Shown: one piece after another, positions 1-64,000 of the stretch
How positions within the stretch are numbered: position 1 is the first letter of the stretch
How the letters are laid out: each line of letters opens with the position of its first letter
Origin: Zymomonas mobilis
GTDB lineage: Bacteria > Pseudomonadota > Alphaproteobacteria > Sphingomonadales > Sphingomonadaceae
Reading direction: 5' to 3'
DNA: 64,000 nt
Assembly (NCBI RefSeq): GCF_006715975.1
Contig: NZ_VFOF01000001.1
Coordinates: 1,250,001-1,314,000, forward strand
Position numbers and translations under genes: made by a program
Notes under the pieces: model-generated
What the model was told of the DNA's origin: nothing
Seen by the model: the letters and a program-made list of their open reading frames with translations, nothing else
The model's database searches: none

Positions 1-735
1 GTCATTGGCACCATCACCCAAGGTAATAGTTTCTTCAAGCTTGATGCCGAAGCGATTGCATTCTTCCTGCAAAATTTCTTTTTTGGTTTCAGGGCCTAAA
101 ATCGGATCAAGAACCTGACCTGTCAGGGTGTCACCTTCAAATTCCAAGGTATTAGCAAAGGCTTTTTCAAAACCGATTTCTTTGGCAACCGGTACCGCGA
201 AATCAAGAAAACCACCGGAAACCAAGAAGCAATGTGCGCCATTGGCATTCATTGTCTGGATCAGGGTTTTCACCCCTGGCGTCAGATGGATGCGGTCGCG
301 AACACATTCTTCAATAATTGATGTTTTCAAACCAGCCAGCAGCTTGGTTCTGGCTTTCAGAGATTCATCAAAGTTCAACTCCCCACGCATGGCGCGGATC
401 GTGATTTCTTCGGACTCTTTTCTGAAACCGGCATAATCAGCCAGTTCATCCATGCATTCATCAGCAATAGCCGTTGAATCCATGTCGGATATCAGCAGTT
501 TTTTGCGACGATGTTCGTCATTTTGGACAAAAACATCTACGCCCGCCATAAAATCGGCAAAAACAACCCGTGCATCAGCCAGAGTGATACCGTCCAAAGA
601 CAGATCAACTGCTTTTTCTGGTGCCAGCCATTTTTGATCCCCGATTTTAGCCCCTTTTGCGGCCAGAATTGATTGGGCATGATCAAGAGCATCTACGGGC
701 AAGGATTTTGCTGCTATCAATGTAGCAATGAGCAT
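1..735 (-). CDS. serB: Phosphoserine phosphatase SerB (C-terminus cut by window edge)
   Basis: HAD-superfamily phosphatase that releases serine from O-phosphoserine, the last step of serine synthesis in the cytosol. Reading the minus strand from ATG at 735, residues 84-88 are DMDST, the HAD motif I with the nucleophilic and acid/base aspartates. It is followed by a DECMDE segment and, further on, the VSGGF motif with the conserved serine. The last residues before the window edge are GDGAND, HAD motif III. The protein therefore lacks only its C-terminal end, which lies outside the window. Residues 1-75 form the less conserved N-terminal domain usual in proteobacterial SerB. The start codon lies inside the beginning of miaA on the other strand, with 8 shared bases, so each gene's promoter must sit in or next to the other's coding sequence. 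Identity is secure; only the exact start is open. Confidence 0.93.
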   Translation of the reverse strand, partial: MLIATLIAAKSLPVDALDHAQSILAAKGAKIGDQKWLAPEKAVDLSLDGITLADARVVFADFMAGVDVFVQNDEHRRKKLLISDMDSTAIADECMDELADYAGFRKESEEITIRAMRGELNFDESLKARTKLLAGLKTSIIEECVRDRIHLTPGVKTLIQTMNANGAHCFLVSGGFLDFAVPVAKEIGFEKAFANTLEFEGDTLTGQVLDPILGPETKKEILQEECNRFGIKLEETITLGDGAND

Positions 736-1666
736 ATCCGAATCTCCTAAAAAACATTCAGTTCTCCTCATCGCAGGCCCAACAGCAAGCGGCAAGTCGC
801 AATTAGCTATTGCAATGGGGATGAAAGCAAACGGCATCATTATCAATGCCGATGCTTCGCAATTATATACTGATCTAAAAATCTTAACAGCCCGTCCAAG
901 CGATGAGGACGAAAAAATATTACCCCATCGCTTATTTGGAATTCAGGATGGTAGTGAACCCGCTTCGGCTGTTTTTTGGGCAGAACTCGCAAAAAAAGAA
1001 ATAAAACAAGCCCATGAAAAGGGAAAACTGCCTATTCTGGTCGGTGGTACTGGTCTTTATATCCGAACCTTGCTGGAAGGAATTGCGCCGATACCAGATA
1101 TTGACCCAGAAATTCGTTCTGAAGTTCGGTCTATGACCGTAGAACAGGCCTATAATACATTACAGTTAGAGGACGAAAACGCCGCAAAAAGACTTCGTCC
1201 AACCGATAAAACGCGGATTATGCGCGCCTTGGAAGTGAAGCGTTCAACGGGTCACCCTTTGCATTATTGGCAGCAGAAAAAAACGGGCGGCATTGCTGAT
1301 GAAATAAAATTGCAATCTTTCATCATTATACCCCCGTCAGATATCTTAAGGTCTCGGTGTGACAAAAGATTTGATCAAATGTTGGAACAAGGTGCCGAGA
1401 AAGAAGTTATTCGACTAGTAGGTCGTCAATTGTCAGCAGAATTACCGATTATGCGAGCTATTGGCGTAAGAGAAATCGTGTCTTATATAAGAGGGGAAAT
1501 TGATCGATTAACAATGATCGAAAAAGCTAAGGCAGCAACCCGTCAATATGCCAAAAGGCAGAGAACGTGGTTCCGTCATCAGACGCCTGAAGGTTGGATA
1601 AAAATTTTCGATGACATCAATTTTAAAAAAATTGACGATTCCGCAATAAAATTATTATCAATATAG
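728..1666 (+). CDS. miaA: tRNA dimethylallyltransferase MiaA
   Basis: Transfers a dimethylallyl group to adenosine 37 of tRNAs that read codons starting with U, the first step to ms2i6A. The P-loop GPTASGKS is at residues 17-24, followed by the family segment NADASQLY and the TARPS loop. Further on are GGTGLYIR, the DP-x-R tRNA-binding region and the C-terminal RQYAKRQRTWFR motif. At 312 residues it has the normal family length. The ATG at 728 has no close Shine-Dalgarno; the nearest AAGGA is about 22 bases upstream inside serB. No in-frame ATG lies further upstream before the P-loop spacing becomes abnormal, so this start is kept. It is divergent from serB with overlapping 5' ends and followed by a 151-base gap before ilvB. 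Identity is very secure. Confidence 0.95.
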   Translation: MSISESPKKHSVLLIAGPTASGKSQLAIAMGMKANGIIINADASQLYTDLKILTARPSDEDEKILPHRLFGIQDGSEPASAVFWAELAKKEIKQAHEKGKLPILVGGTGLYIRTLLEGIAPIPDIDPEIRSEVRSMTVEQAYNTLQLEDENAAKRLRPTDKTRIMRALEVKRSTGHPLHYWQQKKTGGIADEIKLQSFIIIPPSDILRSRCDKRFDQMLEQGAEKEVIRLVGRQLSAELPIMRAIGVREIVSYIRGEIDRLTMIEKAKAATRQYAKRQRTWFRHQTPEGWIKIFDDINFKKIDDSAIKLLSI

Positions 1667-1766
1667 TTGACGTGAATAGTTTTATTCTTTTAAGGCCGTC
1701 CTCTACCTTTGCTGTTTTAAGCTTCACTTCATTTTAGCCTTTCCATTATCAAGGCTACAAACTGGA

Positions 1767-1855
1767 CCATGACAGTCATCGCGATTTGGTCATGGGGTTT
1801 CGAAAAGGAAATAAAGCATGTGTCGCCAACTCAGCGGCGCCGCCATTGTTCTTGA
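1767..1855 (+). promoter_or_regulatory. ilvB leader: inverted repeat and possible upstream ORF
   Basis: Just upstream of ilvB lies a perfect 7-base inverted repeat, CCATGAC at 1767-1773 and GTCATGG at 1789-1795. An extra GTCAT at 1775-1779 could compete for pairing. An ATG at 1769, inside the left arm, opens a 28-codon frame (1769-1855). It begins Met-Thr-Val-Ile-Ala-Ile-Trp and runs through the ilvB start in a different frame. Three branched-chain residues in the first six codons plus a hairpin would fit translation-coupled control of ilvBNC. However, there is no good ribosome binding site and no U-run terminator, so chance cannot be excluded. A TTGACG element at 1667-1672 could be the -35 box of the operon, but no convincing -10 follows. 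Confidence 0.25.
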
Positions 1856-3605
1856 AACACTCAAGGATATGGGTGTCGATCTGATCTTCGGCTATCCCGG
1901 CGGAGCAGTACTCCCCATTTATGATGCCCTTTATCAGGATGAAGGCATCCGGCATATTCTGGCTCGTCAAGAAGGCGGGGCTGTCCATGCAGCAGAAGGC
2001 TATGCACGGTCGACCGGAAAACCCGGTGTTGTTATTGTGACCTCAGGTCCTGGGGCCACCAATGCTGTAACCGGCATTGCCGATGCCATGCTTGATTCCA
2101 TTCCGTTGGTTGTCTTTTCTGGACAGGTAGCGACGAATTTAATCGGAACAGATGCTTTTCAGGAAGCGGATACAATCGGCATTACCCGCCATTGTACCAA
2201 GCATAATTATTTGGTTCGTGATCCCAAAGATTTGGCTCAAACGATTGTCGAAGCTTTCCATCTGGCGACATCCGGTCGTCCAGGTCCGGTGGTTATCGAC
2301 CTTCCGAAAAACGTTCAAACGGCTATTATCGACTATATCAAGCCCGATCCGAATAAGCGGATGCATAAGGGTTATCGCCCACGGGTAAAAGCCGATCCGG
2401 TCGAAATCACCCAAGCCTTGGATATGATTGCTAAAGCCAAGCGCCCGGTTTTCTATACTGGTGGCGGTGTGATCAATTCAGGCCCGAATGCCAGCAAAGC
2501 ATTACGTGAGTTAGCCGATTTGACGGGTGTTCCAGTGACCTCGACCCTGATGGGCTTGGGCGCTTTTCCGGCCTCTTCCCAGCAATGGTTGGGTATGCTT
2601 GGTATGCACGGCACCTATGAAGCCAACTTTGCCATGCATGATGCTGATTTAGTCGTAGCGCTTGGTAGTCGCTTTGACGATCGCGTCACCTGTAAGGTTG
2701 AAAGCTTCTCGCCGAACGCCAAGAAGATTCACGTCGATATTGACCGTTCTTCTATCAACCGCATTATTCATGTTGATTTGCCGATTGTCGGTGATGTTGG
2801 CTCTGTCATGCAGGATATGGTGACGCTTTGGAAAGAAAAGCATTACCAGATGCAGGATATCTCGGCATGGTGGGTGCAGATTGATGAATGGCGCGCCAAA
2901 CAATGCTTGAACTTTACCAAGCAGGGCAATGAAATCATGCCACAGCAGGCTATTCGTAGCCTGTGGGAAGCGACAAAAGGTAAAAACCCGATTGTTTCTA
3001 CCGAAGTCGGCCAGCATCAGATGTGGACAGCCCAATATTTCGGTTTTGATGATCCTAACCATTTCCTGACTTCAGGTGGTTTGGGCACGATGGGCTATGG
3101 TTTCCCGTCTATCATCGGGGCGCAGGTTGGTAATCCAGATAGCTTGTGCATGACGATTGCTGGTGAAGCATCTTTCCAGATGAATGTTCAGGAAATGGCG
3201 ACCGTTGCGCAATATCGTTTGCCGGTCAAAATTTTCATTTTGAATAACCGATTCATGGGCATGGTGCGTCAGTGGCAGGATCTGCTTTATGATCATCGCC
3301 GCTCACAGAGCTATTCTGAAGCGCTGCCTGATTTTGTGGCTTTGGCCAAAGCTTATGGCTGGAACGCGTTAAAGATTGAAAAGCCTTCACAGCTTGAAGA
3401 TGGCATTAAGACTATGCTGGAAACGCCAGGGCCAGTATTGGTCGACTGCCAGGTTGCCCAGTTAGCGAATTGTTTACCGATGGTGCCGCCAGGGTCGGGG
3501 CAGACAGAAATGATTTTGGAATCGGATATCACCGATAACCATGTCAAGAAGCAGGAATATACCCCTTCCGCTTCCTCGTCATCTGCAGCCACAATTCGCG
3601 GTTAA
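1818..3605 (+). CDS. ilvB: Acetolactate synthase large (catalytic) subunit
   Basis: Thiamine-diphosphate enzyme that condenses two pyruvates to acetolactate (valine/leucine), or pyruvate with 2-ketobutyrate (isoleucine). Visible parts are the N-terminal PYR domain with GYPGGAVLPIYDAL and the catalytic glutamate of RQEGGAVHAAEGYAR. A central FAD-type domain follows (residues about 195-330), then a C-terminal PP domain. In the TDP/metal motif the usual GDGS reads G449-E-A-S followed by FQMNVQEM and NNRFMGMVRQWQ. As I recall, GEAS is common in alphaproteobacterial enzymes, so this is probably a lineage form and not a defect. A 25-residue Ser/Ala-rich tail closes the 595-residue protein. ATG at 1818 has AAAAGGAA at 1803-1810. 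First gene of ilvBNC, 21 bases before ilvN. The symbol could equally be ilvI or ilvG. Confidence 0.95.
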   Translation: MCRQLSGAAIVLETLKDMGVDLIFGYPGGAVLPIYDALYQDEGIRHILARQEGGAVHAAEGYARSTGKPGVVIVTSGPGATNAVTGIADAMLDSIPLVVFSGQVATNLIGTDAFQEADTIGITRHCTKHNYLVRDPKDLAQTIVEAFHLATSGRPGPVVIDLPKNVQTAIIDYIKPDPNKRMHKGYRPRVKADPVEITQALDMIAKAKRPVFYTGGGVINSGPNASKALRELADLTGVPVTSTLMGLGAFPASSQQWLGMLGMHGTYEANFAMHDADLVVALGSRFDDRVTCKVESFSPNAKKIHVDIDRSSINRIIHVDLPIVGDVGSVMQDMVTLWKEKHYQMQDISAWWVQIDEWRAKQCLNFTKQGNEIMPQQAIRSLWEATKGKNPIVSTEVGQHQMWTAQYFGFDDPNHFLTSGGLGTMGYGFPSIIGAQVGNPDSLCMTIAGEASFQMNVQEMATVAQYRLPVKIFILNNRFMGMVRQWQDLLYDHRRSQSYSEALPDFVALAKAYGWNALKIEKPSQLEDGIKTMLETPGPVLVDCQVAQLANCLPMVPPGSGQTEMILESDITDNHVKKQEYTPSASSSSAATIRG

Positions 3606-3626
3606 TCATTAAGGAATTTACCCATC

Positions 3627-4139
3627 ATGGATAGCGGAGAAGTGATAGAGCGTCATACGCTTTCTGTCACTGTTGATAACGTGGCCGGTATTCTTGCCCG
3701 CATTGCAGGCATGTTTTCGACCAGAGGCTACAATATCGAAAGTTTGACGGTTGCGGATGTCACGAAAGATAACGCGATAAGCCGGTTAAGCATTGTGACC
3801 AGCGGCCTTCCCCATGTCATCGATCAGATGGTTCATCAATTGGATCGTCTGCCACCGGTGCATCGGGTTGTCGATTTGACGGCGGTTGGCCCCCATGTCG
3901 AACGGGAATTAGCGCTTATCAAAGTGGTTGGTGTCGGTGATAACCGCATCGAAGCTTTACGCTTGGCTGAAGTCTATCATGCTCGGGTAGTTGATGCGAC
4001 CATCGCCAGTTTTATCTTTGAAGTAACCGGCACAACTGAAAAAGTTGAAAAATTTCTCGAGCTAATGGGTGAATTAGGCTTGGTTGAAGTCGCGCGCACA
4101 GGTATTGCCGCTATGGCGCGCGGTCGGGATGCTTTTTAG
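3627..4139 (+). CDS. ilvN: Acetolactate synthase small (regulatory) subunit
   Basis: Regulatory partner of the upstream catalytic subunit; in this family it raises activity and confers valine feedback inhibition. Residues 9-85 form an ACT domain with HTLSVTVDNVAGILARIAGMFSTRGYNIESL, whose N-terminal glycine/asparagine region normally binds valine. Residues 90-165 are the second, C-terminal half typical of full-length subunits. At 170 residues it is the long (IlvH-like) form. A clear AAGGAA precedes the ATG. It lies 21 bases after ilvB and 45 before ilvC in the same direction, so co-transcription is expected. The symbol ilvH would serve equally well. Confidence 0.94.
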   Translation: MDSGEVIERHTLSVTVDNVAGILARIAGMFSTRGYNIESLTVADVTKDNAISRLSIVTSGLPHVIDQMVHQLDRLPPVHRVVDLTAVGPHVERELALIKVVGVGDNRIEALRLAEVYHARVVDATIASFIFEVTGTTEKVEKFLELMGELGLVEVARTGIAAMARGRDAF

Positions 4140-4175
4140 ATTCCCCGAGCATATAAGCGTTTAGAATAAGAATAG

Positions 4176-5204
<1,029 letters not shown>

Positions 5205-5228
5205 TTTTTCATTAAATTAGATTGTTTC

Positions 5229-5261
5229 AAAAAAGCCGGAAACGATGTTTCCGGCTTTTTT
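5229..5261 (+). terminator. Rho-independent terminator of ilvBNC
   Basis: Perfect stem GCCGGAAAC (5235-5243) / GTTTCCGGC (5247-5255) with a 3-base loop, preceded by an A-run and followed by a T-run (5256-5261). The A-run makes it usable on both strands, but the adjacent gene on the other side (trxB) ends about 195 bases away. Confidence 0.9.
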
Positions 5262-5455
5262 GTTGAGTTATTTGCCAAAATAAAGCGCCAACTAGCGCTC
5301 AAAAGCTAAAATTTTGATTTTTAAATCCGTCATTCTTAAAATCAGACTTGGGTCACAAGACTTAAGAGACGGTAATTTTATCTTGCCAGCGTTTATGCCC
5401 TGCCCCGCACCAAAATATCGGCTCATCAGGGCAGGATAGAAATCTCAAATTGACT

Positions 5456-6412
5456 TTAATCTTCTTTGAAATCGATTTCGCCCAAAAAGCGTTCTACATC
5501 CAAAGCGGCCATACAACCAGTTCCTGCCGCTGTGACAGCTTGGCGGTAATGTTTATCCATTACATCGCCACAAGCAAAAACGCCTTCAATACTGGTTTGG
5601 GTGGTTCCAGGAGTGACCTCGATATAGCCTTCATCATCTAATTTCAGATGTCCCTGAAACAGTTCCGTCGCGGGTTTATGGCCAATAGCAATAAAAGCAC
5701 CTTCTGTTTCCAAAAGGGATTCTTCACCCGTCTGGGTATCTTTTATTTTGACAGCGGATAAAGCGCTATCTTCTCCAGCGATAAATTCAGAAACAACGCT
5801 ATTCCACTGCAATTTAATTGCCGGATTAGCGAGAAGCCGCCGTTGCAGAATTTTTTCAGCCCGTAAGCTATCGCGACGATGAATCAGCGTTACTTCAGGG
5901 CTATGATTGGTGAGATAGAGCGCCTCTTCCACCGCGGTATTACCACCGCCAATGACAACAACTTTTTTCCCACGGAAGAAAAAACCGTCACAGGTCGCAC
6001 AGGCAGAGATGCCTTTTCCCCGCAGTGCGGTTTCGCTTTCCAAGCCTAACCAGCGAGCTTGCGCACCCGTTGAGATAATCAAGCTATCGGCGAGATAAAC
6101 CTGACCATCATCACCCGTTAAACGGTAAGGGCGTTGAGAAAAATCAACCGAAGCAATGATATCCCAAACCAGCTTGGCACCAACATTTTCAGCCTGTGCC
6201 TGCATTTCTTCCATCAACCAAGGACCTTGGACAGGTTCGCGAAAACCTGGGAAGTTTTCAACTTCGGTTGTAATCGTCAGCTGGCCACCGGGCTGCAAAC
6301 CTTGGGCTACGATAGGATTTAATCCGGCGCGGGCAGCATAAATAGCCGCCGTTAGCCCAGCAGGCCCGCTACCAAGAATAAAAACACGGGTCGAGATCGG
6401 ATCAGCACTCAT
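5456..6412 (-). CDS. trxB: Thioredoxin reductase
   Basis: FAD/NADPH disulfide reductase that recycles thioredoxin in the cytosol. The FAD-binding GSGPAG is at residues 14-19, the redox-active pair CATC at 138-141, and the NADPH-binding GGGNTA at 155-160. The C-terminal FAD motif GVFACGDVMDKHYRQAVTAAGTGCMAA is also present. At 318 residues it matches the low-molecular-weight bacterial enzyme. The ATG at 6412 is preceded by AAGGAG on the minus strand with 8-base spacing. It is a single gene, with a possible palindromic operator in its leader. Identity secure. Confidence 0.96.
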   Translation of the reverse strand: MSADPISTRVFILGSGPAGLTAAIYAARAGLNPIVAQGLQPGGQLTITTEVENFPGFREPVQGPWLMEEMQAQAENVGAKLVWDIIASVDFSQRPYRLTGDDGQVYLADSLIISTGAQARWLGLESETALRGKGISACATCDGFFFRGKKVVVIGGGNTAVEEALYLTNHSPEVTLIHRRDSLRAEKILQRRLLANPAIKLQWNSVVSEFIAGEDSALSAVKIKDTQTGEESLLETEGAFIAIGHKPATELFQGHLKLDDEGYIEVTPGTTQTSIEGVFACGDVMDKHYRQAVTAAGTGCMAALDVERFLGEIDFKED

Positions 6413-6456
6413 GGACAGCGCTCCTTAAAAAAGCAAAGGATAGATGAAATGGCCGC

Positions 6457-6473
6457 TATTCTATTGCAGAATA
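6457..6473. promoter_or_regulatory. Inverted repeat in trxB leader
   Basis: TATTCT (6457-6462) and AGAATA (6468-6473) form a 6-base inverted repeat with a 5-base spacer, 45-60 bases upstream of the trxB start. It may be an operator or part of the promoter. No known regulator consensus is recognised. Confidence 0.2.
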
Positions 6474-6586
6474 AACGCGGGATGATGAAAGAAATATTTT
6501 AAAGAAGGATATAACTGAAAAGGCGTCCTTTTTATGGCCGACATAACCGCCATCTATACAGGTCAGGCAATCCCTCGGTAAAAAAT

Positions 6587-6611
6587 GTCATTATAATCAA
6601 GATATAATGAC
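6587..6611 (-). terminator. AT-rich hairpin, probable terminator of the CatA-like gene
   Basis: Nine-base perfect inverted repeat GTCATTATA / TATAATGAC around a 7-base loop. On the minus strand it is followed by ATTTTTT. It lies about 85 bases downstream of the CatA-like gene. A shorter T-run on the plus side means it could act in both directions. Confidence 0.5.
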
Positions 6612-6695
6612 CTGATTTTTCTGCAATCAATTTTTGCTAACAAGAGGGTAAGTTTAAATATGGGGAAAGGCTGCATTAAAGCTTACCCCCGCCCC

Positions 6696-7355
6696 TTATA
6701 TCATTTTTTCCTCAACGGGATGCTCTATCCATAAAGAATCTGGATCGGCGAAGAGCGTTTCAAGCTGTATAAAAAAATGACTGGCATGAAGGCCATCAAC
6801 AAAAGCATGATTAAATTTGCATGAGACCGGAATTTTGCCGTCTTTCAGTTTTCCCCATGTCAGTGTTGGCACCGAAGCTCCAAAAGAAAACTCAGCATGT
6901 GTGATTGCACTGAAATATACCCAAGGAAGACAGCTTGCGCAGAAAAAATTCTCTTGCTGCACAATAAGGGGGGCGGCTGCAGTCGTTTTCGCTATTTCAA
7001 TTTTTTCGGTAACAGCTTTTGTAAAAGAGATAAAATCAGCCGTATTTTCGCACCATATCTGCCGGAATCCTTCGTTATCCGTCATAATCGGTGTCATCAC
7101 TTCGATATTTGCATATTCAATAATCTTCTCGCCTAAAATGCGCTGTTTTAACTGGGGCACTGAATTAGCCGCGCGAAGGATCGCATATAAAGCAAGTTGG
7201 AAGAAGGATACCCTATTGTCTTTCGCCGATTCATATAAGCGTTGCGCTTCTATCGGAACGCAAAGATTAAAACAGGGATTGGCGAATTTACGATAAAAAT
7301 CAAAATGCGCTTTTCTAGGCCAAATTTGAGTGTCGATAATTTTATACGCAGTCAT
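6696..7355 (-). CDS. CatA-type chloramphenicol acetyltransferase family protein
   Basis: Trimeric acetyl-CoA-dependent O-acyltransferase fold. The catalytic signature appears near the C-terminus as NHAFVDGLHASHF with the histidine at residue 183. It corresponds to the HHAVCDGFH catalytic motif of chloramphenicol acetyltransferases. The N-terminal RKAHFDFYRKFANPCFNLC also follows the family pattern (R-x-x-x-F-x-x-F). Length (219) equals that of classical CAT. Whether chloramphenicol is the natural substrate cannot be told: chromosomal CAT homologues without mobile-element context often have unknown substrates. No insertion sequence or integron features lie around it. The gene stands alone between trxB and a vanZ-like gene on the same strand, with a hairpin terminator behind it. 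Family assignment is firm; activity is inferred. Confidence 0.8.
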   Translation of the reverse strand: MTAYKIIDTQIWPRKAHFDFYRKFANPCFNLCVPIEAQRLYESAKDNRVSFFQLALYAILRAANSVPQLKQRILGEKIIEYANIEVMTPIMTDNEGFRQIWCENTADFISFTKAVTEKIEIAKTTAAAPLIVQQENFFCASCLPWVYFSAITHAEFSFGASVPTLTWGKLKDGKIPVSCKFNHAFVDGLHASHFFIQLETLFADPDSLWIEHPVEEKMI

Positions 7356-7430
7356 AAATCCAGCCTGTTTTTAGGCATTATTTTGATGTCAGATTTATAG
7401 AAAGCAATATCTGATTTTAATGCCGAGTCT

Positions 7431-7787
7431 TCATTGCACCATAAAACGTTTTATCGCATTTCTGACCAGCAGAACAAATAAAACGGCGCTGATATCAGCG
7501 AGCCAATCGGCTAATTCGGCATCACGATGGATAAAGGGAATCGCTTGGGTTAATTCAATAAGAGCGCCAAATAGACCAAGCCCAACAGCAATTTTGAAAG
7601 ATCGCGTTTTCTGCCAGCCTAAACAGGCGAGAATCGTCAAGGTAACAAAAGCAATAATATGATCTATTTTATCGCTAGGTGCCAAATGGATAGTATCGGC
7701 AGCGGGCATAATCGCCAGACCATAAGCGGCTAAAAGAGTCAGCCAAAAGATTACTTTGATAAAGGATTGTAGCGGTAAGGAGATCAA
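7431..7787 (-). CDS. VanZ-family small membrane protein
   Basis: A 118-residue protein with about four hydrophobic segments. It carries the VanZ-like pattern DKIDHIIAF near residue 40 and GALIELTQ...DAELADWLADISAVL in the second half. VanZ proteins are named after a teicoplanin-resistance factor, but most members, including this type in alphaproteobacteria, have no established role beyond a probable envelope function. The start is uncertain: the frame opens with TTG at 7787, no ATG occurs before the first membrane segment and no clear Shine-Dalgarno is visible. It follows rpmE on the same strand but is separated from it by a strong terminator, so it is probably transcribed on its own or by read-through. 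Confidence 0.65.
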   Translation of the reverse strand: MISLPLQSFIKVIFWLTLLAAYGLAIMPAADTIHLAPSDKIDHIIAFVTLTILACLGWQKTRSFKIAVGLGLFGALIELTQAIPFIHRDAELADWLADISAVLFVLLVRNAIKRFMVQ

Positions 7788-7805
7788 GGGTTATTTCTTA
7801 ATAAC

Positions 7806-7833
7806 AAAAAGACGAGGTGGCCGAAGCCACCCC
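7806..7833 (-). terminator. Rho-independent terminator of rpmE
   Basis: On the minus strand an 8-base GC-rich stem closes on a TTCG tetraloop (loop at 7822-7825). It is followed by TCTTTTTG. Stem arms are 7826-7833 and 7814-7821. It lies 8 bases beyond the rpmE stop. Confidence 0.88.
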
Positions 7834-7841
7834 GATATGAC

Positions 7842-8072
7842 TCATTTGCCTTTGAGAGACAGGCCACCAAAGCGCTTGTTAAAGCGAGCAACCATACCAC
7901 CAGCATCAACGAGCTGTGAACGGCCACCAGTCCATGCCGGATGAACGCGCGGATCGATATCCAGCTTCATGGTATCGCCTTCTTTACCCCATGTAGAACG
8001 GGTTTCGAATACGGTACCGTCCGTCAACTGGACTTTGATGAAATGATAATCAGGATGAATATTCTGCTTCAT
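7842..8072 (-). CDS. rpmE: 50S ribosomal protein L31 (cysteine-free form)
   Basis: Ribosomal large-subunit protein of 76 residues beginning [16 protein letters not shown]. It has the conserved [15 protein letters not shown] and FNKRFGGL blocks. The CxxC zinc-ribbon cysteines of the zinc-binding L31 type are absent: the protein has no cysteine at all, so it is a zinc-independent form. The ATG at 8072 is supported by GGAG six bases upstream; a longer reading to 8168 would add unrelated residues and is rejected. It lies about 130 bases after fabZ and has its own terminator. Confidence 0.93.
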
Positions 8073-8132
8073 GATACACTCCGTTAAATAGCTGGTTACC
8101 GACCAGCCGGATAGAGAAGCTGCATCTAGCCT

Positions 8133-8155
8133 GCTCTTGTCCAAGAAACAAGAGC
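8133..8155. other. Hairpin between fabZ and rpmE
   Basis: Perfect 8-base inverted repeat GCTCTTGT / ACAAGAGC with a 7-base loop, upstream of rpmE and 46 bases beyond fabZ. There is no T-run on either side. It could be an mRNA-stabilising 3' end of the fabZ operon or part of the rpmE leader. Confidence 0.4.
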
Positions 8156-8201
8156 GGCCAGAATACAAATGATAATAAAAAGCCGTCCGACAGAATTATA
8201 A

Positions 8202-8675
8202 TTAGTTCTTCGGATCCGCAATCATCGCGGTGAACTCTGTTTCGGCAGCGACTTTGTCTTCAATCAAAGCCCGTGCTTTGAACTTGCAGATTTTTGCCCG
8301 CTTTTGCAAAAATTCGACTTCCAAGCGTAACAGAATACCCGGTTCAACCGGCATCCGGAATTTCGTCTCGTTAATGGCCATGAAGTAAACGAGCTTGCCC
8401 GTTCCAGCCAGACCCAGCGTTTCGATTGCCAAAACACCGGCAGCCTGTGCCAAAGCTTCTACAATCAGAACACCCGGCATAATAGGATTGCCAGGAAAAT
8501 GGCCTGCAAAGAAAGGCTCGTTAATCGTAACCGCTTTGATTGCGACGATTTTTTCACCCGGGATCAGGCTTTCGACCCGATCGACCAATAACATTGGGAA
8601 ACGATGGGGCAAAGCCGCCATAACCCGCTTGACATCAAGCGGGCCAGTTGATGCCGTTTTAGTTGTTTCTGTCAT
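8202..8675 (-). CDS. fabZ: 3-hydroxyacyl-[acyl-carrier-protein] dehydratase FabZ
   Basis: Hot-dog-fold dehydratase of type II fatty acid synthesis that removes water from beta-hydroxyacyl-ACP. [12 protein letters not shown] starts at residue 23. The catalytic [20 protein letters not shown] gives His59 and Glu73, equivalent to the E. coli active pair. Length (157) is usual. It lies 6 bases after skp at the end of the bamA operon. In many Proteobacteria lpxD precedes it and lpxA/lpxB follow. Here skp precedes it directly and rpmE follows, so the lipid A genes are missing from their usual places. Confidence 0.95.
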
Positions 8676-8681
8676 TTTTGA

Positions 8682-9347
8682 TTACCGGCTGGTCGGGCGA
8701 CGAGCGGCCGGAGGAACAGAAGCATTAGAAGCAGGTGTAGCAGAACGAGCAGCCGGTGCGGCTGCATCATTCTGAGCGTTCTGACGTTCGGAAGCCGGAA
8801 CCCAGTTGGCGGGCGGCGTGATAGAAACGGTCGTGATACGACGGTTCAGATCAGCGGCCACGTCTGACGTAATATCAGCAGACGGATCGGCCAGAATAGC
8901 ACTCTGCGGGTTAAGAACCAGATTGACCTTACGCAGAGTCATCACGCTACGCACAGATTCTTCCATATGGTCAGTAACCTGTTCTTCGGCATAGGTATTC
9001 GGACGAATGAACGGCATACCAAGCGTCATTAATTCACGCTGTGCGGCCTGCTGTTTTGCCTGAAAAGCGTTAACTTTCGGCTGCATAAGCGCCATTGAAG
9101 TGCCGCTTTTTTGTAGCTTCATGAGCTCATCACGCATCTGTGATAATTCGGTTTCCAGCGCAACACGACGATTATTATAAGCGTCAATCTGCGTACGATA
9201 GGTTGCCTGAATTTGGGTCTGAGCCTGTTTCAGAGCCGATGACTGCGTCAGAACACCCTGAAGATCTACAACAGCAGCGGATTGCGCCAAGACCGGGGTG
9301 GCTGTTACGGCAGCGATAAGGGCTGCACCGGCAAATAATTTCTTCAT
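8682..9347 (-). CDS. skp: OmpH/Skp-family periplasmic chaperone
   Basis: Periplasmic holdase that keeps unfolded outer-membrane proteins soluble on the way to BamA. A signal peptide occupies residues 1-21 ([21 protein letters not shown], cut before Gln22). Residues 24-60 form the beta-core strand with VVDLQGVL, and about 60-110 is the long charged coiled-coil arm rich in Gln/Glu/Arg. A low-complexity Ala/Pro/Ser tail ends the 221-residue protein, which is longer than E. coli Skp. The start ATG overlaps the bamA stop by one base (TAATG), indicating translational coupling with its functional partner. Confidence 0.85.
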
Positions 9348-12300
9348 TAAAATGCTGTCCCTACGTTGAAGGTTACAAGTTTTTTATCATCACCAGGCTG
9401 ACTGACAATAGCTTTAGCAATATCAATCCGGAAAGGACCAAATGGCGAATTCCAGTTCACACCAAAACCAACCGAAATACGAGGTTTCCAAGTATCCCCT
9501 AAGAAATATTCTTTGATGGGTGAAACAGAAGTCGTAACTGGGGTATTTCCTGTAGCACTAGTTGTATAGTTACCGCTGCTATCTGTATAGAGGGCTTGTC
9601 CCTTGGAATTGGTCACCTGACGTGCCGTTACAGCACATTGACCTTGGGCTTTCCCTGATGAACCGCAACTATCAATCAAAGCCGGTTTCGGCACGCCCCA
9701 GACAGAACCGATATCAGCAAAAATGGACGGTCTCAGCCCCATTTCACGGGCGCCTGCACCCATTGGGATTTCCAATTCGGCATGACCCAAATATTCTTTG
9801 GTACCACCGAGTGAGTCATCGGAAGATTCACCACCAAGGCTGGCATTGCCGCTATCATCAAAAGAATAATAATGACGGGTCACACGAGGCCCGACACCAC
9901 GGAAGTTAAACCCGCGGAACTGTGGTTGCCCCAAGAAGAAACGGTCAATCAAACGGACATTGCCATCATAGCCCCAGATATATCCGGCTTCACCACGCAG
10001 TGAGAAGACGAACCCTCTGGTCAAATTCCAGTATTTAGCCGCTTCGATCCGAGTTTTCAGATAATGCACCGTTCCACCAAGACCAGCAAAATCCTGACTG
10101 AAAGTGAACCGGGCACCGGAGGTCGGATGCATAATATTGTTCAGGCTGTTATAGGCGATAGAATAGCCCAAGGTCGAGTTAACCCATGACCCCAAAGCTT
10201 CGCACAAATAACGTCCAGCCAATAACGGGTCGCATTGGCCGTTTGTATAATAACTGCTTTTGCTGATCTTCACCGTTTCATAGCTGATACTGTAGCGCAA
10301 AAGCAGGTTTAAATATTCGGTAATAGGAATACCGGCGCGCAACTGAAGACCGGTAGAAGCCTGTCGATAGGTCGTATTACGATCCGTACCGTTCATGTAG
10401 TTAAAGGCGTTATAATCGTTCCGGAAAATATCGCCACCAAAGGCGATCGCATGATCAAACAGATAAGGTTCTGTAAAACCAAGATCGACTGATTTGGAAT
10501 AATAAGACCAGTTAGCCGAAGCGCGGACGCTCTGGCCTTTACCCATGAAGTTGTTCTGTTGGATAGAAATATCCAGAAGAATACGTTCAAGGCTGGAGTA
10601 ACCAGCGGAAACAGAGAGCTGCCCTGTCGATTTTTCTTGAAGATTGGTATCAAGAATCAAGCGATCTGGCGTTGATCCCGGCCGCTGGGTGATTTCAAGC
10701 TTATCCTGAAAGAAGCCCAAAGACTGCACGCGATCGCGAGAGCGTTTAACCCGCAACAGGTTGAACACGTCACCTTCGGCCAAACGGAATTCACGACGGA
10801 TCACTTTATCGCGGGTCGTGGTGTTACCGCTGATATCAACCCGTTCGATATATTGGCGTGGGGCTTCTGCGATGCGGAATTCGATACCCATCGTCAGATT
10901 GTCTTTATCCGGTGTGAAATTCGGATTCACATCCGGCGTATAGCCCATAAGACCAGCCGCCTCGGTCAAGGTATCAATCGTATCTTCAACCTGTTTGGCG
11001 TTATACCACTGGCCTTTTTTGATTTTCACCAAGGATTTGAAGTTGTCGGCCTTCACATCACGAATTTGGGAATCCAGCGAAACATCACCAAATTTGTAAC
11101 GGTCACCTTCTTCAACGACATAGGTAATGATGAAGTCGCGGCGATCAGGCGTTAATTCTGCGATAGCGGAAACAACGCGGAAATCGGCATAACCATTAAC
11201 CAGATAGAATTGCCGTAATTTCTGTTGGTCATAGGCCAATTTATCGGGATCGTAGCTGGCGCCAGAACTCATAAAGCGCCAGAGACGGGACTGTTTCGTC
11301 GCCATAACTTTTCTAAGCTGGGCATCAGAAAACTGTTTATTCCCGATCACGTTGATCTGGCGGACTTTTGATTTTGGCCCTTCTGTGATTTCGAACACGA
11401 TATCGACGCGATTTTGTTCCAGCCGAACCATCTTCGGTTCAACGGTAGCGGCAAAGCGCCCTTGCCGTCGATAGAGTTCGATGATGCGGGAGACATCAGC
11501 ACGTACCGCATCACGGGTAAAAATCTGTCTTGGGGATAATTTGATTTCAGGCCGAATTTTATCTTCTTTAAGGCGCTTATTACCTTCAAGAACAATACGG
11601 TTGATAATCGGGTTTTCGTGGATTTGAAGGGTCAGACTACCCGGGTTATTCGGATTGTCTTCGATAACAACATCAGAAAACAGCTGCGTCGCATATAAAT
11701 CCTGAATAGCGGTATCCAACACTTCAGAATTATAACGCAGCCCGGCCTTCAGCTTGGTATAGGAGAGCACCGTATCCGGTTCGAGACGTTCTGTCCCGAC
11801 AACCGCAAGCGATTTAATCGTGCCTTCAAAGGGCTTCGCAACAACCGGCGTGGCCGCTGGTTCAGGCGTTTCCGGTTCCGCTTCTGCGGCGGCTTGAGCT
11901 GCGCTATCCTGCTGGGTTGACTGCGCCGCTGCCGTATTGGCAGCGGGTGCATCAGCAGGTGTTTTAGATTCTGCACCACCGGTATCGGCAGTTGCCGCGG
12001 CGTTATTAGCATCTGTTGTCGTTGCGGCTGGCGTTTCCGGATTAGCCGCGCCAGAAGCATCGCCTGCCGGTGCATCAGTATTTGTCTTGGAAACGGCTTT
12101 TTCAGCATCCGAAGCTGCATTATTTGCAGTCGATGCGGCGCTGTTGCCGGTAGCTTCGGTGATTACCGTTTTGCTGTTTTTCTTTTGATCCTTAAGCGCT
12201 TTTTTAGCCGCTTTAGAAAGTTTCGCCTCAGCTTTTTTTACCGCTTCTGTCGCATCCGTTGCCGGATTGGAAACCGTAGTAGCAGCGTCGCTAACAGTCG

Positions 12301-12529
12301 ATTGTGCTGATGTCGTTGCATCAACGGCTGGTGCCGTTTCATTATTGGTAAGATTGTTATTACTGGCCTGTTCCGTTTGGGAAGGTGCCAGATCAGAAAC
12401 TGTCTGAGCCTTTAGTGGGATCGCGGTCGTTCCCATTAAAGTGCTTAAAATGACAAAGGAAGCCAAAGGCATATTCTGCCGGCTACGCCGATTATTATGA
12501 TCAGAATTACCCAAATTGCGCGCCGTCAC
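9347..12529 (-). CDS. bamA: Outer-membrane protein assembly factor BamA with long N-terminal extension
   Basis: Central Omp85 channel of the BAM complex that inserts beta-barrel proteins into the outer membrane. Signal-like segment MPLASFVILSTLMGTTAIPLKA, preceded by a basic RRSR stretch. Then comes an unusual Ala/Thr/Asn/Glu-rich low-complexity stretch of about 190 residues (DNA 11828-12406). Five POTRA repeats follow (first begins IKSLAVVGTERLE), then the 16-strand barrel with the Omp85 lock motif QFRGFNFRGVGPR and the C-terminal strand LVTFNVGTAF. Two extracellular loops carry cysteine pairs. At about 1060 residues it is about 250 longer than a typical BamA. The longest frame begins with TTG at 12619; I prefer GTG at 12529 (AGAGG upstream, basic n-region kept). 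ATG at 12472 would lose the positive charges. Confidence 0.93.
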   Translation of the reverse strand: MTARNLGNSDHNNRRSRQNMPLASFVILSTLMGTTAIPLKAQTVSDLAPSQTEQASNNNLTNNETAPAVDATTSAQSTVSDAATTVSNPATDATEAVKKAEAKLSKAAKKALKDQKKNSKTVITEATGNSAASTANNAASDAEKAVSKTNTDAPAGDASGAANPETPAATTTDANNAAATADTGGAESKTPADAPAANTAAAQSTQQDSAAQAAAEAEPETPEPAATPVVAKPFEGTIKSLAVVGTERLEPDTVLSYTKLKAGLRYNSEVLDTAIQDLYATQLFSDVVIEDNPNNPGSLTLQIHENPIINRIVLEGNKRLKEDKIRPEIKLSPRQIFTRDAVRADVSRIIELYRRQGRFAATVEPKMVRLEQNRVDIVFEITEGPKSKVRQINVIGNKQFSDAQLRKVMATKQSRLWRFMSSGASYDPDKLAYDQQKLRQFYLVNGYADFRVVSAIAELTPDRRDFIITYVVEEGDRYKFGDVSLDSQIRDVKADNFKSLVKIKKGQWYNAKQVEDTIDTLTEAAGLMGYTPDVNPNFTPDKDNLTMGIEFRIAEAPRQYIERVDISGNTTTRDKVIRREFRLAEGDVFNLLRVKRSRDRVQSLGFFQDKLEITQRPGSTPDRLILDTNLQEKSTGQLSVSAGYSSLERILLDISIQQNNFMGKGQSVRASANWSYYSKSVDLGFTEPYLFDHAIAFGGDIFRNDYNAFNYMNGTDRNTTYRQASTGLQLRAGIPITEYLNLLLRYSISYETVKISKSSYYTNGQCDPLLAGRYLCEALGSWVNSTLGYSIAYNSLNNIMHPTSGARFTFSQDFAGLGGTVHYLKTRIEAAKYWNLTRGFVFSLRGEAGYIWGYDGNVRLIDRFFLGQPQFRGFNFRGVGPRVTRHYYSFDDSGNASLGGESSDDSLGGTKEYLGHAELEIPMGAGAREMGLRPSIFADIGSVWGVPKPALIDSCGSSGKAQGQCAVTARQVTNSKGQALYTDSSGNYTTSATGNTPVTTSVSPIKEYFLGDTWKPRISVGFGVNWNSPFGPFRIDIAKAIVSQPGDDKKLVTFNVGTAF

Positions 12530-12655
12530 CCGATTATTGCCCTCTTTCCAGAAATGACACCCGTTTTTCGGTTGTCTTCTTTTTGTGATGGAACTGCCAT
12601 CACCCCACCCCCTAAACAAACACTGATGATATTCGATTTATAAATCGATTTTATT

Positions 12656-13786
12656 TCACCCAAGTATCTGCTTTAGCCAGACGAATACTCCAAGATCATT
12701 CAAGGTTGCAAAGAACGTCAAGCTCAAAAGCAAAAATAAGCCAAAGCGAAAAGCCCATGTCTGAATTACAGGCGTAAGTGGCCGTCTTAATATGATTTCC
12801 ATTGCGTAGAACAGGAGATGCCCTCCGTCCAACATTGGAACTGGCAATAAATTGATGAACCCAAGATTAACCGAAATAGCCGCCATAAAAAGAACAAAAG
12901 GAAGAAAACCGAGTTCAGTTATCTGTCCCGACATTTTGGCTATACGAATTGGGCCACCTAATTCATCCATGGATCGACGGCCTGTAATAATTTGACCAAT
13001 ACCATCAATCTGCTCATGGAGCATCGTGCCTACGGCAGAAGTAGCGGCCATAGGAATCTCGGTCAAGGGGAGACGGACAATTACCGGAGCCCCACCCAAA
13101 ATTCCTAACAGACCTATACGACTACTATTACCAAAACGGTCTTGAAAATGCTCCGCTTTCAGATGGACTTTGACATCTATTGGTCGTCCGTCTCTGACTA
13201 ATTTTATGCGCACATCTTCATCAGGATGCATCTGAATAACGGGCTGTAGGTCGTTGAAATAATTAACTTTATAGCTGTTTACAGCTGTAATTTTATCCCC
13301 TGCCTTCAATCCAGCCATATCGGCTGAAGAATGGGGCATAACGGCGGAGACAACGGCAGGGCTTCTGGCGATACCATGCACAGAAAAAATAGCGGCAAAA
13401 AGTAAGATAGCGACAAAAATATTTGTCAGTGGACCTGCCAAAACAATCAAAAAGCGATGCCATGCTTTTTTTGCTTGAAAAGTCTTGGCTCTGTCTTCCG
13501 GAGATAAAGCCAACCATTCGCTAGAGGGTCTGCCCGAACTGGCAGGATCCATATCACCGGCAAATCGGACATAACCACCAAAAGGCAAGCAGGCGATACG
13601 CCATCTTGTCCCTTGGCGGTCTTTCCATCCAAAAATTTCTAGCCCGAAACCAATAGAAAAGACTTCTGCTTTAACCCCGAAAAAACGAGCGACAGCATAA
13701 TGTCCTAACTCATGGACAAAAACCAACGGGCCAATAACCGCGATGAAACTAACGATCGAAAACATTATCCCCGAATAAACATTCAC
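12656..13786 (-). CDS. rseP: Site-2 intramembrane zinc metalloprotease RseP
   Basis: Inner-membrane protease that cuts transmembrane anti-sigma factors and leftover signal peptides in the envelope stress response. The zinc site HELGH is at residues 25-29 in the first membrane helix. A PDZ domain spans roughly 120-210 (MPHSSADMAGLKAGDKITAVN), and the third zinc ligand motif NLLPVPMLDGGH lies at about 312-323, followed by two terminal membrane segments. Length 376, with a single PDZ as in many alphaproteobacteria (E. coli has two). GTG start overlapping the dxr stop by 4 bases (GTGA). It lies between dxr and bamA, the classical position. Confidence 0.94.
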   Translation of the reverse strand: MNVYSGIMFSIVSFIAVIGPLVFVHELGHYAVARFFGVKAEVFSIGFGLEIFGWKDRQGTRWRIACLPFGGYVRFAGDMDPASSGRPSSEWLALSPEDRAKTFQAKKAWHRFLIVLAGPLTNIFVAILLFAAIFSVHGIARSPAVVSAVMPHSSADMAGLKAGDKITAVNSYKVNYFNDLQPVIQMHPDEDVRIKLVRDGRPIDVKVHLKAEHFQDRFGNSSRIGLLGILGGAPVIVRLPLTEIPMAATSAVGTMLHEQIDGIGQIITGRRSMDELGGPIRIAKMSGQITELGFLPFVLFMAAISVNLGFINLLPVPMLDGGHLLFYAMEIILRRPLTPVIQTWAFRFGLFLLLSLTFFATLNDLGVFVWLKQILG

Positions 13787-14949
13787 GCGGGCAAACTCTC
13801 CATTAAAGCAGCGGCCTGAATCCGTGCTTCGTTGTCGATCGCAAAAACATCTTCCAAAGAAGAAGGCGTTGCAGGCGTATAGCGATCCAGTGTTTTTTCA
13901 ACAATTTTAGCGATATCAAGGAATCCGATCTTCTTATCCAGAAAAGCGGCCACGGCTATTTCATTGGCTGCATTCATAACAGCAGGACGGGGACCGCCCT
14001 CCTTGATAGCATGCATTGCCAAGGAAAGCGCTGGGAAACGCTCGTAATCGGGCGCTTCGAAATCCATCTGGCGCAGCTTGGTGAAATCCAATGATTCGGA
14101 AGGTGTTTCCATCCGCTTTGGCCAAGCCAAAGTATGACCAATCGGCGTTCTCATATCAGGGCTACCAATCTGGGCAAGAATGGAGCCATCAAGATATTCC
14201 ACCATCGAATGGATAACCGATTGCGGATGCACCAATATTTCAAATTTTTCTAAAGGAATCCGGAACAGATGATAGGCCTCTATCAGCTCCAGACCTTTAT
14301 TCATCATCGTCGCAGAATCGATCGAGATCTTGGCACCCATTGACCAGTTAGGATGCTGGACGGCGCGTTCTGGCGTTACTGTCGCCATTTCTGCAAGGGA
14401 CGTCTTCCGGAAAGGTCCACCGCTGGCCGTGATGATAATCCGGCGCACATATTCACGGTTTTCGTGAGGAAAACACTGGAAGATCGCGTTATGTTCGGAA
14501 TCTACCGGAAGAAGCGTGGTGCCATGCTTCTTAACCGCATCGATCATCAAGCTACCAGCCGAGACCAAGGATTCTTTGTTCGCCAACGCGACCGTTTTAC
14601 CTTGGCGGATAGCCGCAAGATTGGCTTTCAGACCAGCACAACCGATAATCGCAGCCATCGTCCAGTCTGCACCCATCATAGCGGCTTCGACCAAAGCATC
14701 CGCACCGGCAGAAGCTTCAATCGAACTGCCCGCCAAGGCGTCTTTCAAGTCGTTATAAAGAGAGGGATCGGCAATAACAGCCCGTTTGGCATTGGTTCTT
14801 TTCGCCGCATCAGCCAAATCTTTGACATTGCGGTTAGCCGTCAAGGCGACGACCTGATACTTATCCAAATTCCGCTCGATTAAATCCAGCGTCGAATGAC
14901 CAATGGATCCGGTCGCCCCTAAAACAGTGACTGTTCTTGGCTGACTCAT
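13783..14949 (-). CDS. dxr: 1-deoxy-D-xylulose 5-phosphate reductoisomerase
   Basis: Committed step of the MEP isoprenoid pathway: NADPH-dependent rearrangement of DXP to 2-C-methylerythritol 4-phosphate. NADPH-binding GATGSIGHSTLDLI starts at residue 10. The catalytic block is LLPVDSEHNAIFQCF with the metal ligands Asp/Glu, followed by ITASGGPF. MSMGAKISIDSATMMNKGLE-type sequence and the family C-terminal helical domain are present. Length 388. It overlaps cdsA upstream (ATGA) and rseP downstream (GTGA), so it is translationally coupled. The downstream MEP gene ispE also lies in this window at 46-47 kb. In a hopanoid-rich organism this flux is expected to be high (inference). Confidence 0.96.
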   Translation of the reverse strand: MSQPRTVTVLGATGSIGHSTLDLIERNLDKYQVVALTANRNVKDLADAAKRTNAKRAVIADPSLYNDLKDALAGSSIEASAGADALVEAAMMGADWTMAAIIGCAGLKANLAAIRQGKTVALANKESLVSAGSLMIDAVKKHGTTLLPVDSEHNAIFQCFPHENREYVRRIIITASGGPFRKTSLAEMATVTPERAVQHPNWSMGAKISIDSATMMNKGLELIEAYHLFRIPLEKFEILVHPQSVIHSMVEYLDGSILAQIGSPDMRTPIGHTLAWPKRMETPSESLDFTKLRQMDFEAPDYERFPALSLAMHAIKEGGPRPAVMNAANEIAVAAFLDKKIGFLDIAKIVEKTLDRYTPATPSSLEDVFAIDNEARIQAAALMESLPA

Positions 14950-15577
14950 AACAGAAAAGCTCCAATTTTTATTAAAATAGCCGTCAGTAAAGCAACCGGC
15001 AGCAATCCATCGACACGGTCCATAATACCGCCATGTCCAGGTAAAAGATTTCCGGAATCTTTGACATTTGCTCGTCTTTTTAACCAGCTTTCAAAGAAAT
15101 CACCGGCCTGTGCCACAACCGCCATCGGAGCGCCAATAACCTTCATCACAAAAGGCAGATGACCGAAATCAGCAATAAAATAGGCAGTTACAGCGGCAGC
15201 TATCATACCACCAATAAGGCCACTCCATGTTTTTTTCGGGCTTAATGCCGGACACAATTTAGGGCCACCGATTAAACGGCCTGAAAAGAAAGCCCCGATA
15301 TCCGTCGCTGCGGTAACCGCCACAATCCAAGTTACCAACCACAGACCGTTCGGTTGCAAGCGCAGTAAAGTCAAAGCCAATACAGGCAAAAGGGCATAAA
15401 AAAACCGGCAGTCATCCATTTGAGGGATGCTCCGGTAAGATGACGCCATTCGCGAAATATCAAGGCCGCCATAATGGCTGCAGACAACGCGAAAACATAG
15501 CCGCCTGCCCCGATAAGGCAAATGGCCACAGCCGCCAGTATAATTCCGACAATAATACGAAGTTTCAGCTCACTCAC
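14946..15577 (-). CDS. cdsA: Phosphatidate cytidylyltransferase CdsA, split by a frameshift at a run of seven T
   Basis: Makes CDP-diacylglycerol, the precursor of all phospholipids, in the inner membrane. The N-terminal part (from GTG at 15577, [11 protein letters not shown]) ends out of frame at 15371. The C-terminal part, with the diagnostic KRRANVKDSGNLLPGHGGIMDR, lies in the -1 frame. The two join without loss at a minus-strand run of seven T (15398-15404): reading the last Phe codons one base back gives ...GFF then YALLPVLALTLLR, a normal CdsA continuation. The combined protein is about 210 residues with several membrane segments. The cause could be a one-base deletion, a homopolymer sequencing error, or slippage (T-TTT-TTT is a canonical -1 heptamer). 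Overlaps uppS (GTGA) and dxr (ATGA). Because the enzyme is essential, some full-length product is expected. Confidence 0.85.
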
Positions 15578-16320
15578 AAGCCACCATAACGCCTTTCACG
15601 GCGTGCATATTCTTCTACCGCTGCTTTCAGAGCTTCACTGCCGAAGTCAGGCCATAAAGTATCTATGAACAGTAATTCGGCATAAGCGGCTTGCCATAAC
15701 AGGAAGTTAGACAAACGTTTTTCACCGGATGTTCTGATAACCAAATCAAGAGGCGGTAAATCATGTGTATATAATAAGGATTCGATCGTTCCAACGTCGA
15801 TATCCTCGGGATCGAGATCCCCTTTTCTCGCCTGCTCTGCAATCCGTTTGGTTACGTGAACCAGCTCATCTTGAGCGCCGTAATTCAAAGCAAAGACCAA
15901 AGTCAGACGGGTATTATTGGCTGTAATTTCTATTGCCTGATTCAGCAAAGAAACCAGATCTTGATCAAGGCGCGTATAATCGCCGATCACTTTCAAGCAG
16001 ATGCCGCGCTCTTTGATATTGTGCATTTCCTGCCGAAGACAAAGGCGCAGTAATCCCATGAGATCAGCGACTTCGCTGGCTGGCCTGCGCCAATTTTCGG
16101 AAGAAAATGCATATAAGGTCAGAACCTCGATACCCATTTCTGCGGCGGCTCGCACAGTTGTCTTGACCGCATCAGCGCCTTTTTTATGTCCCGCAATTCT
16201 GGGTAAATGGCGTGCGGAAGCCCAGCGCCCATTACCATCCATGATGATGGCAACGTGGCGAGGAACAAAGGATGCGGATTTATGGGATTTTGCCGCAGAA
16301 TTGGCCAGCGGGGCTATCAC
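15574..16320 (-). CDS. uppS: Isoprenyl (undecaprenyl) diphosphate synthase
   Basis: Cis-prenyltransferase that extends farnesyl diphosphate to the C55 lipid carrier of cell-wall synthesis. The diphosphate-binding MDGNGRWA sits at residues 27-34 with catalytic Asp28, followed by GHKKGADAV, the [13 protein letters not shown] motif, and [22 protein letters not shown] with the second substrate site. Length 248. GTG start overlapping the frr stop (GTGA), and its own stop overlaps the cdsA start. Standard member of the pyrH-frr-uppS-cdsA-dxr chain. Confidence 0.96.
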
Positions 16321-16874
16321 TTGCCGAGGATTTCCTTTTCTTTATGCGCAGCCAGCGCATCGACATCAGCGATCGTCTTGTCAGTCAGTTTTTGCACTTC
16401 ATTTTCAAAGCGCTTTTTCTCATCTTCGCTGATTTCGTTTTTCTTTTCATCCTGTTTGATCTGGTCATTACCATCACGACGGACATTACGGACAGCAATA
16501 CGTGCCTTTTCGGCATATTGTCCGACCAATTTTGCCAGTTCTTTACGGCGTTCTTCAGTCAAATCAGGAATAGGCAGACGAAGCATCTGGCCATCGACAA
16601 TAGGATTAAGACCTAATCCAGCCGAGCGGATAGCCTTATCTACCGAGGTGACGTTGCTTTTATCCCAGACCTGAACCGTGATCATACGAGGTTCGGGAAC
16701 AGAAACGGTTGCGACCTGATTGAGCGGCATGTTCGCGCCGTAAACATCGACGGTAACCGGATCAAGTAAACTGGTCGAAGCGCGTCCAGTTCTGAGACCG
16801 GAGAAATCACTCCTTAATGATTCCAGTGCGCCTTTCATACGCCGTTCTAAATCGGCTTTATTATAGGCTGCCAT
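16317..16874 (-). CDS. frr: Ribosome recycling factor
   Basis: Splits post-termination ribosomes together with EF-G. The 185-residue protein has the two-domain tRNA-mimic pattern: [22 protein letters not shown] at the N-terminus, then the [15 protein letters not shown] domain II. The conserved [18 protein letters not shown] follows and a long charged helix ends [13 protein letters not shown]. Its ATG overlaps the pyrH stop by one base (TAATG) and its stop overlaps uppS by four. Identity secure. Confidence 0.97.
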
Positions 16875-17608
16875 TATTCTTCCTCGTTACATACTATCGT
16901 TGAAACACCTTCACCATCAAGAACACGGCTGAAATTGCCCTGTTCCCGAATGTTGAAGACAACGATCGGGATATTATTATCGCGACATAAAGCCGTTGCA
17001 CTGGCATCCATGACTTTCAAGTCATCGGCCAGAACACGGTTGAAAGAAACGCTGTCGTAACGTTTGGCATTGTTGACCTTTTTAGGGTCAGCATCATAGA
17101 CACCATCAACCGACGTGCCTTTGAACAAGGCATCGCATTTCATTTCAGCTGCACGCAAAGCGGCACCACTATCAGTCGTAAAAAAAGGATTGCCTGTTCC
17201 GGCGGCAAAAATAACGACCCGTCCTTTTTCCATATGCCGTTCTGCACGTCTGCGAATAAAAGGTTCACATACGGTGGGCATTGGAATAGCTGACTGCACT
17301 CGGGTATCGACACCGATACATTCAAGGGCGTTTTGAACAGCAAGAGCGTTCATAACGGTAGCTAACATGCCCATATAATCGGCACTGCTCCGCTCGATGC
17401 CGCGGGCGGTCGCAGCCAATCCCCGAAAGATATTGCCACCACCGACAACAATACAAAGCTGATATCCGGCTTCGCGGGCGGCTCGAATTTCATCGGCAAC
17501 ACGGGCGACAGTCGCCGGATCGATCCCAAACTGGCTGGGACCCATCAGCACTTCTCCCGACAATTTAAGCAGAACTCGGTTGAAGCGCAGGCGTTTATAC
17601 ACCGTCAA
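16874..17608 (-). CDS. pyrH: UMP kinase (hexameric, PyrH type)
   Basis: Amino-acid-kinase-fold enzyme that phosphorylates UMP to [14 protein letters not shown] occupies residues 13-23, followed by [10 protein letters not shown] for phosphate binding, the [20 protein letters not shown] helix, and [27 protein letters not shown] is the ATP-site loop and [17 protein letters not shown] closes the fold. Length 244. First gene of the overlapping chain to fabZ. The 130-base gap to tsf contains the tsf terminator, so a promoter for this 9-kb operon probably lies at about 17610-17680. Confidence 0.96.
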
Positions 17609-17683
17609 TACCTCTCGTGACTATCGAAACAAGGTAAGCTCTACTTCTATCAGTAAATATCGCTATGCCAAGTAAAGGATTAT

Positions 17684-17724
17684 AAAAAAGGCCAACTCCC
17701 CCGATTTTTAGAGAAGTTGACCTT
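17684..17724 (-). terminator. Rho-independent terminator of rpsB-tsf
   Basis: On the minus strand AAGGTCAACT pairs with AGTTGGCCTT (one G-U pair), followed directly by six T (17684-17689 as A on the plus strand). It lies 15 bases beyond the tsf stop and separates rpsB-tsf from the pyrH operon. Confidence 0.85.
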
Positions 17725-17738
17725 GATTACGGATAAAA

Positions 17739-18662
17739 TTAGACGCCAGCAGCAGCGGCGACTTCAGCAGCGAAGTCAGTTTCCTGCTTTTCGATGCCTT
17801 CACCCAGCTGGAAGCGAACAAACTGTTTCAGCGTGATCGGCTTACCGGCTTCTTTGGCTGCCTTTTTGACAACATCGGAAACGCGGGTTTTGCCATCAAC
17901 GACAAAGATCTGGCTGAGAAGAGCGTTTTCTTTGCGGTATTTTGCAACGGCACCGTCAACCATACGGGTCACGATTTCCGCAGGCTTACCTGATTCAGCT
18001 GCTTTTTCCTGAGCAATAGCGCGTTCGCGTTCGACAGCGGCATCATCCAAGGAATCTTCGTCCAGTGCCAACGGGGTAGCCGCAGCAACATGCATGGCAA
18101 TCTGTTTGCCCAAGGATTCCAAGAAATCGGTCGGCGCTTCACTTTCGAGAGCAACCAAAACACCGATCTTACCAACACCAGGTGCAACCTGATTATGGAT
18201 ATAGGAAACGACAACACCGTTTTCGACTTCTGCGAGCGCTGCGCGACGTAAAGCCTGATTTTCACCGATCGTTGCGATATTGGCGGTCAAAACGTCATTG
18301 ACGGAACCACCGGCGGGATGCGAAACCTTGGAAAGGTTTTCGATATCGCTGCCATGTTCGAGAACAAGCGCGGTAACACCCTTAACAAAATCTTGGAACT
18401 TTTCGTTCTTGGCAACGAAATCGGTTTCACTGTTGACTTCGAGAACGGCACCTTTGGTTCCGTCAACGATAACACCAACGAGACCTTCGGCAGCCTGACG
18501 GCCTGATTTTTTAGCAGCGGCAGCTAAACCTTTGGCGCGCAGCCAATCAACGGCAGCTTCCATTTCGCCATTGGCTTCATTGAGAGCTTTTTTACAATCC
18601 ATCATACCTGCGCCGGTACGCTCACGGAGCGATTTTACGGCTGCAGCGGTAATCTCCGCCAT
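17739..18662 (-). CDS. tsf: Translation elongation factor Ts
   Basis: Guanine-nucleotide exchange factor for EF-Tu. The N-terminal UBA-like domain has [34 protein letters not shown], then comes the core motif [13 protein letters not shown] (around residue 80) that inserts into EF-Tu, a dimerisation/coiled region and the C-terminal module [15 protein letters not shown]. Length 307. Preceded by AGAGGT at the proper distance. It follows rpsB with a 110-base spacer holding two hairpins and ends in its own terminator. Confidence 0.96.
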
Positions 18663-18687
18663 AGTTCTACCTCTTTATGTTACGGAT

Positions 18688-18713
18688 GAGGCAGGGAAAG
18701 TCTTCCCTGCCTC
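18688..18713 (-). other. Intercistronic hairpin rpsB-tsf (proximal to tsf)
   Basis: Perfect 11-base stem GAGGCAGGGAA (18688-18698) / TTCCCTGCCTC (18703-18713) with a 4-base loop, about 25 bases before the tsf start. No U-run follows, so it is more likely a partial attenuator or RNA-processing/stability element than a full terminator. Confidence 0.6.
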
Positions 18714-18725
18714 TGAATTATCAGT

Positions 18726-18765
18726 GTTTCATATCGTCGATTTTAAAGAACGCCGAATATGAAAC
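18726..18765 (-). other. Intercistronic hairpin rpsB-tsf (proximal to rpsB)
   Basis: Perfect 9-base inverted repeat GTTTCATAT (18726-18734) / ATATGAAAC (18757-18765) enclosing 22 bases, directly behind the rpsB stop. It lies in tandem with the GC-rich hairpin nearer to tsf. Confidence 0.5.
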
Positions 18766-18772
18766 AGAAATA

Positions 18773-19525
18773 TTAAGCTAAAGCTTCTTCAGCCGCCGGT
18801 TCTACAGCCGCGCCGAGGTCTTCGCCCAGTTCCTGACGGTTCTGCTGATCGCCACGGGTAGCGGCTTCAGCGATCGCGTCGCAATAATAACGGACAGCGC
18901 GAGCTGCATCATCATTGGCAGGAATCGGGAATGCGATACCGTCGGGGCTGACATTGGAATCGAGGATAGCAACAACCGGAATACCCAGCGTGTTGGCTTC
19001 TTTGATAGCCAGCTCTTCTTTGTTAGCATCAACAACAAACATGATGTCAGGGATGGTGCCCATATCGCGGATACCGCCCAAAGAAAGTTCCAGCTTGTCG
19101 CGTTCGCGGGTCAGCTGAAGGATTTCTTTCTTGGTGAAACCTGCGGTTTCGCCGGAAAGCTTTTCTTCGAGGGTCTTCAAACGCTTGATAGAACCAGAAA
19201 TCGTGCGCCAGTTGGTCAACATACCACCCAACCAACGATGATTCACAAAGAACTGGCCAGAGCGACGTGCTGCGTCAGCAATCGGCTCTTGAGCCTGACG
19301 CTTGGTGCCGACGAACAAAACTTTACCGCCATGAGCAACCGTCTGAGCGATGAAATCAAGGGCGCGGGTAAACAAAGGCACAGTCTGGGACAGATCCATG
19401 ATATGGATGCCATTGCGATCGCCGAAAATATACGGTTTCATTTTCGGGTTCCAGCGATGGGTCTGGTGACCAAAGTGAGCACCAACGTCCAACAAAGACT
19501 GCATCGTAACGGTAGGTACCGCCAT
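18773..19525 (-). CDS. rpsB: 30S ribosomal protein S2
   Basis: Small-subunit ribosomal protein, 250 residues. It has the signature regions [54 protein letters not shown] and [15 protein letters not shown]. Also visible are [19 protein letters not shown] and [14 protein letters not shown]. An acidic Ala/Glu tail follows. The minus-strand ATG at 19525 has AAGGAG seven bases upstream. It heads the rpsB-tsf operon; the 5' leader of at least 100 bases appears structured, as expected for a gene under autogenous control. Confidence 0.97.
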
Positions 19526-19720
19526 AATTATTCTCCTTCCGGTTAAACCTCTTCGGGGAAGTGACCTTCCGGATCGACGAAAGGCACCGGTCGTTCAATA
19601 ACCCCGAGTGTGAGATATGGGGCGCAGTAACTATAATGCGCCGAAAAATCAAGAGCAGGATAACGTTGCTGTTATCATTTTACATGAATCATAAAGATTT
19701 GAACAGTTTTTAGTTCCCGC
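19526..19720 (-). promoter_or_regulatory. rpsB leader and promoter region
   Basis: About 195 bases upstream of rpsB with no gene. Reading the minus strand, a TTGATT and a TATAGT lie near 19640-19660 but with short spacing, so the promoter is not certain. Between there and the AGGAG are several small complementary segments (for example CCCC/GGGG near 19600 and CCGG elements near 19550-19590) that could fold into an S2-responsive leader. I cannot match it to a named RNA family by eye. Confidence 0.3.
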
Positions 19721-19744
19721 TTGACATGGGAACATTTAGAGAAC
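19721..19744 (+). promoter_or_regulatory. Candidate LexA (SOS) box next to a -35 element
   Basis: GAAC at 19730-19733, seven bases, then GAAC at 19741-19744. On the other strand this reads GTTCTCTAAATGTTC, the alphaproteobacterial GTTC-N7-GTTC type. It shares GTTCTC...ATGTTC with the recA box in this window. TTGACA, a perfect -35 hexamer on the plus strand, lies just before it (19721-19726), but no good -10 is visible. It could control the small plus-strand ORF at 19918 or overlap the far upstream region of rpsB. Confidence 0.4.
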
Positions 19745-19917
19745 AAAAAAGCAAATAAGAGACGAAGCGGCAAAAGAGTCGCTCAAAAAAATGAGCCAAA
19801 CTACCAAAATATGGATAAAAACGTCTCTTTATTGAAGAGAAAATGGCTATTTTTTAGAACAAAACAAGAACTTTAAAATCTAGTGACTAAAAATCTGTCT
19901 TTAAGAAAGGAAAGACA

Positions 19918-20166
19918 ATGATAGCTTTTTGTTTTTGGGGGATATTATCCGTTGCCGCGTTATGCAGCGTGATAAGTTTGGCCAAAGATGTCCACTATAT
20001 CTGGCGCTGGATATCTTCTTTCTATTTTAGACCGGCTTATAAAGCGATCACTATCAATATCAAATTGGCGCCCCCCTCGCCTTCTTTCTTGGATCACGGC
20101 GCTTTTCTGCCTTTGCTTTTGATTCCAGAAAATATGACAAACAAAAACAAAAAAATAACTTTATGA
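19918..20166 (+). CDS. Small putative membrane protein
   Basis: Not recognised. The 82-residue frame starts with ATG and has a good AAAGGA seven bases upstream. Residues 1-22 (MIAFCFWGILSVAALCSVIS) are strongly hydrophobic and look like a membrane anchor. An aromatic/basic stretch (YIWRWISSFYF) and a polar lysine-rich end follow. It stands alone between rpsB (minus) and pssA (minus), 170 bases downstream of a candidate LexA box with a -35 hexamer. If real, it might be an SOS-induced small membrane protein, as known for division inhibitors SidA/DidA of Caulobacter; this is analogy only. It may also be a chance frame. Confidence 0.4.
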   Translation: MIAFCFWGILSVAALCSVISLAKDVHYIWRWISSFYFRPAYKAITINIKLAPPSPSFLDHGAFLPLLLIPENMTNKNKKITL

Positions 20167-20430
20167 CTGGCTTTTTGTAACCCATCTGATGAGCCTTTCA
20201 AAAGTCAGTCCTTACAGAGTGATCAGCAAGAGATAGGCAGTTTAATAAGGGGCAATAGCGAGATAAAAACCGCGAGGCTGCGAATATGTGGCTATTAAAA
20301 AGCATTCTATATTTAGGCAGGAAGATAGGATGGGATTATCCGCCCTTCCCTGTTCCGGTTATCTTTTTATTATTGAATAAGGCCGGGCAAGCATAGAACA
20401 GGGTCAAGCAAACGCTATTCAGAACGAATT
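20167..20430. other. Intergenic region with hairpin beyond pssA
   Basis: No gene seen in these 264 bases. CCCTGTTC (20348-20355) and GAACAGGG (20396-20403) form an 8-base inverted repeat around a 40-base AT-rich segment, 28 bases beyond the pssA stop. It may be the 3' end structure of psd-pssA, although no U-run follows on the minus strand. Confidence 0.35.
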
Positions 20431-21228
20431 TTAGGCTTCTTCGGGAGTAGTTTTTTCTTCTCCCCGCATAACTTTAGCATAGCTCAAAATACCGAATGGC
20501 AGCAGAACTGTATAAACAACACTAAACACGGATAAAACTGCCCAAGGTGCACTGATAAATGCCGCCGCACCAATCGCGACCATCACCAATAGACCTAAAC
20601 GTAATTTAGGACGAACGCGAAGCACCGACCATCCAAAGGTCGGAATGTCGGCAATCATCAAGAACGCTGACAAGCTAATCCATAACCCGACCAATAAAGG
20701 CATACGGAACAAGTCATACCCTGAGACAAACCATGCATATAAAGGCATCAAGGAAAAATTAGCACCGGCCGGTGCTGGAACACCGGTAAGGAAACCGGCT
20801 GATTTATGGGGTTGATCGAGATAGTCTATATTGACGTTAAATCTTGCCAAACGAAGCGCACAACAAACCGCATGAGACAAGGCGAATAACCATCCCCAAC
20901 GTGGCCAGCTTTGCAATGTCCAAAGATAGATTAGAATCGCAGGCGCTACACCAAAAGCGATAACATCGGATAAAGAATCTAGCTCTGCCCCGAAACGGGT
21001 TGCACCTTTTAAAAGACGGGCAATGCGGCCATCCAAAGTATCCAGAACCGCCGCAATCAGAATGGCATAAACGGCATTTTCCCATTCACCGGAAACGGCA
21101 TAACGGATAGCCGTTAATCCGCTGCATAAAGCCAAGGTTGTAATCGCATTGGGCATCAACGCCCGAATGGGAATGCTCCGTCGCTCATTCTGATATCGCT
21201 TTCTTGACCGCGTCTTCTGGAAGGTCAT
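20431..21228 (-). CDS. pssA: CDP-diacylglycerol--serine O-phosphatidyltransferase
   Basis: Inner-membrane enzyme that joins serine to CDP-diacylglycerol, giving phosphatidylserine. The CDP-alcohol phosphatidyltransferase motif D-x2-D-G-x2-A-R-x8-G-x3-D-x3-D is visible as DTLDGRIARLLK...GAELDSLSD. Several membrane helices follow. I start it at ATG 21228 (265 residues), with GGAG seven bases upstream and an ATGA overlap with the psd stop; the longer frame to 21297 adds only residues that shadow the end of psd. Together with psd this yields phosphatidylethanolamine; the substrate comes from CdsA, also in this window. Confidence 0.94.
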   Translation of the reverse strand: MTFQKTRSRKRYQNERRSIPIRALMPNAITTLALCSGLTAIRYAVSGEWENAVYAILIAAVLDTLDGRIARLLKGATRFGAELDSLSDVIAFGVAPAILIYLWTLQSWPRWGWLFALSHAVCCALRLARFNVNIDYLDQPHKSAGFLTGVPAPAGANFSLMPLYAWFVSGYDLFRMPLLVGLWISLSAFLMIADIPTFGWSVLRVRPKLRLGLLVMVAIGAAAFISAPWAVLSVFSVVYTVLLPFGILSYAKVMRGEEKTTPEEA

Positions 21229-21965
21229 AACCGTCTCCCTGTCAGCGGTTTTTCTTGCGAGCCGATGCATCCCAGAATGGTTTCGCCAGCCAAGCAACGT
21301 TGTCCCAAAGCGACCTGAGGCGTTACGCCTGCCGGTAAATAGACATCCAGACGGCTACCGAAACGGATCAAACCAATGCGTTCACCGCGTTCGACATAAT
21401 CTTCGACTTTCGTCAGCGGCACAATCCGGCGAGCAATCAGACCCGCAATTTGCGTCAAGCCGATATTCACGCCCTCTTTTGTTTCGATCATAAAATGCTG
21501 GCGTTCGTTTTTTTCGCTGGCCTTGTCGAGGTCGGCGTTCAAAAAAGCACCGGGTATATAAACGATACGCGCAATGCGTCCCGGAATCGGAGCGCGGTTG
21601 ATATGAACGTCAAAGACACTCATAAAGATTGAAACGCGCGTCAAAGTGGCATCGCCCAAGCCATCAGCCCCCGCCAATTCCGGCGGTGGTGGCACATCGG
21701 CAATAAGGCAGACCATACCATCCGCCGGAGAAACGATCAGCCCTTCTCCTTCTGGAACGCTTCTTATTGGATCGCGGAAAAAAGCGGCGACACAAAAACA
21801 GAGAACGCCCAGCGGCCATGCCATCCATAACCAGCTAAAATATGAAATTATAGCGGAAAGAATAACCGCAATAACAAAGAATTTCCGGCCTTCTGGATGG
21901 ATAGAAGGAAAATGCCAACGGATAGATTGTGCTGCGCTGTTTTCGCGCTGTTCCTCTTTATTCAT
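21225..21965 (-). CDS. psd: Phosphatidylserine decarboxylase (short, PSD-A type)
   Basis: Pyruvoyl-dependent enzyme converting phosphatidylserine to phosphatidylethanolamine. The self-cleavage site is seen as RFGSRLDVYLP, where the Ser of G-S becomes the pyruvoyl group. SPADGMV, DVHINRAPIPGRI and the ERNE-like segment EKNERQHFMIET also follow the family. Two N-terminal hydrophobic segments (residues about 27-62) anchor the protein. 246 residues. It overlaps pssA by four bases; the order psd-pssA in one unit is usual for alphaproteobacteria. The start ATG at 21965 has no strong Shine-Dalgarno. Confidence 0.95.
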   Translation of the reverse strand: MNKEEQRENSAAQSIRWHFPSIHPEGRKFFVIAVILSAIISYFSWLWMAWPLGVLCFCVAAFFRDPIRSVPEGEGLIVSPADGMVCLIADVPPPPELAGADGLGDATLTRVSIFMSVFDVHINRAPIPGRIARIVYIPGAFLNADLDKASEKNERQHFMIETKEGVNIGLTQIAGLIARRIVPLTKVEDYVERGERIGLIRFGSRLDVYLPAGVTPQVALGQRCLAGETILGCIGSQEKPLTGRRL

Positions 21966-22131
21966 GCTTGCCTTTTAAAGGCCTCCTACTCTTCTGACAA
22001 TGGCTACAATCAGTTATCCGCCGGATAGGACAGAGACTTGATTTATAAAAGGAATTTCAAAATATCGGTAGTTATCGGAACAAAAAATATTTTCGGCAAC
22101 AGAAAAGATATCTTTTTTAGAAAATCCGATA

Positions 22132-22167
22132 CTATCATAAAATTGTAATAAAAATATCATTTATACT
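22132..22167 (+). promoter_or_regulatory. Candidate tandem Pho box and -10 of phoR
   Basis: Three heptamers CTATCAT (22132-22138), TTGTAAT (22143-22149) and ATATCAT (22154-22160), each separated by AAAA, give the 11-base periodicity of PhoB sites (consensus CTGTCAT, AT-rich N4, CTGTCAT). TATACT at 22162-22167 is a good -10. Transcription would then begin just before the phoR frame. Confidence 0.5.
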
Positions 22168-22181
22168 GATTTTCCCCCTCT

Positions 22182-23429
22182 TTGGCGAGAAAGGACTGCG
22201 TTATTAAATCTGTTCCTGTTTACCTGTCCGGATTATCTCTTCTGGCTCTGTTCATTATCGCTGTCAGCCATGTGTCTGTCGGCTGGCCTATCCTGTCGGT
22301 TTTAATGCTTATTATTGTCTGGGGTTGGTGGTTTAAAAATATCTCTGAAGCCACAGCGCCTTTTTCCGACACCAATAACGGAAGCGGCTTTTCAGATCAG
22401 CCTTACCCCTATTTTCCAGCTACGGCGGCTGATGTCATTATGGCGATGGATGAACCTGTATTGCTGGTCAATGATGGGCAGGTTGAAGTCGCCAACAGAG
22501 CCGCCGAGAATTTATTAGGCATGCATATTGAGGGCGGTGATGTCAGAATGGCTATCCGCCATCCGGCGGCTATTCGCCTTTTAACAGAGCCCTTGGATAA
22601 TATGTCTCCAGTCTTACTGGCTGGATTAGGTGGTCTCAATCGCCGTTGGGAATTATATGCCTATGCCTTGAATGAAGAGCAGCGACTTATTCTGTTACGG
22701 GATCAAAGCACGGCTCATTTAACGGAACAGGTCAGAATAGATTTTGTCGCCAATACCAGCCATGAATTGCGGACACCACTTGCGACTTTAAGCGGTTTTA
22801 TCGAAACATTAGAAGATGACGACGTCATCAAAGATCGGGATACCCGTCACCATTTTCTCGGCATTATGGCGCGTGAAGCCAAACGGATGCAAAATCTGGT
22901 TGATGACCTGATGTCTCTTTCACGGATTGAAGCAGGAAAATTTTCTCTACCCAATGAAATCGTTGTTTTATCGCCTTTGGTAGCAGAAATTGTGTCCAAT
23001 ATTCAGGCATCGGGTCAGGCAAAGCCGTCCCAAATCACCCTAAAAAATCAATTATCGAGCGATAACATCCAAGGCGATCGCACCGAAGTGACGCAGCTTC
23101 TTTACAACATCATCGGAAATGCCTTGAAATATGGTCGGAAGGATGGCCAGATTATGGTTAATCTCGAAAATACCGACGACCATCGGATAAAGCTGTCTAT
23201 TAAAGACGAAGGCGACGGCATTCCTTTTCATCATATTCCGCGTCTGACAGAGCGTTTTTATCGGGTGGATAACAGTCGCAGCCGTGCTTTGGGTGGCACA
23301 GGATTGGGATTGGCGATCGTTAAACAAATTGTTGAGCATCATCGCGGTGAATTGGTCATCGATAGTATCGCCGGAAAAGGCACTACGGTGACAGTATTCT
23401 TGCCAACAACGGACTTTTTCCCCGATTAA
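22182..23429 (+). CDS. phoR: Phosphate regulon sensor histidine kinase PhoR
   Basis: Membrane histidine kinase that activates PhoB when phosphate is scarce. Two hydrophobic segments (residues about 12-30 and 35-50) are followed by a PAS-like domain (about 82-180). The dimerisation H-box FVANTSHELRTPL has His194. The ATPase domain shows N-box NIIGNALKYG, G1 DEGDGIP and G2 GGTGLGLAIVKQI. 415 residues. The start is uncertain: the frame opens with TTG at 22182 and no ATG or GTG occurs before the first membrane segment. An AAAGGA at about 22190 would suit a start slightly further in. A candidate Pho box lies just upstream. PhoU and PhoB follow. Confidence 0.9.
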   Translation: MARKDCVIKSVPVYLSGLSLLALFIIAVSHVSVGWPILSVLMLIIVWGWWFKNISEATAPFSDTNNGSGFSDQPYPYFPATAADVIMAMDEPVLLVNDGQVEVANRAAENLLGMHIEGGDVRMAIRHPAAIRLLTEPLDNMSPVLLAGLGGLNRRWELYAYALNEEQRLILLRDQSTAHLTEQVRIDFVANTSHELRTPLATLSGFIETLEDDDVIKDRDTRHHFLGIMAREAKRMQNLVDDLMSLSRIEAGKFSLPNEIVVLSPLVAEIVSNIQASGQAKPSQITLKNQLSSDNIQGDRTEVTQLLYNIIGNALKYGRKDGQIMVNLENTDDHRIKLSIKDEGDGIPFHHIPRLTERFYRVDNSRSRALGGTGLGLAIVKQIVEHHRGELVIDSIAGKGTTVTVFLPTTDFFPD

Positions 23430-23460
23430 CAGTCCGTAATGTCACAAAAATATAATAATT

Positions 23461-23494
23461 TTGTCACCACCCTGTCATTGACAGAGATTAAAAA
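23461..23494 (+). promoter_or_regulatory. Candidate Pho box upstream of phoU-phoB
   Basis: TTGTCAC (23461-23467), four bases, CTGTCAT (23472-23478): two near-consensus PhoB half-sites with 11-base periodicity. Ten bases further lies TAAAAA (23489-23494) as a weak -10, the same spacing as I recall for E. coli phoA. It would let PhoB drive phoU-phoB. Confidence 0.55.
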
Positions 23495-23587
23495 CTTTTA
23501 GTCATCAAAAGACAAAATAAGATGTATAATATTGATCATAAGGACGAATTTTGATCGCCAATGTGCTTTCCCTGCGGAAAAAAAAGA

Positions 23588-23619
23588 AAAACGCTGTTAT
23601 CATCCAGATACAGCGTTTT
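23588..23619 (+). other. Hairpin in the phoU leader
   Basis: Ten-base inverted repeat AAAACGCTGT / ACAGCGTTTT with a 12-base loop, 18 bases before the phoU start. It resembles a weak terminator (only four T at the end), so it may be the end of phoR or an attenuator before phoU. Confidence 0.4.
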
Positions 23620-23636
23620 AATGCCTTGAGGATAAT

Positions 23637-24350
23637 ATGAAAAAAGCATCGGAAATCGGTCATACTGTAAAAGCTTTTGATGAAGACCTTGGCGGGCTGC
23701 GCGCTCTGATTTGCGAAATGGGGGGCATGACAGAAATCGCGCTGACTTCGACATTGGAAGCCCTGATTCACAGCAACAAAGAGCTGGCTGCCAAGATCGT
23801 CGAAAATGACAAGGAAATCGACGCGCTGGAAATGGAAGCCGAGCGTGTCGCGATGCGCATTATCTCTCTTCGGGCACCTTTGGCCGATGATTTGCGTGAT
23901 GTGATCGCCGCAATGAAAATTTCGGGTATTCTGGAACGTATGGCGGATTATGCAAAGAATATCGCCAAGCGTGTTCCGATATTGCAAAATATGGTCTCGA
24001 TTCATCCGGTGCCGGTTTTGCCCGTCATGGGCGAAATGGTTTCTGAAATGGTGCGCAATGTGCTTGATGCCTATGCAGCCAGAGACCCGAAAAAAGCTTT
24101 TCATGTCGCGGAATATGACATGGAAGTAGATGGATTATATAACAATCTGTTCCGTATTCTTCTGACTTATATGATGGAAGATTCTGGCAGGATCAGCACT
24201 TGTATCCATTTAATGTTTATCGCCAAAAATCTGGAACGCATTGGGGATCATGCCACAAATATTGCGGAAATGGTGTATTTTGCGGCTACCGGCAAGCAAA
24301 TGCCGGAAAGAACGCGTGGTAAAGATTTGCTGGCATCGGAGGATAACTAA
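23637..24350 (+). CDS. phoU: Phosphate signalling protein PhoU
   Basis: Cytosolic all-helical adaptor linking the phosphate transporter state to PhoR. Two tandem three-helix PhoU repeats are visible, each with the E/D-rich metal-binding pattern: VENDKEIDALEMEAERVAMRI in the first and EYDMEVDGLYNNLFRILLTYM, LERIGDHATNIAEMVYF in the second. 237 residues. The ATG has GAGG five bases upstream. It ends in TAATG shared with phoB. In most alphaproteobacteria pstCAB lie directly upstream of phoU; here only a 207-base regulatory gap separates it from phoR. Confidence 0.94.
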   Translation: MKKASEIGHTVKAFDEDLGGLRALICEMGGMTEIALTSTLEALIHSNKELAAKIVENDKEIDALEMEAERVAMRIISLRAPLADDLRDVIAAMKISGILERMADYAKNIAKRVPILQNMVSIHPVPVLPVMGEMVSEMVRNVLDAYAARDPKKAFHVAEYDMEVDGLYNNLFRILLTYMMEDSGRISTCIHLMFIAKNLERIGDHATNIAEMVYFAATGKQMPERTRGKDLLASEDN

Positions 24351-25045
24351 TGGCCGCTTTACGGCTGCTCCTCGTTGAAGATGACGATGCTCTTGCTGAA
24401 TTACTGAAATGGCATTTTAGTAAACAAAATTTTGAAGTTGTTCACACGCGCGACGGAGATGAAGCTCTCTTATTGGCAAGGGAAAATCCACCTGACATCA
24501 TGCTGCTTGATTGGATGGTAGAAGGTACATCCGGTATCGAAGTTTGTCGGCAATTACGGCGCTATCCTGAAACCGCCAATCTGCCGATTATCATGCTGAC
24601 GGCACGTGGTGAAGAAGATGACCGGATCAGGGGGCTTGAAACGGGTGCGGATGATTATGTCACCAAACCCTTTTCGCCTCGTGAATTGGTGGCGAGAGCG
24701 CTGGCGGTATTACGGCGCATTCGCCCAGCTCTCAGCAAAGAGCAGCTCACCTATAACGATATCGAAATGGATTTGGTCAGCCATCGGGTCAAGCGTGCCG
24801 GAACGACGGTATCCATAGGCCCAACAGAATTTCGCCTTTTGCGACATTTGATGGAATATCCAAGACGGGTTTTCTCACGCGAGAAGCTGTTGGATTATAT
24901 TTGGGGTCAGGATAGCGATATCGAATTACGAACCGTCGATGTTCATATTCGTCGCCTTCGGAAAGCCTTGAACCGCGAAGGTTTGCCAGATCTTATCCGT
25001 ACTGTCCGCTCGGCAGGCTATGCGTTAGATACGGACGAAGAATAG
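24350..25045 (+). CDS. phoB: Phosphate regulon response regulator PhoB
   Basis: OmpR/PhoB-family DNA-binding response regulator, 231 residues. The receiver domain has acidic pocket EDDD at 10-13 and phosphoacceptor Asp54 in MLLDWMVEGTSG, then TARGEEDDRIRGLETGADDYVTKPFSPREL with the conserved Lys. The C-terminal winged helix includes IGPTEFRLLRHLMEYPRRVFSREKLLDYIWG and RTVDVHIRRLRKAL. It overlaps phoU by one base. PhoB identity follows from linkage to phoR and phoU and from high sequence likeness, and the nearby Pho boxes are its probable targets. Confidence 0.94.
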   Translation: MAALRLLLVEDDDALAELLKWHFSKQNFEVVHTRDGDEALLLARENPPDIMLLDWMVEGTSGIEVCRQLRRYPETANLPIIMLTARGEEDDRIRGLETGADDYVTKPFSPRELVARALAVLRRIRPALSKEQLTYNDIEMDLVSHRVKRAGTTVSIGPTEFRLLRHLMEYPRRVFSREKLLDYIWGQDSDIELRTVDVHIRRLRKALNREGLPDLIRTVRSAGYALDTDEE

Positions 25046-25345
25046 CACTCAAAGGCTAACTCTATCTATTTGTCATTCCTGACATTTATACCTATCTAAA
25101 TAGAAAATTTATCCAGCGATCATCCTGCAACGGACAGAGAAGATAACCACGCTTATGGGATCAGTGTATCTTGCCCAAATGGGTAAGAATAAACCTCGTT
25201 TTCGAAAGAAAGTGCATAACGGCTGCCTTTATAAGACTATTCAAGCCTTCATTCTGGCCTAATCGGTGCTTTGCTTAAAAACGAGACAACGCCCGAGGCC
25301 AGAAAGGCTGAATCTCTTTATAATCTCGTTTTGATTTAGGCTTGA
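25046..25345. terminator. Gap phoB/comF with shared terminator-like structure
   Basis: 300 bases without a gene between converging phoB and comF. AAAAACGAGA (25277-25286) pairs with TCTCGTTTT (25324-25332), enclosing a smaller GCC/GGC hairpin. On the minus strand it ends in TTTTT and would stop comF transcription. A related GCCTTCATTCTGGCC at about 25243 is roughly complementary to GGCCAGAAAGGC at about 25297. Nothing else was recognised. Confidence 0.4.
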
Positions 25346-26191
25346 TTATAAAGCGCTATCTTTCGGGATAACTCTTGCCCAGCATAAAACATGCACCGAT
25401 CGAACACCTGCCTTCTTTAATAATTTGGCACAGCTTTCAGTGGTGGCTCCGCTGGTAAAGACGTCATCCACTAAAATGACATCTCGCCCGACAAGATGGT
25501 TTTCTTGATTTTTCCTTGTCCTTATCGCGAAAGCTTTTCTAACCGTTTCTTGCCGCTGCTTTGGTGTCAGATGCCCCAACGGCTTAGTTGAGTGGGAACG
25601 ATAAAGGCTATCGCAGTCATAATCATATCCACTTGCCTTGGCTAAATATTGCCCGATCAATCCAGCCTGATTAAATCCACGTTGCCATAATCGCCAGCGA
25701 TGAAGCGGCACAGGTATGATTAAAGGAGGCTTAGAAACAACATCTACGGCATCCGATAAATCTGTTTTTTCTGTTGTAATAGGCGGCGATAGCTGGATGT
25801 CTTCTTTTGCTGGCAAGAAACGCATCATTAACTTTGCCATATCGCGTGCCAACATGGTTTGCCTGCCATATTTGCAGCGCAAGATAAGTGTTCTTGAAAT
25901 TTCGTCATAGGCAACCGCTGCATTCATCCGATCAAATGCAGGCGGGTGTTGTAAGCAACGTCCACAGCGCAATTCATATTGCTGATCGCGAGGTAGCGGA
26001 AAGCCGCATTGGATACAGGCGGGCTCGACCAGAAAATGAAGTGACTGCCAACATTCGACACAAAAGCTATGATCAGCCAGAATAACGGCACCGCAATTCG
26101 GACAACGCGGTGGCAAGGCATAATCAATAACAGCCCTCAATCCAGAATAAGCTGTCCCTAATAACTTCTTTAGAATGTCCACCGCTTTCAT
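25346..26191 (-). CDS. comF: ComF-family phosphoribosyltransferase-like protein with double zinc ribbon
   Basis: ComF proteins are needed for uptake or handling of transforming single-stranded DNA in competent bacteria; in others the role is unclear. The N-terminal half has four CxxC pairs: CPNC near 30, CVEC near 44, CIQC near 59 and CGRC near 75, forming zinc ribbons. The C-terminal half is a type I PRTase fold with IPVPLHRWRLWQRGFNQA and the PRPP loop VILVDDVFTSGAT. 281 residues. The DprA gene, also competence/recombination-related, lies at the right end of the window. It is a separate unit from recA, with recA's terminator between them. Confidence 0.88.
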   Translation of the reverse strand: MKAVDILKKLLGTAYSGLRAVIDYALPPRCPNCGAVILADHSFCVECWQSLHFLVEPACIQCGFPLPRDQQYELRCGRCLQHPPAFDRMNAAVAYDEISRTLILRCKYGRQTMLARDMAKLMMRFLPAKEDIQLSPPITTEKTDLSDAVDVVSKPPLIIPVPLHRWRLWQRGFNQAGLIGQYLAKASGYDYDCDSLYRSHSTKPLGHLTPKQRQETVRKAFAIRTRKNQENHLVGRDVILVDDVFTSGATTESCAKLLKKAGVRSVHVLCWARVIPKDSAL

Positions 26192-26221
26192 ATTTCGAGT
26201 ATAATACCGCTAATATAGACG

Positions 26222-26246
26222 AAAAAAGGCCAGATAAATCTGACCT
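26222..26246 (-). terminator. Rho-independent terminator of recA
   Basis: On the minus strand AGGTCAGA and TCTGGCCT form an 8-base stem (one G-U pair) with loop TTTA. It is followed by six T (plus-strand A at 26222-26227) and lies about 30 bases beyond recA. Confidence 0.85.
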
Positions 26247-26275
26247 CTTTCCAGTATTTTTCGATAATGAAGGCT

Positions 26276-27340
26276 TTAATCCTCTGGAATAGAAGCGTCC
26301 AACAATTCATCAGCGATTTCCGCTGTATTATGCCGGATAAGCTTTTCAATTTTTTCGGCCATTTCAGGATGCTCTCTCAGGAAGTTTTTAGCATTTTCCC
26401 GACCCTGACCAATCCGAACAGAATCATGGCTGAACCACGAACCTGACTTGTCAACAATACCCGCTTTGACCCCAAGATCGAGGATTTCACCCATCTTAGA
26501 GACGCCTTCCCCATACATGATGTCGAATTCGACCTGTTTAAAAGGCGGAGCCAGCTTGTTTTTGACGACTTTCACCCGAGTTGCGTTACCGACGATTTCG
26601 TCACGATCTTTGATCTGCCCGATGCGACGGATATCAAGGCGCACACTGGCGTAAAACTTCAAGGCATTACCACCGGTCGTTGTTTCCGGGTTACCATACA
26701 TAACCCCGATTTTCATACGCACCTGATTGATAAAGATAACCAAAGTTTGAGAGCGGTTAATTGAGCCCGTAATTTTTCTTAAGGCCTGACTCATCAGACG
26801 TGCCTGCAAACCGACATGGCTGTCGCCCATTTCGCCTTCGATTTCTGCCCGTGGCGTCAAAGCCGCAACAGAATCGATAACCAAAATATCGACAGCATTA
26901 GAACGGATCAGCGTGTCCGTAATTTCCAAAGCCTGTTCACCGGTATCCGGCTGAGACACAATCAGGTCAGTGGTGTTAACGCCTAGCTTTTTGGCATAAA
27001 CTGGATCAAGCGCATGTTCGGCATCGATAAAAGCCGCCGTCCCGCCTGCTTTTTGTGCTTCTGCGATCGCATGAAGCGCCAAAGTCGTTTTACCAGAACT
27101 TTCAGGGCCATAAATTTCGACGACACGGCCACGCGGTAAACCGCCAATGCCCAGTGCAATATCAAGGCCAAGTGATCCGCTGGAAATAGTATCGATTTCG
27201 ATTTTTTCACGAGATCCCAGACGCATAACCGAGCCTTTACCAAAAGCACGGTCGATCTGAGCCAAAGCCGCTTCGAGAGCTTTTTGCTTGTCCATATTAT
27301 TATCCTTACCGGAAGTCGTAACCTTGTTTTGCGAAGCCAT
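26276..27340 (-). CDS. recA: Recombinase RecA
   Basis: ATP-dependent strand-exchange protein and co-protease for LexA in the SOS response. Walker A GPESSGKT is at residues 78-85, followed by [20 protein letters not shown] (Walker B) and the L1/L2 DNA loops, with [21 protein letters not shown] and [22 protein letters not shown]. The C-terminal domain ends in the usual acidic tail (DASIPED). 354 residues. The minus-strand ATG at 27340 is preceded by AGGGG with 6-base spacing. A GTTC-N7-GTTC SOS box overlaps the -10 of the predicted promoter at 27428-27467. Confidence 0.98.
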
Positions 27341-27427
27341 CGCTACCCCTCTTGTCCTATAACGTCTGTCTTAAGGCATCAACCGGCATAATGTCAGAGC
27401 CTCGCCCATACACCGGAACCGCATGAA

Positions 27428-27467
27428 GAACATAAGGAGAACATAGAGTCGAAAGGCGGAATAGCAA
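27428..27467 (-). promoter_or_regulatory. recA promoter with SOS (LexA) box
   Basis: On the minus strand GTTCTCCTTATGTTC (27442 to 27428) is the alphaproteobacterial LexA operator GTTC-N7-GTTC. It overlaps a -10 TATGTT (27445-27440), with -35 TTGCTA (27467-27462) sixteen bases away. The operator lies about 90 bases upstream of the start codon. Confidence 0.75.
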
Positions 27468-27504
27468 GCTTTAAGTGACAGAATTTAAAACTTCTTTTCT
27501 ATTG

Positions 27505-27532
27505 CCGGAAAGCCTGAAAATAGGCCTTCCGG
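27505..27532 (-). terminator. GC-rich hairpin beyond the ester hydrolase gene
   Basis: Eleven-base stem CCGGAAAGCCT / AGGCCTTCCGG (one G-U on one strand) with a 6-base loop, 20 bases past the stop of the hydrolase at 27553. No immediate U-run, so termination is likely but not typical. Confidence 0.5.
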
Positions 27533-27552
27533 TAAGCATAGAATACTAGATT

Positions 27553-29508
27553 TTAAGGAATAATCGGCAATTCAACCGAACTTGCTTCATCCGGCGTATG
27601 CATCACCTTTTCCAAGGAAGAAACATAATCGGATGGCTTGGCAAACATAATGTTGGGAACATATGTTTGAGGGTTCCGATCATAAAGCGGGAACTGGCTC
27701 GATTGGATTTGAACCATAATGCGATGTCCCGGCTGGAACACATGATCGACGACCGGCAAACGGAAACGATATTGCTGCACGGTATTAGTTGGCACGGGTG
27801 ATGGTTTTTCAAAGCTGTTACGATAACGGCCACGAAAAATATCCATACTAATAGCCAGCTGATAGCCACCCATTTTGGGATCAGACGGCACTTCATCAGG
27901 ATAAACATCAATCAGCTTGACGACCCAATCGACATCACTGCCTGACGTTGCCGCAAACAGATTGGCAAAAGGTGCCCCCCGTAATTTCACCGGATGATCG
28001 AGCACTGGCGTTTCATAGGTCAGCACATCCGTACGACTATCCGCAAAACGCTGATCTTCGACTAGCCATTGTTTCCAACGGATCGTATCTGCAAAGGTAA
28101 TCGGATTAGAGAGATAAGGGACTGGTTTTTTAGGATCAGAAATATATTGATCGAAAGCCGTATTATCTGTCGTCGGCTTGCTAAAGGCTAGACCAGATTT
28201 CTCCTGTAAATAAAGCGGGGTCAGAGATTTTTCTTTGTCGGTTTGCCAGTTATCCAGCTTATCCCAATGATTTTCGCCCGTATTGTAAATAAAGGCTTTC
28301 GGGGTAGCCTCTTTGGGCTGCTGATCTTTCAAATAGCGGTTAAAGAAAGGCAACAACACATCGCGCCGGAATTGGAGCGCCGTATCACCATTCCAATGCA
28401 ATGCTCCCAATGAAGAGCCATTATAGTTAACCTGACTATGACGCCACGGCCCCATAACCAGATAGTTATTATCGCCGTATCCGACTTCTTTCAGCGATTC
28501 AAAACTGTGAATTGCACCCCACATATCTTCCTGATCCCAAAGACCCTGAATCCACATAGTCGGGACATGAGAAGGATGAGCAGCGACCAGTTTATCCAAA
28601 GCCTGACCTTGCCAGAATTTATCATAAGCTGGATGCGCGCTTAACCGTTGCCACCAAGGTATCTGGTCAATGCCTTCTTTCTTTGCCCAGTCGCCCGCTG
28701 ATCCGGTTTGGAGGAAGGCTTTATAATCGTCATAGGCACCATGAACAGGCGGAGCTCCCGTTCCTTTGGCAGTCATTTGTCTTAAGAAATAATCGAAAGA
28801 GGCTTGACGGAAAGCGCCATAATGAAACCAGTCATCGCCCATCCAACCGTCAACCATCGGGCTTTCAGGGGCAGCCACTTTCAAAGCCGGATGCGGATTA
28901 AGCAAAGCAGCTACAACGGTAAAGCCTTCATAAGAAGACCCAATCATACCGACCCGACCATTGGTTTCAGGAATATGTTTGGTCAGCCATTCGATGGTAT
29001 CCCAAGCATCGGTCGTGTGATCAACCTTGGTTGGATTCAATGCGCCAACAGGCGGACGGGTAACGACATATTCCCCTTCGGAACCATATTTACCCCGGAT
29101 ATCCTGAAAAACACGGATATAGCCATCTTTCACAAAAACCTCGTCACCTTCAGGCAAGGTTGCCAGCATCGAAGGACTATCGCTGCGGCTTGTCCGACCA
29201 GAGGCGTCATAGGGCGTTCGGGTCAAAAGAATGGGTAAATTATGGCCATTTTTAGGAACGACGATGACGGTATGTAATTTGACGCCATCCCGCATAGGAA
29301 TCATGACATCGCGTTTTACATAGTCATATTGGTCGGTGGGCGCCGAAAAATGAAGCGCGATATCGCCGTTTTCTGGCCAGATCGCTTTATCTGGGGCGGC
29401 GGCAAAAGCAGGCATAGCCAACATTGAAAGTAATGAGAAAGCGACATGGCTGCGCATTAGATATTTTCTGAAATTGAATAGATTTTTTTGGGTCTTTGAC
29501 CGAGACAT
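27553..29508 (-). CDS. Secreted CocE/NonD-family hydrolase, alpha-amino-acid ester hydrolase type
   Basis: Serine hydrolase of the X-Pro dipeptidyl-peptidase S15/CocE family. A signal peptide with long n-region ends at about residue 38 (SLLSMLAMPAFA), so the product is periplasmic or exported. The nucleophile motif GSSYEG at 190-195 gives Ser192. The following APESPMVDGWMGDDWFHYGAFRQ matches alpha-amino-acid ester hydrolases and glutaryl-7-ACA acylases as I remember them, which also need the acidic cluster present here. A C-terminal jelly-roll domain follows. Length 651 is normal. Strong AGGGAGGGG precedes the ATG at 29508. The natural substrate is unknown; such enzymes cleave or form amino-acid esters and beta-lactam amides in vitro. 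Confidence 0.82.
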   Translation of the reverse strand: MSRSKTQKNLFNFRKYLMRSHVAFSLLSMLAMPAFAAAPDKAIWPENGDIALHFSAPTDQYDYVKRDVMIPMRDGVKLHTVIVVPKNGHNLPILLTRTPYDASGRTSRSDSPSMLATLPEGDEVFVKDGYIRVFQDIRGKYGSEGEYVVTRPPVGALNPTKVDHTTDAWDTIEWLTKHIPETNGRVGMIGSSYEGFTVVAALLNPHPALKVAAPESPMVDGWMGDDWFHYGAFRQASFDYFLRQMTAKGTGAPPVHGAYDDYKAFLQTGSAGDWAKKEGIDQIPWWQRLSAHPAYDKFWQGQALDKLVAAHPSHVPTMWIQGLWDQEDMWGAIHSFESLKEVGYGDNNYLVMGPWRHSQVNYNGSSLGALHWNGDTALQFRRDVLLPFFNRYLKDQQPKEATPKAFIYNTGENHWDKLDNWQTDKEKSLTPLYLQEKSGLAFSKPTTDNTAFDQYISDPKKPVPYLSNPITFADTIRWKQWLVEDQRFADSRTDVLTYETPVLDHPVKLRGAPFANLFAATSGSDVDWVVKLIDVYPDEVPSDPKMGGYQLAISMDIFRGRYRNSFEKPSPVPTNTVQQYRFRLPVVDHVFQPGHRIMVQIQSSQFPLYDRNPQTYVPNIMFAKPSDYVSSLEKVMHTPDEASSVELPIIP

Positions 29509-29724
29509 AACCCCTCCCTGTGATAGCTAGCCCGTCAGCTTAGAAGTGAAAAATAAAAAGGAAATACCTAATCCAAAAATAATGGCTTCAAAAGAGAACA
29601 GGGGAAATACCAAAAAATTTGGAAATTTTTGGACAGAAACAGGTGATATCTTAATGTATTCCGATATCATCCTTATCAGGCGTATCGGCTTTATCTGTAG
29701 AATATAAGAAAACGGAATTCGGGA

Positions 29725-30585
29725 ATGGTCTATTTTTTGGGTGTGGATGCCGGAGGCAGTCATTGCCGATCACGTTTAACCGATCAAAACGGGCGTATTC
29801 TGGGTAGCGGGCAAGCTGGGGCAGCCAATGCCCGTATCGGTATCAGCAATTTATGGCCTTTGTTGATGGATGTATCGGCGAAAGCCTGTCAACAGGCTGG
29901 ATTAGATCAGAATGATTGGGCATCCATTCAGGCAGCCTTTGGTATAGCCGGTCTTTCTCGTCCGGGTTTACAACAGGAATTGGAAGCTATGCCCTCGCCT
30001 TTTGCATCCTTGCGTTATACCGGCGATGACGAAATTGCCAATATCGGTGCGCATCAAGGGCAAGATGGCGCTATTTTGATTGTAGGCACAGGCAGTATCG
30101 CGCATATCCGCATAGAAGGCAAAAGCGAGACCTTAGGCGGCTATGGATTTCCTGTTTCAGACGAAGCCAGTGGCGCATGGTTGGGATTAGAATTAATCCG
30201 CTACAGTCTTCGTTCCTTTGATGGTCGTATTAAAAAAAGCCTTTTAACAGAAAAACTTATCCGTCATTTCTCTGACAATATATCAGGGTTAATTGCATGG
30301 ATGGACGGGGCAAATGCTACTGATTATGCAGCTTTTGCACCTTGGGTTATGCAAGCGGGAGAAAAAGGCGATCCAGTGGCCTGCTCCATTATCCAGCGAG
30401 CCGTTACCTATATTGAAAATTTCGTTGATGTTATCTTTGAAAAGGGTGCGCCACGCTGTTGTTTGATGGGCGGATTGGCCGAACCCTTTATGCCATGGCT
30501 TTCAGACAGAATTTCCGATAAATTAAGCCCATCTCAAGGCGATGCCTTGCAAGGGGCGTTAATCCTTTCAGGTCTTTCCGTTTAA
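29725..30585 (+). CDS. BadF/BadG-type ATPase family, probable glucosamine/N-acetylglucosamine kinase
   Basis: ASKHA-fold sugar kinase. The N-terminal FLGVDAGGSHCRSRLTDQNG is the phosphate-1 loop, then come GIAGLSRPG and DDEIANIGAH (catalytic Asp region). DGAILIVGTGSIAHI is the adenosine/phosphate-2 motif, with GGYGFPVSDEASGAWLGLELIR typical of the BadF/GspK group. 286 residues. Two genes downstream on the other strand lies nagZ, which releases GlcNAc from peptidoglycan fragments, so a role in amino-sugar recycling is a reasonable inference. Substrate not proven by sequence. No clear Shine-Dalgarno precedes the ATG. Confidence 0.78.
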   Translation: MVYFLGVDAGGSHCRSRLTDQNGRILGSGQAGAANARIGISNLWPLLMDVSAKACQQAGLDQNDWASIQAAFGIAGLSRPGLQQELEAMPSPFASLRYTGDDEIANIGAHQGQDGAILIVGTGSIAHIRIEGKSETLGGYGFPVSDEASGAWLGLELIRYSLRSFDGRIKKSLLTEKLIRHFSDNISGLIAWMDGANATDYAAFAPWVMQAGEKGDPVACSIIQRAVTYIENFVDVIFEKGAPRCCLMGGLAEPFMPWLSDRISDKLSPSQGDALQGALILSGLSV

Positions 30586-30630
30586 AAAGATGATATTACA
30601 ATCAGATAAACAGATTATTTTAGATGGAAT

Positions 30631-30939
30631 ATGAATATGTCGACAGAGCTTGATATTACCACCATTCTGACCGTCCAGCCCGAACAACAAGAAGAGCTGC
30701 AAAAAGCTTTGCTGCATTATGCCGATCAATTGAAAACACAAGAAGGCTATCTGGCTTTCCATATTGGATATGACAAAAGCCAGCCGCCCCGTTTTATTTT
30801 GAATGAACGCTGGCAAGATCACGCAGCGTTTTTACAACATGAAAAAAGTGATGTTTTTCAGGACTTTGCTAGCCTTTTTAAAAAATTATTGGATAAGCCA
30901 TTGTTATCCGTTTTTTCTGTCCCTTTGATTGACGGTTAA
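30631..30939 (+). CDS. Antibiotic biosynthesis monooxygenase (ABM) domain protein
   Basis: Small ferredoxin-like alpha/beta protein of 102 residues. It fits the ABM/YgiN pattern: ITTILTVQPEQQEELQKALLHYADQLKTQEGYLAF, then FILNERWQDHAAFLQHEKSD. Members act as quinone-type monooxygenases, haem-degrading enzymes or have unknown roles, and the specific function cannot be read here. Two adjacent ATG codons (30631 and 30637) are both possible starts. It lies 45 bases after the sugar kinase on the same strand and its stop is 4 bases from the nagZ stop, converging without room for a terminator. Confidence 0.7.
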   Translation: MNMSTELDITTILTVQPEQQEELQKALLHYADQLKTQEGYLAFHIGYDKSQPPRFILNERWQDHAAFLQHEKSDVFQDFASLFKKLLDKPLLSVFSVPLIDG

Positions 30940-30942
30940 ATT

Positions 30943-31968
30943 TTAAACCGCCAACAAACTATCCCGTTTGGTTATCAATGCATCGAACAGGGCTTTATCC
31001 TCTGCCTTATCAAGGTCAAAATCAGAAGTAGAAGTGAATCCTTCTTTAATTTTTTCCAAAGCGGTCAGGCTTTCCGGTTTGATGTCGCCAACGCTTTTCA
31101 GAATAGCTTCCATTTCCTCGAATTTGCCTGAACAATGCAGCGCAATGTCGCAACCCGCCTCAAGAACACGTAAAGCGCGGGTTACAGGATCACCATCCAA
31201 GGCATTCATCCCGATATCATCGGACATCAAAAGACCATTAAAACCTATTTTTTCACGAATAATATTGCGAATAATGGACGGCGAATAGCTAGCGCAATTT
31301 TCTTTATCCCATTCCAGATAGGTGACATGGGCGGTCATTGCCATTTTCGCATTATGTAACCGTTGGAAAGGTTTAATGTCCCGTTCCAATATATCGAGAG
31401 GGCTATCAACAATCGGCAAGGCTTTGTGGCTATCTACTTTTGCCTGTCCGTGTCCTGGAATATGTTTGATAACGCCACAGACACCGCCATTTTCCAATCC
31501 ATCCAAAGCAGCCTGCCCCAAAGCTGCCACTTGTTCTGGATTATTTCCGAAAGAACGGTCTCCGATGATGTTATTGCCTTCAGGATCACGGATATCGAGT
31601 AAAGGCATACAATCAACATTGATACCGACATCCTGTAATAGGCAGGCCAAGGCATGACTATTGGCACGCACAGCTTCAATCGCGCTGGCTGGCGCTTTTT
31701 GATATAAAATATCAAAGCATTCTGCTGTGGGAAAAGCAGGCCAAACCGGAGGCTTCATTCTGGCGACCCGTCCGCCTTCCTGATCGATCAAAATTGGAAC
31801 ATTCTTGCTCGAATTTTGCTTTAAATCATCAGTCAATTTTTTTAATTGTAGACGATCTGTAATATTCCTTTGAAAAAGAATATAACCCGCGGGGGAATAT
31901 TGCTGAAAAAGCTTTTTTTCCTGATCTGATAATTGGGGACTGGCTATACCAATAAAAACAGGTTTCAT
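30943..31968 (-). CDS. nagZ: Beta-N-acetylhexosaminidase NagZ
   Basis: Family 3 glycoside hydrolase acting in the cytosol on GlcNAc-anhydroMurNAc peptides in cell-wall recycling. Signature VIKHIPGHGQAKVDSHKALP contains the catalytic His of the Asp-His dyad, and MSDDIGMNAL carries the nucleophilic aspartate. DQEGGRVARM is the sugar-binding loop. No signal peptide. Start set at ATG 31968 with AGGA six bases upstream (341 residues); an upstream ATG at 31986 lacks a ribosome site. Converges with the ABM gene. Confidence 0.92.
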   Translation of the reverse strand: MKPVFIGIASPQLSDQEKKLFQQYSPAGYILFQRNITDRLQLKKLTDDLKQNSSKNVPILIDQEGGRVARMKPPVWPAFPTAECFDILYQKAPASAIEAVRANSHALACLLQDVGINVDCMPLLDIRDPEGNNIIGDRSFGNNPEQVAALGQAALDGLENGGVCGVIKHIPGHGQAKVDSHKALPIVDSPLDILERDIKPFQRLHNAKMAMTAHVTYLEWDKENCASYSPSIIRNIIREKIGFNGLLMSDDIGMNALDGDPVTRALRVLEAGCDIALHCSGKFEEMEAILKSVGDIKPESLTALEKIKEGFTSTSDFDLDKAEDKALFDALITKRDSLLAV

Positions 31969-32091
31969 TATATATCCTATTAACATTAAAACCGGCGATG
32001 ATTAAAATTCAGGTCGGGATTTTTTTCGCCAAGCCTTGCTAGACAGAATCTACTTAATGCTTTGTCATTAATAGACCAAAAAGGAAAAAAC

Positions 32092-33366
32092 ATGATTGTT
32101 TCTGAAGCGAATTTTGATGGTTTGATCGGCCCGACCCACAATTATGCGGGGTTATCTTTAGGGAATGTCGCCAGCGCCCTTCATGCCGGTCAAGCGTCTT
32201 ATCCGCGCCAAGCGGCACTTCAGGGACTGCAAAAAATGAAAAGCCTGATGGATATGGGCTTAACCCAAGGAGTGTTTTTGCCGCCGTTACGACCTGTAAC
32301 CGGTTTACTTCATCATATTGGCTACAAAGGTGATGATAAAACCATCCTGACGCAGGCCGCCAAAGATGATCGGCAATTGTTCAACAATCTTTGCTCGGCT
32401 TCTTCTATGTGGGCAGCCAATGCCGCAACCGTTATTGCGGCGCCCGATAGTGATGATGGCCGTGTTCATTTTATAGCGGCTAATCTTGCAACGATGCTGC
32501 ATCGCCATCTGGAAGCGAAAACCACCTATAATCAACTGAACCAGATTTTTTCGAATAGCTGCTTTTTCGCTATTCACCATCCCCTACCTTGTGGCCAGCA
32601 TTTCAGTGATGAAGGTGCCGCCAATCATATGCGGATTACCTCGGCACATTCTAACACCGGCTTGAATATTTTTGTTTATGGCGAAAAAAATGACGTTTTT
32701 CCGGCAAGACAAAAATTACGCGCAAGTCAGGCTGTTGCCCGATTGGGTGAAGTAAAGTCAGATCAGACATGGTTTATTCCACAGAATAAAGAAGCCATTG
32801 CCAAAGGCGCTTTTCATAATGACGTGGTCGCGGTTGCGAATGAATATGTCTTGTTGGCACATGCCGAGGCTTTTGAGAATCAAGGCGAGTGGATCGACCG
32901 CATTTCTCAAAAAATTGATGGCTTCATCCCTGTTATTATTGATGACATCACGCTCGAACAGGCCGTTAAAAGCTATTTATTCAACAGCCAGCTCGTCACT
33001 TTAAAAGACCGCACAATGGCACTTATTCTGCCTCGGGAAGTAAAAAATGATCCGGCTGTCTGGGAAACCGTAAACCGCATTATCGGTGGCAACAATCCAA
33101 TCAATAAAGCAGTCGTGGTTGATGTGCGTGAAAGCATGTCCAATGGCGGCGGCCCAGCTTGTTTGCGATTGCGCGTGCCTTTATCAAAAAGCGCATTGGC
33201 TGCTGTTGACCAGCGTTACATCCTTAATAATGAAAGATGGGAAAAGCTTTGCGAGCTGGTCGAAAACTTCTGGCCTGAAAAAATTACACCTGATGATCTC
33301 GTTGCGCCTGAATTATGGAAAAGCGCGGTCAGAGCACATTGGGCTCTGACCAGCTGGTTGGGCTAA
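32092..33366 (+). CDS. astB: N-succinylarginine dihydrolase AstB
   Basis: Pentein-fold hydrolase of the arginine succinyltransferase (AST) catabolic pathway; it turns N2-succinylarginine into succinylornithine, two ammonia and CO2. FDGLIGPTHNYAGLSLGN at residues 7-24, FNNLCSASSMWAANAATV, the catalytic HSNTGLN region and the C-terminal SMSNGGGPACLRLRVPL with the nucleophilic cysteine are present. Start at ATG 32092 (AAAAGG upstream), 424 residues; the longer frame begins with TTG. No other ast genes (astA, C, D, E) are in the window, so the pathway is either dispersed or incomplete. Its stop overlaps the tamB stop tail to tail by four bases. Confidence 0.92.
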   Translation: MIVSEANFDGLIGPTHNYAGLSLGNVASALHAGQASYPRQAALQGLQKMKSLMDMGLTQGVFLPPLRPVTGLLHHIGYKGDDKTILTQAAKDDRQLFNNLCSASSMWAANAATVIAAPDSDDGRVHFIAANLATMLHRHLEAKTTYNQLNQIFSNSCFFAIHHPLPCGQHFSDEGAANHMRITSAHSNTGLNIFVYGEKNDVFPARQKLRASQAVARLGEVKSDQTWFIPQNKEAIAKGAFHNDVVAVANEYVLLAHAEAFENQGEWIDRISQKIDGFIPVIIDDITLEQAVKSYLFNSQLVTLKDRTMALILPREVKNDPAVWETVNRIIGGNNPINKAVVVDVRESMSNGGGPACLRLRVPLSKSALAAVDQRYILNNERWEKLCELVENFWPEKITPDDLVAPELWKSAVRAHWALTSWLG

Positions 33367-36300
33367 TAATCCTTGGAATAACGCAGGCTGACATTGGATG
33401 ACCCGAAACTGCTCGCTTCACTCAGGAGCGACAGGGTTCGGGTCAAAGATATTCTAATCTGGGTCGCCGTAAAGCCATGCGTATCGGTGATGACTTCCAT
33501 ATAAACATTTTTGAAAAGATATTTCCCAGCGGCCAAGGATGTTCCTTGGCCAGTCGAACTATTCGCCCCAACCACTCGTAAACGATCAATGCCGATCACC
33601 GAACGAAGCTTATCGAGTGGATCAAAGCCTTTGCCTCCTGTGCGAAGCGTATTCAACGCTGCCGCCAATTGTACTGCCTGCACTGCAGACAAGCTCGTCA
33701 CCGAAGAACCGAAAAGCAAGCGTGACAGGATTTCATCCTGTGCCAAAGAGGGCGACGAAGAAAAGGTGATTTCCGGTCTATTCGCAAAGCCGCCGATTTT
33801 CACCGTAGCTGTGATATCGTCAACCGTGGCTTCGGCAGTAATATCCAATGCCGGATTGGGAGGATTCCCGCCGGTAAACTGAATTTCACCATGATCTATA
33901 TCGAAACGCCGTCCGGCAAAGGTATAGGTTCCCCGAATGACCCGCATGTCACCCGTAATATTGGGGGATGTTGCCGTGCCTCTGACCCGCAAATCGGCTT
34001 GCCATTCGGATTCCAGCCCCATACCAGCAACAAATAACTGTTCAGGGGCGCTGATGCGAATATCCAGCTTCCATGCAGAGGCCAACATCGGCGGTGAATT
34101 GGTCGCCTCATTAGAAGCCGCGGTTTCAACCGCGCCTTTCCGCTTCACACCAGATAAATCATGAACGCTTTCTTTGTTATCAAGGATAAAGCGATAACGG
34201 GTTTCAGGCAGATTTAATTTCCCCTTGATAGAGCCACCTTCTTTGGCATTACTCTTAATATCAAGGTTACCCGAAACTGTTGACTTCATCTGATCCGCAC
34301 GGGCAAGTGTGGCTTTATCCAAGGTGATATTCAAAGTTGAATCATAATCACTGGCCGCATCAAGGCTGGCATAGCCTTTGGCTGAAACAGTACCTTTTCC
34401 GGCCTTCCCTGTCATTTTATCAAGGAAGAATTTTGACTGATCGAAATGGCCGTCAATATCAATAGAGGATACCAAGGTATCGTAGGCGCTGTTTTCATAA
34501 CGAAGCGAACGACCACGGATTAACCCTGTTAAAACAGGTGCATCGAGTTCACCGGTAATATCGGCGGCAACGGCCAAAGGCCCTCTTATCGATTGACCAC
34601 TGACACCACTCATCGACCATAAAATATCGGCATCAGCGTTATAACGGATACCGCCGCTTAAACGCCCCTTCAAAAGGGCATCTATCCAATCGGGTTTGTG
34701 CTGTTTTTCTGGAGCATAATTCGGCGTTATACCTAAACGCATTTGCCCGATCATGGCTTGATTTTGGCGAATAACGGCTTCTGAAACTAAACCGTTTTTG
34801 TCATGGGTTGCCACCATCATCAAATCAACCGGTTGAGACAATCCGGTAATCGAAGCCCGTGTAAAATGGTTCAAGGCTAAACGCGCAGAAATCAACGGCA
34901 CATTACCCGTTAAATCAGCATTGGCAATCGCTGACAGCTGACCACTTAAATTAGTCTCAGGCCATAAAAGATTGGCTTCCGATAAATCAATATCGGCGAT
35001 CTGCATCGCGGCATAACTATTTTGACCACCATAATGGCCGGATAAATCAATATGGCCTTTGGGAAGCTGGATAACCACTTTCGATATATCATAGCCGTTT
35101 TTATCCGAGCGAATTTCGACGGGCGCTGCCATATGCCAATTTAAATGGGCGACGTTACCTTGGGCATTCGCCCGCACCAGATTTTCATCAAAACTGCTAT
35201 GCAAAGCAACATTAAATGGAATGGGTGTCGTACCACCCACCGGTAAATTGCCTTGCAGGGTAAGGCCGGCTTCACCTTGATTTTTTTGATAAAGAACGCG
35301 ACCAGCGGTTTGCTTCAATAAAAAATTATTATAGCGAATATTGTTGAGTAAAGCTTCGCCTTGGAAAACTGGATTGGCAGAAAAGACCGCCTTTCCTCTT
35401 AACCGACCGCTTTCGATATCAATGGCTTGACCATAGGTAAAACGGGCTTTCTCTAGGGTAATGTCGGCATTGACCGCCTGATTGGCCTGATCTTCTGTTA
35501 AGCGGATAACACCGTCTAATCCGCGACCATTCAGCTCGAATTGCCCCATATATAGGCTATTCTTCGTCTGAGCCAGATTACCGTTAATCGTCACGCCCAA
35601 AAGATTGGCCTTGATTAACGGATGGGTAAGGATACCTCCGACATCAAGGGTCATAGCACCATAGGTTTTTGAATTACCCCGAACAAACAGGCTAATATTG
35701 CCCTTTGGTTGATAGGCACCATTTCCATCCAGATGAAATTCCGGTGAAACAAGGCTAAATCTTGGCATTCTTATGCCACCAACGGCATTGGCAATGACAT
35801 CTGCCCGTAAAACGGCTTCGCCACCAAAGGCTTTCTTTAATGCTGGTTTCTGCCAGTCACGCCCCGTCAAAGTCATTTGACCGGCCATGCCAAATTCACC
35901 GTTTTTCTCCGGTTGAAGGTGGCTGTCTATCGCCAAACTCAAGCGACCAACGCCATCTACTTTATAGGAATCAATGCCGCCTTTAATTGCCGCCCGCCAT
36001 TTTTTGCTAACAAAGTCAGTAATGACTGTCGTATTCGCATGGATATAACGGCTGCTGATATTGCTATGGTCGATCCGTAAAATATGGTCGCCATAATTGA
36101 TGGCACCTTCGACTTTTAAATTTTCCAGCAGATTGACCAGACGGGGGTCAAGGCCGGTGATTTTTCCGACGGACAAGCCCATAGGCATCGATAAACGGCT
36201 ATCGTCTATCAACATTTTGCCTCTGGCTTGAATATTTTCTACCATTTTACCTTGCCAGCCAATCTGGCCAGCATTTAAGCGCCAATCAATAGTCGGAGAT

Positions 36301-37556
36301 CGGATAAGGCCTGAAAGAACCGAAGAAAAAGCGAATTTTTTTAAGGATAAATCATCCAAAAAGAAATTCCGACCATTCGGGATATCCAGATTGACGCTCA
36401 TATTATTGAAGCGGCTCGTTTTCCAATCAATACCGCCCAAAGCCGTAAACTGGAACATCTCTCCAGAAACCGCACTACGAATATCTACAATATTTTTGTT
36501 GCTATGAGTGGTCAGATCAACCTGTAAGCCTTTTTTGAAAAAGGCTTGTATCGAAGCCGGCTGATCAGCCAATAATTCGGCGGGATAAACCGCACCAGCA
36601 AGATGAACAGCACCATTTCTGTTATGAAGTTGCCAGTCTAACAGTTTTTTATCGCCTGATTGTGCCTGAATATAACCGCGCCAATCCTGCCAATTTCCTT
36701 TTCCGGCGGCATCCATAATCAGCGGCTTACCCAAATGGGTCAGCCCATCAACAACCCCTCCAACGGGCGCATTTAAATGCGCATCTACAACCAAAAGATT
36801 GGCAGCAGGCTTGGCATCAAATTGTAAAGATAGGGTATCTCCACCACTAATGCCCTGCCCTTTATCCGCGCCAGCATTGGCTTTGACCGTAATTTGCCCC
36901 CGTATCAAAGCCAGCCGTCCATGCATGTGCAAACGGTGGTTTTGCCCATCCAGATTTTTTGAAATATCAATTCGGTCTAAATCAATCCGGTCGATATCCA
37001 GATGGATATTCGGCAAAAGAGGTGCGTTCGGATCTGATTTTGTCGGCTTCATTTCCGGATTACGGAGCAATCCGACCATCGGCGCATGAAGCGTCTTTAT
37101 CGTAATAATGCCGTAGCGATAATCCAGCGGATGCCATTCTACGAAAAGCGATGGCATATCAAGAAAACGGCCATGCTGGTCATAGGCTTTAACATCAATC
37201 AAGCGGAATGCCTGATAAATAGACCCATCAATCCGTTTTAATTTAACTTTTAGACCAGACTCTGTTGTATATTTATTGATATAATGAACAATGATCCGAT
37301 GCCCGACGGCCGTATCCAAAAATACGACTAAAGACGCTACCACCAGCGCCAATCCCGCAAGGCAAACGCTGCCCCACCCCAAAATAGATTTCAAATTCCG
37401 AAGGGGTGAAAGTGAATTATCAGAAAGGGCGGACTCTTCGGCCTCTTCAATATTAGCCTTAGTTTCCGTTTCTTGTAACTGTGCGGCGGCATCCGGATTC
37501 TGTACATTATTAGAATCCGAATTCGGTTTTTCTGAATTGTTATCCTGATCAGCCAT
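33363..37556 (-). CDS. tamB: Translocation and assembly module inner-membrane subunit TamB (DUF490/AsmA-like)
   Basis: Very large protein that spans the periplasm from the inner membrane to TamA and is implicated in outer-membrane protein insertion and phospholipid transport. An acidic cytosolic N-terminus of about 55 residues (Asn/Asp/Glu-rich) precedes one membrane helix (residues about 62-84). About 1,200 residues of repeated beta-strand, groove-forming sequence follow, and the diagnostic C-terminal DUF490 domain (GDMRVIRGTYTFAGRRFDIDHGEIQFTGG onward to the end). 1,397 residues from ATG 37556; the frame can be read one codon further from TTG. The start shares one base with the tamA stop (TGATG). 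Convergent overlap with astB at the 3' end. Confidence 0.9.
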   Translation of the reverse strand: MADQDNNSEKPNSDSNNVQNPDAAAQLQETETKANIEEAEESALSDNSLSPLRNLKSILGWGSVCLAGLALVVASLVVFLDTAVGHRIIVHYINKYTTESGLKVKLKRIDGSIYQAFRLIDVKAYDQHGRFLDMPSLFVEWHPLDYRYGIITIKTLHAPMVGLLRNPEMKPTKSDPNAPLLPNIHLDIDRIDLDRIDISKNLDGQNHRLHMHGRLALIRGQITVKANAGADKGQGISGGDTLSLQFDAKPAANLLVVDAHLNAPVGGVVDGLTHLGKPLIMDAAGKGNWQDWRGYIQAQSGDKKLLDWQLHNRNGAVHLAGAVYPAELLADQPASIQAFFKKGLQVDLTTHSNKNIVDIRSAVSGEMFQFTALGGIDWKTSRFNNMSVNLDIPNGRNFFLDDLSLKKFAFSSVLSGLIRSPTIDWRLNAGQIGWQGKMVENIQARGKMLIDDSRLSMPMGLSVGKITGLDPRLVNLLENLKVEGAINYGDHILRIDHSNISSRYIHANTTVITDFVSKKWRAAIKGGIDSYKVDGVGRLSLAIDSHLQPEKNGEFGMAGQMTLTGRDWQKPALKKAFGGEAVLRADVIANAVGGIRMPRFSLVSPEFHLDGNGAYQPKGNISLFVRGNSKTYGAMTLDVGGILTHPLIKANLLGVTINGNLAQTKNSLYMGQFELNGRGLDGVIRLTEDQANQAVNADITLEKARFTYGQAIDIESGRLRGKAVFSANPVFQGEALLNNIRYNNFLLKQTAGRVLYQKNQGEAGLTLQGNLPVGGTTPIPFNVALHSSFDENLVRANAQGNVAHLNWHMAAPVEIRSDKNGYDISKVVIQLPKGHIDLSGHYGGQNSYAAMQIADIDLSEANLLWPETNLSGQLSAIANADLTGNVPLISARLALNHFTRASITGLSQPVDLMMVATHDKNGLVSEAVIRQNQAMIGQMRLGITPNYAPEKQHKPDWIDALLKGRLSGGIRYNADADILWSMSGVSGQSIRGPLAVAADITGELDAPVLTGLIRGRSLRYENSAYDTLVSSIDIDGHFDQSKFFLDKMTGKAGKGTVSAKGYASLDAASDYDSTLNITLDKATLARADQMKSTVSGNLDIKSNAKEGGSIKGKLNLPETRYRFILDNKESVHDLSGVKRKGAVETAASNEATNSPPMLASAWKLDIRISAPEQLFVAGMGLESEWQADLRVRGTATSPNITGDMRVIRGTYTFAGRRFDIDHGEIQFTGGNPPNPALDITAEATVDDITATVKIGGFANRPEITFSSSPSLAQDEILSRLLFGSSVTSLSAVQAVQLAAALNTLRTGGKGFDPLDKLRSVIGIDRLRVVGANSSTGQGTSLAAGKYLFKNVYMEVITDTHGFTATQIRISLTRTLSLLSEASSFGSSNVSLRYSKDY

Positions 37557-39826
37557 CAAAAAGCCTGACCAATAGAAATATAGACCGAAATACGCGATTC
37601 TCCGGATTGCCGAGCGATAGGTGTTGCAAGATCAAGGCGGAAAGGGCCAAATGCGGTATAGTAACGCGCGCCTAAACCTGTGCCAAATCTTAAATTATGG
37701 AAGGTTGGAAGCGAATCTTGATAGACTTGCCCAGCATCAATAAAAGGCACCAACCCAAAATTACCGAAACGATACCGCACTTCAAAAGCCAGTTCTTCTT
37801 CCGACAGGCCTCCAACGGCATCTTTATAGGGATCCTTTGGCCCTAATTGCTGATAGCCATACCCACGAACAGAGCCGCCGCCACCGGCATAAATCCGGCG
37901 AGAAGGCGCCAATTGCTGAACCGAAGCCCCTTCGATTGAGGCTACCCTAACACGACCAGCTACAACCACATTATCCGCAACCGGATAATAGCCACTCGCG
38001 TCAAAAAGCATTCTGACATAGCCGCGCAGCCCAGAACCAATTGAAGTTTCAGGACTGATACGCATATTCAAGCGGTAACCTTTGGTTGGATTCATCAGAT
38101 TATTTGAACGGTCATACCCCACTTGCCCTGGCAAGGCCGCGATCAAATAGGAACGCGTTAGCCTTTCAGCACGGGAAAAGTCATAGCTCCGTTCGTTGGT
38201 CTGCGTTAATTCCGCTCCAATAGAATAAGTCCAGCGCTTTTGCCATAACTGGGTGGATTGCCGCGACAAGCTCCCCCCCAAAGAAAAACTGTAACCATTA
38301 TAGGCATCATATCTTTCACGGCCAGCCGTCAATCCAATTTGGATAACGCGATCTCGTTGTCCAGCATTATTGCGATTAAATAAAGCCGAAACCTGTTGTT
38401 GACGCGTTCCAATAATACCAGAGAAAGTCAAAGAACCTTCTGGCGGGAACCGATTACGACTAATCCAGCTTCCCTGCGCTTTGAAACCTTCGCCCGTACC
38501 ATAGCCGCCGGTAACTGAAATACTATGCTTTTTTCCCTGACCTTGACGGACATTAAGATCAACAATTTCGCTACCATCCTCCCGTTTTCGCCCCGTAGCG
38601 ACAGGTTCAACTGACACATGAGAAAAAAGGCTTGTTGCAGCTAAAGCCTCGCGCAGATCATCAACCATCCGGCTGTCATAGCGCTGGCCTTCTTTGAAGC
38701 GCGCGATATGCGAGATGTGTTCAGCACCAAGGATAATATGCTTATTATTGCTGACGATAATTGAACCGTAAGAACCAATGGGGCCGGCATCAACGGGCAA
38801 TGTATAATCGCCAGTATGCGTTTCATCATCCAACAGAATATTGCGATCATCAATTTTGGCAAAGGGATAGCCATAATGCGGCAAAGTTGTCAGAATATTA
38901 TTCTCGGCCTGTTCTATGTTGAGAGCAATAATCGGCTGACCTGAATGTAAATTTAAAGCGACTTTTGCTATATTGAGAGGAATTTCGCTACTACCCGTCA
39001 GATTTATCTGACCAAGGCAATATATTGTCCCCGCATTGACATCATAGCGGACATTATACTGCCCTTTTTCTATGGGCGTAATAGAAAGCGCGGCTTTCCC
39101 ATCATAATAGCCTTGAGACCGTAGAATACGGCCAATCAATTCCTGATCATTAGTCGCTCTGGCACCAATAACGGACAAACTATCGGCTTTATTTTTGCTC
39201 GATAGTAACACAGAATAATTTTTGAAAGCTTGATCGACATCAATGTCATTAAGCCCTTTGACATCGACTTTATAGCGAAGATCATCCTTTTCTTTTGCAA
39301 GGACGACATGCTCATTCATATCCGGCATAAAATGGGTAAGATCAGGCAAGGGTTCGGATAATACCGGATCAAGAGGCACAGATGTAATCGGTACCTGTTC
39401 TTTTACAGGATTTCCTGCCTTTTTATTATCAGTCGGAATGTCTTTCCGAGCCGGAGCGGGCTGCCCTGCAATATCCGTTTTTTCAGATGGTGTTACGCTA
39501 TCCTTAGCCACCGTCTTTTCTGTATCGGGCGCTACGGGTTGTTCTATTTTATCTAAACGAACAGCCGTATTTCCAGCTTTAGCTGCGTTCAGATTATTCT
39601 GAATTTCTGCTTTAGGCGCTTCTATGGCGGGTTGTGACAAAGTGGGTAATTTGTCAAAAAAAGACGGATCAAAAGGGTCATTAAGATTATTCGGCGCAGC
39701 CGGTTTAATATCTGGATCTTTACTGGTTGCAGATAATTCTTCAGCGCAGGCTGAAAAGGATATCAACCCGACAGAGATTAAACATATTCGATGTATCGAC
39801 CGACACAGATTGCTTTTAGAGGGCAT
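37556..39826 (-). CDS. tamA: Translocation and assembly module outer-membrane subunit TamA (Omp85 family)
   Basis: Omp85 protein partnering TamB. N-terminal hydrophobic segment (residues 11-27, ICLISVGLISFSAC) is a signal peptide; the Cys after SA could be a lipidation site, though its -3 residue is unusual. A Pro/Lys/Asp-rich linker to about residue 165 follows, then POTRA domains (VDVKGLNDIDVDQAFKNYS onward). The barrel carries the Omp85 motif YAGGGGSVRGYGYQQLGP and a C-terminal strand RISVYISIGQAF. 756 residues, longer than usual because of the linker. ATG overlaps the stop of the kinase gene (TAATG) and its stop overlaps the tamB start, so the whole unit is translationally coupled. Confidence 0.9.
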   Translation of the reverse strand: MPSKSNLCRSIHRICLISVGLISFSACAEELSATSKDPDIKPAAPNNLNDPFDPSFFDKLPTLSQPAIEAPKAEIQNNLNAAKAGNTAVRLDKIEQPVAPDTEKTVAKDSVTPSEKTDIAGQPAPARKDIPTDNKKAGNPVKEQVPITSVPLDPVLSEPLPDLTHFMPDMNEHVVLAKEKDDLRYKVDVKGLNDIDVDQAFKNYSVLLSSKNKADSLSVIGARATNDQELIGRILRSQGYYDGKAALSITPIEKGQYNVRYDVNAGTIYCLGQINLTGSSEIPLNIAKVALNLHSGQPIIALNIEQAENNILTTLPHYGYPFAKIDDRNILLDDETHTGDYTLPVDAGPIGSYGSIIVSNNKHIILGAEHISHIARFKEGQRYDSRMVDDLREALAATSLFSHVSVEPVATGRKREDGSEIVDLNVRQGQGKKHSISVTGGYGTGEGFKAQGSWISRNRFPPEGSLTFSGIIGTRQQQVSALFNRNNAGQRDRVIQIGLTAGRERYDAYNGYSFSLGGSLSRQSTQLWQKRWTYSIGAELTQTNERSYDFSRAERLTRSYLIAALPGQVGYDRSNNLMNPTKGYRLNMRISPETSIGSGLRGYVRMLFDASGYYPVADNVVVAGRVRVASIEGASVQQLAPSRRIYAGGGGSVRGYGYQQLGPKDPYKDAVGGLSEEELAFEVRYRFGNFGLVPFIDAGQVYQDSLPTFHNLRFGTGLGARYYTAFGPFRLDLATPIARQSGESRISVYISIGQAF

Positions 39827-41244
39827 TATTTTGGCCGACGAAGCAGTTCCAATCCTTTGCGTGCTGAAAAATAATAACCTTTTCCCCCATCATTTTTTGC
39901 ATTTTTACTTTGCGTTGCTGGCAAAAATATTTCTGCCCGTAAACCACCTTCTGGACGATTGGTCAGAAAAAGATTGCCCCCTTCTCTTTTTACCGTCCGT
40001 TCAACAGTCGCCAACCCCAACCCTAGACCCGCAGTATTGCGTTGGCGGGCTGTATCCAACCGTCGGAAAGGTTGCAAGACATGTTCTATCTGATCTTCTG
40101 GAATACCGGGGCCCATATCGTCAACACGGATATAGACACCCTTTTCGTCATGATGGAAGCTTACAATCGCCGTTTCCCCATAATGAAGAGCATTTTCGAT
40201 CAGATTGCTGATGGCACGCTTCATTAACAACGGGCGGGTCATAACATCATAGTGAGATGGCCCTTTATAAGAAATATTTTTACCGGCATCTTTAGCCGCA
40301 TTCACCAAAGTTTCGATAATAGCGACAATATCCGTCAAGCGCGTTACTTCAGGGTCTTGATCACCACGCAAAAACTGAAGAACAGATTTGATCATCATCG
40401 CCATCTCTTGAAGATCCGCCTCCAATGGCTCGCGGATTTCGTCTTCCTCAATGAAACTGGCTCTTAACTGTAAACGGGCAAGCGGCGTTCTTAAATCATG
40501 GCTAACAGCCGCTAACATCTCTGTTCTTTCGCGCAGCATATGGTCAATGCGCATCTGCATCTGGTTAAAGGCCTGCGCGACATGCCGTAATTCTTTTGGG
40601 CCCGTTTCATTGAACAGATGCTGTTTACCATCTCCAACCTTGGCAACGGCCTTCGACAAGGAACGTAACGGCGTTACAAATGCCTGTATAATCAAGCTAC
40701 CAACCAACCCTGCCCCAATCATAAGAATAAGGGCAGTTGTCAGACGATTAGTTAACCAGGGCATTGCCGGATTAGGCACTAATGTCTGGAAAATTAACCA
40801 GCTTCCATCCGATAATTTTAACTGCCCCAATAAATGATCCCGTCCCAATTTAGGCGCGAGATCTATATGAATGTCAGACGGGGATATCTCTGGATCATGG
40901 CTTAATATTTGCCCTTGGATCAGGTCAATCAGATGGCTGTCACTGTTAACATGGACATGTTTTACCTGACTGGGCGCCCAGAAAAACCGAATATCTCGAT
41001 TGGAAAAATTATTGGCCACCATCCGGCGGCGCGCTGGTTTATCTTGATTGATTACTTGTCTCGCAACAAGAACGCGCTCGGTAATCGATTGGGTTGCATC
41101 CGCAACATAGGTGAGCTGGCTTGCCTCTTCTGAAAAGACAAGGCTAAGCACCAGCTCCAACAACATTGTTGCCAGAAGAACAATCGCAATCCTTCCGGCT
41201 AAGCCCGGGGAAAGCTGCCTGAAGAGATTATGAGACCACTTCAA
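39826..41244 (-). CDS. EnvZ-type sensor histidine kinase coupled to the TAM genes
   Basis: Membrane histidine kinase of 472 residues. First membrane segment at about 16-37, a periplasmic sensor region of about 130 residues, and a second segment at about 168-190. A HAMP linker (TPLRSLSKAVAKVGDG) leads into the H-box AAVSHDLRTPLARL with His249. N-box NLIENALHYG, G1 DDMGPGIP and G2 TAGLGLGLATVERTV complete the ATPase. The SHDLRTPL form places it with EnvZ. It overlaps the response-regulator stop by four bases and shares a base with tamA. The stimulus is unknown; location suggests monitoring of outer-membrane biogenesis, which is inference. No symbol is given because orthology to envZ is not shown. 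Confidence 0.88.
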   Translation of the reverse strand: MKWSHNLFRQLSPGLAGRIAIVLLATMLLELVLSLVFSEEASQLTYVADATQSITERVLVARQVINQDKPARRRMVANNFSNRDIRFFWAPSQVKHVHVNSDSHLIDLIQGQILSHDPEISPSDIHIDLAPKLGRDHLLGQLKLSDGSWLIFQTLVPNPAMPWLTNRLTTALILMIGAGLVGSLIIQAFVTPLRSLSKAVAKVGDGKQHLFNETGPKELRHVAQAFNQMQMRIDHMLRERTEMLAAVSHDLRTPLARLQLRASFIEEDEIREPLEADLQEMAMMIKSVLQFLRGDQDPEVTRLTDIVAIIETLVNAAKDAGKNISYKGPSHYDVMTRPLLMKRAISNLIENALHYGETAIVSFHHDEKGVYIRVDDMGPGIPEDQIEHVLQPFRRLDTARQRNTAGLGLGLATVERTVKREGGNLFLTNRPEGGLRAEIFLPATQSKNAKNDGGKGYYFSARKGLELLRRPK

Positions 41245-41966
41245 TCCTGTGAAACCGGCACCGTAAACATATACCCCACCCCACGGATAGTGCGGATCAT
41301 GTCACCGGCTCCCGTCTGACTGGATAATTTTCGGCGTAATCGGCTGACCAGAACATCAATACTTCGATCCGATGCCTCGCTTAACCGACTACGTGATAAT
41401 TCCAGCAATCTTTCACGCCCGATGACGCGTTGGGCATGTTGCGAAAAGGATAAAAGTAAATCAAATTCAGCGCCGGATAATTCAACCCCCGCGCCGGTAG
41501 GCGAATGGAGTTCGCGCCGATCAGGGTCAATAATCCAGCCTTCAAAATGAATCAGATGGCTTTGGGGGCTTTCTTCTGCACCTTTGATGGCCTGACTGCG
41601 CCTTAAAACAGCGCGAACCCTCGCGACCAATTCTTTCTTACCAAAGGGTTTCGGGATGTAATCATCCCCGCCCAATTCCAATCCAACGACACGATCCGTT
41701 TCGTCATCACGGGCGCTTAGAAAGATGACAGGCGTTGCCATATAATGGCTATTGCTGCGCAATTCACGGGTTAAATCCAACCCGTTTTTGCCCGGCAGCA
41801 TGACATCCATCAAAATAAGATCGACTGTCCTGCCTTGCAGCTCTTCCCACATCTCTTCACCGCAACCAACCGGACAAGGTATGTAGCCATTCTCTTTCAG
41901 CACGCGAGCAATTAATGCCCGTAAAGAAGCATCGTCTTCGACGATCATAATCGTCTGGCTTGCCAT
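41241..41966 (-). CDS. OmpR-type response regulator coupled to the TAM genes
   Basis: OmpR/PhoB-family regulator, 241 residues. Receiver domain: acidic EDD at 10-12, phosphoacceptor Asp54 in LILMDVMLPGKNGLDL, then SARDDETDRVVGLELGGDDYIPKPFGKKELVARVRAVLRR. The winged-helix output follows (VELSGAEFDLLLSFSQHAQRVIGRERLLELSR; RSIDVLVSRLRRKL; RTIRGVGYMF). The last four bases overlap the kinase start, so the two form a standard pair. It begins 26 bases after hisI on the same strand, so hisI may be co-transcribed. Target genes are unknown; the downstream tamA/tamB are obvious candidates by linkage only. Confidence 0.9.
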   Translation of the reverse strand: MASQTIMIVEDDASLRALIARVLKENGYIPCPVGCGEEMWEELQGRTVDLILMDVMLPGKNGLDLTRELRSNSHYMATPVIFLSARDDETDRVVGLELGGDDYIPKPFGKKELVARVRAVLRRSQAIKGAEESPQSHLIHFEGWIIDPDRRELHSPTGAGVELSGAEFDLLLSFSQHAQRVIGRERLLELSRSRLSEASDRSIDVLVSRLRRKLSSQTGAGDMIRTIRGVGYMFTVPVSQD

Positions 41967-41992
41967 GCTATTTCCCCTATATCCTATTATTT

Positions 41993-42367
41993 TTATAATT
42001 GATCTTTTGATACAGGCACCAAATGGTCACCTTCGACCAATCGGTAAAAACAGCTTTGGGCACCGGTATGGCAGGCAGGGCCCATGGGATTCACCTTTAA
42101 CCAGACAGTGTCTTGGTCACAATCAATCCGCATTTCCTGTATTTTCATAACGTGACCAGATTCTTCACCCTTGCGCCACAGTTTTTTACGGGAACGAGAC
42201 CAAAAATGGGCTTCTTTAGTTGCAATGCTCAGCTCGAAAGATTCTTTGTTCATATGGGCAACCATTAACAAAAGACCGGTTTTAGCATCGCTCAAAACCG
42301 CGTTAATAAGTCCTTTTTCGTCCCATGCAGGATTTAATATATTCCCGCGATCCCGATCACCATGCAT
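41993..42367 (-). CDS. hisI: Phosphoribosyl-AMP cyclohydrolase HisI
   Basis: Third step of histidine synthesis: zinc-dependent ring opening of phosphoribosyl-AMP. The protein (124 residues) has the conserved MVAHMNKESFELSIATKEAHFWSRSRKKLWRKGEESG. The metal-binding CDQDTVWLKV and ACHTGAQSCFYR supply the zinc cysteines and the aspartates. It lacks the C-terminal HisE domain that is fused in enterobacteria. It stands apart from other his genes, between an RNA methyltransferase and the TAM-linked regulator. Confidence 0.95.
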   Translation of the reverse strand: MHGDRDRGNILNPAWDEKGLINAVLSDAKTGLLLMVAHMNKESFELSIATKEAHFWSRSRKKLWRKGEESGHVMKIQEMRIDCDQDTVWLKVNPMGPACHTGAQSCFYRLVEGDHLVPVSKDQL

Positions 42368-42436
42368 TGCCGTTGTGCCTTTTATTTTTGTTGCAAGAGA
42401 AAGTAGAAGAATTGAGATAAAATTATAAGATAGATT

Positions 42437-43630
42437 TTACTTTTTTGTAAAAAGACCAACCATCTCGACATGTAAAGACCATGGGAATTGCCCAATTGGC
42501 TTCACCCAATCCAAACTCCATCCAGCATCCATCAGATTTTTAGCATCGCGGGCAAAGGTTGCCGGATTACAAGAAACATAGACAATTCGCCCATGCGGTA
42601 ACGGTGCCAGATTGACTATCTGTTCTTTGGCACCGGCACGCGGCGGATCAAGAATGATGCAGTCAAAGCGTGCCAGTTCGTTTTTCTGTAAAGGACGCCG
42701 AAACAAGTCACGATGTTCAACAAAAATGGCTTTTCCAGCTTGACCAGCAGCCTGTTTCAAAGCCAACACTGCATCGCGCATCCCTTCGGCGGCATACACA
42801 CGGCTGTTTTTATCTAAGGAAAGGGCAAAAGTCCCTAAGCCAGAAAAAAGATCGGCGACAAGGCGACTATCGCCGACGGCCTCTCTGACAGTCTGGACTA
42901 GCGCTTGCTCACCATCTTTGGTTGCCTGTAAAAACGCATGCGAAGGCAATGCAACCGGAACATCGCCTAATGTGACAGTAACCCGTTCTGATTCCCAACG
43001 GGTTTCGGCACCATAACCCTGATCTATTGAAAGACGAGCAAAAGCTTTCTCAGAGGCAAAAGCTGTAACCGCCTCGGTTGCCTCCAAATTTTCTGGAAAC
43101 GGCATCACCAATAAACAGTCAATGCCTTGATCTGCCAAGGTCATTTCAATTTGCGCTAACGAACGCGGTGCCAGCCATTTTTGCAAAAAGCTGCGTAAAT
43201 CTTTAACCGCTTTAAACAGACTTTCTTCCAACAAAGGACATTCCGCAATATCCACTAATTGATGACTGGATGTCTTGTTATAGCCCAAAGTCAACTTTTT
43301 GCCGGCTTTGAAAGCTCGCAAAGCCACACGGCGGCGGCTATGCGGCGGAGAAAGATGCGCCTCTTTTAAATCAGGGGCGGATAACCCTTGCTGGTGAAAG
43401 GCTTCTGCGATCCGATCCGTCATAAATTTTTTGTAAACGACTTCATCAGCATATTGTAACTGACAGCCACCACAGATTGAAAAATGGCGACAAACGGGAT
43501 CAATATGGTGAGCACCAAATTTGATCGCACCTTCATCCGTAACAGAATCCCCAGGCACAGAATTGGGCACAAATTGCCCTTCTGCCGTTACCCCGTCACC
43601 TTTAGCGGCTAATCTCACAATTTCATTCAT
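42437..43630 (-). CDS. Class I SAM-dependent RNA (uracil-C5) methyltransferase, RlmD/TrmA family
   Basis: Methylates a uracil C5 in rRNA or tRNA. A short N-terminal TRAM-like beta barrel spans residues 1-30. Iron-sulfur cluster cysteines are visible as CRHFSICGGCQLQ near 47-60 plus AECPLLEE. The SAM-binding motif is VADLFSGLGTFAL, and DPPRAGAK is followed by the catalytic VYVSCNPATFARD with the nucleophilic cysteine. 397 residues. It overlaps the nnr gene by four bases (ATGA-type). Which position it modifies (rRNA U1939, U747 or another) cannot be decided by eye. Confidence 0.88.
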   Translation of the reverse strand: MNEIVRLAAKGDGVTAEGQFVPNSVPGDSVTDEGAIKFGAHHIDPVCRHFSICGGCQLQYADEVVYKKFMTDRIAEAFHQQGLSAPDLKEAHLSPPHSRRRVALRAFKAGKKLTLGYNKTSSHQLVDIAECPLLEESLFKAVKDLRSFLQKWLAPRSLAQIEMTLADQGIDCLLVMPFPENLEATEAVTAFASEKAFARLSIDQGYGAETRWESERVTVTLGDVPVALPSHAFLQATKDGEQALVQTVREAVGDSRLVADLFSGLGTFALSLDKNSRVYAAEGMRDAVLALKQAAGQAGKAIFVEHRDLFRRPLQKNELARFDCIILDPPRAGAKEQIVNLAPLPHGRIVYVSCNPATFARDAKNLMDAGWSLDWVKPIGQFPWSLHVEMVGLFTKK

Positions 43631-45081
43631 GCTGTAACTGTCACTTCTACAAAAGCGGAACGCAGATGACCAATCAGATCATCGGCAATCATTCCAGGGC
43701 CCGCCAAACGGGCGGCTTCACCATGCAACCACACGGCCGCACAAGCGGCATCGAAAGGATCCATGCCACGTGCCAACATCGCACCACAGATACCAGAAAG
43801 AACATCTCCCGTTCCGGCATTGGCTAACCACGATACCGCCGGTTGAGAAATGGCTGCACGTCCATCTGGTGTGGCAATAACGGTATCGGCACCCTTCAAA
43901 ACAACCACCAGACCAGACAATTCGGCGGCCTTGGTCACACGGGTCAGTTTGTCACCACTAATACCGTCAAACAGACGCTTAAATTCGCCTTCATGCGGGG
44001 TAATAATCGTTGGCTGGCGAATATTGCGCAGGCAATCGAGACCTTCTCTTTTTAACAAAAAGAGCGCATCTGCATCCAAGACTAACGGATGGGATGTGTC
44101 CAATGCCATCGAAAGACGTTGCACACCTAATTCATCACGTCCCAATCCGGGGCCAATCACAAGGGCATTGATACGTTCATCAGCCAAAGCCTCACGGCTC
44201 CATGACCGGTGAACAAGCGCCATCGGACCTGAAACCGCTTCGCCGCCTAGCAAGGCAACATAACCGGCCCCTGCCCTCTGTGCTGCAACCGCAGAAAGGA
44301 GCGAAGCACCGGCCATTGCACCGGCTGTAATGGCGACATAACCACGGCTATATTTATAATCAGCAGGCGTTGGCGCTGCCAAACGTGGTTTTGGAATTTC
44401 GATCAGATCAGGCTTTTGGATGGTCAACCCAATGTCGCCAACAGCAACTCGACCGCAAAGCGTTGATGCGGGTTCTAATCGATGCGCAGGCTTTAAGGCA
44501 CCAATGGCAATGGTTAGATCAAATGCCGGAATATCCGACAACAAACTGCCTTTATCGGTATCAACACCACTTGGAACATCAATCGCTACCCGTAAAGAAG
44601 CGGCCTTTGAAAAGGCTTTCAGTTTTGACAGCAAATCTTCATCCAGTGATCGGGACATGCCGACCCCGAATAAGGCATCAATCAATAAAGGTGCCGCTTG
44701 AGCTTCATCAAGAGAGGTAACCTTACCCGAAAAAAGAGAACGCGCTTTTTTCGCAGCATCCGTTTTTGGCTCGCTATAGGCCGCGACCGAAACAGGAATA
44801 CCCCATTCTTCTAAATAACGCGCAATGACATATCCATCACCACCATTATTACCGGGGCCACAAAGGATTAATGCAGGCATGTTACCGGCAAAAGAACGCG
44901 TTATGGACGCCGCAACTTTTCCGGCTTTTTCCATCAGGTCATCGACAGAGCTGCCGCGCTTCATCGCCGCCATTTCCGCAGATCTCATCGCCTGCAATCG
45001 CAAAATCGGGCGAGGTTCAGGGGACAATGACCGTATTATTTTATCATGCTGTGGTAGTGTTTCTAATTTGGATATCGTCAT
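43627..45081 (-). CDS. nnr: Bifunctional NAD(P)H-hydrate epimerase / ADP-dependent dehydratase
   Basis: Repairs damaged NADHX/NADPHX. The N-terminal YjeF_N epimerase domain has CGPGNNGGDGYVIARYL and the ALFGVGMSR segment. The C-terminal kinase-like dehydratase domain (from about residue 230) carries VIGPGLGRDE, PLVLDADALFLL, TPHEGEFKRLF and the WLANAGTGDVLSGICGAML catalytic motif. About 484 residues from ATG 45081; a GTG at 45126 would add 15 residues and overlap the end of the upstream dehydratase remnant. No clear Shine-Dalgarno supports either start. Co-directional and overlapping with the RNA methyltransferase. Confidence 0.93.
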   Translation of the reverse strand: MTISKLETLPQHDKIIRSLSPEPRPILRLQAMRSAEMAAMKRGSSVDDLMEKAGKVAASITRSFAGNMPALILCGPGNNGGDGYVIARYLEEWGIPVSVAAYSEPKTDAAKKARSLFSGKVTSLDEAQAAPLLIDALFGVGMSRSLDEDLLSKLKAFSKAASLRVAIDVPSGVDTDKGSLLSDIPAFDLTIAIGALKPAHRLEPASTLCGRVAVGDIGLTIQKPDLIEIPKPRLAAPTPADYKYSRGYVAITAGAMAGASLLSAVAAQRAGAGYVALLGGEAVSGPMALVHRSWSREALADERINALVIGPGLGRDELGVQRLSMALDTSHPLVLDADALFLLKREGLDCLRNIRQPTIITPHEGEFKRLFDGISGDKLTRVTKAAELSGLVVVLKGADTVIATPDGRAAISQPAVSWLANAGTGDVLSGICGAMLARGMDPFDAACAAVWLHGEAARLAGPGMIADDLIGHLRSAFVEVTVTA

Positions 45082-45122
45082 AGCTATGGCGCTCACTTCT
45101 AGCACCGGGATGCGTGACAGCC

Positions 45123-45357
45123 TCACATAACAGACAGACGTAAATACCCTGCCCCCGTGATGGATGATAAAGGGCGTAAACCCTGATTTTCTTGGGCAGG
45201 ATAGGTGTTACAGCGTTCTGCTAGCACATCTTCCGGTATATCGAGATCAATAATACCTTAATTTAGCGCCTATATGGAGGATATCCGCCCCATCAACAAG
45301 GGTAATAAAAATTATTCCTTCCACCCGACTGGCAAAAGAAATGTTCACGAAGCAGCC
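45123..45357 (-). pseudogene. Decayed C-terminal remnant of an IlvD/Edd-family dehydratase
   Basis: No intact gene occupies 45127-45424. On the minus strand, a frame from 45357 to 45247 reads GCFVNISFASRVEGIIFI followed by TLVDGADILHIG. This lines up with the conserved IlvD/Edd C-terminal pattern (GFxxGHISPEAxEGGPIALVxDGDxIxI). After a stop at 45249-45247 a second frame (45257 to 45123) continues with IDLDIPEDVLAERC, like the LDLLVSDEELAxR segment, and ends in Gly-rich sequence and TGA at 45123. Internal stops, a frame change, no start codon and only about 75 residues of an approximately 600-residue family show that it is dead. Family assignment is from memory of the motif. Confidence 0.5.
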
Positions 45358-45424
45358 TCATCGGAAATTTAATATATTATCCTAAAATATTGTCTAAAAA
45401 GCGCCAGCATATGACCGCCTATAT

Positions 45425-46165
45425 CTATTTTCTATTCTTCAATGAAAGCACCGTTTCCTTGATGACGTTTTCCAAAATTTGACACCATCTTCCGATTTCT
45501 TTTGGCTCGGTCAGCATATCCTGCCTTATTTCCAAAAGCAGATAAGGAATCCGGTTTTTTTCTGCGTGGCGGTTCATCGTCGTGTTCAGGATGCGCCCCG
45601 AATAAGGCTCATTTTCACCGACAACCAATTGGGCTTGCTTCAATAACGGTATTGCAATCTGTGTTGCCCGATCATCGTTATTATAAAGCAGGCCGACCTG
45701 CCACGGGCGATAACAGTGCAGATCACTTTTTAGGCAGGGGGTAAAGCTGTGCAGAGAAACAATCAACGTTGGTCGCTGACGTTTAATGACTTCGGCAATA
45801 TGCTGATGATAAGGATAATAAAAACGCGCCAAACGGGCTTCTTTTTCTTCTGCTTTCAACCCTGTATTACCCGCTATGACATAGCCATCTGAAACAGCAG
45901 GCATCAATCCCAAAAAATCATCTTCATCACGATTAAGGTCGACCACCAATCTTGATTGGGCGGCAAAAACAGCGCGACAGCTTAATGTCTGGCAAAGCTG
46001 CTCTCCTAATGTCTCAACCCCCTTATCAAGGGCGACATGCTCATCATATAAATTTCTATCAATCCCCAGATCAATATCTTCAGGTACAAAAGCCGAAGCA
46101 TGATCCGCAATCAATAAAATAGAAGGATCAGCGCCTTCTATATCATGCCAAGCTTGATGAGACAT
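45425..46165 (-). CDS. N-formylglutamate amidohydrolase family protein
   Basis: Zinc-dependent amidohydrolase fold of 246 residues. Family segments include LLIADHASAFVPEDIDLGI near residue 17 (metal-binding D-H), VVDLNRDEDD, FYYPYHQHIAEVI, and LIVSLHSFTP with the conserved SxHSF metal site. Then comes NEPYSGRILNTTMNRHAEKNRIPYLLLEIRQD, the family's C-terminal glutamate-bearing motif. In histidine degradation such enzymes hydrolyse N-formylglutamate (HutG/HutF route), but no hut genes are near and many homologues have unknown substrates. Stands alone, with its own RBS-poor start at 46165. Confidence 0.87.
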   Translation of the reverse strand: MSHQAWHDIEGADPSILLIADHASAFVPEDIDLGIDRNLYDEHVALDKGVETLGEQLCQTLSCRAVFAAQSRLVVDLNRDEDDFLGLMPAVSDGYVIAGNTGLKAEEKEARLARFYYPYHQHIAEVIKRQRPTLIVSLHSFTPCLKSDLHCYRPWQVGLLYNNDDRATQIAIPLLKQAQLVVGENEPYSGRILNTTMNRHAEKNRIPYLLLEIRQDMLTEPKEIGRWCQILENVIKETVLSLKNRK

Positions 46166-46355
46166 GAGTCATCCTTTTATTGAAAGCTATTCTCGAAAAA
46201 AGAGGCATTATAGGCGCGATATCGCTTCCTATAATCTCTTTCTTTTAATCAGCTTTAATCAATTTCCCTAAATTCTTAGGTTCTTTGGATGACTTCACGT
46301 TCCAATCTTGGCCGAATAGAACCGCATGATTATTTATAATTATAACAGCAAATGG

Positions 46356-47207
46356 TCACCGCAAAACGGATGATAACGCCCACCATTGGGGATGCTCGTC
46401 TTTCAGTTTTTCGCGTGCTATATCACGATCTGCAATATTATCGAAAAGCGCAAAACAGGTCGCTCCTGATCCTGACATGCGAGAAAAACTGACGCCTTTT
46501 TGCTGCTGTAACCATTCGACGACATCACCAATAATCGGTAATATTTTTCTTGCAGGCGGCTCCAGATCATTTCGTCCTGACCGTGATGCATCCAATATAT
46601 GGCTGTCCGTCGCTAAAGGCCCCCGATCGATGCCATCCCAATTCTTAAAAATCATCGGGGTCGAGCAAGATACTCTGGGGTTGACCAATAATAATGGCTT
46701 GTTTTCAAGAGAGTAATCCGCAATCTGGGTCAGCTTTTCGCCCACCCCTTCTCCACGCACTAGACAAGAATCCACACAGGCCGGAACATCTGCGCCCAAA
46801 TGAGCCGCAAGTGTCAAAAGCGCTTCATGTGGTACGCCATAATGCTGACCTATCATCCGCAAAATAGCCGCCGCATCAGCAGAACCACCGCCAATTCCGG
46901 CGGCGATAGGCAGACGTTTATCAAGAATAATCGAAAAGCCTGCTGGTATTTTATCAGGATAGGCTTCCCGTAACGCCGCTACCGCACGCAAGACAAGGTT
47001 GTCCTTACCTGCATCCAAACCTTCAGCGAAAGGGCCCGTAATCGTCAAATGATCTTCTGCACGATCAGCTACCGCTTGCAGAATGTCGCCATCTTCAGCA
47101 AAGGCAAAAATAGTCTCTAATGCATGATACCCGTTGGGCATCTTTCCTCGCACATGAAGTGCCAGATTGATCTTGGCATAGGCTATTTCTGTCAGCTTAG
47201 ACACCAC
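46356..47207 (-). CDS. ispE: 4-diphosphocytidyl-2-C-methyl-D-erythritol kinase
   Basis: GHMP kinase of the MEP isoprenoid pathway (same pathway as dxr in this window). [26 protein letters not shown] at the N-terminus, the phosphate loop [20 protein letters not shown] and the C-terminal [15 protein letters not shown] are diagnostic. About 283 residues. Start chosen at GTG 47207, eight bases after AGGA; tandem GTG codons at 47213 and 47204 are alternatives and no ATG exists upstream of the AYAKINL motif. Preceded by a 570-base non-coding AT-rich region. Confidence 0.94.
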
Positions 47208-47786
47208 ACACACTTTCCTGATAATAACGTAAAATTTCTGAAAACAGGGCTATAACGAATTAGGAAAACTCTGCATCCCTTTTTATAAAAAACTTTAATA
47301 GAAAGAACGCTCCAACCAGCGGTCGCATTAAAAGCACATAACGCCTTAAAGGGATATAAACGGCGTGGCGTCATAACAATAACGCCCAAAAATCGATAAA
47401 AAAACACTAGATTTATTTCAGCATAGGTTGCTTTTGGAAGCTTATCCAAAAACTTTGTGCGTGATGAAAGCCTTAAGAGTTTAAGACCTCTTTAAGATGA
47501 AACTTCTTGGCTCACTTTTCATAAGAAACCATATCTAACGACTTCATCAAAAAACAATTTTTTAAAATGGCAGCAAGCATTCGTTCGAACACCGCGCAAA
47601 AATATACAAAAGAAATTAAATTTAATTACAAAAAATTTTAAATTTACAACAAAAAATCAATTAAAAATTATTATTCTTAAGAAATATAGGGACTCAAAAG
47701 CCTTTATATTGCAGAGCAATTGTAAAAATATAATTAAAACAATCGCCCCACAATACAACGACAAGGAACTGCATCAAAATTGCATC
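47208..47786. other. Long AT-rich intergenic region with phased A-tracts
   Basis: About 570 bases between ispE and the TPR gene without a convincing gene. The stretch 47590-47760 is extremely AT-rich, and its A-tracts begin near 47598, 47608, 47618, 47630, 47640, 47651 and 47663. That spacing is close to the helical repeat and predicts bent DNA. A GTTCGAAC palindrome lies at 47583-47590, and a TTAA-N7-TTAA pair (CtrA-like, but expected by chance) at 47481-47495. It probably holds the ispE promoter and the 3' end of the TPR transcript. An 85-codon minus-strand frame (47449-47192) running into ispE is not credible. Confidence 0.4.
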
Positions 47787-49430
47787 CTAGGGAGCGGCTA
47801 AAGCAGGTGTCAGCCCTAAATCTATTTTACCTTTTATGCGCGCCGTAGCTTTGTCTTCTGCTGTAACCAAAGAGGCTTGCCATGCATAACGGGCATCAAA
47901 ATGTCGGCCTGCAGTCCAATAAGCATCGCCCAAATGCTCGTAAATCGTAGATTCTTTAGGTGCCAGTTCTGCCGCATTTTCCAACAGAAAAACGGCATCA
48001 TCCACGCGCCCCGAAAGATATTGGCTCCATCCACAAGAGTCGATAATCGCTGGATCAATCGGCATCGCCCCTAACGCCTTCATGAGAAGAATACTAGCAC
48101 TCTGAATATTTTCGCGTTTTTCTAACTGTGAATATCCCAATGTATTCAACGTAATCGGATTATTGGGGGCGATAGCTACCGCTTGTTCATAGGCGGCTTT
48201 TGCTTCTGGCCAATGCCCTGCGGCATCTAATAGATTACCCTTCAATATCCACATCTGCCAGTCTTTAGACATGGTTTTGTCAACATGGCTCAATGCTGCC
48301 AAAGCGGCATCAAAATTGCCGCTATCACCCTCTATTTCTGCAAGGTTATACCAGTCTTCAACGGTGGCATCCGGCTGACGGACAACATTTTGTGCCAGAT
48401 TAAGCGCCATATCCTTCCGCTTTTCACGCAGATAGAAAGATATCTGCATCGAAGTCGCCATATTATAGAAAGGATCTTCGGGCGTAATATGATTAAGCGC
48501 AATTCTTGCATCGGATAGCTGCCCAAAAGAAGACAATATCTCTGCAATAATGAGCCAATTCTCCGCATTGTTGGGTGTCATCCATGAAGATGCCCGCCCC
48601 AAGCCTAAACCAACCGGCTTGGTCAAGCTCTGTTTGCTACCCATCAAAGCCGCCATGCGCAAAAATAATTCGGACATACCGACTTCGACCGTCAGTTTCG
48701 ACGGCAAAGATTTTGGGTTCTTTGCAAACATCTGTCTGGCCTTTGCCAAAGATGCGCTGGAACCTTCCAACAAAGCCCTAGATTTGGCGCCGTCACGGTG
48801 CGACATTATCCCCGCAGCAAGGATACGCAACCGGTTCGCCCGACCCGTTCCACCACCCATAGATGGCTCAAGAAGAGGTAATGCCTCGTCATATTCTCCT
48901 GTCGCCAAAAGAAGCAAGCCGCGCACTTCTGGAACAAAAACTTTAATCGATTCATCCGCTTTATCTAATTCGCTTAAAGGATTGTCTTCCCCTGCCCCGA
49001 ATTTGACCCATGCCCGTAATAAGGGGGCGAAAGGAAAAAGAGCATAATGATTTTGCTCCATCCGATCGATTAACTGATGCGCTTCTTTCCACCTATGCTG
49101 CTGAACAGCCTTAGCCAGAATAAGGAATGGCCCGTCTCCTGTTCTGAAGCCGTCTTTCTCCATATGGGATAACGTCGCCAGCGTTATTTTCGTATTGTCC
49201 GCAACCTGCGCTTCTCGATAGGCTTTTAAAGCAAGCCGCTTATCGTCAGGATGTTCGTTGAATACGGAAAAGAAATCACGGGCGGCAAGATCAGGATTAC
49301 CGGAAAATGATGCCACTTGCCCTTCCATATAACGCTGAAGAGAGGATAGCCCTGCTTTATGCGCAGACACAGAAGCAAACGGAACGGTTAGCAATACCGT
49401 TAGCGGAATAATACGGATAAATGGAATCAT
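47787..49430 (-). CDS. Exported tetratricopeptide-repeat protein
   Basis: Signal peptide MIPFIRIIPLTVLLTVPFASVSA when started at ATG 49430; the longer frame to 49460 adds ten residues and neither start has a clear Shine-Dalgarno. The rest (about 520 residues) is mostly helical TPR-like repeats: the clearest are WQMWILKGNLLDAAGHWPEAKAAYEQAVAIAPNNP, then ITLNTLGYSQLEKRENIQ, and DAVFLLENAAELAPKESTIYEHLGDAYWTAGRHFDARY near the C-terminus. TPR proteins are scaffolds for protein complexes; partner unknown. Periplasmic location inferred. Similar proteins are common next to ispE and ETF-QO in Sphingomonadales as far as I recall. Function not assigned. Confidence 0.82.
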   Translation of the reverse strand: MIPFIRIIPLTVLLTVPFASVSAHKAGLSSLQRYMEGQVASFSGNPDLAARDFFSVFNEHPDDKRLALKAYREAQVADNTKITLATLSHMEKDGFRTGDGPFLILAKAVQQHRWKEAHQLIDRMEQNHYALFPFAPLLRAWVKFGAGEDNPLSELDKADESIKVFVPEVRGLLLLATGEYDEALPLLEPSMGGGTGRANRLRILAAGIMSHRDGAKSRALLEGSSASLAKARQMFAKNPKSLPSKLTVEVGMSELFLRMAALMGSKQSLTKPVGLGLGRASSWMTPNNAENWLIIAEILSSFGQLSDARIALNHITPEDPFYNMATSMQISFYLREKRKDMALNLAQNVVRQPDATVEDWYNLAEIEGDSGNFDAALAALSHVDKTMSKDWQMWILKGNLLDAAGHWPEAKAAYEQAVAIAPNNPITLNTLGYSQLEKRENIQSASILLMKALGAMPIDPAIIDSCGWSQYLSGRVDDAVFLLENAAELAPKESTIYEHLGDAYWTAGRHFDARYAWQASLVTAEDKATARIKGKIDLGLTPALAAP

Positions 49431-49535
49431 AACTGATAAAAACAGGCTAGGCCTCGCCATTGCAATAGATTTTCTATAAAACTTATCTATTAGATAGCAG
49501 AGCTTGCCTAGCCTGGCCTTTGTGTTCTGGTGTTT

Positions 49536-51194
49536 TTACATATTAGGGTAATTGGGACCATCTCCGCCCTGAGGTGTTACCCATTCGATATTACCCGTCG
49601 GGTCCTTGATGTCGCATGTTTTGCAATGCAGACAATTCTGGGCATTTATCTGAAGACGTGGGTTATTTTCTTCTTTCCCGATAATTTCATAAACACCAGC
49701 TGGACAATAGCAGCGTTCTGGAGAGTCGTATTTGGCCAAATTGATATTTATGGCAACCGATGGATCTTTTAATTTTAAATGACAGGGTTCGTTTTCATCA
49801 TGCTGGGTATTTGAAAGATAAACAGAAGATAGACGATCAAAACTTACCTTGCCATCGGGCTTAGGATAATGCTGTTTTTTGCCTTTTTCTTTGATGACGA
49901 GTGTGGAGTTATCAGGACGATGCCCTAATGTGAAAGGCAATTTGATACCTAAGCTTCTCATCCAAAGGTCTGTTCCAGCAACGGCCGAACCAATTAAAGG
50001 CCCGAAATGAGCAATCGCAGGTTCCGCATTACGCGCATTTTTTAACTCAGTTGCTAACCAGCTTTTCTCAAAATTATCTGGATAATCTGTCAGCAGCAAA
50101 GATGATTTGTCTTTCAACAGAGATTCAAAGGCAGCTTCAGCCGCTAACATGGCTGATTTCATTGCACCATGCGTGCCTTTAATCCGAGGAACATTCACAA
50201 ACCCAGCTGAGCATCCGATTAAAGCGCCACCTAGGAAGATAAGCTTAGGGATAGCTTGATAGCCGCCTTCATTAATGACACGCGCACCATAAGCAATCCG
50301 GCGTCCACCTTCCAATAAAGGTCGGATAGATGGATGCTCCTTCCAACGCTGGAATTCTTTAAAGGGGGAAAGATAAGGGTTGCTATAACCAAGGCCAACG
50401 ACAAAGCCGATTGAAACCTGATTATTTTCCTGATGATAGATAAAACCGCCGCCAACTTCACTCTTTAAGGGCCAGCCTTGGGTATGGATAACCCGCCCAG
50501 GAACGTGTTTTTGGGGCTCTATTTCCCAGAGTTCTTTAATGCCTAATCCATAGACCTGAGGCTGACTATCTGCATCTAGCCCAAATTTACGAATAACTCT
50601 TTTCGTTAAATGGCCACGAGCGCCTTCTGCAAAAAAGGTGTAACGGCCACGTAATTCCATGCCAGGTTGGAAATCAGGACGTGGTTTCCCATCTTTCCCG
50701 ACGCCCATGTCGCCTGTAATAATGCCTTTTACCTGATCATCTTCGTCATATAAAATATCGGCAGCGGCAAATCCTGGGAAAATGTCGACGCCCAAAGCCT
50801 CTGCTTCGGTTGCAAGCCAGCGGCACAAAGCTCCCAGAGAGCCTGTATAAAAACCTTTATTATGCATAAAGGGTGGCAAAAAGATTGAAGGCAATGTCAG
50901 ATGTTTTTTTGGAGTCAAAACCCAGTGAGGCGATTCCGTCACTTGCACAGTAAGCGGTGCACCTCGTTCACGCCAATCGGGCATTAATTCATTAAGAGCA
51001 ATGGGGTCAATAATCGCTCCAGAAAGAATATGCGCGCCGACTTCTGCCCCTTTTTCTAAGACACAGACTGTAATTTCTTGATTATTTTTTTGTGCCAGCT
51101 GTTTTAGACGAATTGCAGCAGAAAGGCCGGCGGGCCCTGCCCCTACAATAACGACATCATATTCCATGGATTCGCGTTCTGACATTTCCCCCAT
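49536..51194 (-). CDS. Electron-transfer flavoprotein:ubiquinone oxidoreductase
   Basis: Membrane-associated FAD/4Fe-4S enzyme passing electrons from ETF to ubiquinone. FAD-binding DVVIVGAGPAGLSAAIRLK starts at residue 13, followed by EKGAEVGAHILSGAIIDP, the ubiquinone-binding region with GRYTFFAEGARGHLTK, and GCSAGFVNVPRIKGTHGAMKSA. The C-terminal ferredoxin-like cluster site is QNCLHCKTCDIKDPTGNIEW, with an upstream CYCPAGVYE. 552 residues, normal. No etfA/etfB in the window. A divergent leader with a 10-base palindrome precedes it. The family is certain. An electron-entry role in a mainly fermentative organism, for example linked to amino-acid or sarcosine oxidation, is speculative. Confidence 0.94.
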   Translation of the reverse strand: MGEMSERESMEYDVVIVGAGPAGLSAAIRLKQLAQKNNQEITVCVLEKGAEVGAHILSGAIIDPIALNELMPDWRERGAPLTVQVTESPHWVLTPKKHLTLPSIFLPPFMHNKGFYTGSLGALCRWLATEAEALGVDIFPGFAAADILYDEDDQVKGIITGDMGVGKDGKPRPDFQPGMELRGRYTFFAEGARGHLTKRVIRKFGLDADSQPQVYGLGIKELWEIEPQKHVPGRVIHTQGWPLKSEVGGGFIYHQENNQVSIGFVVGLGYSNPYLSPFKEFQRWKEHPSIRPLLEGGRRIAYGARVINEGGYQAIPKLIFLGGALIGCSAGFVNVPRIKGTHGAMKSAMLAAEAAFESLLKDKSSLLLTDYPDNFEKSWLATELKNARNAEPAIAHFGPLIGSAVAGTDLWMRSLGIKLPFTLGHRPDNSTLVIKEKGKKQHYPKPDGKVSFDRLSSVYLSNTQHDENEPCHLKLKDPSVAININLAKYDSPERCYCPAGVYEIIGKEENNPRLQINAQNCLHCKTCDIKDPTGNIEWVTPQGGDGPNYPNM

Positions 51195-51208
51195 AATCCT
51201 TATGGTTG

Positions 51209-51246
51209 TATAGCAATCGCCTGATCTTTTAATGAAGATTGCTATA
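51209..51246. promoter_or_regulatory. Inverted repeat upstream of the ETF-QO gene
   Basis: Perfect 10-base inverted repeat TATAGCAATC (51209-51218) / GATTGCTATA (51237-51246), 15-52 bases upstream of the start. It could be an operator or a leader hairpin. The rest of 51247-51486 is AT-rich divergent promoter space with a CCTGATCAGG palindrome at 51320-51329. Confidence 0.4.
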
Positions 51247-51486
51247 ACTGGTTATTAATAATAGGATGTTTTGACCGAGATACGTTTAAGATCAGCTGAT
51301 TGGATATTTTGAATGAAGCCCTGATCAGGTATCTTTGATAAAATCTCCAAAAAGAGAGATTAGAATAATAGAAAATTTCACTATTTTCAAAAAGGTTTTA
51401 TAAATAATTTTTATCGACAGTTTTATAACTAATCCAAACTAGTCAATTAATCAGAATTTTATAGCGAGGAATCGGATCGTCCAATC

Positions 51487-52290
51487 ATGGCGTTTAAAAG
51501 TCTTCTGGAATGGTGGCAAACAGCAGGTGTTGATGTTTTAACCCAAGACATGCCCCAAAATTGGTTTTTGGAAAGTCATCCCATAACCCCCAAAGCCGAA
51601 ATAGAAGAATCAAACGCCCTTAATATTCCAGAAAAATTATCAATATTAACAGATAACAACACATCAGATATTAAAAATAACAGTGCGACGATATCCCCGA
51701 TAATCAAAAATATTGCCAAAGATATACCCGAATTTTTCTTGTGGATGGAAGAGGTATTCAGGGAAAATATTATCTTACCAAAAGTAGTAAATTCTCCCGA
51801 TTTAATGGTTCTTGGGGCTTCTCCTGAAGTTGAAGATGCAAAACATAATCAACTTTTTTCAGGAAAGATCGGTAGATTGCTGTCGTCTATGCTCGATACT
51901 TTATCGATTAGAAAGCAAGATATTTATTTTGCGACGATGTCTCCTGTTGTCACCAATATTGATTATATCAATACAGACAGCAGGGATGAAAATGCGTTAA
52001 ACTTTATCGACTACACATTTATTGCAACACAGCATGTCTCGCTTATAAAACCTCGGTATTTACTTTTACTAGGCGACGCGCCAAATCGTGCGTTTTTACA
52101 GATGAATGCGACAGATGCGCGCAGAAAAATGCACGCAATAACAGTGAATAATGATATTATTAGTACCTTCGCATTGCTGCATCCTAAACTACTGTTAGGA
52201 ACACCTTCCTTAAAAGCGGCAGCATGGAAAGACTTAAGAATATTAAAAAGGAAGATAAATGGAAACACAAATGCGGCCAACCAAATGTAA
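51487..52290 (+). CDS. Divergent uracil-DNA glycosylase-fold protein
   Basis: 267 residues. The C-terminal two thirds follow the family 4/5 uracil-DNA glycosylase layout. LMVLGASPEVEDAKHNQLF is in the position of motif A (normally GExPGxxED), FSGKIGRLLSSMLDTL is the PF-x-G-x-x-G-x-LL helix, and LLLLGDAPNRAFL is the central strand. ALLHPKLLLGTPSLKAAAW resembles motif B (HPxxLLRxPxxK). The N-terminal 100 residues are low in conservation. The protein contains no cysteine, so the 4Fe-4S cluster of true family 4 enzymes cannot form, and motif A lacks GE. Catalytic activity is doubtful. It overlaps the lytic transglycosylase by 32 bases. Confidence 0.65.
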   Translation: MAFKSLLEWWQTAGVDVLTQDMPQNWFLESHPITPKAEIEESNALNIPEKLSILTDNNTSDIKNNSATISPIIKNIAKDIPEFFLWMEEVFRENIILPKVVNSPDLMVLGASPEVEDAKHNQLFSGKIGRLLSSMLDTLSIRKQDIYFATMSPVVTNIDYINTDSRDENALNFIDYTFIATQHVSLIKPRYLLLLGDAPNRAFLQMNATDARRKMHAITVNNDIISTFALLHPKLLLGTPSLKAAAWKDLRILKRKINGNTNAANQM

Positions 52291-54220
52291 GGTCAATTAT
52301 CGGCAGCGCTTTTCAAAAGTGAAGCAGTGTTTGCAAGCCGCTTGTGTTTTTTCTACCGGTTTTATTATTGCCTGCTCTCAGCTGATATCTCCGATATTAG
52401 CAGCCGCTCCTATGACTAATAAGGAGCTATCCATAATTGAGCCTGGTTTCTTATCGGATAGTGATATCGTTTTAGACGCTGTAGGTACGACTACGCCTCC
52501 AGAATTCTCGCCTATAAATGTAAATGCTTCAGAAAATGTGAAAGACGTCCTATCTTCGTCTGAGATACAAGGGTATCGGGCATGTTTTTCTGCTATACAT
52601 CACGGCAACTGGCAGGTAGCCCAACAGTGGATATCGGCTAATCCGAATGGTCTTTTAACAAATTATGCGAAAGCCGAACTCTATCTCGCAAAAGCTTCTC
52701 CAAAAGTAAATTCTGACGATATTCTCGATTTAATTCAAAAATCACCTTATTTGCCACAGAATGAGGCCTTAGAGCGTTTAGCCCATAGCAATGGGATAAA
52801 AAACCTTCCTCACTTACCAGAAAAGAATAACTTGATCTTTTTAACGGGGTCACCTCAGAGACCTGTTAATCATCATAATAGCAACAACCACTCGGCTATG
52901 CTGTTTGAAAGCAAGGCTTTACCTTTAATAAAGGCAGATGATGCGGATCGCGCTGAAAATTTATTCCAAGATTCTCAGCAAAATTTACCAGATGATATTA
53001 AAACGGAATGGGCTCAACGCATTGCATGGAGTTATTACCTGAATGGTAATGACGACGCCGCCCGCCGCTTAGCGATCCAAGCTGAGAATGGAACCGGAAC
53101 ATGGAGAACTGATGCGAGCTGGGTTGAAGCTTTAGCCGATTGGCAGAAAGAAGACTTTACTGCAGCTATGCAGGCATTCTCTCGTGTCGCATCCTATAGT
53201 GATAATAGAGAGATGAAAGCTGCAGGCTTGTTTTGGGAAGCTCGAGCTGCAATGGCTTCAGGACATCCAGAATACACGCAAAATTTATTAAGATCTGCTA
53301 GCCATATGCCAGAAACTTTTTATGGCATTTTGGCAGAAAAAGCCTTGGGGAAAACGATAAACACTTCAATTCGTCCCGTAGCGCTGTCCGCTGATGAATT
53401 GAAGCGTTTAACAACACAGCCGAACATTCCTATTGCTATAGCACTTAACCAGATTGGTGAATATCAACTAGCCAGTGAAACTTTAAAACATCAGGCTCGC
53501 GTGGGAGAATTCAAGGATCATAATAGCTTGATCCACTTAGCTTCCTACCTCCATTTACCAGAAGCACAACTATGGCTAGCGCATCATGGGCCAGCTGGTT
53601 TCGCAGCTGATGTCGAAGCGCGCTATCCCTCCCCCAATTGGGCACCAGCCAGTGGATGGCATGTTGACCCTTATTTGGTCTATGCTCATGCATTGCAGGA
53701 ATCCCAGTTCCGCAGCCGAGCTGTAAGCAACAAGGGAGCAAGAGGTGTTATGCAAATCACACCTGCAACAGCCCGTTTAGTTGCAAAACAGCATGCAACA
53801 AATATTGATATAGAGGATCTAGATAAGCCGACAGTAAGCTTTGAATATGGCCAAGCCTATATAGAATGGTTGCGTGATACCAGCTATACAGGCGGTTTAC
53901 TGCCTAAGGTAATTGCGGCTTATAATGCGGGACCAGCAGCATTACCGCGTTGGAAAGATCGCGATCATGGTGATCCTTTATTGTTTATTGAATCGATTCC
54001 TTATGCCGAGACCAGAGCTTATGTAGCGACGGTACTACGCAACTATTGGATATATCAGCAAAAAACAGCAACATCATCCCAAAGCCTTAATGCAATGGCG
54101 CAAGGAATGTGGCCTAAATTTCCAGGCATGCCAGGTCAAAATGCAATCAGACTAAATAATAAGACAAAAGAAGGGGCACGTGTGGTGGCATCAAACAATA
54201 CAGCCAAACAAGTTATGTAA
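52259..54220 (+). CDS. slt: Soluble lytic murein transglycosylase
   Basis: Periplasmic enzyme cleaving peptidoglycan between MurNAc and GlcNAc with formation of 1,6-anhydroMurNAc, the substrate class later recycled by NagZ. Hydrophobic signal segment at about residues 24-49 (VFSTGFIIACSQLISPILAAA), then a long alpha-superhelical domain (about 90-440). The SLT domain has YAHALQESQFRSRAVSNKGARGVMQITPATA, catalytic Glu481, and VIAAYNAGPAALPRW. 653 residues. ATG at 52259 has AAGGA six bases upstream and lies inside the 3' end of the preceding UDG-like gene. Converges with mutM, 11 bases between stops. Confidence 0.92.
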   Translation: METQMRPTKCKVNYRQRFSKVKQCLQAACVFSTGFIIACSQLISPILAAAPMTNKELSIIEPGFLSDSDIVLDAVGTTTPPEFSPINVNASENVKDVLSSSEIQGYRACFSAIHHGNWQVAQQWISANPNGLLTNYAKAELYLAKASPKVNSDDILDLIQKSPYLPQNEALERLAHSNGIKNLPHLPEKNNLIFLTGSPQRPVNHHNSNNHSAMLFESKALPLIKADDADRAENLFQDSQQNLPDDIKTEWAQRIAWSYYLNGNDDAARRLAIQAENGTGTWRTDASWVEALADWQKEDFTAAMQAFSRVASYSDNREMKAAGLFWEARAAMASGHPEYTQNLLRSASHMPETFYGILAEKALGKTINTSIRPVALSADELKRLTTQPNIPIAIALNQIGEYQLASETLKHQARVGEFKDHNSLIHLASYLHLPEAQLWLAHHGPAGFAADVEARYPSPNWAPASGWHVDPYLVYAHALQESQFRSRAVSNKGARGVMQITPATARLVAKQHATNIDIEDLDKPTVSFEYGQAYIEWLRDTSYTGGLLPKVIAAYNAGPAALPRWKDRDHGDPLLFIESIPYAETRAYVATVLRNYWIYQQKTATSSQSLNAMAQGMWPKFPGMPGQNAIRLNNKTKEGARVVASNNTAKQVM

Positions 54221-54231
54221 AATTAGCCAGA

Positions 54232-55044
54232 CTATTTTTGGCAAGAACTGCAAAAAAAAGTAGATCGCCCGCCCATCACCGATCGTTCGATCGTAGCTCC
54301 ACATTCACACAAAGCGTCTTCTTTACCATAAACTTTGAATTGAGCTGAGAAATAACCCAGCTCTCCACTAGGGCGGGCATAATCTTTTAAAGTGGAACCA
54401 CCTTCAGCTATCGCTTTTTGTAGAATTTCTTTAATAGCCTCAATAATTGAGGCTATCTCTTGTTTATTTAAGCTATTACCAGATCGTTCAGGATGGACAC
54501 CTGCTTGGTACAAAGCTTCGCAGGCATAAATATTGCCGACACCAGCAACAACCTGCTGGTTTAACAATAGTTTCTTTATCGATGTTGCTGAACGAGCCAG
54601 TCGGCTTTTCAGGTATTCTAGGTTAAAGTCACCAGTTAAAGGTTCTGGTCCTAATTTTTTAAAATAAGGCCAGATCAGAAGATCTTTCGTTTTAATCAAG
54701 TCAAGAGAGCCAAAACGACGCGGATCATACAGAGAAACACAGCGATTATTTTCTGTTTTTAGTATGAAATGATCATGCTTTTCGATCGTTTCCGGATTTA
54801 TTTTCCATCGCCCAGACATCCCCAAATGAAAGATAAGCGCATCTTCACGGTCATTGAAAATGATCCCATATTTCGCTCGCCGATCGAAAGAAATGATAGT
54901 TGATCCGATTAAACGTTCTTGAATATCATAAGGGATAGGTCGTCTAAGATTAGAACGGCATACTTTTACTTCTATAATTTTTTCACCTGTCAGGACTTGT
55001 GATAGTCCTCGAACAGTGGTCTCGACCTCTGGCAATTCAGGCAA
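54232..55044 (-). CDS. mutM: Formamidopyrimidine-DNA glycosylase
   Basis: Base-excision repair enzyme removing 8-oxoguanine and ring-opened purines, with AP-lyase activity. N-terminal MPELPEVETTVRGL holds the catalytic Pro2 and Glu3 (after Met removal, the proline is the nucleophile). The helix-two-turn-helix NQQVVAGVGNIYACEALYQAGVHPER and the C-terminal zinc finger CECGATIERSVMGGRSTFFC are intact. 270 residues. Its start faces the tRNA-Gly and ubiE across a 150-base gap, a conserved alphaproteobacterial arrangement (mutM divergent from ubiE-ubiB-coaBC-dut). Confidence 0.96.
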   Translation of the reverse strand: MPELPEVETTVRGLSQVLTGEKIIEVKVCRSNLRRPIPYDIQERLIGSTIISFDRRAKYGIIFNDREDALIFHLGMSGRWKINPETIEKHDHFILKTENNRCVSLYDPRRFGSLDLIKTKDLLIWPYFKKLGPEPLTGDFNLEYLKSRLARSATSIKKLLLNQQVVAGVGNIYACEALYQAGVHPERSGNSLNKQEIASIIEAIKEILQKAIAEGGSTLKDYARPSGELGYFSAQFKVYGKEDALCECGATIERSVMGGRSTFFCSSCQK

Positions 55045-55195
55045 TATTAGGCATTCCGTTTTGAATGAATAATTATATAGCGAAGTGGTTAGCCAATAAA
55101 ATTATTCAAGTATTTCTATATTAGAAAAACATAACATTGACCATCGGATACCGAGTGTGGCAAAGAAGCCTTGCTTTCAACAGCCAAAGCATTTT

Positions 55196-55269
55196 GCGGG
55201 TGTAGCTCAATGGTAGAGCAGGAGCTTCCCAAGCTTAAGACGAGGGTTCGATTCCCTTCATCCGCTCCA
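55196..55269 (+). tRNA. tRNA-Gly (anticodon CCC)
   Basis: A 74-base cloverleaf with encoded 3' CCA. Acceptor arms GCGGGTG and CATCCGC pair (one G-U), the D arm is GCTC/GAGC, and the anticodon loop TTCCCAA has CCC at 55228-55230. The T arm has GGTTCGATTCC. The first pair of the anticodon stem is G-A, a tolerated mismatch. It reads GGG codons. It lies alone between mutM and ubiE. Confidence 0.95.
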
Positions 55270-55271
55270 TC

Positions 55272-55354
55272 TTTAATGCCATAACTTCAGAAAATATTAA
55301 AAACTGGCAGAATAAAGCTTTTTAAGCTTCAATGTTGTTTTAATTGGCATTAAA
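55272..55354 (+). other. Long inverted repeat between tRNA-Gly and ubiE
   Basis: TTTAATGCCA (55272-55281) and TGGCATTAAA (55345-55354) are perfect inverted repeats framing 63 AT-rich bases that include AAGCTT-TTT-AAGCTT. The right arm ends 10 bases before the ubiE ATG, which has no Shine-Dalgarno. Possibly the tRNA 3' processing/terminator region or a structure masking the ubiE start. Confidence 0.35.
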
Positions 55355-55364
55355 ACTTTTCCAT

Positions 55365-56093
55365 ATGGAAAAAGTGTCTTTCGGTTTCACCGACGTTTCG
55401 CCTCAAGAAAAAACACATCTAGTTGGAGATGTCTTCCGTCGAGTAGCATCTCGCTATGATTTGATGAATGATGCCATGTCGGGTGGGCTTCATCGCTTAT
55501 GGAAAGACGATTTTGTTCGCCTTGTCCAACCAAAGACAGGCGAACATATTCTTGATATGGCTGGGGGTACTGGCGATATTGCCTTCAGATTAGCAAAATA
55601 CGGCGCAGATGTTACAGTTGCAGATATTAACCCTGCGATGCTGGAGGTTGGAAAAAAAAGAGCCATTGCACGGTCAATTCATAACCTTGTGTGGCAGGAG
55701 GAAGATGCCGAAACATTGTCTTTTGACGACAATGTTTTTGATGCTTACACAATAGCCTTTGGCATAAGAAACGTTACTCATATCCAAAAAGCCTTAGATG
55801 AAGCATTGCGTGTTTTAAAAGTTGGCGGCCGTTTTTTTTGCATGGAATTTTCCCAGACAAAATGGTCAGGTTTTTCTGATCTTTATAAGATATACTCCAC
55901 CCATATTGTGCCCAAAATTGGTCAAATATTAGCGAATGATGAAGGTAGTTACCGCTATTTGGTTGAATCTATCGAGCGTTTTCCCAATATCGAAAAATTT
56001 GCTGATATGATTAAAACAGCGGGTTTTGTTCAAGTTCGTGCACGGCCTATTTTAGGTGGTTTAGTTGCTATACACAGCGGTTGGAAAGTGTAG
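55365..56093 (+). CDS. ubiE: Ubiquinone/menaquinone biosynthesis methyltransferase UbiE
   Basis: SAM-dependent C-methyltransferase of ubiquinone synthesis. SRYDLMNDAMSGGLHRLWKD near residue 28, SAM-binding ILDMAGGTGDIAF, and the family motif DAYTIAFGIRNVTHIQKAL. Near the end are SIERFPNIEKFADMIKTAGF and the HSGWK-type terminus. 242 residues from ATG 55365; the longer frame uses TTG at 55344. Neither has a ribosome binding site, so the mRNA may be nearly leaderless. First gene of ubiE-ubiB-coaBC-dut-moeB, three bases before ubiB. Confidence 0.95.
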   Translation: MEKVSFGFTDVSPQEKTHLVGDVFRRVASRYDLMNDAMSGGLHRLWKDDFVRLVQPKTGEHILDMAGGTGDIAFRLAKYGADVTVADINPAMLEVGKKRAIARSIHNLVWQEEDAETLSFDDNVFDAYTIAFGIRNVTHIQKALDEALRVLKVGGRFFCMEFSQTKWSGFSDLYKIYSTHIVPKIGQILANDEGSYRYLVESIERFPNIEKFADMIKTAGFVQVRARPILGGLVAIHSGWKV

Positions 56094-56096
56094 CCA

Positions 56097-57644
56097 ATGA
56101 CATTGGCCGCTGTTCATCTTTACCGCCTATTTAGTTGGAGCCGAATTCTATCAAAGCATGGTGTGCTGAAACCGGCAGAAAAAGCTACAATTATTCCGGC
56201 ATCATTGCGTTTTGCAATGCGACTAACCCGTTTAGGGAGCAAAGTGCCGACTCCTCCGGATTATGCGAGTGCTTTCGTCGCATTGGGGCCAGCCGCCATT
56301 AAATTTGGTCAGACTTTGGCAACAAGGCCAGACCTCATTGGTGAGGACACCGCCAATAGATTATCTTGCTTGCAAGATTCAGTCCTGCCAGTTCCGTTTG
56401 AGGATATTCGAAAAGTCATAGAAGATTCTCTGGGCTGTTCGATTGAAACATCATTTCGCTTTTTTAATGAGATTCCGATCGGCTCGGCATCTATCGCCCA
56501 AGTATATCAAGCAGAAACACATGAAGGCACGACTGTTGCGGTAAAAGTACTTCGTCCTGGAATAAAACAAGCCTTCCAGAAAGCGACAGAAACTTATGAA
56601 TGGGCCGCTGACAAGATAGAATCCTTGAACGACGAATTTACAAGACTACGTCCCAAATTAGTAGTTAAGACTTTTCGTCAATGGACAGTACGTGAGCTAG
56701 ATTTGAGACGAGAGGCGGCTTCAGCTTCTGAGCTAGCCGAAAATATGGCGGCGGAACCCAATTTTAAAGTGCCCGAAATAGATTGGAGCCGAACTTCCCA
56801 ATCTATTATGACCATGCAATGGATTGATGGGATTAAGCTTTCAGACCGTCAAAAATTGATTGATGCAGGCTATGATCTCAAATCTTTGGCGCAATGCCTT
56901 GTTCATAGTTTTTTAAGACAGGCTATTGCGGATGGTTTTTTCCATGCAGATCTCCATCATGGCAATTTGTTTGTTTTAAAGGATGGTTCACTTGCCGTAG
57001 TCGATTTTGGCATTATGGGGAGAATTGACAGAAAAGCTAGGCGTTGGCTGGCTGAAATACTATACGGTCTTATTACCGGCAATTATGCCCGAATAGCTGA
57101 AATTCATTTTGAAGCCGGCTATGTCCCTCAGCATCATAGTATGGCAGAATTTACCACTGCATTACGTGCTATTGGTGAGCCGATCAGAGGCCTGTCAGTC
57201 AGCGATATTTCTATAAGCCATATGTTGGATGGGTTATTCGCAATAACGCGCGAATTTGATATGCCGACACAACCGCATCTTTTGCTTTTACAAAAAACAA
57301 TGGTGGTCGTTGAAGGTGTCGCAACTTCTTTACACCCTGAAATTAACTTATGGGACACGGCCGAACCTTTTGTTAAAGAGTGGTTACGGGCAGAGCTAGG
57401 GCCAGAAGCGCATATTGCTGAACAATTTCATAAAACGATGCGCAGCATAAAGCGCATACCAGAGCTTATCGATCGGATTGATCAATATTATCCTCCCATG
57501 ACTGTGGAAGACACACTCTATCCATCATCAGAAAAAATCGTGGTTAAGCCCAATTTAGATCGTTACGTTTTTAGCCTTATTTTGATTGCTTTCATCGTTG
57601 GGTTAATTATTGGCCATTACCAGTTTTTTAATCCTCACTTTTGA
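56097..57644 (+). CDS. ubiB: Ubiquinone biosynthesis kinase-like protein UbiB
   Basis: Atypical (ABC1/ADCK-like) protein kinase fold with ATPase activity needed for ubiquinone synthesis at the inner membrane. KxGQ motif in ALGPAAIKFGQTLATRPDLIG, the A-rich loop region, VAVKVLRPG with the catalytic lysine, the EADxRREAA-type REAASASELAENM, and FHADLHHGNLFV with VVDFGIMGR as catalytic and metal sites. A C-terminal hydrophobic hairpin (YVFSLILIAFIVGLIIGHYQFF) anchors it. 515 residues. Three bases separate it from ubiE. Confidence 0.94.
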   Translation: MTLAAVHLYRLFSWSRILSKHGVLKPAEKATIIPASLRFAMRLTRLGSKVPTPPDYASAFVALGPAAIKFGQTLATRPDLIGEDTANRLSCLQDSVLPVPFEDIRKVIEDSLGCSIETSFRFFNEIPIGSASIAQVYQAETHEGTTVAVKVLRPGIKQAFQKATETYEWAADKIESLNDEFTRLRPKLVVKTFRQWTVRELDLRREAASASELAENMAAEPNFKVPEIDWSRTSQSIMTMQWIDGIKLSDRQKLIDAGYDLKSLAQCLVHSFLRQAIADGFFHADLHHGNLFVLKDGSLAVVDFGIMGRIDRKARRWLAEILYGLITGNYARIAEIHFEAGYVPQHHSMAEFTTALRAIGEPIRGLSVSDISISHMLDGLFAITREFDMPTQPHLLLLQKTMVVVEGVATSLHPEINLWDTAEPFVKEWLRAELGPEAHIAEQFHKTMRSIKRIPELIDRIDQYYPPMTVEDTLYPSSEKIVVKPNLDRYVFSLILIAFIVGLIIGHYQFFNPHF

Positions 57645-57657
57645 ATCGGGATAATCT

Positions 57658-58884
57658 ATGTCTTCTTTTTTGAACGGAAAGCGCATTCTGCTAATTGTTT
57701 CTGGCAGTATAGCGGCGGTTAAAGTACCAGACATGCTCCGTTTATTCCGAAAAGAAGACGCAGACATCCATTGTCTTGTCACAAAAGGCGGATCCCATTT
57801 TGTAACGCCTATGGCTCTTGCTAGCTTATCTGGTCATCCTGTGGCTCAGGATATATGGGACGAAAGTGAAGAAGCTTCTATCCGTCATATCCGCTTAGCA
57901 AGAGAAGCCGATATCATTATTGTTGCCCCCGCTTCGGCTGATTTTATTGCAAAAATGGCGAATGGTTTGGCGAATGATTTAGCATCGACTGTAGTTCTCG
58001 CAGCTGATAGCCCTGTGTTGGTAGCGCCTGCTATGAACCATCGAATGTGGCATCATCCAGCGACACAACGCAATATTGAACTACTAAAATCCGATGGAAT
58101 ACGTTTCATTGAGCCAGAAGAAGGTCCCATGGCTTGTGGTGAAACTGGGGTTGGGCGGCTGGCCGACCCATTAAAAATTGTATCATCGGCTAAATCAGCG
58201 TTATCATGCCAGTCTGCAAACAAAAACTTGGTAAATAAGCATTTTATTGTCACGGCAGGCCCGACACATGAACCCATTGACCCTGTCCGTTATTTAGCTA
58301 ATCGCTCTTCGGGAAAACAAGGTTTTGCTATTGCTGCTGCACTACAGATGCTGGGTGCAAAAGTTACCTTAGTTACGGGCCCTGTTCATGAGGCCACTCC
58401 TGTGGGCGTTTATAGAGTCAAGGTTGAAACTGCAGTTCAGATGAAGGATGCGGTTGAGGCCGCATTACCTGCTGATGGCGCTATTTTTACAGCAGCTGTA
58501 GCAGATTGGAGATTACCTTTATCGGCATCAAAATATAAAAAAGACCAAGATCCGCCAGAATTGATGCTTATTGAAAATCCCGATATTTTATCAGAAGTGG
58601 CTCATAAAAAAGTAAATCGACCTACTTTAGTCATTGGTTTTGCAGCAGAATCAGAAAATTTATTAGAAAATGCGAGAAGCAAACTGCAGAAAAAAGGCTG
58701 TGACTGGATAATTGCAAATTCAGTTATTGAAACCAAAAATGCGCCATCCGCTATGGGTGGAGACTATAATCAAATTCATATCGTTACAGATGCAGGCGTT
58801 GAAAGCTGGGAAACCATGTCAAAAAAAGACATTGCATTAAAACTGACGGCAAAAATTGCGGATTACTTTAAGGCAGCCAACTGA
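57658..58884 (+). CDS. coaBC: Bifunctional phosphopantothenoylcysteine decarboxylase / phosphopantothenate-cysteine ligase
   Basis: Two consecutive steps of coenzyme A synthesis in one protein. The N-terminal FMN-binding CoaC domain starts ILLIVSGSIAAVKVPDM, with PAMNHRMWHHPATQRNI and the catalytic-cysteine loop MACGETGVGRL. The C-terminal CoaB domain (from about residue 188) has VTAGPTHEPIDPVRYLANRSSGKQG, FTAAVADWR, ENPDIL and VIGFAAESENL. 408 residues. 13 bases after ubiB. The gene is also known as dfp. Confidence 0.95.
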   Translation: MSSFLNGKRILLIVSGSIAAVKVPDMLRLFRKEDADIHCLVTKGGSHFVTPMALASLSGHPVAQDIWDESEEASIRHIRLAREADIIIVAPASADFIAKMANGLANDLASTVVLAADSPVLVAPAMNHRMWHHPATQRNIELLKSDGIRFIEPEEGPMACGETGVGRLADPLKIVSSAKSALSCQSANKNLVNKHFIVTAGPTHEPIDPVRYLANRSSGKQGFAIAAALQMLGAKVTLVTGPVHEATPVGVYRVKVETAVQMKDAVEAALPADGAIFTAAVADWRLPLSASKYKKDQDPPELMLIENPDILSEVAHKKVNRPTLVIGFAAESENLLENARSKLQKKGCDWIIANSVIETKNAPSAMGGDYNQIHIVTDAGVESWETMSKKDIALKLTAKIADYFKAAN

Positions 58885-58943
58885 TATCGCCTCGCCTGTA
58901 ACTTGGAATTAAACATCTGCGTGGCATAGAGGGATTTAATTTA

Positions 58944-59384
58944 ATGAAAATAAAACTTGAGATAAAACGTTTACCTCATGGTGAAGAACTGCCGTTCCCT
59001 TCTTATGCAAGCGATGGTGCCGCTGGAATGGATGTTGTTTCAGCAGAGGATATTATCTTACAGCCGATGCAGCGTTATCCTGTCAAAACCGGTTTTACCG
59101 TTGCTATTCCAAAAGGCTATGAAATTCAGGTGCGGGCTAGATCTGGGCTTGCGTTAAAGCATGGCATTGCTTGCCCGAATGCGCCGGGAACGATTGATTC
59201 TGATTACCGCGGAGAAATTAAAATTCTTCTAGTTAATTTAGGAGTCGAAGCATTCGCAATTAAAAGAGGCGACCGGATTGCCCAGCTAATATTGGCACCA
59301 GTTACACAGGCTGAATTCTGTGAAGTCGCAGAGTTAGACAGTACCGAGCGTGGCCATAATGGATTTGGATCAACCGGAATATGA
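58944..59384 (+). CDS. dut: Deoxyuridine 5'-triphosphate nucleotidohydrolase
   Basis: Trimeric dUTPase that keeps uracil out of DNA and supplies dUMP. All five motifs are present: [36 protein letters not shown] with catalytic Asp, GDRIAQLIL, and the C-terminal [10 protein letters not shown] phosphate-binding tail. 146 residues. Stop overlaps the next gene's start by four bases. Confidence 0.96.
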
Positions 59385-60139
59385 CACTCACTGATAGCCA
59401 GCTTGATCGCTATGCCCGTCATATTGTTTTGCCTGAGATAGGCGGCAAAGGACAGAAACAATTATTATCTGCCCATGTTGCGATTGTCGGAGCAGGTGGA
59501 ATTGGTTCTCCTGTTATCCAATATTTGGCAGCAGCAGGTGTTGGGCGCCTTACCATTATTGATAATGATGAGGTCTCATTATCGAACTTACAGCGGCAAA
59601 CTTTATTCGCGACCCGTGATATCGGGGCGCATAAAGTCGCGATGGCGGCCAATGTTGTTCAACGCTTAAACCCAGACGTTAAAGTATTACCGTATGATCA
59701 AAAGCTGAATGCAGAAAATGCGGAAAAGCTGCTGGGACAGGCTGATGTTATTGTCGATGGCAGTGACAATTTCGGAACCCGTTTGGTTGTTAGTGATGTT
59801 GCAACTGAATTAAAGACCCCTTTGGTTTCTGCAGCGGTTATCCGATTTGAAGCGCAACTGGCTACTTTCAAAGGTTATGAAGCCGATAAGCCTTGCTATC
59901 GTTGTTTTGTCGGTGATGATCCCGGAGAGCCTGAAATGACCTGCTCGGCTCAAGGTGTATTGGGCGCATTGACTGGCGCGATCGGAAGCTTGGCTGCGAT
60001 TGAGACCATCCGTTTAATTACGGGCTTTGGTTCTGAAAGTGGCGATAAATTATTATTGATCAATGCAAAGGATTTCCGGTTCAGAACTGTGTCTTTGAGC
60101 AAAGATCCAAATTGCCGTTGCAACCACGCCAAAAAATAA
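59381..60139 (+). CDS. MoeB/ThiF-family sulfur-carrier adenylyltransferase
   Basis: E1-like enzyme that adenylates the C-terminal glycine of a sulfur-carrier protein such as MoaD or Thi[20 protein letters not shown] loop [21 protein letters not shown], then [17 protein letters not shown] with the conserved D-x-V-x2-S-N-L-x-R-Q. Zinc ligands are CYRCF and the terminal CRCN pair, and [18 protein letters not shown] follows. 252 residues. ATGA overlap with dut ends the operon. By sequence alone MoeB (molybdopterin) and ThiF (thiamine) cannot be separated, and no moa or thi genes are near. Confidence 0.9.
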
Positions 60140-60258
60140 GAATGTTTTGATCTATCAGGATTGAGACTGTACTGATTACACCATTAGTAATGGCGGTAGC
60201 GCCGTTGTTGATGCGGGGTGTGATCGATAGAATTGGCATAGTGATAAACGGGGATAAG

Positions 60259-60296
60259 AAAAACGGGATAGCAAAACGCTATCCCGTTTTTGTTTT
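60259..60296. terminator. Bidirectional terminator between moeB/thiF and topA
   Basis: Perfect 14-base stem AAAAACGGGATAGC (60259-60272) / GCTATCCCGTTTTT (60278-60291) with a 5-base loop, with T-runs on both strands. It sits right at the topA stop and about 120 bases after the moeB/thiF stop. Confidence 0.92.
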
Positions 60297-63271
60297 TATT
60301 CTGCCGGTTCGTTTTTTGCGGCAGGTATTTTGGACGCCGCCGCCTTTTTGGTGGTGGTCTTCTTGGTTGTGGTTGCCTTTTTAGCAGCAGGCTTCTTCGC
60401 GGCGGGTTTCTTGGCGGGGCTAGTTGAAGCCTCGCTCGCTTCCGACGCATCGGCATCGGAAGTTGCCGCTTTTTTAGTTGCTGTCTTTTTAGGGGCAGCT
60501 TTTTTGACCGTAGTCTTTTTGGCTGCAGTTTTCTTGGGGGCGGCCTTTTTGGTTTTTTTCTTTTTAGGCATCTTGGCGCGGGCTTCTAGCAGTGCCAAGG
60601 CTTCTTCAAAGGTGATGCTTTCGACCGTGCTGTCTTTGGGTAAAGAGGCATTAGTTTCGCCATCGGTGACATAGGGACCATAGCGACCGTCCATGAGTTG
60701 AACCGGCTTTTCTGTGACCGGACTGTCACCCAAAACCTTCAAAGGTTCGCGCGATGATGTCGCACCGGTACGACCCTTATTTTTCGCCGCTTCGGCCAGT
60801 TTTACAACAGCCTTGCTGATGTCGATGTCCAACAGCTCTTCAGTTGAGGACAAACGCGCATATTTGCCGTCACAATTCAGATAAGGGCCATAACGTCCGG
60901 TACCAGCGATAATCATTTTACCGCTTTCGGGATGGAGGCCGATCTCTCTTGGTAAGGACAGCAAGCGGGTAGCCAAAGAGAAATCAACTTCCCGTGGATT
61001 GACATCGCGGGGAACGGAAACGCGTTTAGCCTCTTTCCCTTCGCCAAGCTGGATATAGGGCCCAAAACGTCCTGTCCGGCGGGTGACTGCCCTTTCCTTG
61101 CGGGCTTCGTCTTCCTGCTTGGCCTGAGCCTCTTGGCGGCTATTTTCTCTCTGTTCGGCTGTGGCCGTTTTGTCTTCGCTATCAGCGTTGGGGACAGAGA
61201 TCTTTTTCGTGGCAGGATCAGGATCAAAAGGTAGGTCTGTGGCTAAGGCCGCATTACCGGCAGAAGCGCTTTCCTTTTGATCTACCTTATCCGAGCCGCC
61301 GTTATTGTCGGCGTTTTCGTCTTCGGCATTTTCAGGGAGATAACCGAGAACGACCGGTTCGTTATCGTCAACGCCGTCTTCACCCTGTCCAAAGCCGCGC
61401 GTATATTTACATTCGGGATAATTGGAACAGGCGATAAAGGCTCCGAAGCGGCCGCCTTTCAGCGCAAGGCGGCCTGTATGACAGGACGGACATTCGCGCG
61501 GGTCGTGGCCGTCCCCTTTATCAGGGAATAACCAAGGTTCGAGGAATTTATCCAGCTCTGCCGTGATCGCAGAAGGCTGTTGTTCCATGACTTCGGCGGT
61601 TTTAGGTTTGAAGTCATGCCAGAAAGCGTCGAGCACTTTTTGCCAATCAGCCCGACCGCCGGAAATGTCATCAAGGCTATCTTCCAAGCCCGCCGTGAAG
61701 TCATAGCTGACATAGCGTTCAAAGAAGCGTTCGAGGAAAGCGGTCAGTAACCGTCCGGCTTCGCTCGGAATAAAGCGGTTCCGTTCAACCGTGACGTAAG
61801 AGCGGTCTTTTAGAACCTGAAGCACAGAAGCATAGGTCGAAGGGCGACCGATGCCCAAATCTTCCATTTTTTTGACCAAGCTTGCTTCTGAATAACGGGG
61901 CGGCGGTTGGGTAAAATGTTGATCGGCTTTGACTTCTTTTTTCAAAGGCGCATCGCCTGCCCGCAATAAAGGTAAACGGGCGCGGCCTTCTTTACCGTCA
62001 CGATCATTGCCAGAAGCGTTGTCGTCGGCGCTTTCTTCGTAAAGAGTCAGGAAACCCGGGAAGAGAACGACCTGTCCCGTGACGCGGAGAACATTTTGTC
62101 CCGTGCCGTCCGTCAGATCAACCGTCGTCCGTTCCAGCCGAGCCGAGGACATCTGACTGGCAAGAGCGCGTTTCCAGATCAGTTGATAAAGACGGGCGTG
62201 ATCGCCGCTGGCAGCTTTATCACGAGAGAAATCGGTCGGACGAATGGCCTCATGCGCCTCTTGGGCGTTTTTGGCTTTGACCTGATATTGTCTAGGTTTT
62301 TCAGGAATGAAGCCGCCGTCATACCGTTCGGTAATGGTTTTTCGGGCAGCGGCAATCGCGCCTTCATCCATCTGCACCCCGTCCGTCCGCATATAGGTAA
62401 TCAGCCCTTCTTCATAAAGGCTTTGCGCGAGACGCATCGTATGACTGGCAGCGAAGCCAAGCTTGCGGGCGGCTTCCTGTTGCAGGGTTGAGGTCGTGAA
62501 GGGTGGCTGCGGATTACGGGAAACCGGTTTGGTTTCGACCTGCGAAACCGTGAACTGTCCGGCCTCGACATCGGATTTGGCGGCTTCCGCTTGCGCTTTA
62601 TCGGCAATCGACAGCTTTTCAAGTTTGTTACCGCGCCATTGGATAAGCCGCGAAGTGAAGCTGATGCTGTCCGCTTCCATATCGGCTTCAACCGACCAAT
62701 ATTCTTGCGGTTTGAAGCCTTCTATTTCCTGTTCACGGTCAACGACCAGACGCAAAGCGACTGATTGCACCCGTCCGGCGGATTTGGCGCTGGGTAATTT
62801 CCGCCATAAAATCGGGGATAAGGTAAAACCGACCAGATAATCCAAGGCGCGGCGGGCAAGATAGGCATTAATCAAGTCGTTATCGAGTTGACGTGGATGC
62901 GCCATGGCATCGGTAACGGCGGGTTTGGTAATGGCGTTAAAGGTCACCCGTTCGACATGATCGGGTAATAATTTCCGCGTCTTTAACAATTCCATGACAT
63001 GCCAACTGATCGCTTCCCCTTCGCGGTCAGGGTCAGTGGCGAGGATCAGACTGTCAGATTCTTTGACGGCATCTTCAATGGCCTTCAGGCGGTGCGCCTT
63101 GTCAGGATAATTTTGCCATACCATGGAAAAGCCATTGTCGGGATCGACGGAGCCGTCTTTGGAAGGTAAATCCCGGATGTGACCATAGGAGGCCAGCACC
63201 TGATAGCCAGGTCCGAGATATTTTTCGATAGTTTTGGCCTTGGCCGGTGATTCGACAACAACGAGTTTCAT
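60296..63271 (-). CDS. topA: DNA topoisomerase I with lysine/alanine-rich tail
   Basis: Type IA topoisomerase that removes negative supercoils. TOPRIM domain at the start (MKLVVVESPAKAKTIEKYLG; ATDPDREGEAISWH), and the active-site Tyr293 is in LITYMRTDGVQM. One clear zinc ribbon CPSCHTGRLALKGGRFGAFIAC with C-x4-C follows at about residue 590. Next come an acidic Asp/Glu/Asn linker and several degenerate topo C-terminal repeats (GRFGPYIQLGEG; GRYGPYLNC; GRYGPYVTDG). The last approximately 100 residues are a histone-H1-like array of AAPKK, KKTAAKK and PAAKK repeats. 991 residues from ATG 63271 (AGGAG upstream); a longer frame to 63295 has no support. Neighbour dprA is usual for alphaproteobacteria. 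Confidence 0.96.
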   Translation of the reverse strand: MKLVVVESPAKAKTIEKYLGPGYQVLASYGHIRDLPSKDGSVDPDNGFSMVWQNYPDKAHRLKAIEDAVKESDSLILATDPDREGEAISWHVMELLKTRKLLPDHVERVTFNAITKPAVTDAMAHPRQLDNDLINAYLARRALDYLVGFTLSPILWRKLPSAKSAGRVQSVALRLVVDREQEIEGFKPQEYWSVEADMEADSISFTSRLIQWRGNKLEKLSIADKAQAEAAKSDVEAGQFTVSQVETKPVSRNPQPPFTTSTLQQEAARKLGFAASHTMRLAQSLYEEGLITYMRTDGVQMDEGAIAAARKTITERYDGGFIPEKPRQYQVKAKNAQEAHEAIRPTDFSRDKAASGDHARLYQLIWKRALASQMSSARLERTTVDLTDGTGQNVLRVTGQVVLFPGFLTLYEESADDNASGNDRDGKEGRARLPLLRAGDAPLKKEVKADQHFTQPPPRYSEASLVKKMEDLGIGRPSTYASVLQVLKDRSYVTVERNRFIPSEAGRLLTAFLERFFERYVSYDFTAGLEDSLDDISGGRADWQKVLDAFWHDFKPKTAEVMEQQPSAITAELDKFLEPWLFPDKGDGHDPRECPSCHTGRLALKGGRFGAFIACSNYPECKYTRGFGQGEDGVDDNEPVVLGYLPENAEDENADNNGGSDKVDQKESASAGNAALATDLPFDPDPATKKISVPNADSEDKTATAEQRENSRQEAQAKQEDEARKERAVTRRTGRFGPYIQLGEGKEAKRVSVPRDVNPREVDFSLATRLLSLPREIGLHPESGKMIIAGTGRYGPYLNCDGKYARLSSTEELLDIDISKAVVKLAEAAKNKGRTGATSSREPLKVLGDSPVTEKPVQLMDGRYGPYVTDGETNASLPKDSTVESITFEEALALLEARAKMPKKKKTKKAAPKKTAAKKTTVKKAAPKKTATKKAATSDADASEASEASTSPAKKPAAKKPAAKKATTTKKTTTKKAAASKIPAAKNEPAE

Positions 63272-63421
63272 GATACTCCTGACCATTCCGCGCAATTTAC
63301 GTCGGAGAGTGAGCCTTTTTTTCCATTATCAAAGGAAAAAAACCTTTGAAAAAATTATTAAGAAACAATGTTTGATCTATTCTCTATTCGCGGGGCGGAG
63401 TTGAAAGCAACAAAAAATCAT

Positions 63422-64000
63422 TCAAAAAAGCAGACTTACCCGTCCGCCTGCATGACTTTCCAGCCGTCCCGCCAATTCCATTTCTAATAAGATGGTTTGG
63501 ATTATGGCATTTTCCAGACCCGACTGTCGGATAAGTTCGTTAATACCAATAGGCGCTGCCCCAATCAGATTGTGAATTTTTTCACGATCTTTGGAAGAGA
63601 CATCCGTGATAGAGGTAGAAGGCCGATAATTTATGGTGCCATTTTCGAGAGCAGAGAAGCGAGGTGAATCCAGCCTTCCTTCGGATGGCTTGTCGAAAAT
63701 TTCGGCCAGAATGGAAACCGATTCTATAATCTGGTCACTATTTTGGATGAGGGTTGCCCCTTCCCTGATAAGCTGGTTACAGCCTTGGCTGCGCGCATCC
63801 ATAGGGAAACCCGGAACAGCCATTACCTCTCGTCCGATCTCGGTTGCCAATTTAGCCGTAATAAGAGAGCCAGATTTTGGAGAGGCTTCCACCACCAAGA
63901 CACCAAGCGCGATACCAGCAATAATCCGGTTTCTGGCTGGGAAATGGCGCGCTTTGGGTTCGGTTCCCGGCGGCATTTCGCTGACCACCAGTCCTTTTTC
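63422..64000 (-). CDS. dprA: DNA processing protein DprA (N-terminus cut by window edge)
   Basis: Loads RecA on incoming single-stranded DNA during transformation; present also in non-competent species. The visible C-terminal part continues in frame to the window edge (reading ...KGLVVSEMPPGTEPKARHFPARNRIIAGI). The Rossmann-like core motifs are SGSLITAKLATEIGREVMAVPG and GCNQLIREGATLI. A C-terminal winged-helix (DML1-like) domain follows from about 120 residues before the end (KIHNLIGAAPIGINELIRQSGLENAIIQTILLEMELAGRLE). The window lacks the SAM-like and first half of the Rossmann domain. It lies about 150 bases upstream of topA on the same strand. Confidence 0.93.
   Translation of the reverse strand, partial: EKGLVVSEMPPGTEPKARHFPARNRIIAGIALGVLVVEASPKSGSLITAKLATEIGREVMAVPGFPMDARSQGCNQLIREGATLIQNSDQIIESVSILAEIFDKPSEGRLDSPRFSALENGTINYRPSTSITDVSSKDREKIHNLIGAAPIGINELIRQSGLENAIIQTILLEMELAGRLESHAGGRVSLLF

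Follow-up and report, generated by a model that had tools for sequence, protein, structure and literature searches.

BamA is an essential protein and, as a rule, a strongly conserved one. E. coli BamA (PDB 5d0o) is homologous to Zymomonas BamA in its POTRA and barrel portions, with an alignment that starts at Zymomonas residue 237, but the match begins already at residue 25 of the 810-residue E. coli chain, which has no extension. The BAM complex of Caulobacter is described as BamA, BamB, BamD and BamE together with Pal, which binds peptidoglycan (PMC2797634), and as also including BamF (PMC3359395). Nearest to Zymomonas are the BamA proteins of other genera of Sphingomonadaceae, which have the same order of signal peptide, Ala/Pro-rich linker, five POTRA domains and barrel, and are 52–63% identical to it (27 loci).

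Here we analyze bamA in a 64,000-nucleotide stretch of the Zymomonas mobilis genome (the window), taken from an assembly of 2.10 Mb in 7 contigs. Where the ends of two small contigs of this assembly were compared with database records, every matching record was a Zymomonas plasmid (16 of 16 and 46 of 46). In Zymomonas the tip of the POTRA arm carries 190–330 low-complexity residues, which makes the protein a natural test of how free the POTRA end is in BAM and of how important its reach is. Should the residues prove to be a dispensable spacer, they would amount to no more than a plain example of linker growth. Among titles and abstract openings of the open-licence literature we found no paper on a BamA extension of this kind.

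Structure of the bamA gene

The bamA coding sequence occupies positions 9347–12529 of the reverse strand, stop codon included, and encodes 1060 residues when read from a GTG start and checked against Pfam. The signal peptide (residues 1–41; 12407–12529, reverse strand), delimited by inspection and by its conservation among four species, has a long basic n-region and is probably cleaved between PLKA and QTVSD, a site set by eye. It is followed by an extension of 192 residues (42–233; 11831–12406, reverse strand), recognized by its composition and free of Pfam matches. Five POTRA domains with approximate boundaries start at residue 234 (10553–11830, reverse strand), as indicated by PF07244 matches in five stretches and by alignments with BamA structures; BamA chains in the PDB that include the complete POTRA arm begin to align at about residue 230–239. 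The Omp85 β-barrel comprises about residues 660–1060 (9350–10552, reverse strand; PF01103, E = 1.8e-62). The extension ahead of the first folded domain is therefore real and correctly located: the preliminary description, made from the window alone, had reported about 190 low-complexity residues between signal peptide and POTRA1 in a protein of about 1,060 residues, and its coordinates agree with ours to one codon, with the GTG at 12529 giving 1060 residues.

In a mechanical list of open reading frames the bamA frame opens at a TTG, position 12619. This TTG is not a conserved start, because in genome G002, one of the other Zymomonas species examined, the frame opens just one codon upstream of the same GTG. 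A probable ribosome-binding site, GAGGG, lies 10 nt upstream of the GTG (12540–12544, reverse strand). The GTG, the GAGGG and the signal peptide are kept in all four Zymomonas genomes examined, so translation starts upstream of the extension. Pairwise identity of the signal peptide is 78–100%, with dN/dS of 0–0.35; Met20, in this region, is replaced by Arg in G002.

Directly downstream of bamA is the gene for a Skp/OmpH chaperone (8682–9347, reverse strand; PF03938), whose product ends in a tail that is rich in Ala, Pro and Ser and also contains several Arg residues. From the translated reading frames, we take the gene after skp to be fabZ and those before bamA to be rseP and dxr.

Composition and predicted structure of the extension

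The extension consists of 28% Ala, 15% Thr, 9% Ser, 8% Asn, 7% Lys and 7% Pro and is devoid of Cys, Phe, His, Met, Arg, Trp and Tyr. Its best 100-residue stretch is 99% A/T/N/D/E/P/K/S/Q/G, compared with a median best window of 64% for the 53 open reading frames of the window, and by this measure it is the most extreme sequence among them at all three window sizes tested, followed by the C-terminal tail of topoisomerase I and the linker of TamA. Low complexity was thus rightly noted in the preliminary description, whose listing of Ala, Thr, Asn, Asp, Glu and Pro needs amendment, as Ser outnumbers each of Asp, Glu and Pro. A Pfam search of the extension returned no domain match and no known peptidoglycan-binding domain, and we rejected a hidden domain on this basis. 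GCA makes up 17 of the 53 alanine codons of the extension and 5 of the 52 in the folded part of bamA, so alanine codon bias is weaker in the extension.

Within the extension is a Lys/Ala-rich patch (residues 89–120; 12170–12265, reverse strand) with a net charge of +7 across residues 102–121, the net charge of the whole extension being –10. A full-length AlphaFold model, built on an alignment of three sequences, scores poorly over almost its whole length (mean pLDDT 34.5); in it most of the extension has pLDDT 22–28, and residues 89–120 form a helix at about 38–51. Because the whole model is poor, the low values are weak evidence of disorder. When residues 42–315 were folded alone with no alignment, a long helix appeared at residues 68–149, with pLDDT up to about 85 near the patch; POTRA1 itself is poorly modeled in this run, so we read it as indicating a helix at the patch and nothing further. 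Both predictions suggest that the Lys/Ala patch is probably α-helical, and composition, together with the low AlphaFold confidence, supports a mostly disordered, periplasmic extension. The earlier proposal of a disordered periplasmic segment before POTRA1 with a Lys-rich patch thus survives in the main, except that the patch, which is present, is probably helical. Domain II of TolA is also an Ala/Lys-rich, probably helical periplasmic segment, but TolA sits in the inner membrane and has a folded domain at its C terminus, and the Lys-rich part of Zymomonas BamA is limited to about 30 residues, which one species lacks.

Divergence and constraint within Zymomonas

We compared the source genome (G000) with one genome from each of three further Zymomonas species (G001, G002 and G003), the G003 gene being cut by a contig end. 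All four have the extension, with 192 residues in the source genome, 202 in G001, 334 in G002 and 205 in G003. It has diverged fast: identity between species is 33–39%, rising to 82% in the closest pair, G001–G003, whereas the folded part stands at 88–96% and 99%, respectively. For G001–G003, dN/dS is 0.36 (bootstrap 0.22–0.61) in the extension versus 0.02 in the folded part available.

Much of the G002 extension (L008, 945–1736) is a tandem array of an in-frame 108-bp unit present 7.3 times with 96% matches. Full copies differ at 0–5 of 108 positions, and the array is therefore young. A repeat search of the source genome's own extension revealed no tandem array, just two weak two-copy repeats, and we rejected a repeat origin for it; duplication is demonstrated for the G002 array alone. 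The Lys patch has positional counterparts in G001 and G003, and across these three species its amphipathic moment is 0.42–0.58. No counterpart is present in G002, whose 334 residues include 3 Lys and no Arg and have a net charge of –41. By eye, no short motif is conserved across the four extensions.

Composition behaves differently from sequence. In a simple neutral model (GC 46%, kappa 2), the extension was allowed to drift by each pair's synonymous distance, with stop codons avoided and otherwise no amino-acid selection, in 500 runs for each of four comparisons. The mean numbers of order-promoting residues (CFHIMLRWY) in the simulated sequences were 34.5, 35.0, 65.1 and 57.9, versus 12, 11, 5 and 11 observed, and in each comparison none of the 500 runs was as low as observed; synonymous distance is near saturation for the distant pairs, and the closest pair yields the same answer. 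Judged from these sequence comparisons, the composition of the extension is constrained and its sequence is not. It is poor in order-promoting residues and is maintained so, as would be looked for in a disordered linker. The constraint may reflect a function or merely the avoidance of harm.

Linker length outside the genus

A search for BamA matched 58 of 59 genomes, source genome included. Among them were 30 Sphingomonadaceae genomes of other genera, from which we used 28 loci, excluding G010 and G015, whose genes are broken, and added two further loci (L005 and L086). In these 30 loci the linker between signal peptide and POTRA1 is 13–40 residues long, versus 192–334 in Zymomonas, with cleavage sites set by a simple script whose error may reach about six residues. 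In other families of the order it is 0–22 residues in the 17 measurable loci of 18 (24 genomes searched). In this comparison of Sphingomonadales BamA, a check of the kind called for in the preliminary description, the long extension sets Zymomonas apart from its family. One additional BamA resembling those of Sphingomonadaceae, with a linker of 33 residues, comes from a contig of a metagenome-assembled genome labeled Pirellulales (L004); it is probably mis-binned and was left out.

Across the class we drew 115 genomes, of which 110 matched, the source included, and inspected 16 loci, including all others with an open frame of at least 860 residues. Most of the other long frames are upstream read-through. 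Linkers of at least 100 residues occur in two of the 109 other genomes, L090 (171 residues, TPSGY-rich) and L095 (101 residues), although genes broken by contig ends could conceal more; L094 has about 70 residues by eye where the script, having mis-set the cleavage site, gave 7. Like Zymomonas BamA, the L090 and L095 proteins carry low-complexity residues between signal peptide and POTRA1, but their sequences are unrelated to the Zymomonas extension, which points to an independent origin. Long BamA linkers in the class thus appear to be rare and to have arisen independently.

Partners of BamA in the source genome

Family searches matched BamD, BamE and DUF3035 (BamF) in the source genome, along with four OmpA-domain proteins, one of which is Pal-like with a lipobox and one OmpA-like. 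The BAM machine looks complete, judged on the BamD, BamE and BamF families and Pal. We rejected the idea that the extension compensates for a lost BAM subunit as far as these three families are concerned, all of which were matched, and likewise the idea that it replaces a lost wall anchor, with Pal and OmpA both encoded in the genome. The BamD of the source genome (L120) has a low-complexity C-terminal tail of roughly 80 residues.

Possible functions of the extension

On balance we favor reading the extension, which is genuinely part of the secreted protein, as a mostly disordered flexible spacer that is constrained in composition and has no specific partner. Its presence in all four genomes, despite rapid change in both sequence and length, suggests a flexible spacer more than a specific binding domain. 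Its starting point in the Zymomonas lineage was probably the short Ala/Pro linker that relatives have ahead of POTRA1, lengthened in at least one species through tandem duplication of in-frame units. After cleavage of the signal peptide the extension would project into the periplasm from the free end of POTRA1, an exposure expected from the topology of BamA. Selection would maintain solubility, flexibility and a scarcity of bulky residues, and would disregard sequence, exact length and charge. Most likely it is such an entropic bristle or spacer, which would act as a non-folding leader in export and keep the POTRA arm off its neighbors. Several observations count against this explanation: (i) The extension has at least 190 residues in all four species, so that length itself may be needed. 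(ii) Three of the four species retain the Lys/Ala patch at the same place, and it looks helical, features that a pure random coil would not need. (iii) The single-sequence fragment model turns residues 68–149 into one long predicted helix.

In one alternative, the Lys-rich helix would hold BAM in a set position relative to the wall or the inner membrane by binding to a periplasmic partner, to anionic lipid or to peptidoglycan. The +7 charge over 20 residues, the amphipathic moment in three species and the predicted helix are consistent with such a tether, and Caulobacter BAM, for which Pal is described as the link to the wall (PMC2797634), indicates that a tie could be useful in principle. However, the basic patch is not conserved among the orthologs, being missing from one species of four, whose extension is strongly acidic; the extension contains no known peptidoglycan-binding domain in Pfam; and Pal and OmpA are both encoded in the source genome. 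A Lys-driven peptidoglycan tether is therefore unlikely as a conserved function. The preliminary description had proposed binding of peptidoglycan, partner lipoproteins or the inner membrane, and this proposal fares poorly both for the patch, given the G002 sequence, and for tethering to the wall or a partner, since with Pal, OmpA and BamD/E/F-type subunits present nothing obvious is being replaced. We give tethering a small probability and do not favor it.

We attach a similarly small chance to the idea of a functional periplasmic brush, in which length would be tuned by tandem-repeat change and bulk, not sequence, would set the seating of BAM between the outer membrane, the wall and the inner membrane.

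The extension might instead serve as a disordered arm that briefly keeps newly made outer-membrane proteins, or chaperones such as Skp and SurA, close to POTRA1. Its position at the POTRA1 tip would suit this role, and Skp and BamD of the source genome have low-complexity tails too, but there are nearly no hydrophobic or aromatic residues for contact with a substrate and no conserved short motif seen by eye across the four species, which leaves the idea improbable. A little more doubtful again is unselected growth, with slippage inserting in-frame sequence that nothing takes out. The tandem array in one species, the less biased Ala codons and the very rapid divergence all fit such a process, whereas dN/dS below 1 (0.22–0.61) and the strong avoidance of order-promoting residues argue against it, although both could reflect only the avoidance of harm. 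Finally, a start downstream of the low-complexity stretch, the finding that would have undone the preliminary description, has nothing in its favor except the unusual length of this BamA and can be dismissed, given the GTG, ribosome site and signal peptide conserved four times out of four, the frame that stays open through all four extensions and the lack of a signal peptide in any protein begun later.

TamA and other low-complexity segments

The window also encodes TamA (37556–39826, reverse strand), identified by Pfam and linker comparison, with tamB following it (33363–37559). Its linker, at about residues 30–180 (39287–39739), has about 150 residues, and long TamA linkers are also found in other genera of Sphingomonadaceae. 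Motifs resembling LSxPLPxLxxF occur in 9 of 30 TamA-like loci and motifs resembling EFxxx(L/I)PxL in 5 of 30; within Zymomonas the counts are three of four and none of four, respectively. Judging by sequence, these short motifs may be docking motifs. Neither was found in any of 53 BamA loci, and we rejected a motif shared by the two linkers. The suggestion in the preliminary description that the two Omp85 proteins share a habit thus holds insofar as both have a linker, but the linkers are not of the same kind, that of TamA being family-wide with motifs and the length of that in BamA specific to the genus. A third Omp85 protein, TamA-like, is encoded elsewhere in the genome (L002; G000:C1:606973-607845). 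The low-complexity C-terminal tail of topoisomerase I (60296–63295) has a weak, below-cut-off match to the histone H1-like HC2 family.

Follow-up and report, generated by a model that had tools for sequence, protein, structure and literature searches.

In Zymomonas mobilis the genes for an OmpR-family response regulator (RR) and a sensor histidine kinase (HK) lie directly ahead of tamA and tamB, in a chain of overlapping reading frames that is conserved throughout the genus and absent from the relatives outside it. The RR-HK-tamAB unit is probably a genus-specific operon created by rearrangement rather than one that evolved as a dedicated regulator of the TamA/TamB module (TAM). On the account that we favour, at somewhat better than even, the pair is a two-component system of the type that other sphingomonads keep beside genes for beta-carbonic anhydrase (CA) and a SulP transporter. 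In the ancestor of Zymomonas it would have lost these partners and moved to a place before tamAB, so that synthesis of TAM became tied to translation of the kinase.

The operon and its products

The window, a 64,000-nucleotide stretch of Z. mobilis DNA, carries the four genes on the minus strand with successive overlaps of 4 (TTGA), 1 (TAATG) and 1 (TGATG) bases, and hisI ends 26 bases upstream of RR (Table 1). An earlier note had listed these genes, overlaps and spacing in a sphingomonad setting; coordinates and families confirm all of this, and the genus is Zymomonas. The description "translationally fused" holds as far as translational coupling goes, but "fused" is too strong. Crude ORF calling gives the window 38 pairs of same-strand neighbours, 11 of which overlap by 1-4 bases, so three in series are unremarkable in themselves; nnr and rumA, upstream of hisI, also overlap.

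Table 1. Features of the hisI-RR-HK-tamA-tamB region (positions in the window).
Feature	Position	Strand	Evidence or remark
Candidate promoter upstream of hisI, TTTACA-N18-TATAAT	42422..42451	-	consensus scan, 11/12
hisI, phosphoribosyl-AMP cyclohydrolase	41993..42367	-	PF01502; NCBIfam PRK00051 over cut-off
RR, OmpR-family response regulator, 241 aa	41241..41966	-	PF00072 + PF00486 (Response_reg + Trans_reg_C)
TTGA overlap, RR stop / HK TTG start	41241..41244	-	TTG after RR in 4/4 Zymomonas genomes
HK, EnvZ/CpxA-class sensor histidine kinase, 472 aa, TTG start	39826..41244	-	HAMP + HisKA + HATPase_c
HK periplasmic sensor region, approximately residues 36-168	40741..41139	-	AF2 model
HK 20-residue C-terminal tail, GGKGYYFSARKGLELLRRPK	39829..39888	-	kept in 4 Zymomonas genomes
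TAATG junction HK/tamA	39826..39828	-	same in 4/4 Zymomonas genomes
tamA, TamA1 type of sphingomonads, Omp85 with POTRA	37556..39826	-	PF01103 + PF07244
tamB, ATG at 37556 overlapping the tamA stop (TGATG)	33363..37556	-	PF04357

From its signals, the hisI-RR-HK-tamA-tamB unit may start upstream of RR, at the putative hisI promoter, whose -35 element overlaps the end of rumA. A similar element (TTTACA-N18-TATGAT) is present in L067 and L069 and has no counterpart in L068. Across the region promoter-like sites show no excess, with 20 found against 19.8 expected from shuffled DNA. No obvious Shine-Dalgarno sequence precedes the tamA start.

RR is 91-95% identical within Zymomonas (dN/dS about 0.01 against L067, with synonymous divergence near saturation) and 48-58% identical to its sphingomonad orthologues, and many relatives have an identical recognition-helix stretch, DRSIDVLVSRLRRKL. 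Full-length HK orthologues share 32-43% identity. The kinase was rightly called EnvZ-like. Its domains are of that plan, and the closest solved sequences to its cytoplasmic core are EnvZ and CpxA; the catalytic residues H249, N347, D376, G408 and G410 are invariant. With EnvZ/OmpR and CpxA/CpxR of E. coli, which give the best PDB core matches, the pair shares the HAMP-HisKA-HATPase plan, a periplasmic sensor and an OmpR-type winged-helix RR, but the gene setting differs, and scores fall below the NCBIfam equivalog cut-offs for EnvZ (213.7 of 415 bits), OmpR (196.4 of 331) and CpxA (174 of 486).

The periplasmic region, estimated earlier at roughly 130 residues, measures about 126 here and is the most diverged part of HK (21-27% identity to orthologues). 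In an AF2 model (mean pLDDT 83.5) its best structural matches are the extracytoplasmic domains of WalK and RisS, with Z about 8, and a Foldseek search returned no significant match (best E 0.045). The modelled fold appears PAS/Cache-like, a match that gives the class and not the ligand. At its other end HK carries a tail found in Zymomonas only, absent from the sphingomonad orthologues compared, which ends at the tamA start. A search of genome contigs with HK retrieved one locus, from a Zymomonas MAG. HK was considered as the kinase ZCP4_0028 of Z. mobilis CP4, in which an M99I mutation makes cells more heat-tolerant (PMC11989028), and rejected, as residue 99 is Val here and the locus tag is also remote from the position that kup predicts.

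The tamA product combines POTRA domains with an Omp85 barrel, is 45-50% identical to its orthologues, and adjoins a tamB scoring 270.3 bits against PF04357 (cut-off 22.4). Neither reaches the NCBIfam equivalog cut-offs (ATportTamA 157.7 of 625 bits, ATportTamB 135 of 825), and these proteins are therefore homologous to, but not equivalogs of, the enterobacterial ones; the BamA model also scores TamA below its cut-off (168.7 of 297). The POTRA-barrel architecture followed by TamB is that of the known TAM, and the 1-base overlap between the two genes recurs in sphingomonads. Departures from the known module are a long proline-rich N-terminal linker in TamA, a second tamAB pair in the genome, and the two-component pair that stands ahead of this one. 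In Z. mobilis TISTR 548 a Tn10 insertion in the tamB gene ZZ6_0158 causes sensitivity to heat and ethanol (PMC5571576). Judged by its distance to kup, ZZ6_0158 is very probably the tamB of the window, which accords with the earlier surmise that TAM is important to the envelope in this organism.

Linkage in Zymomonas and its relatives

All four Zymomonas genomes have the order nnr-rumA-hisI-RR-HK-tamA with the same overlaps; in the draft genome G198, tamB runs off the contig. Because the neighbouring genes are syntenic too, this retention is weak evidence of function. Among 85 tamA loci from Sphingomonadales and other Alphaproteobacteria outside Zymomonas, none has an OmpR/EnvZ-type pair directly upstream, and tamA is absent from all 82 orthologous RR-HK loci outside the genus. 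Regulatory or kinase genes near tamA at four loci proved to be of other kinds: a large kinase, a receiver and a REC-GGDEF-EAL protein (L161), a CpdR-like single-domain regulator (L123 and L124), and a kinase about 2 kb upstream (L179). The neighbourhood survey that the earlier note proposed thus confines the linkage to Zymomonas, and leaves its dedicated envelope-sensing TAM circuit unsupported as a trait of the lineage.

The orthologous pairs of other sphingomonads have different neighbours. A CA or SulP gene is present at 62 of 82 RR-HK loci, often with a Gcw_chp porin; CA itself occurs at 15 of 21 loci in a first sample and 46 of 61 in a second, most with SulP. In the RR tree, Zymomonas falls inside a mostly CA-linked clade of 24 rows (support 97/89), though the innermost node that places it among CA-linked RRs is weak (89/52). 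The Zymomonas locus shares the orthologous RR and full-length HK, their order and their close spacing or overlap, but has tamAB next to it instead of CA, SulP and porin. The CA and SulP genes that Zymomonas does possess are unlinked to RR-HK and just 26-33% identical to the linked ones. Literature searches found no published description of the CA/SulP-linked pair.

A motif, GTRACRAANTRTTKCYG, was learned from four RR promoters. In 45 of 45 independent loci its best match falls on the opposite strand, 60-107 bp ahead of the CA start, though these loci share descent and so are not independent trials; a column-permuted PWM control on the same loci gave a mean of 9.6 and a maximum of 32. Individually significant upstream regions in the first sample numbered 12 of 15 for CA and 6 of 8 for Gcw_chp, against 1 of 46 for tamA. 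RR upstream regions scoring at least 14 on the same strand made up only 17 of 61 in the second sample; as the motif is absent from most other RR promoters, its presence there does not strictly define the CA/SulP pair. Its occurrence at many RR promoters suggests that RR, and not another regulator, is probably the protein that binds it.

The Zymomonas operon lacks the motif upstream of nnr, hisI, RR and tamA, and no CA-type site was seen upstream of 41966 or 42367, the places where the earlier note proposed to test for binding. Nor is the motif enriched in the four genomes, where sites with at most one mismatch number 8-12 per genome, no more than in a reversed control. One AT-rich intergenic site, G000:C1:473678, kept in G196 and G198, was set aside: its score is low, and the protein encoded downstream, 330 aa long and barrel-like at its C-terminus, has no Pfam match. 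Since its recognition helix equals that of many relatives, the Zymomonas RR should still read the motif. The unchanged helix and the lack of enrichment sit uneasily together, and count against the relocation that we favour.

Origin and possible role of the operon

In relatives RR probably binds the CA, porin and often RR promoters of a CA/SulP/porin module; under relocation, these partners would have been lost or replaced in the Zymomonas ancestor. The pair would then have come to adjoin tamAB upstream, and the leader of tamAB would have vanished. Transcription would probably enter from the hisI or nnr promoter, and ribosomes finishing RR would re-start at HK, then at tamA through TAATG and at tamB through TGATG. 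Such re-initiation would make TAM in step with the kinase, and the targets of RR in Zymomonas would lie elsewhere.

A possible but rather doubtful reading is that the pair has become a dedicated regulator, with phosphorylated RR working at the operon promoter so that a putative envelope or fermentation signal raises TamA/TamB. The conserved coupled operon, the heat and ethanol tolerance that needs its tamB, and a sensor diverged as a changed signal would predict are consistent with it, and the motif at part of the relatives' RR promoters suggests an autoregulation to which tamAB would also be subject. Against it stand the missing ancestral motif in Zymomonas, the lack of linkage outside the genus and the motif-free tamA genes of relatives. 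It has precedents in function: in Brucella tamA is a binding target of BvrR (PMC9491525), and regulation of TamAB by PhoPQ in Salmonella is stated in the title of Ramezanifard 2023, as cited in PMC11825808. Two-component control of TAM is thus already reported, but the cited papers show no tamAB linkage for BvrR/BvrS (ChvI/ChvG) or PhoP/PhoQ, unlike the Zymomonas pair.

It is unlikely that the genes merely came together through genome reduction and rearrangement, with an internal promoter still driving TAM and closeness of no regulatory meaning. Short overlaps are common, flanking genes are equally syntenic, and the unit contains promoter-like sites, at no more than chance frequency; yet in four species no ribosome-binding site can be seen before tamA, whose start lies within the stop codon of HK, and the kinase gained a conserved tail ending exactly there. 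Zymomonas releases CO2 with every ethanol, and a quite improbable extension is that a two-component system governing CO2/bicarbonate (or pH) handling in its relatives was rewired to set TAM levels, so that fermentation load read in the periplasm would be answered by outer-membrane repair.

Relocation replaces a vague lineage-wide envelope circuit with a genus-level event and a known ancestral partner set, and the comparison yields, as a by-product, a candidate CA/SulP/porin regulon with its DNA motif across sphingomonads. At the Zymomonas locus one can ask, in a clear natural example, whether capture into an operon changes what a regulator controls. The question is testable because Zymomonas is an industrial ethanologen whose tolerance of heat and ethanol is already reported to require this TamB.

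The RR-HK-tamA-tamB unit of Zymomonas

The coordinates of the OmpR-type response regulator (RR), the EnvZ-like kinase (HK), tamA and tamB agree with the earlier note, with overlaps of 4, 1 and 1 bases and a 26-base gap after hisI. RR and HK scored below the NCBIfam cut-offs for EnvZ, OmpR, CpxA and every other equivalog listed, and TamA and TamB below those of the TAM equivalogs. The downstream astB gene (plus strand, 32062-33366) is convergent with tamB, with a 4-base overlap at 33363-33366, as also in the Zymomonas loci L067 and L068. A further kinase (22182-23429) and OmpR-type regulator (24350-25045), on the plus strand at 22182-25045, are PhoR/PhoB-like in appearance and show family-level similarity only to the RR-HK pair.

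Coordinates of hisI and the RR-HK-tamA-tamB unit in the window
Feature	Coordinates	Strand	Basis
hisI	42367-41993	minus	Pfam
OmpR-type response regulator (RR)	41966-41241	minus	Pfam
EnvZ/CpxA-class kinase (HK)	41244-39826	minus	Pfam
tamA	39826-37556	minus	Pfam
tamB	ATG 37556 to 33363	minus	Pfam

When ORFs are called crudely across the 64-kb window, 11 of 38 same-strand neighbouring pairs overlap by 1-4 bases, so the run of three is unremarkable. More telling is the HK-tamA junction: in all four Zymomonas genomes the tamA start sits within the HK stop codon (TAATG), no ribosome-binding site is visible before tamA, and HK carries a Zymomonas-only C-terminal tail, GGKGYYFSARKGLELLRRPK, that ends at the tamA start. 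This conserved tail of 20 residues (39829-39888), preceded by a variable linker, is possibly the scar of a rearrangement. Translational coupling of HK and tamA would be the natural reading of this arrangement.

The HK cytoplasmic core belongs to the EnvZ/CpxA class by sequence and fold. Its sensor region, modelled with fair confidence (mean pLDDT 83.5), is predicted to form a PAS/Cache-like domain; its nearest counterparts among solved structures are the WalK and RisS domains (Z about 8), and Foldseek found no significant match to the sensor model. The sensor is the part least conserved against relatives (23% on average, versus 44-48% for the kinase core), through either a changed signal or low constraint.

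Distribution of the linkage and of the RR-HK pair

All four Zymomonas genomes compared carry the unit; the genome that contains the window is 2.1 Mb in size. Synonymous sites within the genus are near saturation and the RR dN/dS is about 0.01, so the proteins are strongly constrained; that the linkage has persisted counts for little by itself, because the flanking genes are equally syntenic. Outside Zymomonas, an OmpR/EnvZ-type pair lay directly upstream of tamA in none of 85 loci (46 Sphingomonadales and 39 other Alphaproteobacteria), which argues against a dedicated TAM regulator as a lineage trait. The linkage seen in the earlier note is confirmed; its suggestion of an envelope-sensing circuit with TAM as output is partly supported at best. 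Three kinds of near-miss upstream of tamA, including L179, involved different genes and were rejected. One of them, L161 (G027:C1:3246100-3254297), from another Sphingomonadales family, has a different signalling setting, in which genes for a large kinase, a receiver and a REC-GGDEF-EAL protein immediately precede tamA.

Orthologous RR-HK pairs occur in other genera (RR 48-58%, HK 32-43% identity across almost the whole length). None of these 82 loci carried tamA, although in the 21 with flanks of just 1.5 kb this check reaches the neighbouring gene only, and linkage counts there are lower bounds. A beta-carbonic anhydrase (CA) was found in 15 of 21 loci of a first sample, with the anion transporter SulP alone in one more; in a second sample of 61 other genomes, CA was present in 46 loci, SulP in 38 and the Gcw_chp porin in some. 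The sphingomonad loci L070-L077, L202-L218 and L259-L319 show the recurrent module of RR-HK, CA and SulP, often with the porin, of which a literature search found no description. The Zymomonas RRs nest in the CA/SulP-linked clade of the RR tree (97/89), the last node inside being weak (89/52). The organism's own CA and SulP are distant (26-33%) and unlinked to RR-HK. A CO2 or pH link of the pair, suggested by its partner genes, would be a guess.

A candidate regulatory motif

An 18-bp site close to GTRACAAAATATTGCTGG is common to the upstream regions of four RR genes; the matrix built from them was applied to DNA outside this set. In the first sample the best site fell on the opposite strand, 70-106 bp ahead of CA, in 15/15 cases (12 of them reaching p < 0.05 against shuffles); for Gcw_chp it fell 126-146 bp upstream in 6/8. 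In the second, the best site was again on the opposite strand, 60-107 bp upstream of CA, in 45/45; under the same rule column-permuted matrices averaged 9.6 and reached 32 at most. Because the motif also occurs at part of the RR promoters (17/61 in the second sample, same strand, score 14 or more), we infer that RR itself may bind the CA-type motif.

Upstream of tamA the motif was missing in relatives (1/46 at p < 0.05), as it was in Zymomonas ahead of nnr, hisI, RR and tamA, and a scan of four Zymomonas genomes showed no excess of sites over the reversed control. This absence would speak against RR autoregulation of the ancestral type in Zymomonas. A weak motif-like site at G000:C1:473678 (L234:1501), in an AT-rich gap between a rodA-like gene and uvrB, precedes the gene for a 330-aa protein whose C-terminus is barrel-like, and is kept in three Zymomonas genomes.

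TAM function and a proposed origin of the unit

In Z. mobilis TISTR 548, a Tn10 insertion in tamB (ZZ6_0158) makes the cells heat-sensitive, and tamB also appears in the list of genes needed for ethanol tolerance (PMC5571576). Kup is ZZ6_0125 (PMC7136397); in three genomes the window-type tamB is found 42-44 kb away from it, and the second tamB is distant. ZZ6_0158 therefore very probably corresponds to the window's tamB. The second tamA-tamB pair (L085, G000:C1:about 602700-608700) encodes a TamA that shares about 41% identity with the window's. All four Zymomonas genomes carry a second tamB, and two copies of tamA occur in many sphingomonads. A phenotype follows from losing just the window-type tamB (PMC5571576), so the second pair would not stand in for it and the two are apparently non-redundant.

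Two-component systems unlinked to tamAB are already known to control TAM: in Brucella, phosphorylated BvrR binds the tamA upstream region by ChIP-seq and EMSA (PMC9491525), and PhoPQ is cited as regulating TamAB in Salmonella (Ramezanifard 2023, cited in PMC11825808). We propose that a two-component system of sphingomonads, at first associated with CA, an anion transporter and a porin, came to lie ahead of tamAB in the ancestor of Zymomonas, where RR-HK-tamA-tamB would now form a single coupled unit with TAM output proportional to HK translation. What is new is the proposed relocation of RR-HK and the candidate CA/SulP regulon, not a lineage-wide dedicated TAM regulator.
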